From an uncultured Arenicella sp. (lineage in GTDB: Bacteria; Pseudomonadota; Gammaproteobacteria; Arenicellales; Arenicellaceae): a stretch of DNA of 64,000 nt. Positions within the stretch are counted from its first letter, which is position 1. Each line of letters starts with the position of its first letter. The notes below the pieces were generated by a model. The model searched no databases and was not told the DNA's origin. It saw nothing but the letters and a program-made list of their open reading frames with translations. Position numbers and translations under genes: made by a program. The DNA is taken from NCBI GenBank assembly GCA_938048185.1, contig CALIVT010000001.1:124001-188000 (forward strand), given 5' to 3'. This document shows, one piece after another, positions 1 to 64,000 of the stretch.

Positions 1-1
1 C

Positions 2-313
2 CTGCAGACCGGTGTATTCACACCTCCAAAATCGTCTAAGCCACTAGATTATGCGGGTATGCAATCTTTCGTCAAAGAGACAGCAGCCGAACTCGAGGCC
101 GTGCGTGCAGACGAAGTTAACGCGGCGCAGGGTAGATCAGTATTGTTTAAAATGGGTGAACTAGAGATGCCGTTTACCGCCGAGAATTTTATCTTATCTT
201 TCTCGCTTCCTAATTTATACTTCCATGCTGCGACCGCCTACGACATTCTAAGAATGAACGGTGTACCCTTAGGTAAGGCCGACTACCTCGGTACGATGCG
301 TTTAGGCAGTTAG
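2..313 (+). CDS. DUF1993 family protein, C-terminal part (5' end outside window)
   Basis: The reading frame is already open at base 2 and stops at 311-313, so about 103 C-terminal residues of a longer protein are present. The ATG at 59 lies inside this open frame and is unlikely to be the start. The ending, with 'FHAATAYDILRMNGVPLGKADYLG', except split here as FHAATAYDILR then NGVPLGKADYLG, matches the C-terminal signature of DUF1993 proteins, small cytosolic proteins related to the DinB-like four-helix fold. The biochemical function of the family is unknown. A gap of about 65 bases separates it from the next gene on the same strand. Confidence 0.65.
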   Translation: MQTGVFTPPKSSKPLDYAGMQSFVKETAAELEAVRADEVNAAQGRSVLFKMGELEMPFTAENFILSFSLPNLYFHAATAYDILRMNGVPLGKADYLGTMRLGS

Positions 314-380
314 TAACTCAACGACTGGCTAATCAATGTCCCGACCACATGCTATAAAATACAATTAATGGAGTTCCATA

Positions 381-1160
381 ATGACGACCAACCTATTTGA
401 TTTAACTGGCAAAGTTGCCCTGGTGACCGGTGCTAGCCGCGGGATTGGCGAAGCCATAGCGAAACTATTAGCCGAACAGGGCGCGCATACTATCGTTTCT
501 AGCCGACGTGCAGAGTCTTGTGATCAAGTCGTCGCCGATATTATTGCGAGTGGTGGCTCGGCGGAAACAATGGCGTGCCATATAGGCGAAATGGATAATG
601 TCACCGCAACCTTTGAGGCCATCAAAGCAAAGCATGGCAAACTTGATATATTAGTGAATAACGCCGCAGCCAACCCGTATTTTGGGCATATTCTCGATAC
701 CGATTTAGGCGCGTTTAATAAAACCGTGGACGTTAATATTCGTGGTTACTTTTTTATGTCGATTGAAGCTGGCAAGTTAATGCGCGAATCATTTGCAAAT
801 GGTCAAGGCGGAGGTGTGATTATCAATACGGCGTCGGTTAATGGCCTAACGCCTGGTATGAAGCAAGGCATTTATTCAATCACCAAGGCGGCCGTTATTA
901 ATATGACCAAGTCGTTCGCGAAAGAGTGCGCACCATTCGGTATTCGGGTTAACGCATTACTGCCCGGTTTGACCAAAACTAAGTTTGCGGGTGCGTTGTT
1001 TGAAAATGAAGACATGCATAAGATGGCGATGTCGACCATTCCGATGCGGCGCCATGCCGAGCCTGAAGAAATGGCCGGTACAGTTTTATACTTAGCGTCT
1101 GATGCCAGTAGTTATACTACCGGCGAATGTATCGTTGTCGACGGCGGTTTTACAGTTTAA
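381..1160 (+). CDS. SDR family NAD(P)-dependent oxidoreductase
   Basis: Classical short-chain dehydrogenase/reductase of 259 residues, the normal family length. Visible motifs are the dinucleotide-binding TGASRGIG at residues 16-23, NNAA at 93-96, the catalytic Ser about 152, and the Tyr165-x3-Lys169 pair in YSITK. The C-terminus ends in the common VVDGGFTV. The closest general groups are FabG-like and 3-hydroxyacyl or alcohol dehydrogenase SDRs; the substrate cannot be read from the sequence. A purine-rich GGAG element lies just before the ATG. The stop codon overlaps the next start by one base (TAATG), so the two genes are probably translationally coupled. Confidence 0.9.
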   Translation: MTTNLFDLTGKVALVTGASRGIGEAIAKLLAEQGAHTIVSSRRAESCDQVVADIIASGGSAETMACHIGEMDNVTATFEAIKAKHGKLDILVNNAAANPYFGHILDTDLGAFNKTVDVNIRGYFFMSIEAGKLMRESFANGQGGGVIINTASVNGLTPGMKQGIYSITKAAVINMTKSFAKECAPFGIRVNALLPGLTKTKFAGALFENEDMHKMAMSTIPMRRHAEPEEMAGTVLYLASDASSYTTGECIVVDGGFTV

Positions 1161-2263
1161 TGCGACCTTTCTTTAATATTCTTGGTTTGAGTATTGTTTT
1201 TGCGCTTCTGTATTTCTTTGCGTGGCCGGTCGCAATAAAACCCGTTGCCTGGGATGCGCCCGTAAACCTAGGCTACGTTGGGAAATACGCAATAAACCAA
1301 AAATTGGATTCGTTCGAAAAGCTCACTATGGGTGATTTGAGCGGTCCAGAGGCAGCGGTGCACGCGCCTAATGGAGACCTAGTTGCAAGCACTCATGAAG
1401 GCTGGTTGGTTCGTTGGCCGGCGGGTGAAACTGAGGCCACTCGATGGATTGATGTTGGCGGTAGACCGTTAGGAATTGACTACGATGCCCAGGGCAACCT
1501 CTGGATTGCAAACGCCTATACCGGCTTAATGAAGCTATCGAAAACGGGTGAGCTGACCGTAGAGGTGAGTGAGGTAGATGGCGTGCCGGTGCAATATGCT
1601 GACGACGTGGTTGTCGCGGTGAATGGCAAGGTTTATTTTAGCGATGCATCGACCCGTTTCTCGGCGAAAGATCACCAAAGCACCTTGTCTGCTAGCTTGT
1701 TGGATATTATCGAACACAGTGATAATGCGCGAGTGATTGAATTTGATCCCAGCACCGGTGTTTCAAAGGTTGTGAAATCTAACTTAACCTTTGCCAACGG
1801 CATTGCCGCTGACCCCGCTGGCGGTTTTCTTCTGATCGTTGAAACCGGAGAATACCGTGTTTGGAAGTTATGGCTTAACGGGCCGAAAGCGATGCAGAGC
1901 GAAGTGATTTTAGACAACGTACCAGGCTTTCCTGACAACATCCACGTAGGCAAAGAGGGGCGATTTTGGATAGGGCTTACCACGCCCCGCTCGGAGATTA
2001 TCGATGAGCTCGCGGGCGAGCCGTTTTGGCGCAAGGTGATTCAGCGTTTCCCACCGTCGATGCGCCCCAAAATAGAGCCACATGGAATGGTATTGGCGAT
2101 TGATGAGAATGGCGTTGTGCTCGAAAACTTACAGTCGCCGAGTGGCGCGGTTTATGCCACCACCGGCGTTGCCGAAGGCGATGAGTTTTTGTATGTCACC
2201 AGCCTAACCGCGCCGTTTCTTGCGCGTTATCGAAAAAGTGATCTAGCACTCGGGTCGAACTAG
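1160..2263 (+). CDS. SMP-30/gluconolactonase or strictosidine-synthase-like beta-propeller protein, membrane anchored
   Basis: Start chosen at the ATG overlapping the upstream stop by one base, giving 367 residues. An N-terminal hydrophobic segment (about residues 5-25) suggests an inner-membrane anchor with a periplasmic propeller. Propeller features include VYFSDAS, a FANGIA segment, a VPGFPDNI loop and a C-terminal PSGAVYATTG; these resemble the strictosidine-synthase-like branch of the SMP-30 superfamily, which hydrolyses lactones or esters or binds small ligands. It follows an SDR gene directly, so the pair may act on the same small molecule, as dehydrogenase plus lactonase; that pairing is inference. 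Confidence 0.75.
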   Translation: MRPFFNILGLSIVFALLYFFAWPVAIKPVAWDAPVNLGYVGKYAINQKLDSFEKLTMGDLSGPEAAVHAPNGDLVASTHEGWLVRWPAGETEATRWIDVGGRPLGIDYDAQGNLWIANAYTGLMKLSKTGELTVEVSEVDGVPVQYADDVVVAVNGKVYFSDASTRFSAKDHQSTLSASLLDIIEHSDNARVIEFDPSTGVSKVVKSNLTFANGIAADPAGGFLLIVETGEYRVWKLWLNGPKAMQSEVILDNVPGFPDNIHVGKEGRFWIGLTTPRSEIIDELAGEPFWRKVIQRFPPSMRPKIEPHGMVLAIDENGVVLENLQSPSGAVYATTGVAEGDEFLYVTSLTAPFLARYRKSDLALGSN

Positions 2264-2270
2264 ATTTGCG

Positions 2271-2570
2271 ATGTCCCTGATTGCTCAGTACACCGCGCAT
2301 CTGATTACCGGTATCGCCATTTTTGCAGCGATATTCCTACATTGGAAGTGGCCTAAACGGTATTGGCAGCCGTCGTTCTTGACCGCGGTTATCACCAGTG
2401 TTGCAGCTTATGGCTTGTTAACGTTTGTACCGCGCATGGTAAATGGCGAGCTGATTCACAGCGTAAGCTACATGCCGCAAACGGTGGGCTTTGCGTTTGT
2501 GTCGAGTTTTGTGCTCGCCATGTTGGTTGGTTACCTAATGAAATTTGCGCCGACTCTTTTTGGCAAATAG
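2271..2570 (+). CDS. Small integral membrane protein, unknown function
   Basis: A 99-residue protein with three strong hydrophobic stretches (about residues 7-24, 34-52 and 69-90). It starts seven bases after the stop of the SMP-30-like gene, so it is most likely the third gene of that operon. I do not recognise a named family. It converges with ppnN across a gap of about 90 bases that holds no obvious terminator hairpin. Confidence 0.65.
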   Translation: MSLIAQYTAHLITGIAIFAAIFLHWKWPKRYWQPSFLTAVITSVAAYGLLTFVPRMVNGELIHSVSYMPQTVGFAFVSSFVLAMLVGYLMKFAPTLFGK

Positions 2571-2661
2571 GCGCACGTTCGACGCCAACTGCCTGACTAA
2601 CTAACTAAGGTTAGACCCACTCGGTTTATAGACTGATTTTAGTCGACGCCCCAGTTGATAA

Positions 2662-4008
2662 TTAGTGGGACACAAGCTCATAGCATGGCGTGTAATTACC
2701 CGATAGTTTCATACGCCGTTGCTCTACAAAACTTGCCAGTAGGGCGTCTAGCGAGCTCATCAAGCTCGCATCACCATCAAGTTTGTAAACGCCATGTTCG
2801 CGTATCGCTTGAATACCATTGGGCTTTACATTGCCGGCCACAATCCCTGAGAACGCGCGTCGCAGGTCAGCCGCCAAGGTCGCAGGTTCTTGATCTTTTC
2901 TTAAATTCAGCGCGGCCATGTTTTGATGTGTCGGGTCGAATGCTTGTTGAAACGGCTCTTCGATCGTCAGAGACCAATTGTAGAAAAATGCGTCGTCGAG
3001 TGCGCGCCGATTTTTATAAACTTTCTTCATTGATTTACACATGCTCTTGGCAACTTCAATGGGGTCATCGATGATGATTTTATAGAGTTGTTGTGCGTCG
3101 GCACCGATTGTGTCGCCGATAAATTTATCCATTTGTTCGAAGTACGCTTTGCTCTCTTTTGGTCCAGTGAAAATAAGCGGCAAACTTATGTGCTTGTTTT
3201 TCTCGTTAAGCAATACTCCGAGAATATATAGAATTTCTTCTGCGGTGCCTGCGCCTCCGGGAAAAACAACGATGCCGTGACCCAGGCGCACGAACGCCTC
3301 TAAGCGTTTCTCGATGTCGGGCATAATTATTAGCTCGTTTACCACCGCATTAGGCGCTTCAGACGCGATGATGCCAGGTTCAGTAATGCCGATATAACGA
3401 GCATCACCTACGCGTTGTTTCGCGTGTGCGATGGCCGCGCCCTTCATCGGGCCCTTCATTGCGCCGATACCACAGCCAGTACAAATATCCAGCCCGCGTA
3501 AACCTAAACGATAGCCGACCTCTTTGCTGTAATCGTATTCGATTTTGTTGATTGAATGCCCACCCCAACACACAATCAAGTTCGGACGACGGCGTGGTTT
3601 TAACGCTTTAGCGTGGCGTAAAGTCTTAAAGACCATCTCAGTAATGGATTCGCCGTTTTGGTGCCAAATCTCGACTTGGTCTTGTAAGAACACGATGTCG
3701 CGTAAAACTGCGAATAGGTGGTTGCGAATACCCGCAATGATTTTTCCGCCCACAAATGCATTCTTTGGCGCGTTGCGTACTGCGAGCTTAACCCCGCGCG
3801 CGGCGCTCAATATATCAACCTCAAAGTCGGCGTGCTTGGCCAGTAATTCGTGGCCATCATCGCTGTCGGCACCGGTGCTAAGCACGGCCAAGGCGCAATT
3901 GCGAAACAGTTCTTGATAAACACTTTCGCTTGAATTTTGTAAGCTGGCGATTTCGCTTTTAGATAAAATATCTAAGTCGCCGTTGGGGGTAATGATGGCA
4001 TCAACCAT
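2662..4008 (-). CDS. ppnN: Pyrimidine/purine nucleotide 5'-monophosphate nucleosidase (LOG family, PpnN/YgdH)
   Basis: 448 residues, close to E. coli PpnN (about 454). The LOG-family signature PGGAGTAEE is at residues 250-258, preceded by the glycine-rich CGIGAMKGPMKGA at about 179-191. Members of this long LOG group have an extra N-terminal domain and a C-terminal extension, both present here. PpnN hydrolyses the N-glycosidic bond of nucleoside monophosphates to ribose 5-phosphate and base, and in E. coli it binds (p)ppGpp. The ATG at 4006-4008 is preceded, on the minus strand, by a weak GA-rich element. It appears monocistronic, with a terminator of the neighbouring dsbA gene upstream of it. 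Confidence 0.9.
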   Translation of the reverse strand: MVDAIITPNGDLDILSKSEIASLQNSSESVYQELFRNCALAVLSTGADSDDGHELLAKHADFEVDILSAARGVKLAVRNAPKNAFVGGKIIAGIRNHLFAVLRDIVFLQDQVEIWHQNGESITEMVFKTLRHAKALKPRRRPNLIVCWGGHSINKIEYDYSKEVGYRLGLRGLDICTGCGIGAMKGPMKGAAIAHAKQRVGDARYIGITEPGIIASEAPNAVVNELIIMPDIEKRLEAFVRLGHGIVVFPGGAGTAEEILYILGVLLNEKNKHISLPLIFTGPKESKAYFEQMDKFIGDTIGADAQQLYKIIIDDPIEVAKSMCKSMKKVYKNRRALDDAFFYNWSLTIEEPFQQAFDPTHQNMAALNLRKDQEPATLAADLRRAFSGIVAGNVKPNGIQAIREHGVYKLDGDASLMSSLDALLASFVEQRRMKLSGNYTPCYELVSH

Positions 4009-4087
4009 GATGAGTCTCTGTGTGAGTTATTTGTTTAGTTGCGCTTAGCGTCTAAGAGTGAGTGTAAGCGATATTTTTTCTAGCACA

Positions 4088-4118
4088 TAAAAAAGGCCGC
4101 TCTACTTACGAGCGGCCT
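4088..4118 (-). terminator. Rho-independent terminator of dsbA
   Basis: Perfect 9-bp stem AGGCCGCTC / GAGCGGCCT (4094-4102 and 4110-4118) with a 7-base loop. Read on the minus strand the stem is followed by a run of Ts (complement of 4089-4094). It lies about 20 bases past the dsbA stop. Confidence 0.85.
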
Positions 4119-4136
4119 CTCTTCGTTTTTGGAATA

Positions 4137-4787
4137 CTAACGTTCTGCTGCTGCTTTGCTTACCAACTGATTGATTACGTCAAACATGCCGTCAGTGCTA
4201 CCGCTTAACTGTTGATTAGTTAGGTATTTGCCATCGACTACAATTGCCGGCACGCCACGTGCGCCTGAGTCTCGCGTGATTTTTTTGGCGGCGCGCATTT
4301 TGCTGTCTACGTCGAATGAATTAAACGCTGATTTAACAGCATCCTCGTTCTTATCGTAAGCAGCCAGAAAATCAACAAGTTGGCTCATGTTATTGATTTG
4401 CTTGCGCTCGACATGCAATTTACGGAAGAAACCGTCGTAAGCTTCTTCGGGCACACCGAGGGCCTGCATTGTATAAAACGCTTGGGCATGAAATTCCCAT
4501 CGGGCGCTGAATATAGCGGGGATTTTCTTGAACTCCGCGTTTTCAGGAATACCATCTTGCTTCCATTTTTTAATACCAGGCTCTAAGGCGAAGCAATGGC
4601 CGCAACCAAACCAAAATAGCTCGGCGACTTCTATTTTGTCGCCGGTGGTAACCGTCATTTCTTTATTAACGGCTTGGTATCTAGACTCGTCAACGGTTTG
4701 CGCAATGGTTTCACCCTGGCAGGCCATAAGCACAGTAGCCACTAGCGCAAAAGCACTGGCGCGAAGAGTTTGGGTAGCTGATGTCAT
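4137..4787 (-). CDS. dsbA: Thiol:disulfide interchange protein DsbA, possible lipoprotein
   Basis: 216 residues with a thioredoxin-fold active site CGHC at residues 62-65 (context FWFGCGHCFALEP) and a cis-proline region GVPAIVV near residue 170, as in DsbA. It would oxidise cysteine pairs of exported proteins. The N-terminus is an export signal, but it ends in LMAC with Cys at 23, which fits a lipobox; the protein may therefore be lipidated rather than soluble, as discussed in the findings. Start at ATG 4785-4787, with an AGAGA element upstream. The terminator follows the stop, and a gap of about 160 bases separates the gene from mpl, so it probably has its own promoter. Confidence 0.9.
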   Translation of the reverse strand: MTSATQTLRASAFALVATVLMACQGETIAQTVDESRYQAVNKEMTVTTGDKIEVAELFWFGCGHCFALEPGIKKWKQDGIPENAEFKKIPAIFSARWEFHAQAFYTMQALGVPEEAYDGFFRKLHVERKQINNMSQLVDFLAAYDKNEDAVKSAFNSFDVDSKMRAAKKITRDSGARGVPAIVVDGKYLTNQQLSGSTDGMFDVINQLVSKAAAER

Positions 4788-4948
4788 AAGTTCTCTCTGG
4801 AAATTATCTCTATAAAGTTAAAGCGAATAATGGTCATGAATGTGCCATATTCGCCGTGATGTGTACATAAATTTTGCCACAGTAAAGATTAACGGCAGCT
4901 TAAGAAGCCTTTAATTTAGCCTGAATCGTCGACGGCTTTAATCTCATG

Positions 4949-6304
4949 TTAAACGGGCATTAGCTTACTTATAAGGCGTTGATACACGTTTTCAAAGCCG
5001 CCATTGCTCATTATTAACACATTACTACGCTTAGTTTGACCGTTTATAAGCTCGAGCGCTTGCGTTAATAATGTGTCAGTACTGTCAAAGGTGTGGATTT
5101 TATCATTTTGCAGCTGTTGTATATCCCACTGAACGTTGTCATCTGCGAAAATTAGAGCTATGTCTGCGTCGTGCAGAGCGTCTTCCAACAGGTGCTTGTG
5201 AACACCCCGTTTCATGGTGTTCGAGCGTGGTTCAAGAATTGCAATTATCGGTTCATCGTTAACACTGTGTCGCAAGCCGCTTAGCGTTTGTGTGATTGCG
5301 GTTGGGTGGTGCGCGAAATCATCAAATACGCGCACCCGTTCGTTGTCAAAGATAAGTTCCATGCGGCGCTTAACCGACTTAAAACCCGCTAATGACTCAA
5401 CCGAGTTAGCGATCGGTATACCAACATGATACGCGGCGGCGATGGCGGCAAGGGCATTAGCCATGTTGTGGTCACCAATAAGACTCCACTCAACAGCGTG
5501 CGATTGATTACCGTGAACTACCCTAAAGCGAGACGCATCATCGCTTAGCTTTTCAGCACGCCAGTCGGCCGTTGTGCCATTGAACGTGCGCGTTTCGCTC
5601 CAACAACCAAGCTCTAAGACTTCCGTTAGCGCAGGCGCGTCCTGATTGTAAATAACTTGGCCATGCTGCGGGATAGTTTTAAGTAGATGATTGAATTGCG
5701 TTTGAATTGCGGCCAAGTCATTAAAGATATCGGCGTGATCAAATTCAAGGTTATTTAACACCAGTGTGCGCGGTTGATAATGCACAAACTTTGATCGTTT
5801 GTCGCAAAACGCGGTGTCATATTCGTCGGCTTCGATTACGAAGAATGGCGTAGTGCCGAGTCGCGCAGATTCGCCAAAATTTTCAGGCACGCCACCAATT
5901 AAATAGCCTGGGCTTAGGTCGTTGTCTTCAAGCAACCACGCAAGCATGCTGCTGGTTGTGGTCTTACCGTGGGTGCCTGCAACGCCCAAAACCCAGCGCC
6001 CGTGTAATACATTTTCGCCCAGCCATTGTGCGCCTGATGTATAGCGTAACCCCTGGTCTAACGCGGCTTCTAATTCTGGGTTGCCTCGAGAGATCGTGTT
6101 ACCAACAATGACAATATCAGCGCCTGCAGGGATATTGCTTGCCGCATAGCCTTCAAATAACTCAATTCCCAGCGACTCGAGCTGCGTGCTCATGGGCGGG
6201 TAGGTGTTTGCGTCTGAGCCTGTGACCTCGAAGCCTAAATCGCGCGCTAAGCGGGCAACACCGCCCATAAAGGTGCCGCAGATGCCGATAATATGGATAC
6301 TCAT
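4949..6304 (-). CDS. mpl: UDP-N-acetylmuramate:L-alanyl-gamma-D-glutamyl-meso-diaminopimelate ligase
   Basis: 451 residues, the usual Mpl length. It starts with the MurC/Mpl N-terminal MSIHIIGICGTFMGG, has the ATP-binding GTHGKTT at 111-117 region, and the Mur ligase central signature NNLEFDHADIF. Mpl attaches recycled murein tripeptide to UDP-MurNAc in the cytoplasm, bypassing MurC, MurD and MurE. The ATG overlaps the stop of the upstream membrane-protein gene by four bases (ATGA), implying translational coupling. It fits with NagZ and the YkuD protein further along the window as part of cell-wall recycling. Confidence 0.93.
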   Translation of the reverse strand: MSIHIIGICGTFMGGVARLARDLGFEVTGSDANTYPPMSTQLESLGIELFEGYAASNIPAGADIVIVGNTISRGNPELEAALDQGLRYTSGAQWLGENVLHGRWVLGVAGTHGKTTTSSMLAWLLEDNDLSPGYLIGGVPENFGESARLGTTPFFVIEADEYDTAFCDKRSKFVHYQPRTLVLNNLEFDHADIFNDLAAIQTQFNHLLKTIPQHGQVIYNQDAPALTEVLELGCWSETRTFNGTTADWRAEKLSDDASRFRVVHGNQSHAVEWSLIGDHNMANALAAIAAAYHVGIPIANSVESLAGFKSVKRRMELIFDNERVRVFDDFAHHPTAITQTLSGLRHSVNDEPIIAILEPRSNTMKRGVHKHLLEDALHDADIALIFADDNVQWDIQQLQNDKIHTFDSTDTLLTQALELINGQTKRSNVLIMSNGGFENVYQRLISKLMPV

Positions 6305-6831
6305 TGAGGCGGCGCTTGAGTTTGGGCGAGTTCACTGAGCGCCTTTACTTCGTCTTGAAACTTCGGGAACAACAGTAATAGCATGAATATCATTAGAAAA
6401 TGATAGGCGATCACCTGCACGATTGCTTGCAGAGTAGAGCATTCAAGTGCCGCGCGGATAATAAAGATGATCAGTACCATATTCCACACCGTAAACACGA
6501 GGCCCAGCGGGCTTAGGATGGTGGTCATTCCAGCGCCAATCGTTAGAATCTGCAAGATTACCGAAACACCAAAAAGAGCGGTAATTGTCTGCACAAACCG
6601 ATTGGCCTTTTTCGCCATCGCTAATAAGCCGTAAACCGCCAGAGCCTGAACGCCCGCTAACGTTAAGTTATAAGCAAGCGGCATGGAAAACTGTGGGAAC
6701 CTAGAATAGACCAAGGTGCCTAACAACACGGTCAAAACGACCGTCGCAATCGCCGCGTTTAGGTTATACGCGATATCCTGTGGCTGGCGCTTTCTTAAAA
6801 TGATTTCGAGAAGTTGTTGAATAATATGCAT
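6301..6831 (-). CDS. Integral membrane protein coupled to mpl, unknown function
   Basis: The open frame extends to a TTG at 6930, but I prefer the ATG at 6829-6831 (MHIIQQLLEIILR), because the upstream extension is not membrane-like and would abut the divergent rnd start. The resulting 176 residues contain about five hydrophobic segments (roughly 24-43, 50-68, 80-100, 105-125, 132-152) and a polar C-terminal tail. The overall look is that of a Yip1-like or generic multi-pass protein; I do not assign a family. Its stop overlaps the mpl start by four bases. Confidence 0.65.
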   Translation of the reverse strand: MHIIQQLLEIILRKRQPQDIAYNLNAAIATVVLTVLLGTLVYSRFPQFSMPLAYNLTLAGVQALAVYGLLAMAKKANRFVQTITALFGVSVILQILTIGAGMTTILSPLGLVFTVWNMVLIIFIIRAALECSTLQAIVQVIAYHFLMIFMLLLLFPKFQDEVKALSELAQTQAPPQ

Positions 6832-6929
6832 AAGGCGAGGGCTGCACGTCGTTTTGAATGGCTCACTAGTGATGCGCATGTTAGCATCATCGCCACAAAG
6901 TATAAAAATCTTAATAACGACGGCCAACA

Positions 6930-8036
6930 ATGAATTACCTGATTGAGGAGCAGCAACAGCTCACGGACCTAGAGCCCATGTTTGCGCGCTTGCACGAAAC
7001 CTCAGGTGTGGTTGCTGTGGATACCGAGTTCTTACGAGAGAAAACCTACAATGCCAAGCTTTGTTTAGTGCAGCTTGGCGTCGAGCAACACCAGTACTGC
7101 ATCGATGTTTTAGCGATCCCTGATTTGTCGTCCTTGGCGCAATTGTTTGCCGATGAGAAGATATTAAAACTGTTTCACGCTGCGCGCCAGGATATGGAGG
7201 TTATATACCAAACGCTGAACGTTCTGCCTAAGCCGATCTTCGATACACAGCTTGCCAGCGCCTTTTGCGGCGGTGATATGCAACAGGGCTATGGCGCGAT
7301 GGTGCTCGAGCGCACCGGCATTGAGTTGGCCAAAACTCAGTCACGCACTGATTGGACGCGTCGACCATTGAGTGCAGATCAAATTGAATACGCAGGCGAC
7401 GATGTCGCTCACTTACATGAGCTTTATATACAGACTCACGCGCAGCTAGAACAAAGCGGACGAAGTGACTGGTATTTAGAAGAACTTGAAACTTACTACG
7501 ACGTCGATAAATATAGTATTGACCCCGCGACCGCTTATCAGCGACTCTCAGGCGGCAATCTCAAGATCAAGCAACAGTACCTGCTCAAAGCATTAGCCGA
7601 ATGGCGCGAGACCGTGGCCCAGAAGCGCGACATTCCGCGCAGTTGGGTGATGCGTGATGACAAGCTTTTTGATTTGGTCATGCAACAGCCGAAAACCGAG
7701 GAAGCAGTTAAAGAGCTGGGTGTTTTTGGTCGCAAATCAGTCACTTACATGGCGCCCCAGGCGCTTCAGGTAATGAAGAATGTAGAGACTAGTGATGAGC
7801 GTGTATGGCGTCAGGTTGACCCGCTAACCAAGAATGAAAAAAAGCTTTGCTCGAGCATGATGGCTGAACTGGCGAGTATTTCCGAGCGTTTGGGTATTGC
7901 GCAAGGTTTGTTAGGTACACGCAAAGACCTTGAGTCTTTGTATCGCCACCGTCAATCAAAGAAATTGCTAAACGGCTGGCGTGGTGAGCATGTTGGCAAC
8001 GTGTTACTCGATTTTTTACTTGAAAAGCAGGCCTGA
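6930..8036 (+). CDS. rnd: Ribonuclease D
   Basis: 368 residues, close to E. coli RNase D (375). The DEDDy exonuclease residues are visible: D31 and E33 in VDTEFLREKTY, D88 in FHAARQDME, and the Tyr154-x3-Asp158 pair in YAGDD. An HRDC domain covers about residues 210-290 (LLKALAEWRETVAQKRDIPRS). The enzyme trims tRNA and other stable RNA 3' ends in the cytoplasm. It is divergent from the mpl-coupled gene, with about 100 bases between starts if the shorter start of that gene is used. Confidence 0.93.
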   Translation: MNYLIEEQQQLTDLEPMFARLHETSGVVAVDTEFLREKTYNAKLCLVQLGVEQHQYCIDVLAIPDLSSLAQLFADEKILKLFHAARQDMEVIYQTLNVLPKPIFDTQLASAFCGGDMQQGYGAMVLERTGIELAKTQSRTDWTRRPLSADQIEYAGDDVAHLHELYIQTHAQLEQSGRSDWYLEELETYYDVDKYSIDPATAYQRLSGGNLKIKQQYLLKALAEWRETVAQKRDIPRSWVMRDDKLFDLVMQQPKTEEAVKELGVFGRKSVTYMAPQALQVMKNVETSDERVWRQVDPLTKNEKKLCSSMMAELASISERLGIAQGLLGTRKDLESLYRHRQSKKLLNGWRGEHVGNVLLDFLLEKQA

Positions 8037-8058
8037 TTTCTAGCTATTTAAAAGAATA

Positions 8059-8080
8059 TTTTCATTCAGTTTGCATTCAG
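8059..8080 (+). promoter_or_regulatory. Tandem 11-bp direct repeat, candidate response-regulator site
   Basis: Two adjacent 11-mers, TTTTCATTCAG and TTTGCATTCAG, differ at one base and repeat with an exact 11-base period. OmpR/PhoP-family regulators bind such head-to-tail half-sites one helical turn apart. The repeat sits about 80 bases before the glycine-zipper gene and upstream of a PhoP-like regulator locus. Confidence 0.4.
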
Positions 8081-8159
8081 GCACGTTAGCCTAAGATGGC
8101 TCCATCGAAACTACCACTAGGTACAAATCACCGACCGGTAAAACTTTAGGAGTCTCATC

Positions 8160-8783
8160 ATGACTAACTTAATAGAAAACACTAAATTTAAAACTTTGAG
8201 CCGTTCTTTGATTGCGGCCGCCGTTGTCAGCGCTGTGTCACTGCCGGTAGCGGCAGGCAAATACCGCAACCAGTCGAATTACAATAACTCTGCTATTGAT
8301 TATGCCCGCGTTATCAACGTGCAGCCGGTGGTAGAAACGTATCAAGTAAATAAGCCAGTTGAGCAATGTTGGAATGAACGTGTTGCCGTGAGTCATGAAC
8401 GTAAAAATTATCGTAACAAGAGTAAAACGCCCGAAATCGTTGGCGCTATTTTAGGCGGTGTAATTGGTAACCAGGTTGGTAAACGCGGCGGTGGTAAGGC
8501 GCGTGATGTTGCAACGGTTGCCGGGGCTGTTTTAGGTGGTTCAATTGGCCGTGATACCAAGCACCGAAATAGTCGTCGTGACAATGACCGCTACGATAAT
8601 CGGTATGAGCAGACTCGATATGAGACAGTGCAACGTTGTGAAGTACGAGACTCGTATGTCACCAAAGAGCAGATTGTCGGCTATGATGTTGAGTACAAAT
8701 ATCGAGGTAATGTGTTTCACACTCAAATGGCACAACATCCTGGTCAGAAAATTAAGGTTAATGTCACCGTTAATCCGGTATAG
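8160..8783 (+). CDS. Glycine-zipper 2TM domain envelope protein
   Basis: 207 residues with a signal peptide (cleavage expected near residue 32, VAA). Residues 92-131 carry a glycine zipper (GAILGGVIGNQVG, then GAVLGGSIGRD), the motif of the Rickettsia 17-kDa antigen and related outer-membrane or periplasmic proteins. A basic, asparagine- and arginine-rich linker follows, then a beta-rich tail. A cysteine at 70 (VEQCWNE) and another in QRCEVRDS may pair, as in related proteins. An AGGAG ribosome site precedes the ATG. Its position before a PepSY-like gene and a two-component system suggests it could be a target of that system. Confidence 0.8.
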   Translation: MTNLIENTKFKTLSRSLIAAAVVSAVSLPVAAGKYRNQSNYNNSAIDYARVINVQPVVETYQVNKPVEQCWNERVAVSHERKNYRNKSKTPEIVGAILGGVIGNQVGKRGGGKARDVATVAGAVLGGSIGRDTKHRNSRRDNDRYDNRYEQTRYETVQRCEVRDSYVTKEQIVGYDVEYKYRGNVFHTQMAQHPGQKIKVNVTVNPV

Positions 8784-8801
8784 AATTAGCCAATAAACTT
8801 A

Positions 8802-8830
8802 GAGTTTGGGGCGCGGCGCGCCCCAAACTC
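8802..8830 (+). terminator. Very GC-rich palindrome after the glycine-zipper gene
   Basis: A near-perfect inverted repeat of 14 bases around one central G: GAGTTTGGGGCGCG pairs with CGCGCCCCAAACTC. It lies 19 bases after the stop codon. There is no T-run after either side, so it is not a textbook intrinsic terminator. It may be an mRNA 3' stabiliser or a weak terminator. Confidence 0.45.
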
Positions 8831-8880
8831 AGTCTACGCTCTAGCGTAATTTTGTAAGAGAATTGGTCTAAAGTCGAATA

Positions 8881-9237
8881 ATGAAAACTTCATCGAACAT
8901 CGTATTAAACCTACTAGTAATGTTTGCCTTGCTTTGTCTTAGCGACGGCGCGAATGCGTTTGGGCAATTAGGGAAATATGTTGATACCGACCCTCTCTAT
9001 ATCGATATTGAAAGATCCGATAGAACGACCAGAACTGAGGCGTTTATTCTGCCGAGTGCAATCCTTAGTCAAGAAGGTAACATTCGCTCCCGCAGCGATG
9101 TCATAAGTGAGGTGAAACAGCGTTATAACGCAGAGGTGCTTCGTATTAAACTTAATGAAAAACGTATGGTGTATGAAGTTCGAGTACTAATGCCGAACGG
9201 CAAGGTAAAGAACATCACAGTGAGTGCGCGTCGCTAA
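8881..9237 (+). CDS. PepSY-like periplasmic protein
   Basis: 118 residues with a signal peptide cleaved after GANA (about residue 26). The C-terminal half (RSRSDVISEVKQRYNAEVL, then a YEVRVLMPNGK strand) resembles a single PepSY domain, which in other bacteria inhibits proteases or senses periplasmic conditions. It ends 19 bases before the response-regulator start. PepSY-regulator-kinase triplets are common, so it is likely an accessory or co-regulated partner of the kinase. Confidence 0.65.
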   Translation: MKTSSNIVLNLLVMFALLCLSDGANAFGQLGKYVDTDPLYIDIERSDRTTRTEAFILPSAILSQEGNIRSRSDVISEVKQRYNAEVLRIKLNEKRMVYEVRVLMPNGKVKNITVSARR

Positions 9238-9256
9238 GCGAAGGAAGAGAGTTATC

Positions 9257-9943
9257 ATGCGCATTTTAATAATCGAAGATGAACTGAGCTTGCAGGCACA
9301 ACTTGCCGAAACGCTGCGTGCTAATGATTATGTGGTGGACGTTGCTGGCGATGGCGAAGAAGGGCTCTACTTCGGACAGGAATACCCAATTGACCTTGCT
9401 ATCGTCGACCTGGGTTTGCCTGAAATAGACGGTGTTGAGGTGATTAAACGTTTGCGCCAAGCGGGCAAGGCTTTTCCTATTCTGATTTTAACCGCGCGCA
9501 ATCGTTGGCAAGAGAAAGTAGAAGGGCTAGAAGCAGGTGCGGACGACTATTTAACCAAACCGTTTCACCCTGAAGAGATGTTAGCTCGCTTAAAAGTACT
9601 ATTGCGTCGTTCGGTCGGCTTGGCTGACAACACCTTGATATGTGGGCCGATTAAAATTGACACCTCATCCAAACAGTTATTTTTAAACGACGAACCGCTT
9701 ACCATTACCGCTTACGAATACCGCTTGTTGTCTTATTTAATGATGCATACCGGTAAGGTTATCTCAAAGCGTGAACTGGTGGATCATATCTATGAGGAAG
9801 ACGACGATCGGGACAGCAATACTATCGAAGTATTCATTCGCCGGTTACGTAAAAAACTGGACCCCGGCAACGAGCTAAAGCCAATCGAAACCCAGCGTGG
9901 GCGCGGTTACCGTTTTCGAATTCCTAGAAGCACCCCGGTGTAA
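9257..9943 (+). CDS. OmpR/PhoP-family response regulator
   Basis: Start set at the ATG after AAGGAAGAG (9241-9249), giving 228 residues. The receiver domain has acidic residues E7 and D8, phospho-acceptor D51 (IVDLGLPEIDG), T79 and K101. The C-terminal winged helix ends in ETQRGRGYRFR. The pattern QEKVEGLEAGADDYLTKPF and the EEDDDRDSNTIEVFIRRLR stretch are typical of the PhoP/QseB group. It precedes its likely partner kinase by 18 bases. Confidence 0.9.
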   Translation: MRILIIEDELSLQAQLAETLRANDYVVDVAGDGEEGLYFGQEYPIDLAIVDLGLPEIDGVEVIKRLRQAGKAFPILILTARNRWQEKVEGLEAGADDYLTKPFHPEEMLARLKVLLRRSVGLADNTLICGPIKIDTSSKQLFLNDEPLTITAYEYRLLSYLMMHTGKVISKRELVDHIYEEDDDRDSNTIEVFIRRLRKKLDPGNELKPIETQRGRGYRFRIPRSTPV

Positions 9944-9961
9944 CGGAACGTAGAGATTAGT

Positions 9962-11320
9962 TTGTACTCGCTGCGCAAACGGCTTCTCATCTCAGCAACA
10001 CTCTTGTTGCTGCTGTTTTTGGGTGTCATGGGTTTTGCGCTAAACCGCGCGTTTGAAAGTAGCGTACTAAGCAATGCCGAAGATGCCTTGCGCAATCAAG
10101 TATTGTTGTTGATCGCTAATATCGACGTAATTGACGGTCAGGTGGTGGTGCCGCCGTTACTACCCGAACCAAGGCTGTCGCAGACCGACTCCGATCTTTA
10201 CGCGCAGATTACCGCGACGACTGATTCAGTCACACCTGCCGTGGTGTGGCGCTCGCGTTCCTTACTTGACAAGAAAATGCCGATTTTAGGGGGCGACATG
10301 GGACAGTTTGGGTTTTACCAATCGACGACATGGGAGGGTGAACCTAAAGTCTATTCGACCACGCTCGGCGTAGAATGGGAAACTGAACAAGGTGACTTTC
10401 CTTTCACCGTACAAGTTGCCGAACATGCCAAAGGCTATACCAAGCGCTTAAGTCGCTACCAACGACAGGTTGGTTTTTCACTGCTTGTTTTGGGCGGCTC
10501 GTTAGTGTTACTACTGTTGGTACTGCTTGGTTGGGCACTCAAACCACTGAACCGGGTGACGAAACAGGTGGGTGAAATTGAAGAAGGTAAACGTCGGCGT
10601 TTCGACGAGGATTACCCGCTAGAGGTCAGTCGTTTAACTCAGAACCTAAATCAGTTACTCAACTTCGAAGAGCAACGTATTGAGCGGCAGAAGCAAGTTT
10701 TAGGAAACCTAGCACACAGTCTAAAAACCCCAATCGCTATTTTGACTGGTTTAGATTACCCGCCCGTCACTGCAAATGAGGCGAAACGGCAATTGACCTC
10801 GATGCAAACTATTATCGACTATCAGTTGCAAAGCGCGTCGGCAGTGGGTCGCCAGCGCTTTGCCAAGCCGATCAACGTGCAAGCAATTACGCAACAAATT
10901 ATCGCCAGTTTGGATAAACTTCATCACGATAAAGGTGTGACAAACATGGTTAATATCGCCGACTCGGTGCAATTCTTCGGGGATCAAGGCGACTGGATGG
11001 AATTAGCCGGTAATTTGCTCGATAACGCTTATAAATGGGCGAATTCTCGGGTTGCGATTTCGGTTGAAAATACGAGCATGGTGAGTGACAGCTCGCATCG
11101 CCTATCAGTGAAATTAGTGGTCGAAGATGACGGTGATGGTATTGACGCCGAACGCAAAGCAACTATTCTTGAACGCGGGGTGCGTTTAGACAGTCAAACC
11201 CCAGGCCATGGTCTAGGGCTGCACATTGTTAAAGGGATTGTTGAAGCCTATGCCGGGCAACTTATGATTGACGATAGTGGCAACGGCGAGGGAACGCGGT
11301 TTACCGTAATACTGAATTAG
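9962..11320 (+). CDS. PhoQ-like sensor histidine kinase
   Basis: The frame begins at TTG 9962 (YSLRKRLLIS follows). No ATG or GTG precedes the first membrane segment, so this TTG is the best start. The 452-residue protein has TM segments at about 8-28 and 170-193, a periplasmic domain of about 140 residues, a short HAMP-like linker, phospho-accepting His252 (NLAHSLKTPIA), and an ATPase domain with N-box LLDNAYKWA, DDGDGID and GHGLGLHIVKG. The divergent N-box and the HSLKTP H-box match PhoQ-type kinases, which commonly sense divalent cations or membrane stress; the signal here is unknown. Confidence 0.88.
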   Translation: MYSLRKRLLISATLLLLLFLGVMGFALNRAFESSVLSNAEDALRNQVLLLIANIDVIDGQVVVPPLLPEPRLSQTDSDLYAQITATTDSVTPAVVWRSRSLLDKKMPILGGDMGQFGFYQSTTWEGEPKVYSTTLGVEWETEQGDFPFTVQVAEHAKGYTKRLSRYQRQVGFSLLVLGGSLVLLLLVLLGWALKPLNRVTKQVGEIEEGKRRRFDEDYPLEVSRLTQNLNQLLNFEEQRIERQKQVLGNLAHSLKTPIAILTGLDYPPVTANEAKRQLTSMQTIIDYQLQSASAVGRQRFAKPINVQAITQQIIASLDKLHHDKGVTNMVNIADSVQFFGDQGDWMELAGNLLDNAYKWANSRVAISVENTSMVSDSSHRLSVKLVVEDDGDGIDAERKATILERGVRLDSQTPGHGLGLHIVKGIVEAYAGQLMIDDSGNGEGTRFTVILN

Positions 11321-11734
11321 GCACGCTAATAAGCCGTCCGGCATAAACATTTTCGCGTTTACAGTTTTACTTGGCTTGAATATGGCTTAGCCTAAATCCT
11401 AAATATTGCTTGCTAAGTTCGACAGCGCGGACCGGGGGGGTACGAGCCGTACCCAGAGAGTTGGGGTAGGGGCATGCTGGATACGACTCGGTTAAAATGA
11501 GGTTTGCGCGTTAACCTCAGAAAGTAATCTGTCACACGGGGGACATGAAAGCAAGAGATATCAGCATTAATTTCGAGCTTTTTTTACGCGGTGCCTGTAG
11601 CCCGCTCTCATTGCTGAACTGAATGTCGAATATCACGAATAAATCAGCGCTTGGAAAGCCGGAATTAGTGATAAAAATCACACGACTGTGTTACAACAAT
11701 GAGCCAGAATTTCCAAACCGTTGAGATTAGTTAA
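11321..11734 (+). other. 414-base intergenic region with two hairpins
   Basis: No convincing gene. Two hairpins stand out: GGGTACG-AGC-CGTACCC at 11438-11454 (7-bp stem, three-base loop, preceded by a run of Gs) and TGAGGTT / AACCTCA at 11498-11519. A 25-codon open frame at 11545 lacks a good ribosome site. The region may hold the promoter and leader of the next gene or a small RNA. Confidence 0.35.
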
Positions 11735-12694
11735 ATGGCGCTACCCAGTGTTTTTCAAAACCTAAGATTACCCGTTATCGCTGCACCGATGTTCATCCTC
11801 TCAAATAAAGAGATGGTGTTAGAGCAATGCAAAGCCGGTATCGTTGGGTCGTTTCCTGCGTTAAACGCCCGAGGCGAGGGCGAATTTGAAAAATGGCTGC
11901 AATTTATAACGCAAGAATTAGACCGTTATAACCAGGCGAACCCCGATGCCCCGGCTGCACCGTTTGCTGTGAATCAAATTGTATTCAAGTCTAATGCCCG
12001 GCTGCACGAAGACATGGAACTTTGCGTTAAGTACAAGGTACCCATCATTATCACATCACTGGGTGCGAATGAAGACGTTAATTCGGCCGCACACTCTTAC
12101 GGCGGCGTGGTATTACACGACGTTATTAACCAACGGTTTGCGCGCAAAGCGATTGAGAAGGGCGCTGATGGTTTGATCGCGGTGGCGGCTGGAGCGGGCG
12201 GACATGCCGGCGCGTTGTCACCATTCGCGTTGATTCAAGAAACCCGCGAATGGTTTGATGGGCCACTCGCCTTGTCTGGCTGTATTGCCAGCGGCGCGTC
12301 CGTGCTCGCAGCACAAGCAATGGGGGCTGATTTTGGCTACATTGGCTCGGCGTTTATCGCCACAAAAGAAGCGAATGCGGACGATGCGTATAAGCAAATG
12401 GTGGTTGATTGTGACGCTGACGATATTGTGTATTCTGATTACTTTACTGGCGTTTCCGGGAATTATTTAAAGCCGAGCATCGAAGCGGCTGGTATGGACC
12501 CCGATGATTTGCCAAAGGGCGACATCACCGCAATGCAAAAACTCACTGACCAAGATGGCGACGCCAAGGCCTGGAAAGATATCTGGGGTTGTGGCCAAGG
12601 TATTGGTGCGGTGGACGAAATTCAAACCGTGGCCGACCGCGTGGCTCAACTTGCGAGTGAGTACTCGGCAGCGAAAGCAACGCTGGTCGGATAG
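11735..12694 (+). CDS. Nitronate monooxygenase (2-nitropropane dioxygenase family)
   Basis: 319 residues, a TIM-barrel FMN enzyme. Visible are the N-terminal LPVIAAPMF, the AAGAGGHAG segment with His157 in the family's catalytic position, and the FMN-phosphate loop GCIASGASVLAAQAMGADF followed by GSAFIATKEA. Nitronate monooxygenases oxidise toxic alkyl nitronates such as propionate-3-nitronate to the aldehyde or acid and nitrite. Some related enzymes have other roles, so the substrate is not certain. The gene is separated from glnK by about 185 bases. Confidence 0.85.
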   Translation: MALPSVFQNLRLPVIAAPMFILSNKEMVLEQCKAGIVGSFPALNARGEGEFEKWLQFITQELDRYNQANPDAPAAPFAVNQIVFKSNARLHEDMELCVKYKVPIIITSLGANEDVNSAAHSYGGVVLHDVINQRFARKAIEKGADGLIAVAAGAGGHAGALSPFALIQETREWFDGPLALSGCIASGASVLAAQAMGADFGYIGSAFIATKEANADDAYKQMVVDCDADDIVYSDYFTGVSGNYLKPSIEAAGMDPDDLPKGDITAMQKLTDQDGDAKAWKDIWGCGQGIGAVDEIQTVADRVAQLASEYSAAKATLVG

Positions 12695-12865
12695 CTTAGA
12701 ATTGCGCGTTTTGCGCACGCCTGAGCGTTTAGCGCCAGCCGCCAACTATCTTTTTTGACGCGATTTTATTACTATCTAGCCATTGTTGTTGCAGGCTTAG
12801 GCCCCGCGCGCACGGTCGACTCTCGACAGTTGTAATTCAAGTATAGACCTCACTATCATTTATAA

Positions 12866-13219
<354 letters not shown>

Positions 13220-13317
13220 TCGCTGGCAAATTGGTTGAGTGTTGATAAATTCAGCACTAAGCAGCGGTTTAAAAGAAAACAATAAACTAAAGAAAGAAAA
13301 AAGTTAGGAAGAACAGA

Positions 13318-14601
13318 ATGAAATTTAGCAAGTTACTAGCAACGGCGCTAGTGAGTTTGGCTGTCGTGCCAACAATGGTGTTCGCTGACGAGTTAGACAG
13401 CGGTGACACCGCATGGATGTTGACCTCATCGGCATTGGTTCTATTTATGTTGTTGCCGGGTTTATCTCTGTTTTACGCGGGCCTGGTACGCAGCAAAAAT
13501 GTTTTGTCGGTATTGATGCAATGCTTCACGATTGCGTGCGTAATGTCTCTAGTTTGGTTTGCAGTGGGCTACAGCTTAGCCTTTAGTGGCGATGGCGATT
13601 ACATTGGTAATCTTGATAAAGCCTTTTTAGCGGGCGTTACTGTTGACTCGATGATGGACACCATTCCGGAATCGGTGTTCGTGGTCTTTCAAATGACCTT
13701 CATCATGATTACACCCGCCTTGTTCGTAGGTGGGTTTGCCGAGCGCATGAATTTTGGCGCAATGCTCATCTTTTCGGTACTTTGGGGCTTAATTGTTTAT
13801 GTTCCTGTCACTCATTGGGTTTGGGGCGGCGGCTGGCTTGCTGATAAAGGTCTCCTCGATTTTGCCGGTGGTACCGTGGTACACATAACGGCGGGCGTAA
13901 GCGCATTGGTCGCTGCGTTGGTTCTTGGAAACCGCAAAGGGTTTCCTCAAAAGCCGATGACACCCCACAGTTTGACCTTAACCGTTGTCGGCGCGGGCAT
14001 GCTTTGGTTCGGATGGTTCGGCTTCAATGGTGGCTCGGCAGTTGCTGCCAACGGCGGCGCGGGTATGGCAATGTTGGTTACGCATTTAAGCGCGGCGGCA
14101 GGTTCCTTAGCATGGATGACGATTGAGTGGATACGCTTTCGCAAGCCTAGCGTGCTCGGAATTGTAACGGGTATGGTCGCTGGCTTGGGCACCATAACTC
14201 CGGCATCGGGGTTTGTCGGACCGATCGGTGGCGTGGTCATTGGTTTGTGTGGTGGTACCGTGTGTTATTTCGCAACTCAGCTAATTAAAGGCGGTTTGAA
14301 AATCGACGACTCGCTTGATGTATTCCCGGTGCATGGCGTAGGTGGTGCATTAGGCACCATATTAGTGGCGTTCTTTGTGTCCGCGGCTTATGGCGGTGCA
14401 GGCTATGCCCAAGGCATGGGTTTAGGTAGCCAACTAGGCGTTCAAGTGTTGGGCGTTGTGGTCACGGCTTTGTACGCAGGGGTTGTATCTTATATCTTGC
14501 TTAAGTTGATTGCGCTGTTGACGCCATTGCGGGCAGATGAAGAAACTGAACAGCAAGGTTTGGACGTGGCTCAGCACGGTGAAACGGGCTACAATATGTA
14601 G
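13318..14601 (+). CDS. amtB: Ammonium transporter AmtB
   Basis: 427 residues with a cleavable signal (VFA, about residue 23) and eleven hydrophobic segments. Hallmarks include SLFYAGLVRSKN, the pore-region THWVWGGGWL and FPVHGVGGALGT containing the two pore histidines, and WFGWFGFNGGSA. It moves ammonium/ammonia across the inner membrane. It probably shares a transcript with glnK, its trimeric cytosolic regulator. A strong terminator follows. Confidence 0.95.
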   Translation: MKFSKLLATALVSLAVVPTMVFADELDSGDTAWMLTSSALVLFMLLPGLSLFYAGLVRSKNVLSVLMQCFTIACVMSLVWFAVGYSLAFSGDGDYIGNLDKAFLAGVTVDSMMDTIPESVFVVFQMTFIMITPALFVGGFAERMNFGAMLIFSVLWGLIVYVPVTHWVWGGGWLADKGLLDFAGGTVVHITAGVSALVAALVLGNRKGFPQKPMTPHSLTLTVVGAGMLWFGWFGFNGGSAVAANGGAGMAMLVTHLSAAAGSLAWMTIEWIRFRKPSVLGIVTGMVAGLGTITPASGFVGPIGGVVIGLCGGTVCYFATQLIKGGLKIDDSLDVFPVHGVGGALGTILVAFFVSAAYGGAGYAQGMGLGSQLGVQVLGVVVTALYAGVVSYILLKLIALLTPLRADEETEQQGLDVAQHGETGYNM

Positions 14602-14626
14602 TCAGCTAAATACTCAGTGTTTTTTG

Positions 14627-14656
14627 AGAGGCTGGCTAAGACCAGCCTCTTTTTTT
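14627..14656 (+). terminator. Rho-independent terminator of glnK-amtB
   Basis: Perfect 9-bp stem AGAGGCTGG / CCAGCCTCT with a 6-base loop, followed by six further Ts. It lies 26 bases after the amtB stop. Confidence 0.92.
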
Positions 14657-14688
14657 GTCGAACGATATTTTTGTTGAACGATATTTTT
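14654..14688 (+). repeat. Two-copy 16-bp tandem repeat
   Basis: TTTGTCGAACGATATT is followed directly by TTTGTTGAACGATATT with one difference and a further TTT. It lies between the amtB terminator and the Sel1/SPOR gene, possibly within that gene's promoter. No binding protein is suggested. Confidence 0.6.
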
Positions 14689-14716
14689 CAATAACCCCCC
14701 GATTTATAAGTTAATA

Positions 14717-15505
14717 GTGTTGCGTTTACGTCTTTTTACCCGCAGTTTCAGATCAAAACATAGTGCGTGCGCGTTGATGTTGGCGTTGTGTGGGGTCGTG
14801 ACCGTGGCGTTTGCACAAGACTCGAAAGACTATAGTCGAGGCTTCCAAGCCTATCTGGATGGCGACTATCAGAGCGCGCGTGATCATTGGCGCCAAGCTG
14901 CACGCAATAATGATGAAAAGTCGATGTTTAATTTAGGCTTATTGCACGAGCAAAACAGACTCTCAGATTCGAATTATGAGCAGGCAGAGCGCTGGTTCCG
15001 TTTGGCTGCAGAGAATGGTTACCCCGCAGCAAACTATCATTTGGCGCAACGCATGTTAGATCGAGGCGGGTCCGATGATGAAGCGCTGGCGCTGATCCGA
15101 ACCTCAGCAAAACAAGGTTATGCTCCCGCGGTTCGTTATCTTGCCGGCGGCTCGAAAGCGCTCGCGGGTTCGCTGCCCCAAGATAAGCCTAATGCTGAAA
15201 AGGCGCCAAGGTATCAATCTGAGGCCTGGATAAATAGGCAGCGATCAAGTTACTGGACTATTCAACTACTCGCATTTAAGGAGCGCAGCAAGGTGTACGA
15301 GTTTATTCAGCACCATGGCTTGCAGAACAACGCTGCCTACTTTATTGAAAAAAACCAGGACGAGATACTTTATAAATTGGTTTACGGTGTCTACAGCTCC
15401 AAAGATAAAGCGAGCTTTGCACGCCAAAATTTGTCTGACGATTTACAGGAGTACGGCCCTTGGCTGCGCACAATATCGAGCGTACAGGCAATAACAAAAC
15501 GCTGA
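14717..15505 (+). CDS. Exported Sel1-repeat protein with C-terminal SPOR domain
   Basis: 262 residues from a GTG start. A signal peptide is cleaved near residue 33 (AFA). Residues about 38-145 form Sel1-like TPR repeats (AARNNDEKSMFNLGLLHE, then AAENGYPAANYHLAQ and SAKQGYAPAVRYLAG). A SPOR domain spans about 172-258 (YWTIQLLAFKERSKVYEFI and the closing LRTISSVQ). SPOR domains bind glycan strands denuded of stem peptides at the septum, so a periplasmic role in division or wall remodelling is likely. The gene stands alone upstream of prfB. Confidence 0.82.
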   Translation: MLRLRLFTRSFRSKHSACALMLALCGVVTVAFAQDSKDYSRGFQAYLDGDYQSARDHWRQAARNNDEKSMFNLGLLHEQNRLSDSNYEQAERWFRLAAENGYPAANYHLAQRMLDRGGSDDEALALIRTSAKQGYAPAVRYLAGGSKALAGSLPQDKPNAEKAPRYQSEAWINRQRSSYWTIQLLAFKERSKVYEFIQHHGLQNNAAYFIEKNQDEILYKLVYGVYSSKDKASFARQNLSDDLQEYGPWLRTISSVQAITKR

Positions 15506-15633
15506 ACGACGAATCAATCTGACACCGACTTCACTTCTCTTGACGAGCTTTTTCGGGTATCTTCCCGGGTTGGATAACTCAACATCGGCGCGCGCTGCAA
15601 ACTCGAGCCAACGCGCTACAACTCCCTAGCATT

Positions 15634-16729
15634 ATGGAACTCAACCCGTTATTTGAAAAAGGTAAAGATCTAGAGCAGCGTGGCGAGCTACTCAGGGGGT
15701 ATCTTTGACTTTGATACCAAATCTGAACGCCTAGAAGAAGTGTTACGGCAAATGGAGGACCCTTCCATCTGGGAAGACCAAGAGTTCGCACAAAAGCTCG
15801 GCCAGGAAAAGTCGAATCTTGAGAAAATTGTCGACACTTTAACCAAAGTTTCAAACGGTGTAAGCGACTCGATGGACATGTTGGAGCTTGCCGCAGAAGA
15901 GCAAGACCAAGAATTAGTTGACGAAGTTAGCGCCGATCTTGCCGCTATTGAGTCTGAATTGGCAGTACTGGAATTTCAGCGAATGTTTTCTGGGCCGATG
16001 GACGCCAATAACGCGTTTATCGATATCCAATCAGGCTCGGGCGGCACTGAAGCCCAGGACTGGGCTAATATGATTTTGCGCATGTACTTGCGCTGGGCTG
16101 ATTCGCAAGGTTTTAAAGCCGAAATTATCGAATTATCTGAAGGCGAGGTGGCAGGTATTAAAAGTGCAACCGTCAAAATTGCAGGCGATTATGCGTTTGG
16201 CTTTTTGCGCACCGAGACCGGCGTACATCGTCTGGTTCGAAAGTCACCGTTTGACTCGGGCAGTCGTCGTCATACCTCGTTTGCATCGTTATTCGCTTAC
16301 CCTGAAATAGACGACCGCGTGGATGTCGATATTAATCCGTCTGATCTGCGTATTGATACGTATCGAGCCAGTGGGTCAGGCGGTCAGCACGTAAATAAAA
16401 CCGACTCGGCGGTGCGAATCACGCATGAACCAACAGGCATTGTCGTACAATGTCAGAGTGACAGATCACAGCATCGGAACAAAGATTCGGCGATGTCTAT
16501 GCTAAAAGCGCGTTTGTATGAACATGAAATGCAAAAGCGCCGTTCCGACCAGCAAGCGGTTGAAGATGAAAAATCGGACATTGGTTGGGGCTCGCAGATC
16601 CGCTCATATGTGCTTGATCAATCACGCATTAAAGATTTACGTACCAGCGTTGAGACTGGTAATACCCAAGCTGTCTTAGACGGCGATTTAAATCAATTTA
16701 TCGAGGCCAGCTTAAAGCAGGGCCTTTAA
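15634..16729 (+). CDS. prfB: Peptide chain release factor 2, with programmed +1 frameshift
   Basis: Translation starts at ATG 15634 ([13 protein letters not shown]), runs 24 codons to a UGA at 15706-15708, shifts +1 there, and continues from GAC 15707 to 16729, giving about 364 residues (E. coli RF2 is 365). The ATG at 15680 in the second frame is not the true start, because the family N-terminus lies in the first frame. RF2 motifs are SPF in [11 protein letters not shown], the stop-codon reader for UAA/UGA, and GGQ in [11 protein letters not shown], the peptidyl-tRNA hydrolysis motif. The residue three before that glycine run is Ala rather than the Thr246 peculiar to E. coli K-12. prfB-lysS order is conserved in many gammaproteobacteria. 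Confidence 0.96.
15694..15709 (+). promoter_or_regulatory. prfB programmed +1 frameshift site
   Basis: AGG GGG TAT CTT TGA C: an internal Shine-Dalgarno-like AGGGGG, the slippery CTT codon and an in-frame TGA followed by C. This is the canonical RF2 autoregulation site; low RF2 lets the ribosome slip forward one base. Confidence 0.96.
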
Positions 16730-16754
16730 TAATTTACAGCTAAAGAAGAAGACC

Positions 16755-18275
16755 GTGAGCAACGACAACAATCAAGATTCGCCGCAAGTTGATGAAAACG
16801 AACTAATACGTCAACGCCGAGAGAAGTTAGGTGCGTGGCGAGCGTCGACGCAAGCATATCCTAATACCTTCAAGCCCGAAGATTTAGTGGCAGCGCTGAT
16901 CGCCAAATATGGCGACTTAGACAAAGACGTCTTAGCGGAGCAGGACATCGAGGTGTCAGTCGCGGGCCGAATGATGGGGCGACGCATTATGGGCAAGGCC
17001 AGCTTTGCGAACGTGCAAGACCGCACGGAACGAGTGCAGCTATACGTCACTCGTGACGCACTCCCCGAAGGTTTTTATAACGAAGAGTTTAAAAAGTGGG
17101 ACATCGGCGATATTGTCGCGGCGAAAGGCACCCTGTTTAAAACTAATAAGGGCGAGTTTAGTATCAAAGTCAGCCACATTGAGTTATTGGTTAAGTCTCT
17201 GCGGCCGTTACCCGAAAAATTTCATGGTTTGACCGATAAGGAAACGTCGTATCGTCAGCGCTACGTCGATCTAATCATGAACGAGGATAGTCGCAACGTT
17301 TTCACTACCCGTTCTAAAATAGTAAGTTTTATTCGTAACTTTCTGATTCAAAAAGATTTCTTAGAAGTCGAAACACCGATGATGCAAGCCATTCCCGGTG
17401 GTGCAGTGGCGCGGCCGTTTGAGACCCATCACAACGCCTTGGACATGAAGCTATTCTTGCGTATTGCGCCCGAGTTGTATTTAAAGCGCTTGGTCGTCGG
17501 TGGTTTTGAGCGGGTGTTTGAGATTAATCGTAACTTTCGCAACGAAGGCTTAAGCACGCGACACAATCCTGAATTCACAATGTTGGAATTCTATCAAGCC
17601 TACGCTGATTATAATGACTTGATGGATATTACTGAGGAGATGTTTAAAGGCATCGCCCAGTCAGTCACTAGCGACGGTATTGTGCACTATCAAGAGCAGG
17701 CGATTGACTTCAATCAACCATTTAAACGCTTGACCGTGGCCGAATCAATATTGCACTTTAACCCGAGTTTGAACGACGCTGATTTGCAAGATCGGGCGGC
17801 CCTAGTGGCCTACGCCGAAACGCTAAACGTGCATATCAAAGACAGTTATGGCTTAGGCAAAGTACAGATCGAAATTTTCGAGAAAACGGTCGAGGAAAAA
17901 TTGGCTGAACCCACGTTTATCACCGCGTACCCGGTGGAAGTTTCGCCACTTTCGCGCCGCAATGATGATGACGAATTTGTGACTGATCGGTTTGAACTGT
18001 TCATCGCCGGGCGCGAAATTGCCAACGGTTTTTCCGAGCTAAACGACCCTGAGGACCAAGCCAGTCGTTTCCGACAGCAGGTCGAAGAGAAAGATGCGGG
18101 TGATGATGAAGCCATGCACTTTGATGCTGATTACATTAGAGCCTTGGAATATGGTATGCCGCCGACTGCTGGCGAGGGTATTGGTATTGACCGGCTCGTT
18201 ATGTTGTTCACCGACAGCCCATCCATTCGCGACGTCTTATTGTTCCCACATATGCGTCCTGAAGCGGATGCATAG
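16755..18275 (+). CDS. lysS: Lysyl-tRNA synthetase, class II
   Basis: 506 residues from a GTG start with an AAGAAGAAGA ribosome site. An N-terminal OB-fold anticodon-binding domain covers about 60-170 ([21 protein letters not shown]). The class II core follows with motif 2 [20 protein letters not shown] and motif 3 [14 protein letters not shown]. It charges tRNA-Lys with lysine. It lies 25 bases after prfB, so the two are co-transcribed. Confidence 0.95.
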
Positions 18276-18319
18276 AGTTCAACGCAGATAAATTCCAACC
18301 AGTAAACCAGACACCCCTT

Positions 18320-19573
18320 ATGGCCAAAACTAATTTGCCAATGATGATTGGCTCTCGCTACTCAAGGGCCAAACGCCGTAACGGGTTCATTTCGTTTATA
18401 TCCGCTATTTCTATCTTAGGCGTGGCGATTGGCGTGTGGGTTCTGATTTCGGTGATTTCTATCATGAACGGCTTCGGCAATGAACTGCGCGGTCGTATTC
18501 TAGACGTTGCGCCTCACGTCACGGTCACCGGGCAGGGCGGTTGGCTAAAAGATTGGAGGGCGGTTACTAACGCTGTAGACGCACGTGATGAGGTCGCAGG
18601 GCGAGCGCCGTTTATTTTAGCGCAAGGTCTGGTGACCTTAAGTGGAAACGTGACCGGTGCGCTGGTGAAAGGGGTGTTGCCCGAAGAAGAAGCGAAGGTG
18701 TCGGAAATTGCAGACCACATGCTAGAGGGCTCGTTTGCGCGTTTGCAAAAGGGCAGTTATAACGTTGCACTGGGCCAGGGTTTGGCGGATAAAATAGGGG
18801 CAGCAATGGGTGATAAAATCACGTTCATCTCGCCCCAGGGTCAATCGACACCAGCCGGTTTGATGCCACGCATGCGGCGCTTTACGGTTGTCGGTATTTT
18901 CGGTGGTATTGGCCCCGATGAATTTGACAGCGCTTTGGCGTATGTCCACATGAGCGATGCCGCCAAATTGTATAAAGCCGGTTCACAAGTGAGCGGGCTG
19001 CGGCTTAAATTAGATGACCCGTTTTTAGCGCGCCAGCTTAGTAGTGAGTTGGCGGTTGATATGGACTATCAATATTACGTTGATAATTGGACAACTCAGC
19101 ACAAGAGTTTCTTTCGCGCGTTAGAAGTTGAACGACGCATGGTATTCATCACCTTGTTTCTAATCGTCGCGATTGCCGCGTTTAATATCGTTTCAACCTT
19201 GATTATGGTCGTGACTGATAAGCGCGCGGATATTGCAATTCTCCGAACGCTTGGGCTATCGCCATCTAAAGTAATGGGCATATTCTTCGTCCAAGGTGTT
19301 ACGTCAGGATTGATAGGCACGGTCGTGGGTGCAATTGCCGGGGTGTTAACGGCGCTTAATTTAGCCAACATCGTCGCGTTTATTGAGCGCGTAGTGGGTT
19401 TTGAGTTGCTGCCCGCCAGTGTTTACATTGTCACTGATTTTCCCGCCGAGCTTCGCTGGGACGATGTTTGGGTAATCGTTATCGCCTCGTTGACCATCAG
19501 CATGTTGGCTACGCTCTATCCGGCTTGGCGCGCCTCGAAAACTGAGCCTGCGGAGGCCTTGCGCTATGAGTAA
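18320..19573 (+). CDS. lolC: Lipoprotein-releasing ABC transporter permease (LolC/LolE/LolF)
   Basis: 417 residues with a first TM at about 24-50, a large periplasmic domain, and three C-terminal TMs (about 270-300, 318-345, 378-403), the MacB/FtsX-type permease layout. The N-terminal [20 protein letters not shown] is the Lol permease signature. The complex extracts mature lipoproteins from the inner membrane and hands them to LolA. Only this one permease gene accompanies lolD; in E. coli and Pseudomonas lolC and lolE flank it. It may therefore be a LolF-type homodimeric permease. It overlaps lolD by eight bases. Confidence 0.9.
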
Positions 19574-20252
19574 CTCCGGAATTTTGCATTGCCAGCAACT
19601 CGGAATGACCTACACCGAAGGCCCCAACGATGTAGAAGTGCTGAGTGAAATCAATCTGCAGATTGAGAAAGGCGAGCGAATCGCGATTGTTGGGGCATCT
19701 GGGTCAGGTAAGAGCACCTTGCTGCACTTACTTGGCGGTTTAGATTTACCCACAGCGGGGTCAGTTTGGGTCGATGGTCAAGAGTTATCGCGTATGTCGG
19801 ATAGTAAGCGCGGTTTAATTCGTAACCAATACCTCGGCTTTGTGTATCAGTTTCACCACCTATTGCCCGAGTTTACAGCAATCGAAAACGTCGCTATGCC
19901 GCTGCTAATTCGCGGTGAAGACACGCGCATAGCGAAACAAAAAGCCTCTGATTTATTAGCCGAGATTGGTCTCGGGCATCGACTTGAGCACCGCCCAATC
20001 GAATTGTCTGGTGGCGAGCGTCAGCGCGCGGCAATTGCTCGAGCGCTTGTTAGCGAGCCCAACGTGGTGTTGGCGGACGAGCCGACGGGTAATCTCGACG
20101 TTAATACCGCGCAAAGCGTGTTTGATATGATGATGGAGCTGAATCAACGTATCGGAACCGCATTGGTAATGGTGACTCACGATAATACGCTTGCCAGCAA
20201 AATGGATAAACGTTACCACTTGGAGCAAGGCACTCTTAGTGAAGTCTCCTAG
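19566..20252 (+). CDS. lolD: Lipoprotein-releasing system ATP-binding protein LolD
   Basis: 228 residues. Walker [10 protein letters not shown] at 43-51, ABC signature [15 protein letters not shown], Walker [13 protein letters not shown] and the His switch MVTHD are all intact. It powers lipoprotein release as the cytoplasmic ATPase of the Lol complex. The start overlaps the permease gene by eight bases. The next gene is on the opposite strand, so no second permease follows. Confidence 0.94.
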
Positions 20253-20307
20253 ACAGAGAGCCTATTAATTTAGAGCGTCGGAATCTAAAGGCTCTGGGGT
20301 TCGAGCT

Positions 20308-20838
20308 TTATTGTTGATTTGTTCTAAGTTTACGAGCCAAGCGTAATTGTTTGCGGCGTTTCCAGCGTTGGCGAACTTGTGAACGCCACGCGAAGCTAAT
20401 AATAAAATGCGCCGACACGCTAATGGTGATTCCAATAAGTAAGCAACCAAGCCATAAGGCAACGTAATGCCAGCCGACTTGGAAAATACTAATCTTAGCA
20501 AGCTCAATAGGCTGCAGCCCCAGAATTTTGGCGCCGAGCAAGTAGCAGGGTGTGTATAAAGGAATCCAAGTGACCGGGTTAGAAACCCAAATGCCGGCTA
20601 AGGCAAAAGGTAGATTGCCGCGCATCAATGCAGCAAGAAAGATTGCGGGTAACATTTCGAACGGCATCGGCAAGAAAGCACAAAACAAGCCAATCGCCAC
20701 CCCTTTCGCCGTACTTTGTCGGTTAAATGTCCACAGTTCTTGTTGTTTTAAGCTGTCACCGAAAATATGCAGGTAACGATATTGTTGTATCTCTTTTACC
20801 GTGGGTAAATGTGTACGTAAGTTTTTGAAAAATTTCAC
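20308..20838 (-). CDS. DUF2062 domain membrane protein
   Basis: 176 residues with the DUF2062 hallmarks: KGVAIGLFCAFLPMPFEML, then NPVTWIPLYTPCYLLGAKIL and a third hydrophobic stretch near 125-150. The tail is strongly basic (RSQVRQRWKRRKQLRLARK). Function unknown. In pseudomonads a homologue lies between lol genes and comEC, as here, although it is on the minus strand in this window. Start at ATG 20836-20838. Confidence 0.85.
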   Translation of the reverse strand: MKFFKNLRTHLPTVKEIQQYRYLHIFGDSLKQQELWTFNRQSTAKGVAIGLFCAFLPMPFEMLPAIFLAALMRGNLPFALAGIWVSNPVTWIPLYTPCYLLGAKILGLQPIELAKISIFQVGWHYVALWLGCLLIGITISVSAHFIISFAWRSQVRQRWKRRKQLRLARKLRTNQQ

Positions 20839-21096
20839 GGCGCGAATAGAGCGTAAGTTAACTTTCTTGGCATTAAAAAGGTTTGGCGTATGTCGGTATA
20901 TTAGGCGCGCAAGTAATGTCTAAGCACCAAGATCGACCATACTTCAATGCCTATAGTATAGGCCCTAGGTGTGATGAGTGTTATCATAGTTTCGGTTCAT
21001 CGCATTACAAATTGCTTAATATGGATTTTTGGCAATTTTAGATTTTTAAAATCGACCCAGTGTTGAGCACAACCAAAGCCATAAACGCAGCGCCAC

Positions 21097-21107
21097 AAGG
21101 AGGTGAT
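21097..21107 (+). promoter_or_regulatory. Unusually strong Shine-Dalgarno deciding a TTG start for comEC
   Basis: AAGGAGGTGAT is complementary to the 16S 3' end over 11 bases and sits six bases (from GGAGG) before TTG 21110. It fixes the non-ATG start. Confidence 0.85.
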
Positions 21108-21109
21108 TA

Positions 21110-23551
21110 TTGCGTTCTAAGAAAATTCAATTGCTAGTTTTACGGTTACACAACTCGTATGTCGCGCTGATCGCATTTTGTTGTGGTGTGTCGATGTTGC
21201 TCTTTGCGCCTGCGTTGCCGTCTAACCATCTTACTACTTTGATCGCTGCCACCAGTGTGATACTCAGCGTAAAGTGGCGTGTACTCGTCCCTTTTGCGTT
21301 TATGTTATTCGGCCTTGCATGGGCCAATTATTGGTTTACTCAGCATCACGCTGTAGGCTTTCCTGCACAGTATGAGCGCGTTGATTTTAGCGCGCTGGGT
21401 AGCATTGAAGGCTTAGTCAGTGAGCGCAATGGTAATTACCAGTTTCACTTTCGGGTTAAAGAAATCGACGCGGCCTTTCCACAACGTCTGCTCGGAACTA
21501 AACTCAAACTGAGCTGTTATCGTTGTTTATTTGCGATTGAGACAAATCAGGTTTGGCGCTTCACCTTACGAGTAAAGCGGCCGCGTGGGTATGCCAGTTG
21601 GGGGGCGTTCGATTACGAGAAATATCTATATAGAAACCGAGTCGTCGCCAAAGGCTATGTCAGGACAAAGGGCGAGAATACTCTCATCTCGTCCGAACAA
21701 CGTGCATGGTCATCTTGGCGGCAAGCTGTTCGCCAAAGCTTAGTTCGCAAAGCTGAAAATAGTGTGGGTTTGAACATGATTCTAGCGTTGGCGGTTGGTG
21801 ATAAATCGGGTTTTTCTAGCCATCAGCGACAGGTTTTGCAAAAGACCGGCACCAGCCATCTTATGGCAATTTCAGGCTTGCACGTCGGTTTGGTGTTTAT
21901 GTTTGTAAGCGCTTTGTGTCGCGTTATGCTGTGGCCGGTAGCGCGAATATTTGAATACATTCCTCGCCCCACTTTAGTGATGTTTCCTGCCCTCGCCAGC
22001 GCAATTCTTTATTCCGCCTTAGCGGGTTTTGCGGTATCTACCCAACGCGCCTTAACGATGCTGTTGGTGTTTGTGGTTTGCCGCCTAATTGCGCGCGAGA
22101 TCGGTCTGTTCAAGGTGTTGTTGATTGCGATGAGCGCTCTGCTGCTTTTTGACCCGTTTTCAGTGATGGATATTGGCTTTTGGCTATCTTGCGGTGCGGT
22201 GCTTGTGATCGCGGTGGTCTCAGCGCCTGCGGCCATGTCAGCGCCTGCGGCTATCCATGCGCCTGCGGCTATCCATGCGCCTGCGGCGCAGCCAACGAAG
22301 CGAATAGCTGATCAACGCCTAGCAAAAACCAGCTTGCTAAAGCTTCAACCGATGCTCTGGCTAGGAATGTTACCAATAACTATCAGCTTCTTTGGTCAGG
22401 TCTCGTTTATCGCACCCATGGTCAACCTAGTCTTGGTGCCTTTGTTTTGCGCGCTGTTGGTGCCACTAACGTTGGCAGGGGTGTGCATCGATGCACTTGG
22501 TTTCGAATCACTCGCAACGTGGTGGATAAGCAATTTGAGCACCGTTTTTAACTCTCTTTACCTCATGCTTGATTGGCTTAGCGAACTCAAGATTGCCAAT
22601 GGCTACACAACACCGCTGGTATGGTGGCAATGGGGTTTGTTTTTGAGTGCCGTGGTCTTCTACATCATTAAGCCGCGTTTGAGCGTACCTTGGTGGATGT
22701 TGTTTACCGTCAGCGCGTTTCAAAATATCAGCACTGCTATCCAAGTCGATGAACTTCAGTTGACCTTGCTTGATGTCGGGCAAGGTCTGGCCATTGTCAT
22801 TGAAACACCGAACACGGTGACAGTCTACGACACCGGGCCCAAATACGGTTCTGGTTTTACCGCGGCTGACGCGGTGTTGCTGCCGTTTCTACGGTATCGC
22901 GGTATTCAGCGTATTGACACCTTGATTATTAGCCACGCCGACAACGATCATATTGGCGGCTACCAATCGGTGATAGACGCGTTTGATGTTGGTGAGGTGA
23001 TCACCAGTCGTGTTGACAAAATACCGATCGCGCGTGCCTGTCAAGCCGGTGACGCGTGGCACGCTGATCAAACTCACATGTCTGTTTTAAGCCCCGAGCC
23101 TGACACACCAAAAGGCAGTAATAATCTATCTTGCGTATTAATGCTTGAACACCTAGGCACTAGAATCTTGTTGAGCGGTGATATTGAGAAACAGGTCGAG
23201 CGCTACTTAGTCGCGAATTACCCCTCTCAACTTGCTGCGAATATCTTACTTGTGCCACATCAAGGCAGTAAGACCTCATCGACTGCGAAATTCTTAGACG
23301 CAGTTGCGCCAGACATGGCAATGTTGGCGGCTGGCTATAAAAACCACTACGGTCATCCTCACGCATCGGTGGTTGAACGTTATCGCAGTCGCGCGGTGGA
23401 TTTGTACTCCACGATTGATAGCGGCTCAATATTGCTAAAAATTAACGCTCAAGGGTGGCAAGTGCTCGAGTTTCGCCAAGCGTGCAGGCGTTTTTGGCAC
23501 TACCAAAAAGTACCCCAACAAGCGCTATTGTTTGGTAGACTTTCAGACTAA
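21110..23551 (+). CDS. comEC: DNA internalization competence protein ComEC/Rec2
   Basis: 813 residues starting at TTG 21110, set by a near-perfect ribosome site. An N-terminal DUF4131-like region is followed by the multi-TM competence domain (GTSHLMAISGLHVGLVFMF is the family signature) and a C-terminal metallo-beta-lactamase domain with ISHADNDHIGG, LLSGDIE and LLVPHQGSKTSS. ComEC forms the inner-membrane channel for transforming single-stranded DNA, and its lactamase domain is thought to be the nuclease that degrades the other strand. An alanine-proline insert of four repeats (about residues 371-394) lies between TM segments and looks strain-specific. Confidence 0.93.
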   Translation: MRSKKIQLLVLRLHNSYVALIAFCCGVSMLLFAPALPSNHLTTLIAATSVILSVKWRVLVPFAFMLFGLAWANYWFTQHHAVGFPAQYERVDFSALGSIEGLVSERNGNYQFHFRVKEIDAAFPQRLLGTKLKLSCYRCLFAIETNQVWRFTLRVKRPRGYASWGAFDYEKYLYRNRVVAKGYVRTKGENTLISSEQRAWSSWRQAVRQSLVRKAENSVGLNMILALAVGDKSGFSSHQRQVLQKTGTSHLMAISGLHVGLVFMFVSALCRVMLWPVARIFEYIPRPTLVMFPALASAILYSALAGFAVSTQRALTMLLVFVVCRLIAREIGLFKVLLIAMSALLLFDPFSVMDIGFWLSCGAVLVIAVVSAPAAMSAPAAIHAPAAIHAPAAQPTKRIADQRLAKTSLLKLQPMLWLGMLPITISFFGQVSFIAPMVNLVLVPLFCALLVPLTLAGVCIDALGFESLATWWISNLSTVFNSLYLMLDWLSELKIANGYTTPLVWWQWGLFLSAVVFYIIKPRLSVPWWMLFTVSAFQNISTAIQVDELQLTLLDVGQGLAIVIETPNTVTVYDTGPKYGSGFTAADAVLLPFLRYRGIQRIDTLIISHADNDHIGGYQSVIDAFDVGEVITSRVDKIPIARACQAGDAWHADQTHMSVLSPEPDTPKGSNNLSCVLMLEHLGTRILLSGDIEKQVERYLVANYPSQLAANILLVPHQGSKTSSTAKFLDAVAPDMAMLAAGYKNHYGHPHASVVERYRSRAVDLYSTIDSGSILLKINAQGWQVLEFRQACRRFWHYQKVPQQALLFGRLSD
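22223..22288 (+). repeat. 18-bp tandem repeat inside comEC
   Basis: GCGCCTGCGG recurs at 22223, 22241, 22259 and 22277, exact period 18; the second and third units are identical over all 18 bases. It encodes an in-frame repeat of the type APAAIH, so copy-number changes would leave the reading frame intact. Confidence 0.92.
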
Positions 23552-23635
23552 GAATCACAACATAATAACGCGCCTACGCTAAACCAAGCAGACAACGTTT
23601 ATTGTCGAGGGCCGTTAAGTAGATAAAGGTATTCA

Positions 23636-24235
23636 ATGTTTGAATTATTCAGAGCGGGCGGCCCGCTTATGTGGATCATCCTTCTTTGTTCGTTGGTGGC
23701 GCTCACTATTATTTTTGAACGTATGCTCACCCTGCGCCGAAAACAGGTGGCCCCAGAAAGCATACGCCAACAGATCCTAGATCTAGCCGTAACCGGACGA
23801 GTCACCTCTGAGAAAATTGAAATGGTTCGCAGCCATTCCCCTTTGGGTGCTGTTTTTGCGGCGGGCTTAGATAACATGCAATACGGCCCTGATGCCATGC
23901 GTGAGGGTTTAGAAGAGCAAGGTAAGCAAGTGGTACACAAACTCGGCCGCTACCTAAATACCCTCGGCACTATCGCCTCTATTACGCCGCTAATCGGTTT
24001 ACTGGGTACTGTCATTGGTATGATCAAGGTATTTACCGCGATTACAGCCAGTGGAGTCGGTGACCCTACTGTGTTATCGGGTGGTATTTCCGAGGCCTTG
24101 ATTACTACTGCGGCGGGTTTATCAGTTGGTATTCCGTGTTTGATGTTTTATCGCCATTTTCGTGGCCGTATTAGCGAGCTGGCAGTTCTGCTGGAAGAAA
24201 ATGCCTTAGCGCTATTAGATACGCAGAAGGGTTAA
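23636..24235 (+). CDS. exbB: MotA/TolQ/ExbB proton channel family protein
   Basis: 199 residues with three TM segments (about 12-32, 112-135, 155-178). The family region TLGTIASITPLIGLLGTVIGMI and SGGISEALITTAAGLSVGIP is clear. With ExbD it forms an inner-membrane proton-driven motor for TonB- or Tol-like energisation. It is followed one base later by exbD. In Pseudomonas the equivalent pair in this neighbourhood is called tolQ2/tolR2 or exbB/exbD; the partner protein is not in the window. Confidence 0.9.
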   Translation: MFELFRAGGPLMWIILLCSLVALTIIFERMLTLRRKQVAPESIRQQILDLAVTGRVTSEKIEMVRSHSPLGAVFAAGLDNMQYGPDAMREGLEEQGKQVVHKLGRYLNTLGTIASITPLIGLLGTVIGMIKVFTAITASGVGDPTVLSGGISEALITTAAGLSVGIPCLMFYRHFRGRISELAVLLEENALALLDTQKG

Positions 24236-24236
24236 G

Positions 24237-24671
24237 ATGAATTTCGGCCATTCAGACGAAAACGACGAAACCAATATCGAGTTAACACCGCTGATCGACG
24301 TGGTGTTTCTACTGTTGATATTTTTCATGATCTCAACCACGTTCACCAAAGAAACGTCCTTAAAAATCAATTTGCCAGAGTCAACAGGTGAGGCGGTAGC
24401 TGAGCAGCCGCTGAGTATCGAAGTGCAAATTGGTGCTGAATCACAGTACGCCATCGCCGCCAGTAACGATGGTGCGGCCAAGCCATTGATAAATTCGAAC
24501 CGAGAAACACTTAAACGTGCCTTGGCGGAATATCAGTCACAAACTAAGTTGCTGTTGATTATTCGTGCTGATCGCAAAGCGCCCCACGAGTCGGTTATTC
24601 GTGTAATGGATGTGGCACAAGAATTAGGCTTGAGTAATGTGACGTTTGCAACCAAGCAGTTTGTCGAGTAA
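24237..24671 (+). CDS. exbD: ExbD/TolR biopolymer transport protein
   Basis: 144 residues with a single N-terminal TM (about 20-38) carrying the protonatable aspartate in LTPLIDVVFLLLIFFMIS, followed by a periplasmic domain ending in QELGLSNVTFATKQ. It partners the adjacent ExbB-like channel. Start one base after the exbB stop. Confidence 0.92.
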   Translation: MNFGHSDENDETNIELTPLIDVVFLLLIFFMISTTFTKETSLKINLPESTGEAVAEQPLSIEVQIGAESQYAIAASNDGAAKPLINSNRETLKRALAEYQSQTKLLLIIRADRKAPHESVIRVMDVAQELGLSNVTFATKQFVE

Positions 24672-24730
24672 ACAACTCATCGGCGTTAATTTTATTGACG
24701 ACCTGACTAAACGCTTCGGGAAACATAACA

Positions 24731-26545
24731 ATGTTAGATAACATAGATAAACCTGTTGCGGGCCATTTAAAAGGAACCGAGTTGCCGATACGTACAACCC
24801 TGATGCGCCTCATGGCTTACTTGTTTAGGCATCGCTCGCTCTTGTTTATCGCTGTATTTTTCTTGATCGTGACCGGCTCAATTGAGGCGTATTTCATCAA
24901 GGCTATCGATGATATTTTGAAAAGTGGCTTTCTAGCGGGCGATGATTGGTATGTGCGCTGGTCAGGCATGCTGTTGATGGCCGTGTTCCTCGCGCGCGCT
25001 ACGTCCGGTTATATTGGCAATTACGCGATGGCCAAAGCCGGTCGTTTGGTTATTTTCGAACTGCGTCAAGACACCTTCGGTAATATGATCGGTTTGCCCT
25101 CGCCTTATTTTGAAGAGAACACGTCGGCGCAGATTATCTCGAAACTCATTTACGATGTTGAAACAACGTCGGTTGCCGTGACCGATACCTTAGCGATCAT
25201 GTTTCGTGAGTCGTTTAAAGCCATCGGTTTAGTGGCTTTCTTGTTTTGGTCTGAGTGGCGTTTAACCCTGATCTTTATCTTGGTGGTTCCGCTTGTCGTA
25301 TTAGTCGCGGCTTACACCAATAAGCGATTCCGTAAAACGAGTAAGAAAATACAGGGCTCAATGGGTGGCATCGGCGATACTGTGAAAGAAGCGGTTGTTG
25401 GGCACAAAGTCATTAAGGTCTATAACGGCCAAGAGCAAGAAATAGAAAATTTTGCCAAAGCCAATACGTTCAATCTAACCCAGAACCTCAAGCGTGCTCG
25501 CGTATCGGCAGGGCTAGTGCCGTTAACCATGTTGTTAGTTGCGCCCGCGATTGCGCTAATTCTGTATATCTTTTTAAACTACCTGCGTACTGGCCCAGAG
25601 TCGGTGGTGCAGTTTTCGACTTATATCATGGCGTGTTTGGCGTTGATGAGCCCGCTAAAGCGACTCGCGAAGGTCAACGAGAAGGTGCAAATTGGTGTCA
25701 CAGCGGCCATTAGCGTGTTTGACGTGATCGATGCCAAGACTGAAGAAGACTCGGGCGAGATATCACTTGAAAAAACAAGCGGCGCACTACGCTTCGACAA
25801 TGTTTCGTTCAAGTATCGAGCTGATGATGAGCAGGCTGTGCTGCACGACCTTTCGTTCAATATCGCGCCCGGTGACAGGGTGGCCCTGGTCGGCCCGTCT
25901 GGTAGCGGTAAGTCGACAATCACCAATTTGATCTTGCGTTTTTATAAAGCTCAAACCGGTAACATCTATCTTGATGACCAGAATATCGATGATATTGTTC
26001 TTAAAGACCTGCGCAACCAAGTTGCTTTAGTTAGCCAAGAAACCACGCTGTTTGATGACACCATTGGTCGCAACATCATGTACGGTATGCTGGACCAATA
26101 TGACGAAGAGCGTTTACAGGCCGCAATAAAAGCAGCGCACGTTGACGAGTTTTTGCATGAGTTACCGCTGGGGCTAGACACTCTAGTGGGTGAGCACGGT
26201 TTACGCCTCTCGGGTGGGCAGCGCCAGCGCATCGCAATCGCGCGCGCGATTTACAAGAACGCACCCATTTTGATTCTGGATGAAGCCACTTCCGCATTAG
26301 ACAATAAGTCAGAGCGTTTCGTGCAAGATGCGCTAGAGGCTTTGATGAAAGACCGAACTTCCTTAGTGATTGCACATCGTCTCTCAACCATTGAGAGCGC
26401 TGATAAAATCGTAGTGTTAGAGCGAGGAAGAATTGTCGAGCAAGGTTCGCATAAGCGATTGCTCAAGAAAGACGGGGTTTACGCTGACTTGCACAGGGCA
26501 CAGTCTAACAATGCCAAAAAAGGCTTTTTCTTTTGGAAGAGTTAG
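24731..26545 (+). CDS. msbA: Lipid A export ABC transporter MsbA
   Basis: 604 residues, a fused TM-ATPase half-transporter. Six TM segments occupy about 30-320. The ATPase has Walker A GPSGSGKST, signature LSGGQRQRIAIARAIY, and Walker B ILILDEATSALD. Length and the direct neighbour lpxK support MsbA, which flips lipid A-core across the inner membrane. The next gene begins nine bases after its stop. Confidence 0.93.
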   Translation: MLDNIDKPVAGHLKGTELPIRTTLMRLMAYLFRHRSLLFIAVFFLIVTGSIEAYFIKAIDDILKSGFLAGDDWYVRWSGMLLMAVFLARATSGYIGNYAMAKAGRLVIFELRQDTFGNMIGLPSPYFEENTSAQIISKLIYDVETTSVAVTDTLAIMFRESFKAIGLVAFLFWSEWRLTLIFILVVPLVVLVAAYTNKRFRKTSKKIQGSMGGIGDTVKEAVVGHKVIKVYNGQEQEIENFAKANTFNLTQNLKRARVSAGLVPLTMLLVAPAIALILYIFLNYLRTGPESVVQFSTYIMACLALMSPLKRLAKVNEKVQIGVTAAISVFDVIDAKTEEDSGEISLEKTSGALRFDNVSFKYRADDEQAVLHDLSFNIAPGDRVALVGPSGSGKSTITNLILRFYKAQTGNIYLDDQNIDDIVLKDLRNQVALVSQETTLFDDTIGRNIMYGMLDQYDEERLQAAIKAAHVDEFLHELPLGLDTLVGEHGLRLSGGQRQRIAIARAIYKNAPILILDEATSALDNKSERFVQDALEALMKDRTSLVIAHRLSTIESADKIVVLERGRIVEQGSHKRLLKKDGVYADLHRAQSNNAKKGFFFWKS

Positions 26546-26554
26546 GCTCTGGTC

Positions 26555-27556
26555 ATGAAATTCAGAGACGCGCTACTAAAAAGCTGGATTAAGCCAAATT
26601 TGTTAACAGGGCTCTTAAAGCCGATGTCGCCAGTATATCGAGGCGTGTTTTCGGTGCGTAAGTTAGCGTTTGATAAAGGCGTCTTCAAACGCTACAAAGC
26701 GCCGCTGCCGGTGATCGTAATTGGCAATCTCACCGTCGGCGGAACGGGTAAAACACCCTTAGTAATACATTTGGTAGAACAACTTAAAGCACTTGGGTTT
26801 GCGCCTGGCGTGATTAGTCGTGGTTATAGTGGCGACGCGCCGAGTTATCCATTATTTGTTGAGCCGAGCACACCGGTTGCACATTCCGGTGATGAAGCCG
26901 CCCTAATTTTGCGTCGCACGGGTGTGCCGATAATGGTTGGGCCTGACCGGCAAGCCTCGATTGTAGCCTTACTGCATAATCATAAGATTAATGTCATTGT
27001 AAGCGACGATGGTTTGCAACACTTTGCGTTAGAGCGTGATATCGAAGTGTGTCTAATTGATGATACTTCGCCGCACGAAAACGAGAATATGTTACCAGCC
27101 GGGCCGTATCGCGAACCGTTAACGCGCTTGATGTCGGTAGATTTTATCGTGCGTCATGGCGGTAACGTCGGAAACGCTGCGAACCAATTTGCGATGCACT
27201 TAGCGGCCGCTAAGCCAAAACCCGTCGCGGTTGATAACAAAACTAAGTTTGATGCGCGATCTAAACTGCATGCCTTAGCGGGTATCGGTAATCCGCAACG
27301 CTTTTTTAACACCTGTAAAGAGCTGGGTTACGATTTTACGCCGCACGAGTTCCCTGACCATCATCATTTTTCATCACACGAAATTAGCTTTGGCGACGCC
27401 ACGGTTTTGATGACCGAAAAAGATGCAGTTAAGTGCGCCGATATTGCCGACGAGCGGCATTGGTATCTGCCGGTTGACGCGGTGTTGGATAAGCAGTTTG
27501 CGTCCGCGATAGCCGCGCGTTTAGCGCACATAAAAGATCAGGCCGTCACTAATTAA
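26555..27556 (+). CDS. lpxK: Tetraacyldisaccharide 4'-kinase
   Basis: 333 residues. An N-terminal membrane-associated helix is followed by the P-loop VGGTGKTP at 61-68, VISRGYSGDAP and SDDGLQHFALERDIEVCLID, all LpxK hallmarks. The enzyme phosphorylates the lipid A precursor at 4' on the cytoplasmic face of the inner membrane. It follows msbA by nine bases. Confidence 0.95.
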   Translation: MKFRDALLKSWIKPNLLTGLLKPMSPVYRGVFSVRKLAFDKGVFKRYKAPLPVIVIGNLTVGGTGKTPLVIHLVEQLKALGFAPGVISRGYSGDAPSYPLFVEPSTPVAHSGDEAALILRRTGVPIMVGPDRQASIVALLHNHKINVIVSDDGLQHFALERDIEVCLIDDTSPHENENMLPAGPYREPLTRLMSVDFIVRHGGNVGNAANQFAMHLAAAKPKPVAVDNKTKFDARSKLHALAGIGNPQRFFNTCKELGYDFTPHEFPDHHHFSSHEISFGDATVLMTEKDAVKCADIADERHWYLPVDAVLDKQFASAIAARLAHIKDQAVTN

Positions 27557-27621
27557 TAAACGATGTCGTTAGACATAATACTGTTAAGCACTGAAATAAG
27601 ATTTAGCAATGAGTAAACACT

Positions 27622-27792
27622 ATGGACACTAAATTATTAGAAATGTTGGTATGCCCAGTCACTAAAGGGCCACTCATCTATGATAAAGAACGCCAAGAGT
27701 TAGTTTCAAGGTCCGCTAAGTTGGCGTACCCAGTACGTGATGGCATACCGGTCTTACTGGAAGAAGAAGCACGTGAAGTGGAGTCTGACTAG
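27622..27792 (+). CDS. Trm112-like small protein (YcaR family)
   Basis: A 56-residue protein too short for most automatic gene lists. It starts [18 protein letters not shown] and contains [15 protein letters not shown], the Trm112-like YcaR pattern always found between lpxK and kdsB in many gammaproteobacteria. Only one cysteine (Cys11) of the zinc-binding set remains, as in other YcaR proteins. Its bacterial role is unclear. It ends two bases before kdsB. Confidence 0.9.
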
Positions 27793-27794
27793 CT

Positions 27795-28532
27795 ATGTCG
27801 TTTACCGTTATCATTCCGGCACGTTTTGCGTCCACTCGCTTACCCGGAAAAGCGTTACTTGAGATTGGTGGTAAGCCAATGATCGAGCACGTGGTTGAAC
27901 GCGCTTATGAATCATCCGCCAGCCGTATTATTGTTGCTACCGATGATGAACGCATTCAACACGCTTTGATGCACACAAATTGCGAAGTATGTTTAACCCG
28001 TGCCGATCACGAGTCGGGCAGTGATCGCTTGGCTGAAGTGGTCCATAAGCTCGACATTAATGACGACGAAATTGTGGTGAATGTACAAGGCGATGAGCCC
28101 TTAATTCCCGGTAAGTTGATTAATCAAGTGGCAGCAGCGCTCGAGGTCGCGGGTGACGCAGTAATGTCGACGGCCGCTAAAGCAATTGAGAGCGATGAAG
28201 ACTTACTCAACCCGAACGTAGTGAAAGTTGTTTTCGCCCGCAATGGTAAAGCCTTGTACTTTTCACGTGCGTCGATTCCTTATGCGCGTGAACAACGTGT
28301 TGCCAAAGCGTGGCACCACATTGGCATCTATGGTTATCGCGCGTCATTCCTGAAACGTTACGATCAACTGGTGAAAAGCGCCATTGAACAAACCGAGTCT
28401 CTCGAACAACTCAGGGTGCTGGATAACGGCGACACCATAATGGTCGAAACCGTGAACTACGAAACTGGCATTGGCATTGATACCCCGCAAGACTTAGAGC
28501 GCGTACGCGCAATTTTCTCAAGCTCGAGTTAA
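27795..28532 (+). CDS. kdsB: 3-deoxy-manno-octulosonate cytidylyltransferase
   Basis: 245 residues. The nucleotidyltransferase signature IPARFASTRLPGKAL opens the protein, and VNVQGDEPLI, YFSRASIPY and ETGIGIDTPQDLERV are typical KdsB segments. It makes CMP-KDO for the lipopolysaccharide core in the cytoplasm. It starts two bases after the Trm112-like gene. Confidence 0.96.
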   Translation: MSFTVIIPARFASTRLPGKALLEIGGKPMIEHVVERAYESSASRIIVATDDERIQHALMHTNCEVCLTRADHESGSDRLAEVVHKLDINDDEIVVNVQGDEPLIPGKLINQVAAALEVAGDAVMSTAAKAIESDEDLLNPNVVKVVFARNGKALYFSRASIPYAREQRVAKAWHHIGIYGYRASFLKRYDQLVKSAIEQTESLEQLRVLDNGDTIMVETVNYETGIGIDTPQDLERVRAIFSSSS

Positions 28533-28534
28533 TT

Positions 28535-29014
28535 ATGGCTATTAAGGTCCTATTCGTGTGCATGGGGAATATTTGCCGCTCGCCGACCGCGCATGGTGTG
28601 ATGCAGCACAAACTAGATCAGCGTAAGTTAAACCATCTTATCGAGCTTGATTCGGCTGGCACGCACGCCTATCACGTCGGTGAAAAGTCTGACCCGCGTT
28701 CAAGAGCCACGGCCAAAAGCAAAGGCATTGATATGGAGTTTATTCGTGCGCGAAAAATATCAGTAAACGATTATGACGACTTCGATTTCGTTTTGGCGAT
28801 GGATGAAGACAACCTAGAGCTGATTAAGTATTACGCACCGGAACAGGCTAACGCCGACGTGCGCCTGTTCTTAGACTTCGCCAATCAAGCTGGTACGTGT
28901 ACTGACACAATTGTACCCGACCCTTATTACGGCGGTGACTCAGGATTCGACAACGTTTTTACCTTGGTCGATCGCGGCTGTGATGCTCTTATTGAGCACA
29001 TCTTGAATGACTAA
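28535..29014 (+). CDS. Low molecular weight protein-tyrosine-phosphatase
   Basis: 159 residues. The catalytic loop C-x5-R is CMGNICR (Cys9, Arg15) and the general acid is in VPDPYYGG. These enzymes dephosphorylate tyrosine kinases or sugar-phosphate pathways, often in exopolysaccharide control, but here the gene belongs to the conserved kdsB block. It starts two bases after kdsB and overlaps the next gene by eight bases. Confidence 0.93.
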   Translation: MAIKVLFVCMGNICRSPTAHGVMQHKLDQRKLNHLIELDSAGTHAYHVGEKSDPRSRATAKSKGIDMEFIRARKISVNDYDDFDFVLAMDEDNLELIKYYAPEQANADVRLFLDFANQAGTCTDTIVPDPYYGGDSGFDNVFTLVDRGCDALIEHILND

Positions 29015-29519
29015 CGTTATGAGTGATAGTTCGGTGATCACCGATATTCGAATCAATGTTGCCGAGCAGTCATTGCGTGGGTTTAAGGTTGATGGCGAAG
29101 AAATTTACAACACTCAAATCGCTACCGCTAAAAACGGAATAGGGCAGCTAAGTGGCAGCGAATGTACGCCGTTAGGAAACCATCGTATTCGTGCCAAGAT
29201 TGGCGAGTCAGCGCCTATCAACTCAGTGTTTATTGGTCGACGCGCAACGGGCGAAATTTATGACAATGAATTAGCCTCAGCCAACCCCGCGCGCGATTGG
29301 ATTTTGACCCGAATTCTATGGCTTTGTGGCAACGAACCCGGCTTTAATAGGGGGGGCAATGTTGATACCCAGCGCCGCTATATTTATATTCACGGTGCGC
29401 CCGACTCACACCCGATGGGCGTACCCAGTTCGCACGGTTGTATCAAGATGCGAAATACCGATATCATCCAACTCTTTAATCATGTGGTAGTTGGCACCAC
29501 AGTCACTATCAGCGAATAA
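29007..29519 (+). CDS. YkuD-fold (L,D-transpeptidase-like) protein without signal peptide, candidate cytoplasmic L,D-carboxypeptidase
   Basis: 170 residues from ATG 29007 (an alternative ATG is at 29019). The YkuD catalytic motif is intact: HGAPDSHPMGVPSSHGCIKM with the nucleophile Cys. No signal peptide or TM segment is visible at either start, so the protein should stay in the cytoplasm, unlike cell-wall cross-linking L,D-transpeptidases. It lies between a phosphatase gene it overlaps by eight bases and nagZ, three bases downstream. Signal-less YkuD proteins such as Acinetobacter ElsL act as cytoplasmic L,D-carboxypeptidases in murein recycling; the same role is inferred here. Confidence 0.85.
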   Translation: MTNVMSDSSVITDIRINVAEQSLRGFKVDGEEIYNTQIATAKNGIGQLSGSECTPLGNHRIRAKIGESAPINSVFIGRRATGEIYDNELASANPARDWILTRILWLCGNEPGFNRGGNVDTQRRYIYIHGAPDSHPMGVPSSHGCIKMRNTDIIQLFNHVVVGTTVTISE

Positions 29520-29522
29520 AGC

Positions 29523-30521
29523 ATGACACAACAACAAACTAAATTAGGTTCGCTGGTGCTCCCGCTAGGCCCAGTCATGGTCGACGTAGACGGTCTTAGC
29601 TTAACGCAGGGTGAGCGAGATCGCCTTGTTCATCCCAGTGTTGGTGCAGTCATTTTATTCGCGCGGAATTATTCGACTGTAGAGCAGGTAAGCGCTTTAA
29701 TCGCCGAGATAAAGGCTTTGCGCACTCCCGCGCTGTTGATTGCCGTAGATCAAGAAGGCGGGCGAGTACAACGTTTCCAAGAGGGTTTCACGCGCTTGCC
29801 GGCGGCGCAGAGCTTTGGCGATGCTTGGCAAGAAAACAAACAGTCAGCACCGATGCTGGCGTATCAATCCGCCTATACAATGGCGAGCGAATTAATTAAT
29901 GTCGGTGTTGATTTCAGTTTTGCGCCGGTGTTTGACGTGACGTCGAAAGACAGCGAAGTAATCGGTGACCGGTGTTTTAACTCTGAACCGCGCGCAGCAA
30001 CCGAGCTGCTGGGCGCATACATTGATGGCATGCACGCGGCTGGAATGGTTGCCATCGCCAAGCATTTTCCGGGGCACGGCGGGGTTCGCGGAGATTCACA
30101 CCATTGCCTACCTGAAGACGACCGCAATATAGACGACTTGCACGCTCATGATCTCGTGCCATACAAAGCGTTGGTTGATGAAATTCAAGGTGTGATGACC
30201 GCGCATGTGCTGTTCAATAGTTGCGACCAAGAAATTCCAACCTACTCAAGTTATTGGTTGCAAGACGTATTACGGCAAGAAATAGGATTTGACGGCGTGG
30301 TCTTCAGTGACGACTTAACCATGCAAGGTGCAATAGATGCGAATGCCGAACAAGGTTCAATTGTCGCCAGTGCACAACGCGCTATCTACGCGGGCTGCGA
30401 TATGGTGTTAGTCTGTAATAAACCTGAGCTTGCCGATGAATTGTTAGCAGGGCTTGAATTTGAACCGAATGAAACGTTATCTGCTAAGCTGAGCCAGCTT
30501 GCTTGTCGCGTTAAAATATAG
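29523..30521 (+). CDS. nagZ: Beta-N-acetylhexosaminidase NagZ
   Basis: 332 residues, a single GH3 domain. DQEGGRVQRF near residue 79, the KHFPGHGGVRGDSH loop with its catalytic His and Asp dyad, and VFSDDLTMQGA with the nucleophile Asp are all present. There is no signal peptide, as expected for cytoplasmic NagZ. It removes GlcNAc from anhydro-muropeptides during recycling, generating the ligands that signal for AmpC induction in some bacteria. Confidence 0.95.
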   Translation: MTQQQTKLGSLVLPLGPVMVDVDGLSLTQGERDRLVHPSVGAVILFARNYSTVEQVSALIAEIKALRTPALLIAVDQEGGRVQRFQEGFTRLPAAQSFGDAWQENKQSAPMLAYQSAYTMASELINVGVDFSFAPVFDVTSKDSEVIGDRCFNSEPRAATELLGAYIDGMHAAGMVAIAKHFPGHGGVRGDSHHCLPEDDRNIDDLHAHDLVPYKALVDEIQGVMTAHVLFNSCDQEIPTYSSYWLQDVLRQEIGFDGVVFSDDLTMQGAIDANAEQGSIVASAQRAIYAGCDMVLVCNKPELADELLAGLEFEPNETLSAKLSQLACRVKI

Positions 30522-30600
30522 CGGAAAAGGCCAGAAGATAGTCAGCATATTCGTCTGCCCAATTAACGATGTTTCCTACTCAACTAACTCAATATGAGAG

Positions 30601-31314
30601 ATGCAAATGATTAAATTATTAAAGCCGCTCGCGATAGTCGCCATTCTAGGCTTTCCTCTCGCCGTCGCCGGCTTTCGCCTAAATCTTTTTGGCTTTGGCG
30701 TTAGCGCAAAGGTCATTCAAGTGACACTATTGTTAGCCGTAGCAGTATTTTTCGTTGGTATGGTAGCAAGTTTCGTTAGGCGCAAGGACCGAGTAACAGC
30801 GAAAGCCGCGTTAACCGCTGCCACGTTGGCACTGATTCCGATTCTTGCGCTAGGAAGTCAAATTATTACCGCAAGATCGGTGCCGTTTATTCATAATATT
30901 TCAACTGATGTTGAGAACCCGCCTGCGTTCGATAAAGTAGTTGCCCTGCGCGCGCCAGAACACAACCCGCTAGAATATAAAGCTGAAGATTTGGCTGACG
31001 TTCAACGTCAAGCCTACCCGAATGTAAAGACAGTGGTTGTTGAGATGCCACTCGCAGACGCACACGCAAAAGCCAAAAGCGTTGTCGAGTCTCTTGGTTG
31101 GGAACTAGTAAATTCCGACTCCCAAGCAGGCATTATCGAAGCCACAGAAACGACGTTTATTTGGGGCTTCAAGGACGACGTGGTTGTTCGATTAGTCGAA
31201 GCCGACGGCACAACAAAGGTAGACCTTCGCTCCGTCTCGAGAATAGGCGGCAGTGACCTGGGTGCTAACGCCAAGCGAATCGAAAAATTCCTAAGCCGGT
31301 TCGCTGATAATTAG
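30601..31314 (+). CDS. DUF1499 domain membrane protein
   Basis: The ATG at 30601 (MQMIKLLKPLAI) and an ATG at 30607 are both possible starts. The 237-residue protein has three hydrophobic segments in its first 105 residues and a C-terminal DUF1499 domain (YPNVKTVVVEM, AKSVVESLGWELVN, DDVVVRLVEADG, VDLRSVSRIGGSDLGANAKR). Function unknown; relatives are envelope-associated in proteobacteria. It is separated from nagZ by 79 bases and may end the operon. Confidence 0.82.
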   Translation: MQMIKLLKPLAIVAILGFPLAVAGFRLNLFGFGVSAKVIQVTLLLAVAVFFVGMVASFVRRKDRVTAKAALTAATLALIPILALGSQIITARSVPFIHNISTDVENPPAFDKVVALRAPEHNPLEYKAEDLADVQRQAYPNVKTVVVEMPLADAHAKAKSVVESLGWELVNSDSQAGIIEATETTFIWGFKDDVVVRLVEADGTTKVDLRSVSRIGGSDLGANAKRIEKFLSRFADN

Positions 31315-31484
31315 CGAACGGTTGCCCGCTGAAGCACTCGGTGGGCGCTACCTTATGCTAATACAGAATTGCCTGATATCTTAGTGATAGCGCTGGCCTT
31401 CAATCGATCCTATCACGTTCATATGCATTTACTTTATTCTCGGCGCAGTCATCTACAACAGCGAGTATTTGCAGGTATTTGAAT

Positions 31485-31976
31485 ATGACTGACGTTACAA
31501 CCTATTATCTAGAGATGAAATCAGAGTCAGAGTTGATTGAAAAGCCTGATTCTAGAGGTGTCAATATCGTTGAGGTGCAGATCGACGACTTTCAATTTAA
31601 CAAGTTTCTCTATCAATACATTGGCGGGCCATGGCAATGGACAGACAAGCTGGATATTCCAGATTCGCAATGGAAGGAATACGTTAATGACCCTAATCTT
31701 AGGACATGGGTGGCCTACTATAAAGGGGCTATTGCTGGGTATTTTGAGTTATATGCAAAAGATAGTGGAGATACCGAAATTGCCTATTTTGGCTTGGCCG
31801 AATCATTTATAGGGCGGGGCTTTGGCGGGTTTTTATTGTCTCAAGCGATCACATGTGGCTGGAGAATTAGATCAACAAAGCGTATATGGTTACACACTTG
31901 TACTCTTGATCATCCGTCGGCGTTAAAAAATTACCAAGCTAGAGGCTTAAAAATTTATAAAACTGAAACTCAGTAA
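31485..31976 (+). CDS. GNAT family N-acetyltransferase (1 of 3 in the accessory cluster)
   Basis: Start chosen at ATG 31485 (a TTG two codons earlier is also in frame), giving 163 residues. The GNAT core is visible: VAYYKGAIAGYFELYAKDSGDTEIAYFGLAESFIG (given in parts: WVAYYKGAIAGYFEL and EIAYFGLAESFIGRGFGG) with the acetyl-CoA loop GRGFGG, then a WLHTCTLDHPSALKNYQ motif before the last strand. The substrate is unknown. It is the first of a run of small plus-strand genes with a different, more AT-rich look than the operons on either side. Confidence 0.82.
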   Translation: MTDVTTYYLEMKSESELIEKPDSRGVNIVEVQIDDFQFNKFLYQYIGGPWQWTDKLDIPDSQWKEYVNDPNLRTWVAYYKGAIAGYFELYAKDSGDTEIAYFGLAESFIGRGFGGFLLSQAITCGWRIRSTKRIWLHTCTLDHPSALKNYQARGLKIYKTETQ

Positions 31977-31998
31977 AAAACACCGCTGAAAGATAAAA

Positions 31999-32033
31999 TC
32001 AAGGTGTCAGCAACGTCGGCACGAACGCCTTGA
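31999..32033 (+). repeat. Imperfect inverted repeat in spacer
   Basis: TCAAGGTGT at 31999-32007 pairs with ACGCCTTGA at 32025-32033 with one G-T type mismatch. It lies after the first GNAT stop. No T-run follows. It might be a terminator stem or a cassette-boundary structure. Confidence 0.3.
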
Positions 32034-32093
32034 TAGGGCCGCGCTCGCTTTTAAAGCGTATGTGTTTTAATGCCTATCAAAGAGCTACTATTT

Positions 32094-32423
32094 ATGAGCA
32101 CAAAAACTGAACAGTTAAAAATATACGACGAATTGATTTCTCAGTGCCCTAGATTTGAAAGAAAGGGAAAATCAATGTTCTTTTGTTCCGCCAATGGTTA
32201 TATGTTTTCAATTCAGAATAAAGTGGGAGAAATTGGCATACGGTTTGCTAAAAACGTGCAAAAAGAATATTTGAAAAAATATAATACGACGACGATCGAG
32301 TCTTATGGCGCAGTTATGCAAGGGTATATATTAGTTACCCCAGAAATGCTGAGAGACCAACTTGCTGTTATTTCTCTACTGAATGAAAGTTATGATTACG
32401 TGATGTCACTCGAGCCAAAATAG
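32094..32423 (+). CDS. Small cytosolic protein, possible TfoX N-terminal-like fold
   Basis: 109 residues from ATG 32094, preferred over ATG 32070 because an AAAGAG element precedes it. The sequence MSTKTEQLKIYDELIS, then a MFFCSANGYMFSIQ strand and EIGIRFAKNVQKEYLKKY resembles TfoX_N-like domains in layout only. I do not claim a function. It stands alone between two GNAT genes, with spacers of about 115 bases on each side. Confidence 0.6.
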   Translation: MSTKTEQLKIYDELISQCPRFERKGKSMFFCSANGYMFSIQNKVGEIGIRFAKNVQKEYLKKYNTTTIESYGAVMQGYILVTPEMLRDQLAVISLLNESYDYVMSLEPK

Positions 32424-32436
32424 ACTAATTAGCAAG

Positions 32437-32509
32437 AGCCTAATTCCGAGATCCATGCTTGGTAACGGTCAGTCGCAACCTCGTTCAGTTCCATCGGGTT
32501 AGGTCGGCT
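32437..32509 (+). repeat. Weak attC-like imperfect palindrome
   Basis: AGCCTAAT and TCCGA on the left (32437-32449) face TCGG and GTTAGGT near the right end (32494-32504), which matches the R' box consensus GTTRRRY. The left box differs from the expected RYYYAAC by its last base. Only this spacer shows it. Confidence 0.25.
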
Positions 32510-32543
32510 TTATTTATAAATCAGTTGAGCACAAGAATAAGTA

Positions 32544-33017
32544 ATGATGGCACGAATAGATTTGAGAAAAGCGGTATTGAGCGACGAGCCTATTTTGCTT
32601 GATTTTGAGCAGAAGGTCTTAGAAGCAGAGCGTCCCTACGACTCGTCAATAAAATTGGTTGGAGCGTTCTACTACGATTTGAAGAGCTTACTCACTAGCG
32701 ATAAGTCTCATTTCATCGTGGCGGAAGCTGGCGACAACGTTATTGGTTGTGGTTATGCTCAAATACGTGAATCCAAACAATCGTTGATACACGACTTCCA
32801 TTCTTACCTTGGTTTTATGTATGTGGCGCCCAGTTATCGCGGCCGTGGGGTCAATAAAAGGATCGTCGAAGAGCTTATTGAGTGGAGTAAAAGACAGGGA
32901 GCGCCAGACTGCTACTTGGACGTTTACAGTGGTAATGAGGCCGCTATAAGGGCGTACGAAAAAGCCGGGTTCTCAAAATCTATGACAGAAATGAAGTTGA
33001 AATTGACGCAGATATGA
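32544..33017 (+). CDS. GNAT family N-acetyltransferase (2 of 3)
   Basis: 157 residues starting MMARIDLRKAVLSDEPILLDF. The acetyl-CoA signature is GYRGRGVNKRIVEELIEW-like: visible as MYVAPSYRGRGVNKRIVEEL, followed by YLDVYSGNEAAIRAYEKAGF, the classic GNAT motif A and B pair. Substrate unknown. It follows the TfoX-like gene across a 120-base spacer containing an attC-like element. Confidence 0.88.
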   Translation: MMARIDLRKAVLSDEPILLDFEQKVLEAERPYDSSIKLVGAFYYDLKSLLTSDKSHFIVAEAGDNVIGCGYAQIRESKQSLIHDFHSYLGFMYVAPSYRGRGVNKRIVEELIEWSKRQGAPDCYLDVYSGNEAAIRAYEKAGFSKSMTEMKLKLTQI

Positions 33018-33126
33018 ATCAACCAATACCGGTGAGAAAGCCACCAAACCGGCAGCCTCGGTTGCTTAATTCAAGGCGCTTTTTCCCGTAAATTACTCCG
33101 ACGTTATTGCAACTTAGAGATTATCA

Positions 33127-33609
33127 ATGAATTACCATTTAGCACAGTTGAACATTGCCCGTTTTCGTTTGCCCCAAGAACACCCAGGCAACAAGGGTTT
33201 TATTGATAACTTGGATAGGGTCAATGCCATCGCTGAAACTCAAGAGGGCTTTATTTGGCGCTTTACCGGCGAAGGCAATGATGCTCTCGATATTCAAGCT
33301 TTCGACGACCCTAATGTGGCCTCAAATATGTCTTTATGGTCTGGCCTAGAGTCGCTTGGTGCATTTGTTTATAGGAATAAAGAGCACAGGGAAATAATGC
33401 GTCGAAGGGGTGAATGGTTTGATAAAATTGATTTCCATTTGGTTCTTTGGTGGGTGCAAGCGGGCCATCTTCCAACGTTAGAAGAAGCAAAAGAAAAGCT
33501 TGAACGTCTTTCAACGTATGGGCCGACTGAAAAGGCCTTCACTTTTAAGGAGCCTTATCCATCGCCAAATGATAGTAATGTTAGCCCAATTCTCGATGAG
33601 TATGCCTAG
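33127..33609 (+). CDS. DUF3291 family protein
   Basis: 160 residues opening with YHLAQLNIARFRLP, the DUF3291 signature, followed by AETQEGFIWRF and LWSGLESLGAFVYRNKEH, and WWVQAGHLPTLEEAKEKLE. The fold is related to dimeric alpha-beta barrel proteins (antibiotic-biosynthesis-monooxygenase-like), but no catalytic role is known. It is a stand-alone unit in the accessory cluster. Confidence 0.88.
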   Translation: MNYHLAQLNIARFRLPQEHPGNKGFIDNLDRVNAIAETQEGFIWRFTGEGNDALDIQAFDDPNVASNMSLWSGLESLGAFVYRNKEHREIMRRRGEWFDKIDFHLVLWWVQAGHLPTLEEAKEKLERLSTYGPTEKAFTFKEPYPSPNDSNVSPILDEYA

Positions 33610-33737
33610 ACATTTAATCGGCTGTCAACGTGCACGTCGTCCTAGGTTCGTGCTCAAGACGAAGTACTTACAAGCTCACCAATCGCTAGAGTTTATACGC
33701 GCCAGCGGCTCCACGTTATTTTGGAGGCTAATCTCTT

Positions 33738-34142
33738 ATGGCTTTTGACGATACGTTTCGTCTGAGTTCGCATGCGGTAATAACAGATCAGGATGATCGT
33801 GTTCTCTTGCTCAAGGCGAGTTATGGCGAATTAGGTTGGGGTTTACCCGGCGGCGCGCTTGATGTCGGTGAAACGATTCACGAGGCTCTGGCCAGAGAAT
33901 GTAAAGAGGAACTAGCGTGTGACATTGAAATTCTCTACCTTAGTGGTGTTTACTATCATTCGGCTTATAATTCTCAGGCTTTTATTTTCAGGTGCGGTTT
34001 GAAAGAGGGGGCCAAAATAAAATTGAGCGAAGAGCATACTGAGCTTAAGTTTTGCACCTTAGAGGGTATGTCTAAGGTGCAAAAGCAAAGAGTAGAAGAT
34101 TGCCTAACTTATTCCGGTGTCACAGTCAGTGCAAAATTTTAA
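33738..34142 (+). CDS. NUDIX hydrolase
   Basis: 134 residues with a complete Nudix box, GALDVGETIHEALARECKEE (GX5EX7REUXEE pattern, with Glu residues in place). These enzymes cleave nucleoside diphosphates linked to another moiety and often detoxify nucleotides. A GGAGG ribosome site is just upstream. It is a single-gene unit in the accessory cluster. Confidence 0.9.
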   Translation: MAFDDTFRLSSHAVITDQDDRVLLLKASYGELGWGLPGGALDVGETIHEALARECKEELACDIEILYLSGVYYHSAYNSQAFIFRCGLKEGAKIKLSEEHTELKFCTLEGMSKVQKQRVEDCLTYSGVTVSAKF

Positions 34143-34255
34143 TAGCATTAAGCTCAAAAAAATCAACAAACTATCTGATACCTTGCGTGCTCACACTGGC
34201 AAAAGTCGCGTACCCGTATTAATGGCCTATGTTTACTAGAGAGAGAGGCAGTAAA

Positions 34256-34699
34256 ATGGAAGTTTTTATTCTGATTTTATTCGCGATCGTCGTCGGTATG
34301 CTGTTGCCGATTCAAGCTGCATCGAACGCAGGCGCAGCGAAGTATCTAGGAGACGTATCGTACGCGGCCTTGCTGTCATTCGTGATCGGTACGGCACTTA
34401 TTGCGACTTATATCTTGATAATCAAGCCTAGCCTGAATACTCAAATTACGCATGTGACGCCGCCTAACTATATTCTATTTGGCGGTCTTATTTCGGTAAT
34501 CTACACAATGGCGATTACATTTTTGTCGCCAAGGCTTGGTGTCGGGAATACGCTTTTTATCATTGTGGTTGGACAAATGGTTGCTGCGCTACTGGTTGAT
34601 CATTTTGGTATCTTCGATTCAATCAAGCAAGAGATAACGCTAAAGCGGTTATTTGGGGTATCTTTAATGCTTGCTGGGCTATTTCTAGCAAAAAAATGA
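34256..34699 (+). CDS. Small DMT-superfamily membrane protein (DUF606/YdcZ-like)
   Basis: Start set at ATG 34256 after a GAGAGGCAG element; an ATG at 34229 would add nine polar residues. The 147-residue protein has about four to five TM segments. The pattern MLLPIQAASNAGAAKYLGD and FGGLISVIYTMAITFLSPRLG matches the half-size DMT transporters of DUF606, which work as pairs or dimers. Substrate unknown. No second half-gene is adjacent. Confidence 0.8.
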   Translation: MEVFILILFAIVVGMLLPIQAASNAGAAKYLGDVSYAALLSFVIGTALIATYILIIKPSLNTQITHVTPPNYILFGGLISVIYTMAITFLSPRLGVGNTLFIIVVGQMVAALLVDHFGIFDSIKQEITLKRLFGVSLMLAGLFLAKK

Positions 34700-34728
34700 A
34701 ACATACAAACTTGCATTCAAATTGTGGT

Positions 34729-34767
34729 GTAAGCCTGTTTAGTCAGAAGGTGGTTGCTTACTTTTTT
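34729..34767 (+). terminator. Possible terminator after the DMT gene
   Basis: GTAAGC (34729-34734) pairs with GCTTAC (34756-34761), followed at once by six Ts. The loop is long, 21 bases, so the stem is short and weak. Confidence 0.4.
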
Positions 34768-34810
34768 CGCGCTCACGAGCAATTAATTCCGCCTAAGAAA
34801 ATTTTTGAGT

Positions 34811-35290
34811 ATGCACATGTTAGCTATAAGAAAAGTTAAGCCGAGCGAAGCCCAACTAATATCCAATTTAGCTATTCGGTCTAAGGCTCATTGGGGTTAC
34901 GATAACGAATTTATGCTGGCGTGTGTTGATGAGCTGTCGCATTCGACTGAACAAATAGCGGATGATGGGTTTCGTTACTATTTGGCTCAGAAAAACCAAG
35001 AGATATTAGGGTTTTATAAATTAGCGAAACTGGATCAAGACGCGGCGCTATTAGAGGCTCTTTTTATTGAGCCTTGCGCTATCGGCAGCGGAGTAGGGCG
35101 CTCGCTATTGGAGCACGCAAAAGTCATTGCGAAAAAGTGTGGCGCGGTTTCGTTAGAGGCACAAAGCGACCCGTACGCTGAACCATTTTATCTCGCAATG
35201 GGTGCAACAGTAATCTCGAGGACGGAATCTGGAAGTATCGCTGGGCGTTTTCTGCCTATGATGCGAATCACGTTAGACGATCTGGATTAA
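34811..35290 (+). CDS. GNAT family N-acetyltransferase (3 of 3)
   Basis: Start at ATG 34811 or ATG 34817; a TTG at 34805 is in frame too. About 159 residues. The protein starts with LAIRKVKPSEAQLISNLAIRS, typical for this family, and contains ALLEALFIEPCAIGSGVGRSLLEHA with the acetyl-CoA loop GSGVGRS, then AQSDPYAEPFYLAMGA. The substrate is unknown. It is followed by a membrane protein gene 26 bases downstream, a closer spacing than elsewhere in the cluster. Confidence 0.87.
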   Translation: MHMLAIRKVKPSEAQLISNLAIRSKAHWGYDNEFMLACVDELSHSTEQIADDGFRYYLAQKNQEILGFYKLAKLDQDAALLEALFIEPCAIGSGVGRSLLEHAKVIAKKCGAVSLEAQSDPYAEPFYLAMGATVISRTESGSIAGRFLPMMRITLDDLD

Positions 35291-35316
35291 GCAATTAGAT
35301 TTAAGGTAACTAAGTT

Positions 35317-35826
35317 ATGAGCCGTAACAGAACTAAAATGGTGTTTTCGAATTTTTTTAACACGGTTTTGTTTGATGGGAAAACCCTCACGATTGCCGGT
35401 AAGAAAACACTTAGCGCTGCGTTATTGTTGGTTTTTTTGCTTGGTGCTTTTTGGTGCTTGACGTTGAATATGTCGGCCGTGATCAAAGGCGGCGTAGTCT
35501 TATCCGCAGCGCTTATTGCCTATGCTTTGTTGGATGTGTTGTTTTCGAAAAATGTGTTTCTCTACAACATCGACGCGAAGTATATCGACCTGCATCGAAA
35601 ATCGATGCGCAAAAGCATCGTTTATCAGGGCTCGTCAGAAGGGTGCTTAGTCGTCAGAAAAATAGCCGACATATCGCCCGACGATGTTGTTACAAACTAT
35701 TTTGTTCAGCTGGTGTTTGATAATGGTCAAGCTAACATTCCGTATCAATTGAATCGACGGAGTTTTGTTGAGGCTGACGCGCAAAAAAAGGTAGAACAAT
35801 GGCAGGCCTTGCTTAGGCTGGACTAG
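35317..35826 (+). CDS. Orphan membrane protein with two TM segments
   Basis: 169 residues. Two hydrophobic segments (about 33-51 and 55-73) are followed by a soluble, beta-rich C-terminal domain of about 95 residues (YIDLHRKSMRKSIVYQG and FVQLVFDNGQANIPYQLNRR). The layout resembles bacterial PH-like membrane proteins, but I cannot assign a family. It ends the accessory cluster and converges with bamE. Confidence 0.65.
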   Translation: MSRNRTKMVFSNFFNTVLFDGKTLTIAGKKTLSAALLLVFLLGAFWCLTLNMSAVIKGGVVLSAALIAYALLDVLFSKNVFLYNIDAKYIDLHRKSMRKSIVYQGSSEGCLVVRKIADISPDDVVTNYFVQLVFDNGQANIPYQLNRRSFVEADAQKKVEQWQALLRLD

Positions 35827-35874
35827 CCTTATCTAATGGGGGCTTTAAGCGCCCACACACCATTAGAGCAATAT

Positions 35875-36324
35875 TCAGCGATTCTTTTTCTTGAAAATCC
35901 CCAGGCGATTTAACAAACCTTTTTCTTTTTGTGTCGGTTGAGTGATCACCGTGCCGCCGTGTTGTTTGTCTTCGGTGCTGGGTTCTAGGTTTTGTACATT
36001 TGATAAATCCACATCGCCTTCAAGCTTTACCAATTTGTCGCCGTCGAACTGGGCCGTGATTAGGCGTTGTGAGGTTTGGCTTTTGCGTTGGTTACGTTTT
36101 GAATAAAAATAGTCCCAGCGTTGCTCGTTAAATGGGTCAATAACCATTGGCGTGCCGAGAATGAAAAGCACCTCGGCTTTGCTCATACCGTATCTTATCT
36201 CGCGCAAGTCACTGTTATTGATGATGTTGCCTTGCTGAATATCAGGCTGATACGGCCGGATGCAACCGCTAAGGCTAAGTGAGCAAGCGATTACGAGTAA
36301 TAAGGCTAAGAGTGTCTTGTTCAT
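35875..36324 (-). CDS. bamE: Outer membrane protein assembly factor BamE
   Basis: 149 residues. A lipobox LSGC at 18-21 makes it a lipoprotein. The BamE (SmpA/OmlA) core reads REIRYGMSKAEVLFILGTPM and RWDYFYSKRNQRK. BamE is an outer-membrane lipoprotein of the beta-barrel assembly machine. The start overlaps the stop of the upstream GNAT gene by four bases. The C-terminal 45 residues are a polar extension beyond the core, as in many longer BamE proteins. Confidence 0.93.
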   Translation of the reverse strand: MNKTLLALLLVIACSLSLSGCIRPYQPDIQQGNIINNSDLREIRYGMSKAEVLFILGTPMVIDPFNEQRWDYFYSKRNQRKSQTSQRLITAQFDGDKLVKLEGDVDLSNVQNLEPSTEDKQHGGTVITQPTQKEKGLLNRLGIFKKKNR

Positions 36325-36815
36325 GTGTTCTGATTTTGTTTGAGCTTAAGTAAAACCGCAATTTCATCACAATTATGAAATTTGTAGCAGTTTACACAAA
36401 TCCCCCAAATTTTTTCGGGAAATATATCTTTGTTAACGGTTATAAAGCCTAGCTTATGAAAGAATTCTGGCACATAAGTGAGTGCCATCACACGGGCTAC
36501 GCCGCGTTTTTGAGCGGTATTTATAAGTTCTTGTACAATTTTTCGGCCTAAGCCTGCGCCTTTTATGTCCGAGGCGACCATGAGGCTGCGTACTTCGGCG
36601 AGTTCGTCGGTAAAGTGCTCTAAAGAGCCGCAGGCAATAACATTGCCATCGCGCTTAATGACTCTGAAATGCGCCAGGTTCGCGACAATATCTTGCAGCG
36701 TGCGCGGCAGCAGGTCGCCCATAGACGCATAGTGGTTGAGCAGCTTTTGGATACTGGCAATGTCGTCTGTGCCAGCGCTAACAACGCTGTCGGTGTGCTC
36801 GGTGATTGTAGGCAT
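36321..36815 (-). CDS. GNAT acetyltransferase similar to the ArgA C-terminal domain
   Basis: 164 residues. The acetyltransferase core shows VRSLMVASDIKGAGLGRKIV with the acetyl-CoA loop, a YVPEFFHKLGFITV segment, and a C-terminal ICVNCYKFHNCDEIAVLL. That cysteine-containing ending is the hallmark of N-acetylglutamate synthase-like GNATs, including short stand-alone ones. It may make N-acetylglutamate, or act on another amine; no second kinase-like domain is present. It lies between recN and bamE on the minus strand. Confidence 0.82.
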   Translation of the reverse strand: MPTITEHTDSVVSAGTDDIASIQKLLNHYASMGDLLPRTLQDIVANLAHFRVIKRDGNVIACGSLEHFTDELAEVRSLMVASDIKGAGLGRKIVQELINTAQKRGVARVMALTYVPEFFHKLGFITVNKDIFPEKIWGICVNCYKFHNCDEIAVLLKLKQNQNT

Positions 36816-36821
36816 ATACGT

Positions 36822-38513
36822 TTAAGAGTTGGCAGCAAGCATTTCTTGAGCGTGCGCGCGCGTTCTATCGGTGATCACCTCGCCGCCGAGCATGCGCGCG
36901 ATTTCGGCCGTGCGCATCTCGTCTTCAAGTTTGACCAACGTTGAATAGGTCTCGGTGTCGGTGCTGATTTTGTCGATGAATATGTGTTGTTCGCCTTGCG
37001 CTGCGACTTGCGGTAAATGGGTGATGCAAATTACCTGTGCGTTTTTACCTAAATTACGCAAACGCGTGCCTACAATTTGAGCGACTTTACCGCCAACTCC
37101 TACGTCAACTTCGTCGAACACCAAAGTTGGAGTATCAGATTTTTCGCTGGTAATTACCTGAATCGCTAAACTTATGCGCGACATCTCGCCACCAGACGCG
37201 GTTTTATGCAATGACTTTAGCGGCATCCCGTAGTTGGTACTAACCATAAATTCAATGCGATCTGAGCCATGCTCAGAAATAAGGACCTGGTCACTGATTT
37301 GCGGCTCAACGACGATTGAAAGTTCACCGCCCTTCATTCCAAGGTCTTGCATTTGCTCACTGATTAGCTTGGACAGTTGCGTTGCAACTCGTTGTCGTTT
37401 GCTCGACACCGCTGCCGCAACCTTCTGATATTTCAGTTTTAGATCCGCGAGTTCTTTTTCTAATTTTTCAGGTTGCGCACGCGCCTGCTCAAGCCTTTGA
37501 TATTCTGTTTGCAGGCTTTGGTGGCGTTCGGGTAGGGCGTTCTCAGCGCAGCGATGCTTGCGCGCGAGATTAATCATTAGGTCGCGACGCTGTTCTACTT
37601 CGTTTAAGCGTTCAGGGTCTTGTTCTATTTTAGCTAATGCGGAGCTCAGTGCGCTCTGGGCTTCTTCAACCTGTGCTAATGCCGAATTCAACAGATCATT
37701 CGCGGCTTGTAAATTCGTGTCGTAATCAACGAGCTCACCGAGCCGTTGCACGTTGCGGCCTAAATCGGCGCTGACATTGCTCGTCTCGTTGTCGAACAAC
37801 GAATCAATGGCCGCCTGAATTCCGTCTATTAATTCTTGTGCGTTGTTAAGGCGTCCGTGTTCTTGTTCCAACGCTTCAAATTCGTTATCTAAAATGCTGG
37901 CTTCGTCCAACTCGTTTAACTGAAACGACAACAGTTCCATTCGATCTGCGGTATCGTCTTGGTTTTGCGATACAGCGCTGAGTTCTCGTTCTAAACGGTT
38001 GATGGTTGATGCGAGCTTCGCCATCGTTTTAAGTGCGTCGTCGTGCTCAGCGAATTGATCAATGATGCGTCGCTGCTCAGGTAGGCGCATTAACGATTGA
38101 TGCTCGTGTTGGCCGTGCAAATCGACTAAGAGGTAGCCCAGTTCCTTAAGCGTCGCAAGCGTAGTGGGTTGGTCGTTGATATAACATTTGGTCGGCTTGT
38201 TGCTGCGCACTACCCGTCGAATAAGACAATAGTCTTGATCATCGGCGACTTCGCTTAAATCACGTTGATCTAAGAAATCTTTGACGTTATTCAAACCTTT
38301 GATGGAAAACACAGCGGTGATTTCGCATTGATCTTCGCCGTGTCGAATCATGTCGGTTTCAGCGCGCGACCCAAGCAACAGGTTTAATGCGTCCAATACA
38401 ATTGATTTGCCCGCGCCGGTTTCGCCGGTGACCACCGTCAAGCCATCATCAACTTCCAGCTCTAGCTGTTTGATGATCGCGAAATTTCTAATGGTAAGTT
38501 CGGTAAGAGCCAT
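36822..38513 (-). CDS. recN: DNA repair protein RecN
   Basis: 563 residues, the usual RecN length. Walker A GETGAGKS is near residue 31 (DGLTVVTGETGAGKSIV), the ABC signature ASGGEMSRISLAIQV is in the C-terminal half, and Walker B reads TLVFDEVDVGVGG. A coiled coil occupies about 150-370. RecN is an SMC-like ATPase for double-strand break repair. I do not see an SOS box upstream in the short gap before nadK. Confidence 0.95.
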   Translation of the reverse strand: MALTELTIRNFAIIKQLELEVDDGLTVVTGETGAGKSIVLDALNLLLGSRAETDMIRHGEDQCEITAVFSIKGLNNVKDFLDQRDLSEVADDQDYCLIRRVVRSNKPTKCYINDQPTTLATLKELGYLLVDLHGQHEHQSLMRLPEQRRIIDQFAEHDDALKTMAKLASTINRLERELSAVSQNQDDTADRMELLSFQLNELDEASILDNEFEALEQEHGRLNNAQELIDGIQAAIDSLFDNETSNVSADLGRNVQRLGELVDYDTNLQAANDLLNSALAQVEEAQSALSSALAKIEQDPERLNEVEQRRDLMINLARKHRCAENALPERHQSLQTEYQRLEQARAQPEKLEKELADLKLKYQKVAAAVSSKRQRVATQLSKLISEQMQDLGMKGGELSIVVEPQISDQVLISEHGSDRIEFMVSTNYGMPLKSLHKTASGGEMSRISLAIQVITSEKSDTPTLVFDEVDVGVGGKVAQIVGTRLRNLGKNAQVICITHLPQVAAQGEQHIFIDKISTDTETYSTLVKLEDEMRTAEIARMLGGEVITDRTRAHAQEMLAANS

Positions 38514-38531
38514 GCGATTAAGTATAAACTA

Positions 38532-39410
38532 CTATTTAGCCTGTTGTGCGCTACCCCAACCCAATTTCGCACGTAGCATCGCGAAATAATCGTACTTTTC
38601 TGTGTGAATTAATTTCGCGAAGTGCTTGGAACGCGTCACGCTAATAACCTCGTGCCCAACCAGGCTGTAGCCGATTAAGCCATCTGATGAAACGTGGGCG
38701 CAATTAGCCGAGCGATTGTGAATTGTGAAATCCACGCTTGAGTCTGCGGGCAGTGCAATGGGGCGGTTCGACAGGGTGTGCGGAGACACCGGTACCATCG
38801 AGATTACGTCGATACCTGGGTGCATAATAGCGCCGCCCGCTGACAATGCGTATGCGGTAGAACCGGTGGGGGTGCTGAGAATAACGCCGTCAGAGCGAGC
38901 GGCGGTTACAAAGTTGTTATTTACATGTACTTGCCAACTAATTAGCTTTTCTAAAGAGTGGCGACCGATAACGACGTCATTGAGTGCAGTTTGACTGTAG
39001 ACAACTGCGTCATTATCGCAGACCTTTACGTCGAGCATCATTCTGCGTTCAATCTCATAGTTGCCTGCCAAGACCTCGTCAATTTCAGTCAGCATGTCGG
39101 CTTGGGGAATGTCGGTTAGAAAACCTAGGTGCCCTAAATTGATACCCGCGACAGGTACATTAATTTCCGCCATACGGCGTGCGACGTGTAACATAGTGCC
39201 GTCGCCGCCAATGACCACCGCCAAATCAATATCCAGGCAAAGCTCATCGTGCAGCAGTTCTTGCGGCAGCTCGCGCGTAATTTCAGCCGCAGTTGTGTGG
39301 CCCAACTTTACTTTTAAGCCTTTTGACTCTAAGTGTTGGGTTAAGGCTTTAACGGGTTTCTCGACGCTTGCGTCTTGAAACTTGCCGAATACGCCGATAG
39401 TTTTAAACAT
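38532..39410 (-). CDS. nadK: NAD kinase
   Basis: 292 residues. The GGDGTMLHVARR motif (residues about 68-79) and NLGHLGFLTDIP are characteristic, as is TPTGSTAYALSAGG in the C-terminal domain. It phosphorylates NAD to NADP. It precedes recN by 18 bases on the same strand, a common gammaproteobacterial order. Confidence 0.95.
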   Translation of the reverse strand: MFKTIGVFGKFQDASVEKPVKALTQHLESKGLKVKLGHTTAAEITRELPQELLHDELCLDIDLAVVIGGDGTMLHVARRMAEINVPVAGINLGHLGFLTDIPQADMLTEIDEVLAGNYEIERRMMLDVKVCDNDAVVYSQTALNDVVIGRHSLEKLISWQVHVNNNFVTAARSDGVILSTPTGSTAYALSAGGAIMHPGIDVISMVPVSPHTLSNRPIALPADSSVDFTIHNRSANCAHVSSDGLIGYSLVGHEVISVTRSKHFAKLIHTEKYDYFAMLRAKLGWGSAQQAK

Positions 39411-39586
39411 ACTGAATATGATTTATGATTAACCAAACCTCATTGTCGCCAATTTGCGCTCGACTTGTCCAGTTATGCGCGTTGTTTCGCGGCTTTTACA
39501 CAAATGCCTAACAACTTACTTAGTCACTTATTTAACTAGTAATTCAACGAGCTGCATAACCACTACCTATGTCAACAGACTGCTGA

Positions 39587-40630
39587 ATGAGTTTAGACAA
39601 TCGCGCCGAAAACGTTCTTAAGAATTTGGTTGAGACCTACATCCAAGAAGGCCAGCCGGTGGGGTCGCGCACCTTGTCTAAGTTACCCGCCTTGGGTGTA
39701 AGCTCGGCAACTGTTCGCAATGTCATGTCAGACTTAGAGGAGCTGGGCCTGATCACGGCACCGCATACGTCGTCTGGGCGCATTCCTACGTCACAGGGAT
39801 ACCGCTTATTCGTCGACCGCATGGTTAAGGCCTCAACTTTGACGCAAGCCGCGGTAGTGCAATTGTCTGAGCGGTTCGAGCGAGAAACCGACCCCGAAAC
39901 CTTGCTCGCTCATGCCTCTGACGTGTTATCCGATCTGACACAATTTGCTGGTGTGGTGGTGTTACCGAATCATTCTATTGCACGTTTCCATCAACTGGAG
40001 TTCATGCGTTTATCGGAGTCGCGTATTTTAGCTATTTTGGTAACCGAAGACGGTCGTGTTCAAAATCGTGTGCTACCCACCGCCGGAAGCTTTGCCGACA
40101 ATGAATTAGTTGCCGCTGCTAATTTTTTCAACCATCGTTATAAAGGCAGCACCCTTGAAGAGGTGCGACGTTTGCTTGTGCGCGATATGCAAAAAGATAA
40201 CGATGAAATGCATCAGTTGAACCAAGCAGCGATGCAAGCTGCGAGTAAAGTTATCTCAGAGGAAGACGCGTCGAGCAAGAGTGATGTGGTGCTGAGCGGC
40301 GAACAGAAATTGCTCGATGTTCCGGACCTTTGCCAAATCGAGACCCTGCAGAAATTATTTGATGCCTTTAAAACTAAACGTGACTTACTAGACCTGCTCG
40401 ATCGCAGTATGAAAGCCGACGGTGTAAGCGTGTTTATCGGTGAAGAGTCTGGTTATAGCGCGCTTGGCGAGTGCAGCGTGATTGCCAGTCCTTATGAGGT
40501 CGACGGCAAGATATTGGGCACGCTTGGTGTTGTCGGCCCAACACGAATGTCTTACGCTGAGGTCATCTCGGTGGTCGATATTACCTCTAAGTTGCTGAGC
40601 CAAGCGTTATCACAAACAGTTCGCAATTAG
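39587..40630 (+). CDS. hrcA: Heat-inducible transcription repressor HrcA
   Basis: 347 residues. The N-terminal winged helix (GQPVGSRTLSKLPALGVSSATVRNVMSDLEELG, given here in two overlapping parts GQPVGSRTLSKLP and SSATVRNVMSDLEELG) and the GAF-like HrcA domain with SGRIPTSQGYRLFVD are clear. HrcA represses heat-shock genes through the CIRCE operator in other bacteria. Neither grpE nor dnaKJ is adjacent, and I see no CIRCE element in the upstream gap of about 175 bases. Confidence 0.92.
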   Translation: MSLDNRAENVLKNLVETYIQEGQPVGSRTLSKLPALGVSSATVRNVMSDLEELGLITAPHTSSGRIPTSQGYRLFVDRMVKASTLTQAAVVQLSERFERETDPETLLAHASDVLSDLTQFAGVVVLPNHSIARFHQLEFMRLSESRILAILVTEDGRVQNRVLPTAGSFADNELVAAANFFNHRYKGSTLEEVRRLLVRDMQKDNDEMHQLNQAAMQAASKVISEEDASSKSDVVLSGEQKLLDVPDLCQIETLQKLFDAFKTKRDLLDLLDRSMKADGVSVFIGEESGYSALGECSVIASPYEVDGKILGTLGVVGPTRMSYAEVISVVDITSKLLSQALSQTVRN

Positions 40631-40685
40631 TTTCATGCTAGTTATCTTGTGGTACGTATTCTAAGCAAATTTTGGAAAATAGAGT

Positions 40686-41105
40686 ATGCAAGCACATTTA
40701 ATTTTCTGGCCGATGTTAACGGTTCTCGCCATCCCTCTTTTCGTGTTAATCCTCAATGCTAAACGTAAAGCAGCCGACAGAAAAGCGGGCACCTACAATG
40801 CAGACGCTGCAATTATTAACACTGCGTGGTCTCTGCCCGTAGTGCTTACTTCAAACTCACTGGCTAACCAGTTTCAGCTTCCGGTTATCTTTTATGTCCT
40901 GTGTTTTATTATTTTTAACATCAATGCGGTGAGCCATTTGGTGATTTTTCTAGCATGGGCGTTTGCGCTGCTGCGTTGGATTCACGCCATCGTGCACGTC
41001 ACCACTAATACTATTTCCTTGCGCTTTGCGTCGTTTTTACCCGGCGTATTGGTTTTGTTCGCTATTTTCATATACACATTAGTGACTATGGCGAAACTGT
41101 CTTAA
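40686..41105 (+). CDS. MAPEG family membrane protein
   Basis: 139 residues with four hydrophobic segments. The family-typical region SNSLANQFQLPVIFYVLC and LLRWIHAIVHVTTNTISLRF match MAPEG proteins, the group of microsomal glutathione transferases and eicosanoid enzymes. Bacterial members often have no assigned substrate. It stands alone between hrcA and a reductase gene with about 55 bases on either side. Confidence 0.82.
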   Translation: MQAHLIFWPMLTVLAIPLFVLILNAKRKAADRKAGTYNADAAIINTAWSLPVVLTSNSLANQFQLPVIFYVLCFIIFNINAVSHLVIFLAWAFALLRWIHAIVHVTTNTISLRFASFLPGVLVLFAIFIYTLVTMAKLS

Positions 41106-41159
41106 CTCCGTGGTGATGGTTAGCGTTTATCACCTCTATTTTTCTAACTAGGAACAGCA

Positions 41160-42335
41160 ATGACAACAAATAAATATGACATCGTGGTTTACGGCGCGAC
41201 TGGCTTCACCGGCCGCTTGGTCGCCGAATATTTGAGTAATCAATACGGCAACTCGCAGGACTTAAGTTGGGCGATGGCGGGGCGAAGCCGGCAGAAATTA
41301 GAGTCGGTTCGAGATGCAATGGGTCTACCTGCGGATACGCCCTTGGTGGTCGCTGATACTGGCGACGAAGCGTCGATGCAAGCAATGGTTGATAGCACCG
41401 AGGCTATCATTTCAACGGTCGGTCCGTACCAGCTATACGGTTCAATGTTGGTGGGTTTGTGCGCGAACTCTGGCACTGATTACGTCGACTTATGCGGCGA
41501 ATCGGTCTGGATGCGGCATATGATAGACGCTCATGAACAGGCCGCGAAAGCCTCGGGTGCGCGTATTGTGTTCTCGTGTGGCTTTGATTCGATACCGTCA
41601 GACCTAGGCGTCTACTATCTACAAAAAATTGCAAAACAAAAAACGGGTGCAAGCTGTCGTAAAATAAACGGCCGAGTGCGCAGCATGAAAGGCACCTTTT
41701 CAGGCGGCACTGCGGCCAGTATTCAAGCCTCGATGAAGGCGGCTAAAACTGATCCTGAAATCTTAAAGCTAGCGGTCGATCCGTTTGCTTTAACGCCTGG
41801 TTTCCGTGGCCCCAAGCAGCCGAATGGTGATCAGGTCATCTATTCTGAAGATCTAAAAAGTTGGGTTGCACCATTTATTATGGCCGCAATTAACACCCGC
41901 AATGTTCATCGCAGCAACGCCTTGCTCAACCACGATTACGGCGAAGATTTCCTCTACGACGAAATGATGTTAACGGGCGACGGTGAGCAAGGCGAAGCCG
42001 TCGCTAACCACATTGCCAGTGACCGGTCAATCGCTGGCCCCGATGCACCCAAACCTGGAGAAGGGCCTAGCAAAGAAGAGCGCGAGGCCGGTTTTTACGA
42101 CATTATGTATATTGGTGAAACCGTGGATGGTGAGTCTTTAGTTGTGAGTGTTAAGGGCGATCGTGACCCGGGTTACGGTTCGACCTGCAAAATGTTGGCC
42201 GAGAGCGCGGTGTGCTTAATTAAGGATGCGAGCGAGACCGCTGGTGGTATTTGGACGACCGCACCCGCGATGGGCGATAAATTGATTAAGCGTTTGCAGG
42301 ACAATGCTGGTTTGAGTTTCACGCTTGAGTCGTAG
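41160..42335 (+). CDS. Saccharopine dehydrogenase NADP-binding domain protein (trans-acting enoyl reductase-like)
   Basis: 391 residues. The N-terminal Rossmann motif is VVYGATGFTGRLVAEYL, followed by WAMAGRSRQKLE and a YVDLCGESVWMRHMID region typical of this group. It is similar in layout to mycobacterial trans-acting enoyl reductases and to related oxidoreductases; no lysine-biosynthesis role should be assumed. Start at ATG 41160 after AGGAACAGC. Confidence 0.83.
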   Translation: MTTNKYDIVVYGATGFTGRLVAEYLSNQYGNSQDLSWAMAGRSRQKLESVRDAMGLPADTPLVVADTGDEASMQAMVDSTEAIISTVGPYQLYGSMLVGLCANSGTDYVDLCGESVWMRHMIDAHEQAAKASGARIVFSCGFDSIPSDLGVYYLQKIAKQKTGASCRKINGRVRSMKGTFSGGTAASIQASMKAAKTDPEILKLAVDPFALTPGFRGPKQPNGDQVIYSEDLKSWVAPFIMAAINTRNVHRSNALLNHDYGEDFLYDEMMLTGDGEQGEAVANHIASDRSIAGPDAPKPGEGPSKEEREAGFYDIMYIGETVDGESLVVSVKGDRDPGYGSTCKMLAESAVCLIKDASETAGGIWTTAPAMGDKLIKRLQDNAGLSFTLES

Positions 42336-42344
42336 CTGATGATT

Positions 42345-42375
42345 GCGCCGCGCTGATCTGTTTTCGCGCGCGGCG
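42345..42375 (+). terminator. GC-rich hairpin after the reductase gene
   Basis: CGCCGCGC (42346-42353) pairs with GCGCGGCG (42368-42375). No T-run follows directly; a second small hairpin AACCC / GGGTT and a TTTTT lie just beyond. Probable transcript end. Confidence 0.45.
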
Positions 42376-42769
42376 TTATCAACCCTTTTTATTCGGGGTT
42401 GTATTGAGTACTAACGTTAGGAATTCGGTGTGGTTTGTCGGTCGCCGGTTGAGGTCGCGACACGCCCGAATGTAAACGGAGTTTTTTTCCACTGTTCATT
42501 TGCAAGTTTTGTCAAAGCGCGCCAGTGAGTGGTTCGCTTGAAAGTGATTAGACGAAATGAAACTAAAAAAACAAAAAATATTAGACGCTTGCCCCGCAAC
42601 TCGCGAATTTCTACACCCTATTACTAAAACGTAACCCGCCGTTCACTTGAGGGTAATCAATGCGCCCTTACTATCTTTGTGTCAGATAACTTACTTAGCA
42701 AGTGTCTTAAAAGTAATGTTGGCAATATGCTTGAGCAACGTCTGTAAATTCTAAAAATTGGAGCAATAA
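42376..42769 (+). other. Long leader region before the Deg protease gene
   Basis: About 400 bases without a convincing gene. It is A-rich around 42560-42600 and has no clear sigma-E promoter in the sequence I inspected. It must hold the promoter of the protease operon. No riboswitch is recognised. Confidence 0.4.
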
Positions 42770-44383
42770 ATGATCAAAGCAATTTCAAACTCGTTCGTGC
42801 CTATTTTTAAATGGGTCTCCGTCGCAGCCGTCAGCGCTGCGGTAGTCATTTCCATTCAGGCCAGTGCCGATGGGCAAACCAGCGAGGTTGTTCCTGCGCT
42901 AGATGTTCAAGATTTGCCGGTGAACGCGGTACCGGCGGCGCAAACGCCCGTTCGTAATCAACCATGGACGCCAGCGAACGGTTTTGCTGACTTGATTGAA
43001 GACGTAAGCCCGGCCGTTGTGCACGTTGCTACGGCTGGCGTTATTCAGCAACGGCGGCTAGGTGGTGGTTCGCGAGAGTTTCGTGGCCCGCGCGGCTTTG
43101 AGGATTTCTTTAATGATTTTTTTGGCGATCGGCGGGTTCCGAGCGATCCCCGTCGACAAGATCCGGCGCCTGAAACCGAAGAGGAAGAAGCCGAAAGGCA
43201 AACCCGCCCACTAGGCATTGGGTCTGGTTTCATAATCAGCGCCGATGGGTATGTTGTTACTAACCATCATGTGATTGATCGCGCCGACGAGATCATCGTT
43301 ACGCTCACTGACGGCACTGAGTATGAGGCTGAGATAAAGGGCAGCGACCCCAAAACGGATTTGGCGGTATTAAAGCTTAAAGACGCCAACGGTTTGCCGT
43401 TCGTACCTTGGGGTAATGATCGTGAGTCACGTGTTGGTGATTGGGTCTTAGCGATTGGTAATCCATTTGGTTTAGGTGGCTCTGCCAGCACCGGCATTAT
43501 CTCGGCCATAGGCCGTGATATTAATGCTGGGCCGTATGACGACTTTATTCAAGTTGATGCCGCGATTAATCGTGGTAATTCGGGTGGCCCATTATTCAAT
43601 ATGAATGGTGAGGTCATTGGTATCAACTCGATGATCTATTCACCGTCAGGCGGCAGCGTCGGCATTGGGTTTTCGATCCCAGCGAGCCTTGCTAAAGGTG
43701 TTATTGGCCAGTTACAAAATTCCGGTGAAGTTGAACGCGGTTGGATCGGCGTCTCAATTGGCCCAGTATCCGACGAGTTAGCTGAAGTGTTTAAGCGCCC
43801 GAATGATGAGGGCGCATTAATATCCCAAGTGCTCGAAGACTCCCCAGCGCAGAAAGCGGGCATTGTCGCCGGCGATATTGTGTTGAAGTTCGACGGTAAC
43901 CGCGTAAAAGAAATGCGTGATTTACCGAAACAAGTAGCGCAGGCAAAAGTTGGCGAGACTTATAAGCTCGAGGTATGGCGTGACGGTAAGACTAAAACGA
44001 TCAAAATTAAGACCGAGCCTTACCCATCTGATTCCGCGCAAGCCAGCACCGGCGATAGCGGCGCACCGCTGAGCGAGCCTGAAACGGACAAGTTGTTAGG
44101 TGCCGACATCAGTGAATTAACCAATGAGAATCGTCAGCAATATCGCATTCCTGAAGATGTTGAAGGTGTGTTATTGCTGTCGGTAGAGCGAGCTGGCTTA
44201 GCCGCAAAGAACGGCTTGCGTCCGGGCGATGTGATTGTGCAATTTGGCGCTGATAAGAATATCCAGAAGCCTGAGCAAGTCACCAAAGTCCTGAAGGCGG
44301 CGAAGAAGGCTAAGCAAAGTTCGATTGCGGTTCTGATCAATCGGCGTGGTAATCCTGGGTTTTTGGTTTTCAAAACTAATTAA
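42770..44383 (+). CDS. Do/Deg family periplasmic serine protease
   Basis: 537 residues. A long N-terminal signal-anchor region (about 10-33) is followed by the trypsin-like domain with the triad His167 (TNHHVID), Asp197 (KTDLAVLKL) and Ser271 (NRGNSGGPLF), then two PDZ domains (about 325-415 and 440-535). A glutamate- and arginine-rich loop sits near 130-146. It is longer than DegQ (about 455), close to MucD/DegP-type Do proteases. It is followed by a response regulator and kinase, so it is probably part of an envelope-stress unit controlled by them. Confidence 0.93.
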   Translation: MIKAISNSFVPIFKWVSVAAVSAAVVISIQASADGQTSEVVPALDVQDLPVNAVPAAQTPVRNQPWTPANGFADLIEDVSPAVVHVATAGVIQQRRLGGGSREFRGPRGFEDFFNDFFGDRRVPSDPRRQDPAPETEEEEAERQTRPLGIGSGFIISADGYVVTNHHVIDRADEIIVTLTDGTEYEAEIKGSDPKTDLAVLKLKDANGLPFVPWGNDRESRVGDWVLAIGNPFGLGGSASTGIISAIGRDINAGPYDDFIQVDAAINRGNSGGPLFNMNGEVIGINSMIYSPSGGSVGIGFSIPASLAKGVIGQLQNSGEVERGWIGVSIGPVSDELAEVFKRPNDEGALISQVLEDSPAQKAGIVAGDIVLKFDGNRVKEMRDLPKQVAQAKVGETYKLEVWRDGKTKTIKIKTEPYPSDSAQASTGDSGAPLSEPETDKLLGADISELTNENRQQYRIPEDVEGVLLLSVERAGLAAKNGLRPGDVIVQFGADKNIQKPEQVTKVLKAAKKAKQSSIAVLINRRGNPGFLVFKTN

Positions 44384-44394
44384 TTCGCAAAAAG

Positions 44395-44424
44395 CGCTCC
44401 CAGATCAACTGATTGCTGGGAGCG
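44395..44424 (+). terminator. Stem-loop between the protease and regulator genes
   Basis: 9-bp stem CGCTCCCAG / CTGGGAGCG with a 12-base loop. There is no T-run on the plus strand. It could attenuate readthrough or stabilise the protease mRNA. Confidence 0.5.
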
Positions 44425-44443
44425 AATTCCTAAATAGCGTAAT

Positions 44444-45157
44444 ATGAACGGAAATAAAAAAATGAATAAAAAAAGTATGATCCGAGTACTCGTCGTCGAA
44501 GACGATAACGAAACCGCAAAGTATATTGTCAAAGGTTTGACAGAGTGCGGGCACATAGCAGACCATGCGGCCGATGGCCGTGAGGGTTTGTTGATGGCAG
44601 ATTCTACCGAGTATCAAGCGATCATTGCTGATCGAATGTTACCCAAAGTAGACGGCGTGACGATGACGCGTACCTTGCGCGGAAGCGGTAACCGCACGCC
44701 TATTTTGATGCTTAGCGCATTAGGTGATGTCGATGACAGGGTAGTTGGTCTCAAAGCAGGTGCCGACGATTACCTGGTGAAACCGTTTGCGTTCTCGGAG
44801 TTGCAAGCTCGCATCGAGGCCTTGGTTCGGCGTGCAGAACCTGAGTCGCCGGATACCGTATTAAAGGTGGCTGATCTAGAGATGGATTTACTCAAGCGCG
44901 AGGTCCGTCGTAATGATCAGAAGGTTGATTTACAACCGCGCGAATTTCGTTTATTGGAGTATTTAATGCGCCATAGCGGCCAAGTGGTCACGCGCACGAT
45001 GTTGCTCGAAAAAGTTTGGGATTATCATTTTGACCCACAAACGAATGTGATAGACGTTCATATCAGTCGTTTGCGTGGCAAAATTGATAAAGAGTTTGAT
45101 GTGTCTTTATTGCACACGGTGCGCGGTGCGGGTTATATGTTGAGTGAACCAGATTAG
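44444..45157 (+). CDS. OmpR-family response regulator
   Basis: 237 residues from ATG 44444, although ATG 44462 has a better upstream GGAAA element and MIRVLVVED at 44477 is also possible. Receiver acidic pair E19-D20 (numbering from 44444), phospho-acceptor D63 (IIADRMLPKVDG), and a winged helix ending in HTVRGAGYML. The replacement of the usual acidic residue next to the acceptor by Arg is normal in some members. The gene overlaps the kinase start by 14 bases. Confidence 0.9.
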   Translation: MNGNKKMNKKSMIRVLVVEDDNETAKYIVKGLTECGHIADHAADGREGLLMADSTEYQAIIADRMLPKVDGVTMTRTLRGSGNRTPILMLSALGDVDDRVVGLKAGADDYLVKPFAFSELQARIEALVRRAEPESPDTVLKVADLEMDLLKREVRRNDQKVDLQPREFRLLEYLMRHSGQVVTRTMLLEKVWDYHFDPQTNVIDVHISRLRGKIDKEFDVSLLHTVRGAGYMLSEPD

Positions 45158-46604
45158 TCCATTTAAAAGCTCGGCGTTTCGAATCACGCTGGTTTATGTC
45201 GTTCTGTTTGCCTTGTCGGTCTCCATAATTTTGGGGTTTGTATATTGGTCAACTATTATTTATAAAACGAACCAAACCGACCTTGAGATCGACGCCGAAA
45301 TAGAGGAAATCACCGGTGTCTATAACCGCAAGGGGTATCCGGGGTTGGTCTCCTTACTGTCGGACCGGGTGCAGCAGCGCCCGGGCGATTCTACTTTTTA
45401 TGTGCTTGCCGACTACCAGTTTCAGCCCTTCATCACCAATATGACGGGCTGGCCACGTATGGCCTTAGACCGCAAAGGAGGGTGGCTTGATTTTCCACTA
45501 TTAGATGGCCGTGAAACCGGTAAAGATCGGGAATTTGTGGTGCGCGCGCGCGCTGTGCTCTTAGATAATCGTTACAACCTATTGGTTGGACAAAGCATGA
45601 AAGACCTCACCACGCTCAAGACCTTGGTGGGGCGTGCGTTAATATGGGGTTTGTGTCTCACTTTGGTGCTGGGCATTATTGGTGGCTTGATGATGAGACG
45701 CACTCTCAGCAGTCGGTTAGGTGCAATCAATCAGACTAGCCGCCGCATCATGCAAGGTGATTTGCGTCGACGCATTAGCACCCGTGGCACCGGCGATGAG
45801 TTTGATGAATTAGCAACCAACCTCAACGGTATGCTGGACCAAATTGAACACGGTATGGAGGGCGTTCGACGTGTGTCCGATAATATCGCACACGATCTAA
45901 AAACGCCGTTAGCGCGCCTAAAAAACCGAGTTGAAGAATTAAAGTTTCAAGTGGCTGGGCGTGAACAGGAAGAAGCCGCTATCGATCAAATATTAAACGA
46001 AGCGGATGGTTTGTTAGCTACTTTTAACGCGTTGTTGCGAATTGCCCGAATAGAATACAGCGAGCAACGCAAAGGTTTTAAAAACATTGATGTGAACTCG
46101 ATTTTATACGACTTGCTGGATCTATATGAGCCTCTTATCGAGGAAAAAGGCCAGCAACTTAACGTGCAAATTAACGACAAAATTGAGGTGTCGGCTGATC
46201 GCGATATGCTCTTTCAGGCCTTTGCGAATCTGCTTGACAACGCTATTAAGTACACGCCTTCGCAGGGCATCATCTCGATTGTTTCGGTTCGTGATGGAGA
46301 CAACTGGCGAGTTGAGATTACCGATAACGGGCCGGGCATTCCTGACAGTGAGCACGAAAAAGTAGTGCAGCGTTTTTATCGCCTAGATCAGAGCCGCACT
46401 ACGCCGGGCAGTGGTCTTGGTCTCGCTTTAGTATTTGCGGTGCTAAAACTCCACAAATTGAACTTGATGTTCAGTGATAATAGCCCCGGCTTGAAAGTAT
46501 GCGTCACCAACACAGGTCGGACGTCGGAGAGTGAGGCGCGCACTAAGCCAAGCTCTAAACCCGCGTTAACGCCCAGTTTGGTCGGCGCGTCTACCGCGAG
46601 TTAG
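45144..46604 (+). CDS. Sensor histidine kinase of the Deg-linked two-component system
   Basis: 486 residues. TM segments at about 12-33 and 165-185 frame a periplasmic domain of about 130 residues. A HAMP linker (LGAINQTSRRIMQGDLRRRI), phospho-accepting His250 (VSDNIAHDLKTPLARL) and the ATPase motifs LLDNAIKYTP, DNGPGIPD and GSGLGLALV follow. A serine-rich tail ends it. The last bases overlap the tail end of the convergent BPSL0067-like gene by 14 bases. The signal sensed is unknown; envelope damage is a reasonable guess because of the protease in front. Confidence 0.9.
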   Translation: MNQISPFKSSAFRITLVYVVLFALSVSIILGFVYWSTIIYKTNQTDLEIDAEIEEITGVYNRKGYPGLVSLLSDRVQQRPGDSTFYVLADYQFQPFITNMTGWPRMALDRKGGWLDFPLLDGRETGKDREFVVRARAVLLDNRYNLLVGQSMKDLTTLKTLVGRALIWGLCLTLVLGIIGGLMMRRTLSSRLGAINQTSRRIMQGDLRRRISTRGTGDEFDELATNLNGMLDQIEHGMEGVRRVSDNIAHDLKTPLARLKNRVEELKFQVAGREQEEAAIDQILNEADGLLATFNALLRIARIEYSEQRKGFKNIDVNSILYDLLDLYEPLIEEKGQQLNVQINDKIEVSADRDMLFQAFANLLDNAIKYTPSQGIISIVSVRDGDNWRVEITDNGPGIPDSEHEKVVQRFYRLDQSRTTPGSGLGLALVFAVLKLHKLNLMFSDNSPGLKVCVTNTGRTSESEARTKPSSKPALTPSLVGASTAS

Positions 46605-47154
46605 TCGCTAAACGCACGACACGATAAGCTTGCGCTGTATTGCCGGGGTCTGCCCCATCGCGTCTAACTCTAATTAAGCGTTTATGCACTGGCTTGCCGC
46701 GCCATTGATCCCATACCCAAATGCCCGAGGCGTCCTGCTCGATATAAATTGCTGCGTGGTAGCCGTGTTTGCTCGGGTAGCGTTGGCCTTTGAATGTGGC
46801 AATAATGGTGCCTGGCGGAAGATCAGTGCCGAGAACCTTCTCGGCGGGTCTCCAGGTTTCGGTCAGCGGCGCAGAAGTGCAATGCTTAATCAATGATACG
46901 CAATGTCCGTCACCGATTTTGCGCCCGGCGAATTTTTCAGCATTGTGACACACCAGTTCAGGCATCGCAGCACGCGTCAGTGTTGGTGATGAGTCGCTTT
47001 GATGCGTAGGGTGTTGCTTTTTGTGATGCTTCTTAGGCGGCCATTGTTGCGGGTCATTTGTGCTGACGCAGGCCGTCAAAAAACCTAATACGAGCAATGT
47101 AAGTATTGGTTTTGCTGGTTGAAATTCAAAGGTTTGAGTTTGTTTTTTTTTCAC
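46591..47154 (-). CDS. BPSL0067-like predicted lipoprotein (NlpC/P60-like fold)
   Basis: 187 residues. A lipobox LTAC with Cys29 follows a basic N-terminus. The mature domain has KIGDGHCVSLIKHCT, GTIIATFKGQRYPSKHGYHA and IWVWDQWRGKPVHKRLIRV, the BPSL0067-family pattern with conserved Cys, His and Asp-Gln-Trp positions, similar to amidase/NlpC-like enzymes. Peptidase or amidase activity on peptidoglycan is plausible but not shown. It is divergent from the third response regulator, 82 bases away, and convergent with the Deg-linked kinase. Confidence 0.75.
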   Translation of the reverse strand: MKKKQTQTFEFQPAKPILTLLVLGFLTACVSTNDPQQWPPKKHHKKQHPTHQSDSSPTLTRAAMPELVCHNAEKFAGRKIGDGHCVSLIKHCTSAPLTETWRPAEKVLGTDLPPGTIIATFKGQRYPSKHGYHAAIYIEQDASGIWVWDQWRGKPVHKRLIRVRRDGADPGNTAQAYRVVRLATNSR

Positions 47155-47236
47155 ACCGTGATCACCGTGACTTACCTAAACTTGCCGCATGAGTTGAGGA
47201 AACAATCACAGAATTATAGAGAACTGTCCAACTACC

Positions 47237-47926
47237 ATGACCAATAATACCCGCGTTTTAATAATTGAAGATCATAAAGACATAGCTGAAATGTTGTATG
47301 ACTACTTCGAACGGCGTGACTATGAGCTTGACTACGCCAGTGATGGCAGAATGGGGTTTAACCTCGCGAGCCAAAATGATTACGACGTTATCTTGCTGGA
47401 TTTAATGTTGCCGGAGATGGATGGTATCGACGTATGCCGTAAACTGCGGGAAGAGTCTAAAATCTATACGCCAATATTGATGTTGACCGCGCGCGACACC
47501 TTGGAAGATAAAGTAAAGGGTTTGGATGTCGGTGCCGACGACTATTTAGTCAAACCATTTGAAATATTAGAGCTTGAAGCACGCATTAAAGCGTTGCTGC
47601 GCCGTAAGGGGCAAATTTCTCAACAAGAAATACTAAGTGTTGGTGATTTAGAATTAGACACCGGCACTCTAGAAGTAAAGCGTTCAGATCAGCAAATTTA
47701 TTTGTCGCCGATTGGCCTAAAAATTCTGACCATACTGATGAAAGAATCGCCTAAAGTCGTGAGTCGCAATCAGCTTGAGCACGAGATTTGGGGCGATATA
47801 CTTCCTGACAGCGATACGCTAAGAAGTCACATGTATAACTTGCGTAAACAAATCGATAAGCCATTTGAACAGCCTTTGTTGCAAACCATTCAGTCACGGG
47901 GTTATCGTATTGGCGATGCCGCCTGA
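47237..47926 (+). CDS. OmpR-family response regulator
   Basis: 229 residues. E11-D12 acidic pair, phospho-acceptor D55 (ILLDLMLPEMDG), and a winged helix ending in QSRGYRIGD. It is preceded by the divergent lipoprotein gene and followed, after 136 bases that may include the kinase leader, by a histidine kinase. That is a wider spacing than in the other two systems in the window. Confidence 0.9.
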   Translation: MTNNTRVLIIEDHKDIAEMLYDYFERRDYELDYASDGRMGFNLASQNDYDVILLDLMLPEMDGIDVCRKLREESKIYTPILMLTARDTLEDKVKGLDVGADDYLVKPFEILELEARIKALLRRKGQISQQEILSVGDLELDTGTLEVKRSDQQIYLSPIGLKILTILMKESPKVVSRNQLEHEIWGDILPDSDTLRSHMYNLRKQIDKPFEQPLLQTIQSRGYRIGDAA

Positions 47927-48110
47927 AATTTCCAATCTGCCGATTGAGGTAACCGGTCGGCAGTCTAGTATCGCGAAACTGCCGTTTGACTGATACCGTC
48001 TGTCGTTGAAATAATCACGCAGAAATGTAACGAGGTAGCGATGAGTCAGCGGCAAGCCGGAATTGGCTCGAAACGCCAAAAACGATAACAATAATGATAA
48101 TAACGTCGCG

Positions 48111-49439
48111 ATGAAACGAAACCACGAATTTGGTCAATCTACGATACGCAATAAGCTGAGTCGTAAGATGACCTTGCAGGCGTGTTTAATTGGTCTGGTC
48201 GCGGTATTGAGTATCGGCTTTGCCAGTGTCGTGATTGAACAGTTTTTAGTGCGCGAGGCGCTTACTGGTGAAGCGATTCACTTTTGGTCTAGCTATGAAA
48301 AAGATGCGAATTTCCCGCCGCCGAACACGGACAACTTAAAAGGCTATCTGGTTCAGTCCGGTTCCTACGAGGGCTTGCCGCGCAACCTTCAAGGCCATGG
48401 CTTAGGCTTTCAGAAAATGCATGGGCAGACTGCGCATTCATTGATGTACACCAGTGAGAAGAATGGCGAGCGACTTTATCTATTATTTGACGGTGAAAGC
48501 GTCCTGCGACTGGCGTTATTCTTCGGTATATTCCCATTAACGATCGTATTGTTATTGGTTTACATCACTGCTTGGTGGGTTTACCGAGAATCCAACTATC
48601 TATTAAGCCCAATTGTGTGGTTGGCCAATAAATTTGATCGTTTCGACCCCGCGCACGCCAGTGCGAGCCTTGAAGACTTGTCTGACATTCCGGGTGATGT
48701 TGATTGGGAGGTCGAAAAACTAGTGACGTCGTTCTCATCGTATTCAAGGCGAATTAAGCGCTTTGTAGAACGCGAGAGGGCGTTTACTCGCGATGCCAGT
48801 CATGAGTTTAGGACGCCATTGACCGTGATAAAAATGGCGAGTGATTTGTTGTTGGCGGAACAAGATCTAGACGACTATTCAAAGAAATACGTTACGCGTA
48901 TTAAAGGCTCAGCCCAAGATATGGAAGAGCTAATAGATGCATTTCTAATATTGGCGCGCGAAACGGATAAAGAGTTTGTCGATGAGTACACCGTTATCGC
49001 CGATGTGGTGGAGCGAGAAATACGCAGTGCCGAAATGTATTTACAGGGTAAACCGGTCAGTATCGAAATTGATGAACAGTATCCGCTAGAGCTTCATACA
49101 GCCAGAAAAGTTGTGGCGATTGTGTTGGGCAACTTGATTCGAAACGCGATTTTGTACACTAATGAAGGCTCGGTGACGATCACAATAAAAGAGCACTCGG
49201 TGATCATTAAGGACACCGGTATTGGTATGACTGAAGACCAGACCAAAAAAATATTTCAGCCGTACTATCGCGCCAAGCAAGACGGTAAAACAGACCGCAA
49301 AGGCTATGGGGTTGGTTTAACCATTGTTAAGCGGTTATCGAACCGATTCAATTGGGTTGTTGATGTCGACAGTGACGTTAATGTGGGTACGACGATTGAG
49401 GTGATTTTCGAAGAAGCGAAGCGGTTAATCAAGGACTAA
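48111..49439 (+). CDS. Sensor histidine kinase
   Basis: 442 residues from ATG 48111; a TTG at 48063 in the same frame would add 16 asparagine-rich residues. TM segments at about 25-45 and 135-158 frame a short periplasmic loop of about 90 residues. The phospho-accepting His231 is in RDASHEFRTPLTVIK, and the ATPase domain has NLIRNAILYT, DTGIGM and GYGVGLTIVKRL. Partner of the adjacent regulator. The dense Asn region before it is probably non-coding. Confidence 0.88.
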   Translation: MKRNHEFGQSTIRNKLSRKMTLQACLIGLVAVLSIGFASVVIEQFLVREALTGEAIHFWSSYEKDANFPPPNTDNLKGYLVQSGSYEGLPRNLQGHGLGFQKMHGQTAHSLMYTSEKNGERLYLLFDGESVLRLALFFGIFPLTIVLLLVYITAWWVYRESNYLLSPIVWLANKFDRFDPAHASASLEDLSDIPGDVDWEVEKLVTSFSSYSRRIKRFVERERAFTRDASHEFRTPLTVIKMASDLLLAEQDLDDYSKKYVTRIKGSAQDMEELIDAFLILARETDKEFVDEYTVIADVVEREIRSAEMYLQGKPVSIEIDEQYPLELHTARKVVAIVLGNLIRNAILYTNEGSVTITIKEHSVIIKDTGIGMTEDQTKKIFQPYYRAKQDGKTDRKGYGVGLTIVKRLSNRFNWVVDVDSDVNVGTTIEVIFEEAKRLIKD

Positions 49440-49593
49440 GTAGTGGCGTTGGCTTAGCCACGAAAAGCGGACTAAGCGAGAAAATACCTTAAAAACACTG
49501 GTAAAGCCAAAAGGCCAAGAGCATAATTCGCAACGTAGCTAACCAGAGTAAAAACTTTTTTAGCGCGCGGTGTTTCAGCCGTGACCGGTAATC

Positions 49594-50136
49594 ATGAGTG
49601 AGCCCGAATACGCACTACGGCCAAATAAAACGCAGATTAAGCGTGAAATTAAGGTTTTAAACCAACTTGGCAAAGAACTAATCGATCTGCCCGATTCGTC
49701 CCTGAAAAAGGTACCGTTAAGCGACACCATGCGCCAGGCGATAAAGGATGGTCAGCGCTTTCGACGCGGGGCTCTACAGCGTCAACTCCGGCGCATTGCA
49801 AGCTTGATGCAGCACGAAGACATCGACGCAATTCAGCTCGAGTTAACGCGTCAGAAACAACCAAGCAAACAACAAACCGCGGAACTTCATCAGCTAGAGC
49901 AATGGCGTGATCGCTTGATTGGTGGTGACGAGAAGTTACTAACTGAATTGATTGATCAATTTCCAGTCATTGACCGACAGCATATTCGGCAACTGGTGCG
50001 CAACGCTGGCATAGAACAAAAGCGTGAAAAACCGCCTAAGTCTGCACGACTACTATTCAAATACCTCTCTGAGATAAAGCGTACCACGCCGCATGTCAAT
50101 GAGAATGATGAACCTCAATCAAACCCGCTTGATTAA
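49594..50136 (+). CDS. darP: Ribosome biogenesis factor DarP (YjgA, DUF615)
   Basis: 180 residues, helical and basic. The family opening KTQIKREIKVLNQLGKELIDL and the C-terminal IRQLVRNA plus RLLFKYLSEI match YjgA/DarP. It binds late 50S precursors and helps peptidyl-transferase centre maturation. Start at ATG 49594; the upstream gap of 154 bases is A-rich and hairpin-poor. Confidence 0.9.
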   Translation: MSEPEYALRPNKTQIKREIKVLNQLGKELIDLPDSSLKKVPLSDTMRQAIKDGQRFRRGALQRQLRRIASLMQHEDIDAIQLELTRQKQPSKQQTAELHQLEQWRDRLIGGDEKLLTELIDQFPVIDRQHIRQLVRNAGIEQKREKPPKSARLLFKYLSEIKRTTPHVNENDEPQSNPLD

Positions 50137-50192
50137 ACCAGATCATTCATAACGTACCTTTTCACCTAACCTTCGCCTAAAAAACCACTCTC

Positions 50193-51389
50193 ATGTTTGA
50201 GCAATTAAAGACACTTCCCGCCGATCCAATTCTTGGTCTCAATCAAACTTTTTTGCAGGACCCAAACCCAAGTAAGATAAATTTATCCGTGGGTGTTTAT
50301 CAAAACGCCGAGGGCTTGACACCCATTTTTAGCGCGGTTAAAAAAGCCGAACAAGAGTTAATCGACGCGCAAACCACCAAAAGTTACGCGCCGCAAGCCG
50401 GTGCCCCTGATTTCATTGAATTCGCGACTAAATTGTTGCTTGGTGATGCCATAACCCAAGCGCTGGGTGAGCGCGCGGCAACCGTTATGACGCCTGGTGG
50501 TTGTGGTGCGTTGCGAATGGGCGCTGAATTGCTTAAGCAATCTAAACCCAGTGCAACTCTCTGGGTCAGTGACCCCACATGGGCCAACCATTACCCCTTA
50601 CTTGAAAGCGCGGGCCTAACGCTTAAACGCTATACCTATTACAGCTCCGAAACACACGGTGTTGATTTTGACGGAATGTTGGAATCGTTGAGTCAAATTC
50701 CTGAGGGTGACGTCGTGCTGTTGCATGGTTGTTGTCATAACCCAACCGGTGCGGATTTAAGCCAGGCGCAATGGGACCAAGTTATTACGCTTTTGGGTGA
50801 ACGCAATTTGCTGCCTTTTATTGATACGGCGTATCAAGGCTTTGGTGATGGTTTAGAACAGGATGCCTATGGCCTGCGTCAAGCAGCCACTAAGCTGCCT
50901 GAAGTACTGATTGCCAGTTCATGCTCAAAAAATTTCGGTTTATATCGAGAGCGCGTTGGAGCGGTAACGGTGGTTACCCAAACTGAGGCACAAACCGGTG
51001 CCGCCAAGTCACATATTTTGTCGGCTGCGCGCAGAAGCTACAGCATGTCGCCGTATCATGGTGGCGGTATCGTTGGTCATTTGCTGGGTAGAGAAAACCT
51101 GCGCGCGGAATGGCAAGCCGAGCTTGAAAACGTGCGCAAACGGATGAATAAATTACGCCACGGCCTAGCCACTGGTTTGAACGATGCGCAATCGAAGATC
51201 GACTTTAGTTTTGTCGCAGACAGCAAGGGCATGTTTTGCTACTTAGGTATTCCCACCCAAGACGTTTTAACCTTACGCTCTGAGTACGGTCTCTATTTGT
51301 TGGAAAGCACGCGCTTTAACGTTGCGGGCTTATCAGAGAAAAATTTACCTGTTATCGTTGAGCGTGTGGCTGAGGTGATCACTCGTTAA
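50193..51389 (+). CDS. Aromatic amino acid aminotransferase (class I, PLP-dependent)
   Basis: 398 residues, the size of TyrB/AspC. The PLP lysine is in ASSCSKNFGLYRERVG (Lys246), with CHNPTGADL, DPTWANHY and a C-terminal STRFNVAGL holding a substrate Arg. It is not possible to tell aspartate from aromatic specificity by eye, but the neighbouring NSS transporter and DAHP synthase support an aromatic substrate. TyrB-like. Confidence 0.88.
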   Translation: MFEQLKTLPADPILGLNQTFLQDPNPSKINLSVGVYQNAEGLTPIFSAVKKAEQELIDAQTTKSYAPQAGAPDFIEFATKLLLGDAITQALGERAATVMTPGGCGALRMGAELLKQSKPSATLWVSDPTWANHYPLLESAGLTLKRYTYYSSETHGVDFDGMLESLSQIPEGDVVLLHGCCHNPTGADLSQAQWDQVITLLGERNLLPFIDTAYQGFGDGLEQDAYGLRQAATKLPEVLIASSCSKNFGLYRERVGAVTVVTQTEAQTGAAKSHILSAARRSYSMSPYHGGGIVGHLLGRENLRAEWQAELENVRKRMNKLRHGLATGLNDAQSKIDFSFVADSKGMFCYLGIPTQDVLTLRSEYGLYLLESTRFNVAGLSEKNLPVIVERVAEVITR

Positions 51390-51518
51390 TCTGCGCGAGA
51401 TTACTATCCAATGTTTATACAGGCGAGCGCCGAGGCGTTAGATGTACCCGGTGTCTTGCGCGGCTTGATGTTTTAACTAAACGAATATAATAAGAAATTT
51501 GAGGAGAAGATAAGGTAG

Positions 51519-52868
51519 ATGGCATCCAGAGGCGAGTTTAGTTCACGTACCGCATTTATATTAGCGGCTTCCGGTTCGGCCATTGGCTTGGGCAATATTT
51601 GGGGTTTTCCAATCAAGGTCGCGTCTAATGGTGGCGGGGCTTTCGTGTTTACCTACATCATTCTTACCTTCTTACTGGCTTATCCTATCTTGATGGCTGA
51701 GTTGGTTATTGGCCGACACGCTAAAGCAGATACAGTTAAGTCAATGGCGAAGATAAGCAGCGATAAAACGCGTTGGCTTGGAATGTCGACGGGCTATTGG
51801 GGCATGCTCACCGCCAGCTTGATCCTTAGCTTTTACGCCATTATTGCTGGCTGGATGGTCGCGCACGCACTTGGTTCATTGTTATCTGTCGCGGGCGTGA
51901 GTGAGTCATGGTTTGTATCCGATTCGTTGGCGCGCAGCGCGGTTTTTTGCGTCATATTCTTTGTGTTGACGATCAGTGTTGTGGCGAACGGGGTGTCCAG
52001 TGGTATAGAAAAATGGTCGACTCGCCTGATGCCAATTTTGATCCTAATCATCGTTTTATTAATTATCTACATTGCGACCTTACCGGGCGCTGCCGAGGGT
52101 TGGAAGGTATATCTGCAACCTGATTTTTCTAAGGTAACAGACCCGAGTCTGGTGCTCGATGCTTTGAGTCAAGCGTTCTTCTCGCTGTCACTTGGAGTTG
52201 GCACGATGATGGTTTATGGCTCATATATTTCCAAGTCAGAGAACTTACCCAGACTCGGCGCGGCGGTCGCGGCCATGGATATTGGTATTGCAGTACTGGC
52301 GGGAATGCTCGTGATACCAGCGATTTACGTCGCACAACATAACGGCGTCGTTATTTATGATGACGCCGGCAATTTGATTGAAAGTACGGGCCTAATTTTC
52401 AATGTATTGCCTGCTTTGTTCAACACCATGGGTGCCGCAGGTGGAATTGTGTCCATTCTATTTTTCGTATTAATGAGTATCGCCGCACTGACGTCCTCAA
52501 TTTCAATGCTTGAGGTGCCGGTAGCCTACGCGACCGATAGCCACGATGTACCACGCGCAAAGGCGGCCTGGTTAGTCGGCATTGCGATTTTAGTCTTCAG
52601 TATTCTGTTGGTGCTGAACATGTCTTGGTTGTTCGGCAAGGTGGTTAACTTTGCGACAGAATTTAGCGAGCCGTTGATCGGCATTCTATTTTGCTTCTTT
52701 GTGGGCTGGGTTTGGCGGCGTGATCAGTTGCTTGGCGAGCTACAAGAGGGGAACCCGCAAATGCAGGAAACTCTATTTTGGAAGATATGGCCGAACTACG
52801 TTCGCTTTGTGTGTCCGGCCATCGTTCTAGCGCTGCTTATACGTAGTTCTGGCCTACTGAATTTCTAA
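51519..52868 (+). CDS. Sodium-dependent neurotransmitter-symporter (NSS) family transporter
   Basis: 449 residues with eleven to twelve TM segments. The NSS signature AASGSAIGLGNIWGFPIKV and GGGAFVFTYIILTFLLAYP opens the protein. Bacterial members carry amino acids, often tryptophan or tyrosine, in Na+ symport. It follows the aminotransferase by about 130 bases and its tail overlaps the convergent aroG gene by 32 bases. A C-terminal amphipathic region (RRDQLLGELQEGN) is present. Confidence 0.9.
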   Translation: MASRGEFSSRTAFILAASGSAIGLGNIWGFPIKVASNGGGAFVFTYIILTFLLAYPILMAELVIGRHAKADTVKSMAKISSDKTRWLGMSTGYWGMLTASLILSFYAIIAGWMVAHALGSLLSVAGVSESWFVSDSLARSAVFCVIFFVLTISVVANGVSSGIEKWSTRLMPILILIIVLLIIYIATLPGAAEGWKVYLQPDFSKVTDPSLVLDALSQAFFSLSLGVGTMMVYGSYISKSENLPRLGAAVAAMDIGIAVLAGMLVIPAIYVAQHNGVVIYDDAGNLIESTGLIFNVLPALFNTMGAAGGIVSILFFVLMSIAALTSSISMLEVPVAYATDSHDVPRAKAAWLVGIAILVFSILLVLNMSWLFGKVVNFATEFSEPLIGILFCFFVGWVWRRDQLLGELQEGNPQMQETLFWKIWPNYVRFVCPAIVLALLIRSSGLLNF

Positions 52869-53910
52869 AAGTATTTAGTTTTCTCGCCAGCTGTCGCAAC
52901 GCTGATTCCGTTGTTTCCCAGTCGATACAGCCGTCTGTGATTGATTTACCGTACTCGAGTTCGGACTTGTCACTAGTCAGCGCTTGATTGCCGGCCTTTA
53001 AATGACTCTCGAGCATCACACCGATGATGCTTTGGTTGCCCTCTAGAATTTGTTGCGCAATATTGTCTAATACCAACGGTTGTAGTTCGGGGTCTTTACT
53101 CGAGTTAGCGTGGCTGCAATCAACCATAATATTGACTGGCAAGTTTTTTGCTCTTAGCTCGCGTTCGGTGAGCCTCACATTGACTGAATCATAGTTCGGT
53201 TTGCCGCCACCGCCACGCAACACGATGTGCGAATATTGATTGCCGGAAGAGTGCACAATCGAGACCTTTCCGCTGTTATCAATACCAAGAAAGCTATGCC
53301 CCTTGCTCACTGATTGCAGCGCGTTGATGGCAACTTCCAAACCGCCATCAGTCCCGTTTTTAAAACCAATTGGTACCGATAAACCACTCGCCATCTCGCG
53401 ATGCGTTTGTGACTCTGTGGTACGTGCTCCAATCGCGGACCAACTAATGAGGTCTTGCATATACTGTGGCGAAATAGGGTCCAACGCTTCGTTTGCGATT
53501 GGCAGACCGAGTTCATTGATTTTCAACATCAATTCACGACCCAGTGACATGCCTTTCTCGATTTGAAAGCTGCCGTCGAGATATGGATCATTGATCAGGC
53601 CTTTCCAGCCGACCGTGGTGCGAGGTTTTTCGAAATACACTCGCATGACAATCAGTAGATCGTCTTTTAGCTCATCTGCGAGTTTAGTCAGACGTTCGGC
53701 GTATTCAATCGCCGCTTTAGTGTCGTGCACTGAGCATGGGCCCACCACCACGATAAGGCGATTGTCTTTACGATCTAAAATATTACGCAAAACTTGACGG
53801 CTGCGCTCTACGTGTTCGGTTATGGCTTCGTTGATCGGGTGTTGCTCCTTGAATTGCTGGGGCGTCACCAGCCGCTCAAGAGAGTTAATGTTGGTATTTT
53901 CGAGAGTCAT
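52837..53910 (-). CDS. aroG: 3-deoxy-7-phosphoheptulonate synthase, class I (AroFGH type)
   Basis: 357 residues. The family motifs GPCSVHD, EKPRTTVGWKGLINDP and VDCSHANSSKD are intact. It makes DAHP from PEP and erythrose 4-phosphate, the first step of aromatic synthesis. Class I enzymes are feedback-inhibited by Tyr, Phe or Trp; the isozyme cannot be told by eye. A palindrome lies 20 bases upstream of the start, so the gene is likely regulated. Confidence 0.95.
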   Translation of the reverse strand: MTLENTNINSLERLVTPQQFKEQHPINEAITEHVERSRQVLRNILDRKDNRLIVVVGPCSVHDTKAAIEYAERLTKLADELKDDLLIVMRVYFEKPRTTVGWKGLINDPYLDGSFQIEKGMSLGRELMLKINELGLPIANEALDPISPQYMQDLISWSAIGARTTESQTHREMASGLSVPIGFKNGTDGGLEVAINALQSVSKGHSFLGIDNSGKVSIVHSSGNQYSHIVLRGGGGKPNYDSVNVRLTERELRAKNLPVNIMVDCSHANSSKDPELQPLVLDNIAQQILEGNQSIIGVMLESHLKAGNQALTSDKSELEYGKSITDGCIDWETTESALRQLARKLNTFRNSVGQNYV

Positions 53911-53929
53911 GGAACTGCTGTAATGGTTT

Positions 53930-53955
53930 ATGTTTAACTGTGCTTATTTAAACAT
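53930..53955 (-). promoter_or_regulatory. Palindrome upstream of aroG, candidate operator
   Basis: Perfect 8-bp inverted repeat ATGTTTAA-N10-TTAAACAT, beginning 20 bases before the aroG start. It has the size of a homodimeric repressor site. The spacing does not match the classical TyrR box (TGTAAA-N6-TTTACA). Confidence 0.5.
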
Positions 53956-54060
53956 ACATAAGCCAGTGATGGCACCGCCAAGCGGACCAAATTGCAAACA
54001 ACAACGTCATTGTGCTTTATTTTCTGAAAAACGTTTTAGCGCGGTTCAGGTGGTTCTCGA

Positions 54061-54624
54061 TCAGGTGCTTTTTGAACGGCTTACCTGCACTAGAACGGTC
54101 ATTGCAATTGCCCACGTCACGCCCAATGCGCAGCTAATAAGCAGGCTGTCGCCTTGATACGCTAAGGCACCAAGCTTAACGCCGGCTAAGTAAGAGAGTG
54201 GCGCGCAAATTAATCCTGCGACGGCTGGCAGTAGGGGGTGTAAATTGAGCCATGCTAGGGAATGATTAATCGTCAGTGCGAAGCCGACCCAAAGTATCAA
54301 AATCCACGCGGGAGCAAGCGCTGCAACAGGTGCGGGTGTCGCATAAGAAATTAGGCCGAGTTGAATCCACGCGCTATCGATTACCAGCCCTAGAGCCAAG
54401 GCCGTAGCGATCAATGCAACATCGCTAGGGTGGCGATGTTTGGACTGTAATTGAAAGACAGCGAGTGCTCCGCAAGCCGCAATTGCTGGCCACAGCAAGC
54501 CTTTTGCCGCGCCCAGCGCACAGGCGAACCACGTAATTTGAAACAAGACAGCGTTGATAATAACGGGCCCGCTTGCGAGCTTTTTAACGGACTGGACGCT
54601 ACCAGTTGAGTGAGGTTTTTGCAT
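54061..54624 (-). CDS. DUF2878 domain membrane protein
   Basis: Start set at ATG 54624 (a TTG seven codons upstream is in frame). 187 residues with about five to six TM segments (VIINAVLFQITWFACALGA opens the domain; WILILWVGFALTINHSL and LIDSAWIQLGLIS-like stretches follow). DUF2878 proteins of unknown function commonly sit beside cyclopropane-fatty-acid-synthase-like and DUF1365 genes. It lies 29 bases after the cfa-like stop as the last gene of that operon in view. Confidence 0.82.
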   Translation of the reverse strand: MQKPHSTGSVQSVKKLASGPVIINAVLFQITWFACALGAAKGLLWPAIAACGALAVFQLQSKHRHPSDVALIATALALGLVIDSAWIQLGLISYATPAPVAALAPAWILILWVGFALTINHSLAWLNLHPLLPAVAGLICAPLSYLAGVKLGALAYQGDSLLISCALGVTWAIAMTVLVQVSRSKST

Positions 54625-54653
54625 GGTGATGGTGGCTCTGAGCAATGAAGGTT

Positions 54654-55991
54654 TTAATTAATATGTGCTTGCTTGCGAAACAGTATTTGACCAACGCTGA
54701 TAGCTCGTTCGTCGAAGGCGCCTTCGCAATAACAGAGATAGAACTCCCACATACGTTGAAAGCTCACGTCGTAGCCCAGGCCGTTTATGGTGTCTATTTG
54801 CGCGTAGAAGCGCTTGCGCCAGTCACGTAGTGTTTGTGCGTAACTCAAGCCCATGTCGTGCAGATCTTCAAGCATTAGGCGATTACGCCCGGCGATATCA
54901 GATATCACGCTGTAACAGGGCATAAACCCGCCCGGGAATATATATTTTTTAATATAGTCGACTTGTTTTAAGGCTTTTTGATACTGCTCGTCTTCAATTA
55001 CGATGGCTTGAATCAGCGCTTTGCCTTGTGGTTTGAGTAGATGATTGAGTTTGCGAAAATAGGTGTTTAAATATTGATGTCCAATTGCTTCAATCATTTC
55101 AATTGAAACCAATTTATCGAATTGACCCTCGATATCTCGATAATCTTGCAATTTAACAGTCACCAAATCACTCAAACCTTCACGCGCGGCTCTTGCGGTG
55201 GCTTCGTCGAACTGTTCTTGCGAAATAGTGACGGTAGTGACATGGCAGCCGGTCGTTTTAGCGGCATAGCACGCAAAGCCACCCCAGCCAGAACCGATTT
55301 CGATAATCCGGTCGCTGTTGTTTATCTCTAAAGCATCGCAAATTCGTTTCAATTTACGGTCCGAGGCTTGGTTTAAATCGTCACCGACTTGGTAGAGGGC
55401 CGATGAATACATCATGCGTTGATCTAAAAATAGGCGAAAAAAGTCATTACCCAGATCGTAGTGCGCGGCGATGTTGCGCCGTGAACCTTGCTTGGTGTTG
55501 CGTCTAAATCTATTCCATACACGCAGCGAATATTGAGCAAGACGTGCAAGACCCGATTCCATTTCATTCAGGACAACACGATTACTTACGAAGATTCGGA
55601 TTAGCTGACTGAGGTCGTCAACACTCCAAAGACCGTCAATATAACCTCGCGCCGACCCGTTGCTGCCGCCCAGTGCAACCAGGGTATAGCTGTTCAGCTT
55701 ATGCATGGTGATAGTGCATTGCAGGGGTGCTTTAGGGTCGCCTACGGTTGCGGTACCCAGTGAATCGACTATGTGTATGCAGCCGCCTTCAAGTTTTTGA
55801 AACAAGCCTATGTACTTGTTTCTGAAAAACCGGTCAATGGCGGAACCCTCGTGCGATTGTGTAAGCGTTTGCAATGTCTCAGCGAAGATCGACGGTATGC
55901 GTTCTGGCTCGGGAAACTGACTCGCGTTGAGTTGAGTTTGACTCAGTTCAGCGTGTTGCGCGTGAATGTTTTGTTGTATTGATTTATTCAT
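54654..55991 (-). CDS. cfa: Cyclopropane-fatty-acyl-phospholipid synthase family methyltransferase
   Basis: 445 residues, slightly longer than E. coli Cfa (382). The C-terminal two-thirds carry the SAM-binding EIGSGWGGFACYAA at 231-244, the AHYDLGNDFFRLFLDQRMMYSSALY segment (given in parts AHYDLGNDFF and RMMYSSALY), and SIEMIEAIGHQYL. The N-terminal domain has GYIDGLWSVDDLSQL, typical for Cfa. The genome context (FAD oxidoreductase, DUF1365, DUF2878) is that of related methyltransferases that build modified rather than plain cyclopropane fatty acids. Confidence 0.9.
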   Translation of the reverse strand: MNKSIQQNIHAQHAELSQTQLNASQFPEPERIPSIFAETLQTLTQSHEGSAIDRFFRNKYIGLFQKLEGGCIHIVDSLGTATVGDPKAPLQCTITMHKLNSYTLVALGGSNGSARGYIDGLWSVDDLSQLIRIFVSNRVVLNEMESGLARLAQYSLRVWNRFRRNTKQGSRRNIAAHYDLGNDFFRLFLDQRMMYSSALYQVGDDLNQASDRKLKRICDALEINNSDRIIEIGSGWGGFACYAAKTTGCHVTTVTISQEQFDEATARAAREGLSDLVTVKLQDYRDIEGQFDKLVSIEMIEAIGHQYLNTYFRKLNHLLKPQGKALIQAIVIEDEQYQKALKQVDYIKKYIFPGGFMPCYSVISDIAGRNRLMLEDLHDMGLSYAQTLRDWRKRFYAQIDTINGLGYDVSFQRMWEFYLCYCEGAFDERAISVGQILFRKQAHIN

Positions 55992-56003
55992 TAAGGTTAG
56001 ACG

Positions 56004-56765
56004 TTACGATTGTCCTTTTGGGTGTGCATAAAACGGAATTTTTTTTAGCCACAGCCTCAAAGCTTGCCAATAGATAGCGAATAAGACTTTGAGACACATG
56101 ACGGGGTAGCGAAAGGGTATTCTATTTGCCTTAACATCGCTCAGAGGCTCGCCGTTCAGGGTGATTGTTGCGTTAAAAATTGATTGTTCTTCTTCTATTA
56201 AGTTCATGCTCATTGAAAATTGGGAATCTGACACCTTGTATTTCCATCGATATTTTAAGCCCATCGGCATGAACGGAGAGACATGAAACGCTTTGTCAAA
56301 ACACGCAGTGTAGCTGTCGCCCTCTGCGCCGTCTCGAAGGTCGTCGTTGCGAATGTCGTGTACATAGCAAAAGCGCTCGCCCCAAGGGGTATTGTGAACC
56401 TCGCTAATAAGGTAGGCCAGTGCTCCGTTTTCATAGCAGCAAAAAAACGCGACAGGGTTGTATCCATAACCCCAGTATTCCAAACTTGCGAGTAAATATG
56501 CTTTGCCGCTAAACGATTTATTTGTTTGCTGCGCTATCGTTTTTTGTACCTGTTGGTAAAGGCTTAACTCACTAGGTAAATAATTTTGCCGTTTGAAACG
56601 TACTAGATTAAAGCGTTTCGAGGACCACCAACGGCTAATGTCGTCAATCAGGTGCGGCTGCTCAACATCTAACCAAATTTGGAAAATTTTGTAGCGAAAG
56701 CTGTGCTCGCGTGGGTGTGTACGGCGATGACTGACCCAACCGGTAAATAGTTTGAGTGGTTTCAT
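56004..56765 (-). CDS. DUF1365 family protein
   Basis: 253 residues. The DUF1365 pattern is present: [20 protein letters not shown] near the start, [16 protein letters not shown] and [14 protein letters not shown] in the middle and [15 protein letters not shown] near residue 170. The protein's activity is unknown. It overlaps the FAD oxidoreductase gene by four bases upstream and is followed 12 bases later by the cfa-like gene. Confidence 0.92.
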
Positions 56766-58045
56766 GTGAATTGTAATTTAATCATATCGCAAACGCCTTT
56801 GGCACTACGGGCACCATCTTCATGAAATCCCCACCCCCAATAGGCGCCGACGAAATAGGTATTACGCTTGCCGTCTAACTCCGATTTGCGGGTTTGTGCA
56901 GCAACACTGCGCGCGGTAAAGACCGGGTGTTGGTAGTATCGCTCTGCGTATACCTTACTCGGGTCGATTTTGTGTTGACTGTTCAAACTTGTAAATACAT
57001 TGGTGTCTAGCGTTAGGCCTTGCAATGAATTCATCCAATAGTTGGCGGTGCATACGCGTTGAGAGTGTTGATCGAAATCGTTAGGAACTTCGGTATTCCA
57101 GCTTGCCCAAGACTGTTTGTTGGGGTGCATGATGCTTTCATCGCTGTGCACCACAACGTGATTAGCTTCAAAGTCGATTGCGCCCAATATGTCGTGTTCT
57201 TCTGGGCTTGCGTCTTCTAATATCTCAAGGGCATGGTCCGCGTGGGTGGCAATGATCACTGCATCGAATTGTTGGCGTCTGCGGTCCTTGGTCACAATTT
57301 CTACGTATTGACCGCGCTTAATGCTCGCCACTGGGCTACTGACACGCCAGCTTACTTGTAGTTTTTTGCGCAGTGCTGTCACGTAGGAGTTAGAGCCATT
57401 CTTAACCACTAACCATTGTGGGCGATTGACCAATTTCATTAAGCCGTGATTTTTGAAAAATTCAACTAAATGGCGAATTGGGAACGACCCGACCCGCTCA
57501 GGCGTCGCAGACCACAGTGCGCTGATCATCGGCATTAGGTGATCTTGCGAGAATGATTTACTGTATTTTTTACGTCGTAAGTACTCGCTAACCGTGGTGT
57601 GGCTCTCTTCGCTCTCTAATATTTTTTCGGCTGAGTTATAAAAACGCACGATATCGAACAACATTCGATAGAAGCTCGGACGCAATAAATTACGGCGTTG
57701 ACAAAATAATTTGTTTAAAGAGGTGGCGTTGTACAACACGTTGCGTTGACGGTTGAAGGCGCCAAAGCTCATGTCGGTTGGTTGCGACTCGACGCCTAGT
57801 TCATCGAGCATCGAGCTGAAGCTGGGATAGTACTCAGGGCAAAATATTATAAAGCCGCTGTCCACCCTAATTTTTTTCTCGTCGATGACTAGGTCGTGCG
57901 TGTCGGTGTGTCCCCCTAAATAGTCCTCCTTCTCAAACACCGTCAAATCAAAGTCTTTGTGCAGGTGGTACGCCGAGCTTAAGCCTGAAATTCCGGCGCC
58001 AACGATTGCAATGCGTTTCTTATTATTCATTTGTGCGATTGTCAC
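56762..58045 (-). CDS. NAD(P)/FAD-dependent oxidoreductase (amine-oxidase-like)
   Basis: 427 residues. The N-terminal Rossmann motif [17 protein letters not shown] (GAGISG at 16-21) is followed by [19 protein letters not shown]-type segments (in parts GGHTDTHDL and [14 protein letters not shown]). The C-terminal FAD loop is [18 protein letters not shown]. It resembles FAD enzymes of the amine-oxidase/desaturase-like group that accompany DUF1365 and Cfa-like proteins. First gene of the operon; the divergent mltD-like gene starts 174 or more bases away. Confidence 0.9.
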
Positions 58046-58218
58046 AACATTTGACTATCACGGTTTGAATTTGAATTATTAGTTCAGTCATCACCGCGTG
58101 GTGTCTTAGTTTAGCGTGAGCTTACATTAAATAGTAAGCAATGAACGTTTCTTTACTGTTTACAGACGGTTATTATCGTTGTCGTAAATGATGCCGTTTA
58201 GACAGGCGTATACGCAGT

Positions 58219-60111
58219 GTGAACGCGCTTGCAAAGAGAGAGAATAAGTTAGTGACAAGCAAGCAATGCTCATCAGCAGTGGTTATCAAAATTAAATTTT
58301 TGACGAGTCTTTTTGGGTTTATTTTACTGCTGTTCGCGGCAGGTAGCGCACACTCGGCGACCTCGCTGACAAAGCCCGTCGCCCAATACACATTGCAGTG
58401 TGATGAGACATTTTCGTGTCCGGAATCATTGTTGCCGCGCGTTAGTTTTTGGGTGGAAGTATTTAGCCGTTGGGATACAGATACGGCAATTTTCCACGAT
58501 AAAAGTAACCCACAGCGAGTTTACTCCACGCTCAAACGTAACGAAGGTTGCCGTCGTAGCCGCAAGGGCGACTCTGTTTACAAAGAACGCAGGCGTTTGA
58601 AACGCAATCTGACTGCGTTAGCGGATCGCTTAAGAAACAAGCAAGGCTTGAGTGAGTCTCAAGCAAGGCTCTACGCCGCGTTTCATGGTGCGTCATCGCG
58701 TGAGGTCAGGGCCGCGGCAGACCGCGTTCGTTGTCAGTCAGGCAATAAGGACCGCATGCGCGAGGCATTGACTCAGTTTCACAATTATCGCCCAACTATC
58801 TTAGACGCACTTGAGAGTCAAAACTTAACGCCTGAGCTTCAATATTTGCCGTTTGTAGAGTCGGCTTTCAACCCCAATGCCTTATCGCATGTTGGCGCTG
58901 CGGGTTTATGGCAAATAATGCCTAGCACCGGTCGCTCGCTCGGTCTAATGGTCGATAACAACGTCGACGAACGTTACGATCCGCGTGCGGCGACCTATGC
59001 CGCGGCTAAGTATTTTCGCGACAGTGTCGATAGACTTACCGAGACCGCGTTTGAAAATGGTTCTAGCGTGCAAGCTAAAGAGCTTAATCCATTTGTTATC
59101 ACCTCATACAATTATGGGGTCCGCGGAATGCAACGGGCGATTAATCAGGTGGGTTTGGATTATGAACGCCTTTTGGTCGAATATAAGTCACCAAGCTTTC
59201 AGACGGCCGTCAAGAACTTTTACGCGAGTTTTCTGGCGGCCAGACATGTTGCTAAGAATTCGGAAAAATTCTTTGGTGTGATCGCACCAAACTACTCGCA
59301 ACAACTCAATTCGTACAACACGGTGGCGCTCACTCGAGCTACGTCGGCGAAGCGTTTGATCAGTGAGCTGGGGTTGGATAAAGATAAATTTAAAGCGCTT
59401 AACCCCGCGTTAAAGAAGGTTATATGGAAACATAAAGCGCTCATTCCCAAAGGTTTTGCGTTGAAGTTGCCGTATCGAGAAAACGGTTGGGAAAATCAAT
59501 TTATGCAGCTTGCCAGTTTGCCACGCGAGGTTGAGCGACCCGGCTTCACCTGGCACCGAGTGCGATCGGGCCAGACCGCGTGCGGTATCGCCGAAAAATA
59601 CCGCGCGTCATGCCGCGCGCTACGTAAACTAAACCGACTGGACAGCAAAGCGACAATTTTCGTGGGCAAACGTCTTAAAGTCCCTAGCCGTTCGGGCGGC
59701 GGGATTGAGGTGGTTAAAGGCAGTGGCACCGCCACCCCTAAAGTCGCAGCGGCAACCCCGGTTAATGTTTCTCAGCCACAAGTGGCACCGCCTAGCGTCT
59801 CGTCGTTGAAGCGCTACCGGGTGCGACGCGGCGATACGTCCTGTGTCATCGCCCAACGTTTCGGCATGCGCTGTGGTGAGTTTCTTGCCTTAAACGGTTT
59901 GAAACGCAGCAGTGTTATTCGTATTGGGCAAACGGTTCGAGTGTCGGGCAAGGATAGCTGGCATGTGGTTAAACGCGGCCAAACTGCCTGCGGTATTGCG
60001 CAAAGCTATCGCGTGCCCTGTGCCGATTTGCTTGATGCTAACCGTATACGCCGCAGCTCCACCATTAGGGTAGGTCAACGTTTACGAATACCAGTGGCGA
60101 CCAGCGGCTAG
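58219..60111 (+). CDS. mltD: MltD-like membrane-bound lytic transglycosylase with three LysM domains
   Basis: 630 residues from GTG 58219; a GTG at 58252 has a better AGAGAGAGA ribosome element and may be the real start. A hydrophobic export signal ends near residue 46 (no lipobox seen). The SLT domain has the catalytic Glu214 in PFVESAFNPNAL, and VGAAGLWQIMPSTGRSLG. Three LysM domains lie at about 443-489, 533-576 and 581-626, each with a Cys-x9-Cys pair. It cleaves peptidoglycan glycan strands in the periplasm. Confidence 0.93.
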   Translation: MNALAKRENKLVTSKQCSSAVVIKIKFLTSLFGFILLLFAAGSAHSATSLTKPVAQYTLQCDETFSCPESLLPRVSFWVEVFSRWDTDTAIFHDKSNPQRVYSTLKRNEGCRRSRKGDSVYKERRRLKRNLTALADRLRNKQGLSESQARLYAAFHGASSREVRAAADRVRCQSGNKDRMREALTQFHNYRPTILDALESQNLTPELQYLPFVESAFNPNALSHVGAAGLWQIMPSTGRSLGLMVDNNVDERYDPRAATYAAAKYFRDSVDRLTETAFENGSSVQAKELNPFVITSYNYGVRGMQRAINQVGLDYERLLVEYKSPSFQTAVKNFYASFLAARHVAKNSEKFFGVIAPNYSQQLNSYNTVALTRATSAKRLISELGLDKDKFKALNPALKKVIWKHKALIPKGFALKLPYRENGWENQFMQLASLPREVERPGFTWHRVRSGQTACGIAEKYRASCRALRKLNRLDSKATIFVGKRLKVPSRSGGGIEVVKGSGTATPKVAAATPVNVSQPQVAPPSVSSLKRYRVRRGDTSCVIAQRFGMRCGEFLALNGLKRSSVIRIGQTVRVSGKDSWHVVKRGQTACGIAQSYRVPCADLLDANRIRRSSTIRVGQRLRIPVATSG

Positions 60112-60367
60112 TTTAGAGCACGTTCGGCGCTCGTAGGGCCAAATTAGTGTGATGAATGGTGACTAACGCGCACGACCACTAGGCATTTGACAGCGAGATT
60201 GTTAGACTCGCGGCGACAATAATAGGCACAACAAAAAACTAAGTCGTTTACCTGTTCAACACCCAGGTTTACCGCCAGAAGGCTTGCATTAGCGAGCTTG
60301 TTTGCGGTAGCGAATTAGCTATTTGAAAAACCGGTGCCAAGACAATTTAACCCTTAATACGCTGATT

Positions 60368-62113
60368 ATGACCACGAAAAATCAAGAATTAGCAGCTTGG
60401 GTGTCTGATGTTGCCGCGCTTACGCAGCCTGATCGGCTTGTGTGGTGTGATGGCAGTGAAGCTGAGTACCAACAGATCGTAGATCTGATGTTGGGCGATG
60501 GCTCCTTGTCGCCATTAAACTCTGAGACACACCCAAATTGTTACCTGCATCTCTCTGACCCGCAAGACGTTGCGCGGGTTGAACATCTCACGTTTATTTG
60601 CTCAGACGATAAAGCCGCAGTTGGCGACAACAATAATTGGATGCCAGTCGCTGACGCTAAGCAGAAGATGAATGATCTTTACGCTGGCTGCATGCGCGGG
60701 CGCACTATGTATGTGATTCCGTATTGCATGGGGCCGATCGATTCTCCGTATTCACGGTGTGGGGTTGAACTGACCGACAGTCCATATGTCGTCATCAACA
60801 TGAAGCTGATGACGCGCATGGGCGCCCGAGCATTGACCCGTATTGAAAAAGAAGGCAAGTTCGTTAAAGGTTTACACTCAACGGGCGAGCTTGATCCCGA
60901 GCGCCGGTTCATCATGCACTTCCCTGAAGAGTTGAGCATTATGAGCTATGGCTCTGGCTACGGTGGTAATGCCTTGTTGGGTAAGAAGTGCCACGCCTTA
61001 CGTATTGCCAGTTGGCAAGCCCGGCAAGAGGGCTGGCTTGCTGAGCACATGTTGATTCTTGGTCTGGAAAGCCCAGAAGGCGAAACGCATTATATTGCGG
61101 CGGCGTTTCCGTCGGCCTGTGGTAAGACTAATTTGGCCATGCTAATTCCGCCTGAAAAATTTAAAGATTGGAAGGTGTGGACGCTTGGCGACGATATTGC
61201 TTGGTTGCACATGGATACCGAGGGTCAGTTGCGCGCGATCAACCCGGAAGCGGGTTACTTTGGTGTGGTGCCTGGCACTAATGCCAAGACAAATCGCAAT
61301 GCCTACGACATGATTCAGCAAGATACTATATTTACTAATGTTGGTAAGACTGCCGACGATCAACCCTGGTGGGAAGACAAAAAACACGGTGAACCAAGCG
61401 TGGATTGGAAGGGTAATAGTTATGCCGCGGCAAACGGCCCGGCAGCGCACCCGAACTCGCGTTTCACTGTGTCTGCTACCGGCAATAAAGCTTATTCAAG
61501 CCTTGCTGAAGCGCCCGAAGGCGTGCCGATTTCAGCTATTGTATTCGGCGGTCGTCGGCGTGAGTTGGCGCCGCTAGTCTACCAAGCAAAGTCTTGGGAG
61601 CATGGCGTATTAATTGGCGCCGGTGTTGCATCTGAGACCACCGCCGCGGCCACTGGCGAAGTTGGTCTAGTGCGTCGCGACCCAATGGCAATGAAGCCGT
61701 TTTGCGGCTACAACTTCGCCGACTATTGGTCTCATTGGCTAAGCTTTGCTGGGCGTACCGATACCTTACCGAAGATATTCCATGTCAATTGGTTTCGTCA
61801 AAACGAGGACGGAGATTTTCTTTGGCCAGGTTTTGGCGAGAATTTACGCGTATTACAATGGATTATTCAACGTTGTAAAGGCGAGGTCGGTGCGAAAGAA
61901 ACCGCGATTGGATACTTGCCGAACGAACACGGGTTAGACATTGCAGACTTGAATATTGAGCCGGCAGTTTGGGAGTCACTAACGTCCATTAACGACGATC
62001 AGTGGCGTCAGGAGATGACTGAGTTTGGCTCTTACCTAGACAGCTTCGGAGATCGCTTACCGCCTGAGCTGCGCAAGCAACACCAACAAGTACTATCAGC
62101 TCTGGCGTCGTAG
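60368..62113 (+). CDS. pckG: Phosphoenolpyruvate carboxykinase (GTP)
   Basis: 581 residues from ATG 60368 (a TTG at 60323 would add 15 residues). GTP-type hallmarks are PSACGKTN at 248-255, VIPYCMGPIDSPYSRCGVEL, SYGSGYGGNALLGKKC and RDPMAMKPFCGYNF. It converts oxaloacetate to PEP in gluconeogenesis. The ATP-type enzyme is more usual in gammaproteobacteria such as E. coli. The upstream gap of 256 bases holds no obvious gene. Confidence 0.95.
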   Translation: MTTKNQELAAWVSDVAALTQPDRLVWCDGSEAEYQQIVDLMLGDGSLSPLNSETHPNCYLHLSDPQDVARVEHLTFICSDDKAAVGDNNNWMPVADAKQKMNDLYAGCMRGRTMYVIPYCMGPIDSPYSRCGVELTDSPYVVINMKLMTRMGARALTRIEKEGKFVKGLHSTGELDPERRFIMHFPEELSIMSYGSGYGGNALLGKKCHALRIASWQARQEGWLAEHMLILGLESPEGETHYIAAAFPSACGKTNLAMLIPPEKFKDWKVWTLGDDIAWLHMDTEGQLRAINPEAGYFGVVPGTNAKTNRNAYDMIQQDTIFTNVGKTADDQPWWEDKKHGEPSVDWKGNSYAAANGPAAHPNSRFTVSATGNKAYSSLAEAPEGVPISAIVFGGRRRELAPLVYQAKSWEHGVLIGAGVASETTAAATGEVGLVRRDPMAMKPFCGYNFADYWSHWLSFAGRTDTLPKIFHVNWFRQNEDGDFLWPGFGENLRVLQWIIQRCKGEVGAKETAIGYLPNEHGLDIADLNIEPAVWESLTSINDDQWRQEMTEFGSYLDSFGDRLPPELRKQHQQVLSALAS

Positions 62114-62158
62114 TGGTTGGCGGCTATAAGGTATAAGCGTAAAAATTTGATGTATAAA

Positions 62159-62193
62159 AAAGTCGGCTTACCCATTTCTGCTAAGCCGACTTT
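62159..62193. terminator. Bidirectional terminator between pckG and the small exported protein gene
   Basis: 12-bp perfect stem AAAGTCGGCTTA / TAAGCCGACTTT with an 11-base loop. On the minus strand the stem continues into a run of Ts, and on the plus strand into a short TTT. It sits between convergent genes. Confidence 0.88.
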
Positions 62194-62217
62194 CTGGTCA
62201 TTATGTAGCCGACGAGT

Positions 62218-62565
62218 TTATCGTGCTTTAAATGCTCGTACCGCAACGTTGAATTCTTCAGCGACCTTGGTGAGTGCATCAACCGATGCGCTGTCTAAGG
62301 CTAGAATTGCCGCTTTTTGCGCGTCAATGTCTTCAGCGTCGAGTGGTACGCCTTTTTCTTTCTCTTCAAGACAACCACGATACGTATCAATATTCGCTTC
62401 AAATTCTTTATAGGCGCCTTGGGCTGCTACTAACTCGTCTTTGCTCGCAACATTACCATCAGGGATGATAGGGGCAGTTGGCAACGCACAGTCTTCGGCC
62501 AAGGCGCTAGTGCTAAAGCCAACCAGCATTACGCCAGCAATTAGAGTTTTGGAAAATCGAGTCAT
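62218..62565 (-). CDS. Small exported protein, unknown function
   Basis: Start set at ATG 62563-62565 with a GGAGG ribosome site; the frame is open further but without a better start. 115 residues: signal peptide cleaved near residue 23 (ALA), then a small helical domain of about 92 residues with two cysteines (AEDCALP and TYRGCLEEKE) that may form a disulfide. No family recognised. Confidence 0.8.
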   Translation of the reverse strand: MTRFSKTLIAGVMLVGFSTSALAEDCALPTAPIIPDGNVASKDELVAAQGAYKEFEANIDTYRGCLEEKEKGVPLDAEDIDAQKAAILALDSASVDALTKVAEEFNVAVRAFKAR

Positions 62566-62691
62566 CAGAGCCTCCGTCGGCAATTTTATTTTAATAGTGT
62601 AAGATTTTAACTGGGCGCGGCAGATTGTCAAACCGACTAAAATTTAAGTAATCAATTGAGGGCAACCGTTCAGGCAAGTGGGTTGAGGACA

Positions 62692-62716
62692 CAAAAAAGC
62701 CCGCACAGGGCGGGCT
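62692..62716 (-). terminator. Rho-independent terminator of cytochrome c4 gene
   Basis: AGCCCGC (62698-62704) pairs with GCGGGCT (62710-62716), five-base loop, followed on the minus strand by TTTTT. It lies just past the cytochrome stop. Confidence 0.88.
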
Positions 62717-62738
62717 CTCTTAATATTAAATCAACAAC

Positions 62739-63413
62739 CTACTTGAATACCTCTGCTTGCGGCGCGGATAAACCACCTTCTTGAGAGGCGTACCAGGCCG
62801 ACAACGCTTTGATGTCGCTGATTGTAAGTGTGCCAGCAAAGCCCGCCATAATCGCGTTTTGGCGATCGCCCGAGCGGTAATCTTTCAAGGCTTGCACCAG
62901 ATAGTTTTCGTATTGGCCGGCAAGTTTTGGGAAAGTTGCTTGATCGCCATTGCCGTCAGCGCCATGACAGCTTGCGCATTGAACTGATTTCTCCTTGCCT
63001 GTAGCCGCTTTAGCCGCGTTCACTAGACTTGGTCGCGATCGGCCAGCAATGCTGCCGTAAAATGCTGCGATGTCGGTCATGTCTTGATCAGACAAGTTTG
63101 AAGCCTGCGCTTGCATGGTTTTATGTCCACGCGTTTTGGCTTTGTAAGCCTGCAAAGCACTGACAATATAGTCAGGGTGTTGGCCGCCAATCATGGGAAT
63201 GTTGTATACCGGGCCTGGGTTGCGAAGGCCGGGTGCACCATGACAACCTTGACAGGTTTGCGCTAGCTTTTCGCCACGTGCTGCATCCGCTGCTAGGGCG
63301 GTGTTTACGCTTGATAAGCTCACAACGGAACTCAAAACGACAGTAAACAATGAAGTGGCTGCTAACGATGCTGAGACAGAAGAAAAAAGTGTGTGGCGGA
63401 TTTTATTTAACAT
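62739..63413 (-). CDS. Cytochrome c4, di-haem
   Basis: 224 residues. A long signal region ends near residue 42 (ALAAD). Two haem motifs CQGCH (54-58) and CASCH (146-150) sit in similar halves, with KTMQAQASNLSDQDMTDIAAFY in the first and the axial Met region NAIMAGFAGTLT in the second. Cytochrome c4 carries electrons in the periplasm to terminal oxidases. A single gene with its own terminator. Confidence 0.93.
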   Translation of the reverse strand: MLNKIRHTLFSSVSASLAATSLFTVVLSSVVSLSSVNTALAADAARGEKLAQTCQGCHGAPGLRNPGPVYNIPMIGGQHPDYIVSALQAYKAKTRGHKTMQAQASNLSDQDMTDIAAFYGSIAGRSRPSLVNAAKAATGKEKSVQCASCHGADGNGDQATFPKLAGQYENYLVQALKDYRSGDRQNAIMAGFAGTLTISDIKALSAWYASQEGGLSAPQAEVFK

Positions 63414-63761
63414 AGATTTAAAACGTGGTTTTAGTCAGGAAACAATTTATGCTTTCACAAGCAATGTTTTCTGAATTATCGCCGACAAACCTTTTGTTGG
63501 TGTGGATTGCTGCGGCTTTAAAAATGCTAGGCGGACTTTAAGGAAGGTTGCCTGCGAACTCAAGTTATTTCGCCGCTATTTTACATTTTCTTGTGAACTA
63601 TTTGTGGTTATTTTGATACTCAATTTTTCGCTGTAAGCCGATAAGGCTGCGCTTTGTTATTAGCCATTATACTCAGTGGGTGACTGAGCTTGGCTCAGCC
63701 ACGGCTTTACGCAATAATGGCCTGAATTGAGAGCTTCATAACAAGAGCCGGGAATAGACAT
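63414..63761 (+). other. 348-base intergenic region with a hairpin and a possible 30-residue peptide
   Basis: No confident gene. A tri-loop hairpin GTGACTGAGC / GCTCAGCCAC (63680-63702, one mismatch) precedes the phosphatase start. A 30-codon frame at 63449-63541 is reported as a separate candidate. Confidence 0.4.
63449..63541 (+). CDS. Candidate 30-residue hydrophobic peptide
   Basis: ATG 63449 to TAA 63541, with AGGAAAC a few bases upstream. The peptide starts MLSQAMFSELSPT and has a hydrophobic run LLLVWIAAALKMLGGL at its C-terminus, which would suit a small membrane protein. No homologue is recognised and the frame may be chance, given its length. Confidence 0.22.
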   Translation: MLSQAMFSELSPTNLLLVWIAAALKMLGGL

Positions 63762-64000
63762 TTGTTAGAAAATAACGAACAAGAGCCATCTGGCTTGACT
63801 GAAATTGGTAAAGATTGCTACGCCGCGATTGATCTCGGGTCAAATAGCTTTCATTTGGTTATCTCGCGCTACGATCACGGTGAGTTTACCGTGTTGGACC
63901 GTCAGCGCGAAGTGGTGCGCTTGGCTGCGGGTTTGGACAGCGAGAACCGACTTTCCGATGCGGTCGCAGAACGCGCTTTGTTGTGTCTAACGCAGTTTAG
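63762..64000 (+). CDS. ppx: Ppx/GppA-family phosphatase, N-terminal part (3' end outside window)
   Basis: Starts at TTG 63762 after GGGAATAGA, as no ATG or GTG precedes the conserved region. The nucleotide-binding hallmark AAIDLGSNSFHLVISRYDHG is at about residues 21-40, followed by VLDRQREVVRLAAGL. The family includes exopolyphosphatase and pppGpp phosphatase; 80 residues do not allow a choice. The gene is still open at the window end. Confidence 0.85.
   Translation, partial: MLENNEQEPSGLTEIGKDCYAAIDLGSNSFHLVISRYDHGEFTVLDRQREVVRLAAGLDSENRLSDAVAERALLCLTQF

Follow-up and report, generated by a model that had tools for sequence, protein, structure and literature searches.

A leaderless YkuD protein encoded next to nagZ in an Arenicella genome is a predicted ElsL-class L,D-carboxypeptidase of murein recycling

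A gene situated directly upstream of nagZ in the genome of an uncultured marine Arenicella sp. very probably encodes a cytoplasmic L,D-carboxypeptidase of the ElsL class, which would act in murein recycling and stand in for the missing LdcA. The elsL-type gene lies at positions 29007..29519 (+ strand) of the window, that is, the whole stretch of 64,000 nucleotides analysed (GenBank assembly GCA_938048185.1, contig CALIVT010000001.1, positions 124,001 to 188,000 of the forward strand). It starts with ATG and encodes a leaderless YkuD protein of 170 aa with Cys145 in an SHGC motif. An earlier note, made from the letters of the window, had proposed a cytoplasmic L,D-carboxypeptidase, and this predicted activity gains support from full-length similarity to ElsL, the lack of a leader, the lack of LdcA and a recurrent linkage to nagZ. 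For the window protein we infer hydrolysis rather than transpeptidation, tetrapeptide specificity and the order of the pathway steps. The protein belongs to a class that is already published; what is added here is genomic support for that class and a transporter lead.

The gene is part of a same-strand run in the order msbA-lpxK-kdsB-phosphatase-elsL-nagZ. It is preceded on the + strand by msbA (24731..26545; TIGR02203 641.5 bits, cut-off 602), lpxK (26555..27556; TIGR00682 226 bits, cut-off 91.95), kdsB (27795..28532; TIGR00466 283.5 bits, cut-off 155.2) and a gene of the low-molecular-weight phosphotyrosine phosphatase family (28535..29014; LMWPc E 2.9e-39), the 3' end of which overlaps the elsL start by 8 bases. 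Downstream, after a gap of 3 bases that contains no permease genes, follows nagZ (29523..30521, +), encoding the cytoplasmic beta-N-acetylglucosaminidase (GH3, 332 aa; Glyco_hydro_3 E 1.9e-78; NF003740 409.8 bits, cut-off 207). Around elsL, predicted promoters and terminators were no more frequent than in shuffled sequence. The proposed coupling of elsL to nagZ is thus borne out by the reading frames, and the same window does encode Mpl, the ligase by which murein tripeptide is joined again to UDP-MurNAc (4949..6304, - strand; TIGR01081 620.2 bits, cut-off 388.7), as had also been claimed. Most of the nearest named relatives, judged by the ElsL protein, are Arenicella assemblies.

The in-frame codon directly 5' of the elsL ATG (29004-29006) is TGA, so that the reading frame cannot start further upstream and cannot gain a signal peptide there; a missed upstream start is thereby ruled out. 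In a Kyte-Doolittle scan, neither the window protein nor the Acinetobacter-type ElsL showed a hydrophobic N-terminus. The maximum of the 11-residue mean over the first 45 residues was 0.97 in the window protein and 0.48 in the Acinetobacter-type copy, compared to 1.97-2.98 in four leader-like YkuD proteins (E. coli LdtB, LdtC and LdtE and the second YkuD protein of the window genome). Over the whole protein, the 19-residue maximum was 1.01 in the window protein versus 1.52-2.14 in the same four proteins. These results agree with the initial claim that the protein carries no export signal, and a cytoplasmic location is predicted from its sequence.

The main competing reading is that of an exported L,D-transpeptidase, with a leader that was overlooked or with another exit route, which would form 3-3 cross-links or anchor lipoprotein. 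The YkuD fold and the SHGC motif are indeed those of transpeptidases, and the A. baumannii elsL copy itself carries the annotation 'L,D-transpeptidase'. Against this reading stand the TGA abutting the ATG and the absence of a hydrophobic N-terminus from both ElsL proteins. Furthermore, a YkuD search of the genome returned two genes, elsL and one (L002) encoding a protein of 401 aa that combines YkuD and Cds6_C domains behind a leader-like N-terminus, so that a separate candidate for export is already present. The exported E. coli enzymes LdtB, LdtC and LdtE, like the NCBIfam families ranking below the best one, aligned to the window protein only over about 43-45 C-terminal residues. With its matches to these families confined to the C-terminus and no leader-like start, we rejected the exported transpeptidase as very improbable.

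YkuD was the sole Pfam family found in the 170-aa protein at E <= 0.001 (E 2.4e-21, residues 14-168), with no Peptidase_S66 domain detected by the same Pfam search. The catalytic Cys motif, described from the outset as complete, is present as SHGC with Cys145; across 46 aligned sequences, that of the window among them, His129, Ser142, Gly144 and Cys145 do not vary and His143 hardly does. A degenerate or non-functional homologue that persists beside nagZ only by accident has a negligible probability in view of this invariance, of the intact reading frame and of the block lpxK-kdsB-phosphatase-elsL-nagZ, which is complete in 22 of the 80 best of 186 named relatives. An AlphaFold2 model of the window protein (mean pLDDT 92.9) matched B. 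subtilis YkuD (1y7m; Z 15.7, rmsd 2.7, 113 residues aligned) and Csd6 (4xzz; Z 14.0, rmsd 2.6, 127 residues aligned). In such a model, the YkuD fold by itself tells nothing about hydrolysis versus transfer, nor about function.

Similarity to ElsL extends over nearly the whole protein. In a tblastn search the window protein was 51.6% identical to A. baumannii ElsL over residues 12-170 (94% of the query, E 3e-45), and the best NCBIfam family by far was NF040925, 'cell wall-recycling L,D-carboxypeptidase ElsL' (E 2.2e-57, residues 12-170). The match spans nearly the whole of this 'exception' model and, at 193.4 bits, falls short of its curated cut-off (270 bits). Compared to a copy that scores over this cut-off, the window protein showed 57% identity over 133 residues. 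A score of 270 bits was reached by none of 114 genomes sampled across the class Gammaproteobacteria and, in the family to which a Paraperlucidibaca genome belongs, by only 1 of 31; since the cut-off is so rarely reached, it seems, on these sequence scores, to mark near-Acinetobacter copies rather than the published ElsL class.

That class goes back to a 2021 publication, which reports 788 orthologues (624 from Gammaproteobacteria), and was delimited, according to the main text of PMC8649774, by a BLAST match to A. baumannii ElsL (E <= 1e-4), a length of 105-200 aa, and the absence of a signal peptide, a transmembrane helix and a peptidoglycan-binding domain. The window protein has the similarity, the length, the single domain and the catalytic Cys that define such proteins in that text, with no leader or transmembrane segment by hydropathy. 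The same source reports that C138S abolishes the function of A. baumannii ElsL and that the enzyme acts on tetrapeptide, not pentapeptide, muropeptides (PMC8649774). Cys138 of the A. baumannii copy sits in S-x-G-C, the same motif as Cys145 of the window protein. ElsL is named beside LdcA and LdcV in the accessible part of a 2026 review (PMC13204101).

A tree was built from 102 rows, comprising four exported E. coli Ldts and 98 ElsL-like rows that included the window protein and A. baumannii ElsL. The exported Ldts were split from the ElsL-like rows with a support of 100/100 (bootstrap not fully settled), and the window protein was nearest to Arenicella rows, the smallest starred set comprising 14 rows (97/86). 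In a first tree of 104 rows, two very long branches appeared among the ElsL-like sequences, that of E. coli DpaA (10 changes per column) and that of the second YkuD protein of the genome (7.9). These two long-branched rows were removed before the 102-row tree, and the 100/100 support therefore rests on the four E. coli Ldts, a narrow outgroup. An AU test with the window protein and the exported E. coli Ldts as one side did not reject this arrangement (p = 0.509), so the tree does not fix the root inside the ElsL-like set. The earlier note had asked for a YkuD phylogeny with ElsL, and the checks it named that were run, this one among them, mostly favoured its reading.

The remainder of the recycling pathway was sought in the window genome (G000; completeness 98.2%). 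AmpG (494 bits, cut-off 350), AnmK (417.9 bits) and one Amidase_2 gene for an AmpD-type amidase (103.6 bits) were found. The genome gave no match in a whole-genome search for Peptidase_S66 (LdcA), a search that returned matches in 6 of 14 control genomes as a positive control, and no match to the VanY family (Pfam PF02557), to which, we presume, LdcV belongs. On the strength of these empty searches we rejected the idea that an enzyme of the LdcA or VanY family is encoded outside the window. The absence of LdcA, first noticed for the window, thus extends to the whole genome and to the genomes searched of its family, in which Peptidase_S66 was found in 0 of 21, the window's own included. The accessible part of PMC13046382 deals with Caulobacter, which lacks LdcA and Mpl.

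In the proposed pathway, anhydro-muropeptides would enter via AmpG, NagZ would take off GlcNAc and the AmpD-type amidase would free the peptide. Cys145 would then act as the nucleophile that attacks the meso-DAP-D-Ala bond of tetrapeptides, with D-Ala released by hydrolysis, and the tripeptide product would pass to Mpl as the downstream user. The ElsL-type enzyme would in this way take the place of LdcA, which the genome lacks.

To place the gene in a wider context, we used the sample of 114 Gammaproteobacteria genomes (a class assignment that rests on how related assemblies are named), each from a different family, counting ElsL at 100 bits or more and LdcA over its cut-off. By these thresholds 84 genomes had ElsL (98 if weaker matches are counted) and 14 had LdcA. 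Not counted were two genomes with an LdcA score below the cut-off, six NagZ rows scoring less than 60 bits, and the ElsL matches weaker than 100 bits, almost all of which covered just a short C-terminal stretch of a longer frame. Both genes occurred in 2 genomes, LdcA alone in 12, ElsL alone in 82 and neither in 18. ElsL was thus found in 2 of 14 LdcA-positive versus 82 of 100 LdcA-negative genomes (Fisher p = 1.0e-6, a value that ignores kinship and, as the genomes are not independent, serves as a guide only). Adding the two sub-cut-off LdcA genomes (G032 and G056, both with ElsL) changed these figures to 4 of 16 versus 80 of 98. In the sampled class, the two genes are close to mutually exclusive. 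VanY-family matches over the cut-off occurred in 8 of the 84 ElsL genomes and in 6 of the 30 others, 4 of them among the 18 genomes with neither ElsL nor LdcA; as they occur in ElsL genomes too, VanY does not exclude ElsL.

The linkage of elsL to nagZ recurs in many families. Among the 84 ElsL genomes, nagZ lay downstream of elsL on the same strand within 300 bases in 17, within 3.5 kb in 21 more and within 10 kb in 1; a separate look at the elsL flanks placed nagZ downstream within 4.5 kb in 38 of the 84. For the remaining genomes, nagZ was on the other strand within 300 bases (1), far away (6), on another contig (35) or not found (3). In the 80 best of the 186 named relatives, nagZ followed within 300 bases in 44 and within 3.5 kb in 12 more, while 16 had at least 4 kb of room but no nagZ and 8 had too little room. 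Genes other than permeases found between elsL and nagZ included DUF924 or DUF1820 genes (L128, L131). At one locus (L121) an opposite-strand gene lies between the two, a putative GGDEF/EAL gene by its sequence. LdcA showed no comparable linkage to nagZ among its 15 matches over the cut-off: 4 (G041 twice, G065 and G107) were on the NagZ contig at more than 300 kb, and the others, which yield no distance, were on different contigs or in genomes without NagZ. The word 'nagZ' is absent from the main text of PMC8649774 (data sets aside), and the linkage is not reported in the accessible parts of PMC9239154 and PMC13204101.

Searches of plasmid and phage collections gave no sign of mobility of elsL. 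Of the 5 plasmid records with ElsL matches, four are from Acinetobacter (three of 3.7-4.1 Mb and one of 561 kb) and the fifth is a 1.28-Mb Caballeronia replicon; the 2 phage records, both named Acinetobacter phage MD-2021a (254.5 kb), are taken as bacterial sequence.

Both the near exclusion with LdcA over the 114 genomes and the nagZ linkage bear on another alternative, namely that the protein is a cytoplasmic YkuD hydrolase with a different substrate, such as pentapeptides or non-murein DAP peptides, and does not perform the LdcA step. The substrate assignment of the window protein is a predicted one, and the residue at Cys+2 differs from that of A. baumannii ElsL, being Lys in the window protein, as in 67 of 97 loci (a tally that counts one gene twice, as L053 and L091), and Arg in A. 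baumannii. The near exclusion and the linkage speak against such a substrate, as does the full-length likeness to an enzyme described in the main text of PMC8649774 as cutting tetrapeptides and not pentapeptides, and we consider this alternative improbable. An L,D-carboxypeptidase acting at the LdcA step remains the preferred reading.

When nagZ was not adjacent to elsL in the relatives, the gap often held two ABC permeases, as in L055, where the order is SBP_bac_5, elsL, two BPD_transp_1 permeases and nagZ. Using L055, L048 and E. coli Opp as seeds, we obtained counts that are lower bounds because of contig ends. An SBP gene was present within 1.5 kb upstream of elsL in at least 24 of the 84 ElsL genomes, OppB and OppC homologues within 3 and 3.5 kb downstream in at least 19, followed by nagZ in at least 14, and the full order SBP-elsL-oppB-oppC-nagZ in at least 13. 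An OppD/F-like ATPase matched in the region in 2 of those 19 (L117, L159). In one further genome (G109), an AmpG-family gene (392 bits, cut-off 350) lies between elsL and nagZ, and the elsL reading frame is split.

Compared to proteins in the PDB, the cluster SBP scored best with 5u4o (226.1 bits), followed by DppA (1dpp, 187.1) and MppA (3o9p, 129.5), and by these scores is closer to DppA-type binding proteins than to the murein-peptide-binding MppA. The OppB homologue was just over the cut-off of the nickel-permease model NF045470 (356.7 and 354.6 versus 350). With a DppA-like SBP and a nickel-permease score, the sequence does not settle the transporter substrate. Importers of this kind have precedents in YejBEF-YepA of Agrobacterium, an ABC importer of muropeptides (PMC9790009, accessible part), and in OppBCDF-MppA, an importer of murein peptides (PMC13204101, accessible part). 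We tentatively suggest, with somewhat less than even confidence, that some Gammaproteobacteria have ElsL in a recycling cluster equipped with its own importer (SBP-elsL-oppB-oppC-nagZ) for murein peptides or muropeptides, which might work beside AmpG or replace it and draw its ATPases mostly from elsewhere. The pair in the window would then be the version without importer in an AmpG genome, and the AmpG gene of G109 a natural swap. If true, the cluster would provide Gammaproteobacteria with a new candidate route for the uptake of cell-wall fragments, an importer comparable to YejBEF-YepA.

In Arenicella-like bacteria, an ElsL-type gene would supply the L,D-carboxypeptidase that the recycling pathway otherwise lacks. 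The experiments on the ElsL class in the literature examined come from A. baumannii, and the gene linkage and the near exclusion with LdcA provide independent genomic support for the class. Since many ElsL genes can be identified from the nagZ gene in their neighbourhood, copies annotated 'L,D-transpeptidase' could be renamed.

Among known systems, the exported L,D-transpeptidases and Csd6/Pgp2 share the YkuD fold and the Cys motif with the window protein, but the E. coli Ldts used for comparison are proteins of 306-334 aa that begin with a leader-like sequence, and they resemble it only at the C-terminal motif. LdcA, the serine L,D-carboxypeptidase of E. coli (Peptidase_S66), would carry out the same tetrapeptide-to-tripeptide step with an unrelated family and nucleophile. 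LdcV of Vibrio cholerae, a zinc enzyme of the LAS superfamily with an unrelated fold, is presented in the main text of PMC8649774 as an alternative for the same step. Unlike in the A. baumannii record examined, where elsL comes after a DUF454 gene and the 8.5 kb inspected carry no annotated nagZ, elsL of the window is coupled to nagZ in the msbA-lpxK-kdsB-phosphatase run, and its product scores below the NF040925 cut-off and has Lys in place of Arg at Cys+2. With A. baumannii ElsL, as represented by NF040925, the main text of PMC8649774 and the accessible part of PMC9239154, it shares a leaderless single YkuD domain, the catalytic Cys and a genome that lacks LdcA and has the AmpG/AmpD/NagZ/Mpl pathway.

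The genes for a family-5 solute-binding protein, elsL, OppB/OppC-type permeases and nagZ lie in a single run at one relative's locus (L055:3394-8404), and the same run was seen at L023, L025, L032, L034, L048, L054, L057 and L062. Runs of this type were also present in the flanking regions L112-L120 and L123-L127, with L117 giving no match for the solute-binding protein. At most of all these loci, no ATPase gene lay close to the run. This arrangement suggests that the run could possibly encode a dedicated importer of cell-wall fragments. In another genome (G109), elsL and nagZ flank an AmpG-family transporter gene (L122:5505-9973; TIGR00901 over cut-off), and the elsL reading frame is split. 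Other genes found between elsL and nagZ encode DUF924 and DUF1820 proteins (L128:1730-2670) or a DUF924 protein (L131:8073-8759); Pfam gives no known function for either family.

The window holds an additional murein enzyme gene, encoding an MltD-like lytic transglycosylase (58219-60111, + strand; NF008050, 136.5 bits, below the cut-off of 508). In Escherichia coli K-12 (L104:1-5375), nagZ lies about 4.3 kb from ldtC, an exported transpeptidase gene on the opposite strand, a closeness that is probably coincidental.

Among the 114 class-sample genomes, 18 had neither a strong ElsL match (at least 100 bits) nor LdcA over cut-off. A VanY-family match over cut-off was obtained in 4 of these, and the LdcA, ElsL and VanY-family models detected no L,D-carboxypeptidase in the other 14.

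Besides the ElsL-type protein, the window's genome yielded one YkuD match, on contig 2 (L002:1114-2319), a protein that has a leader-like N-terminus and, at its C-terminal end, an NTF2-like Cds6_C domain. Its build, YkuD plus Cds6_C, is similar to that of Csd6, an L,D-carboxypeptidase of Helicobacter. At the Cys+2 position relative to the catalytic Cys, ElsL-like loci carry Lys (67/97) or Arg (30/97), in a tally that contains one gene twice; the window protein has Lys, whereas Acinetobacter baumannii ElsL has Arg.
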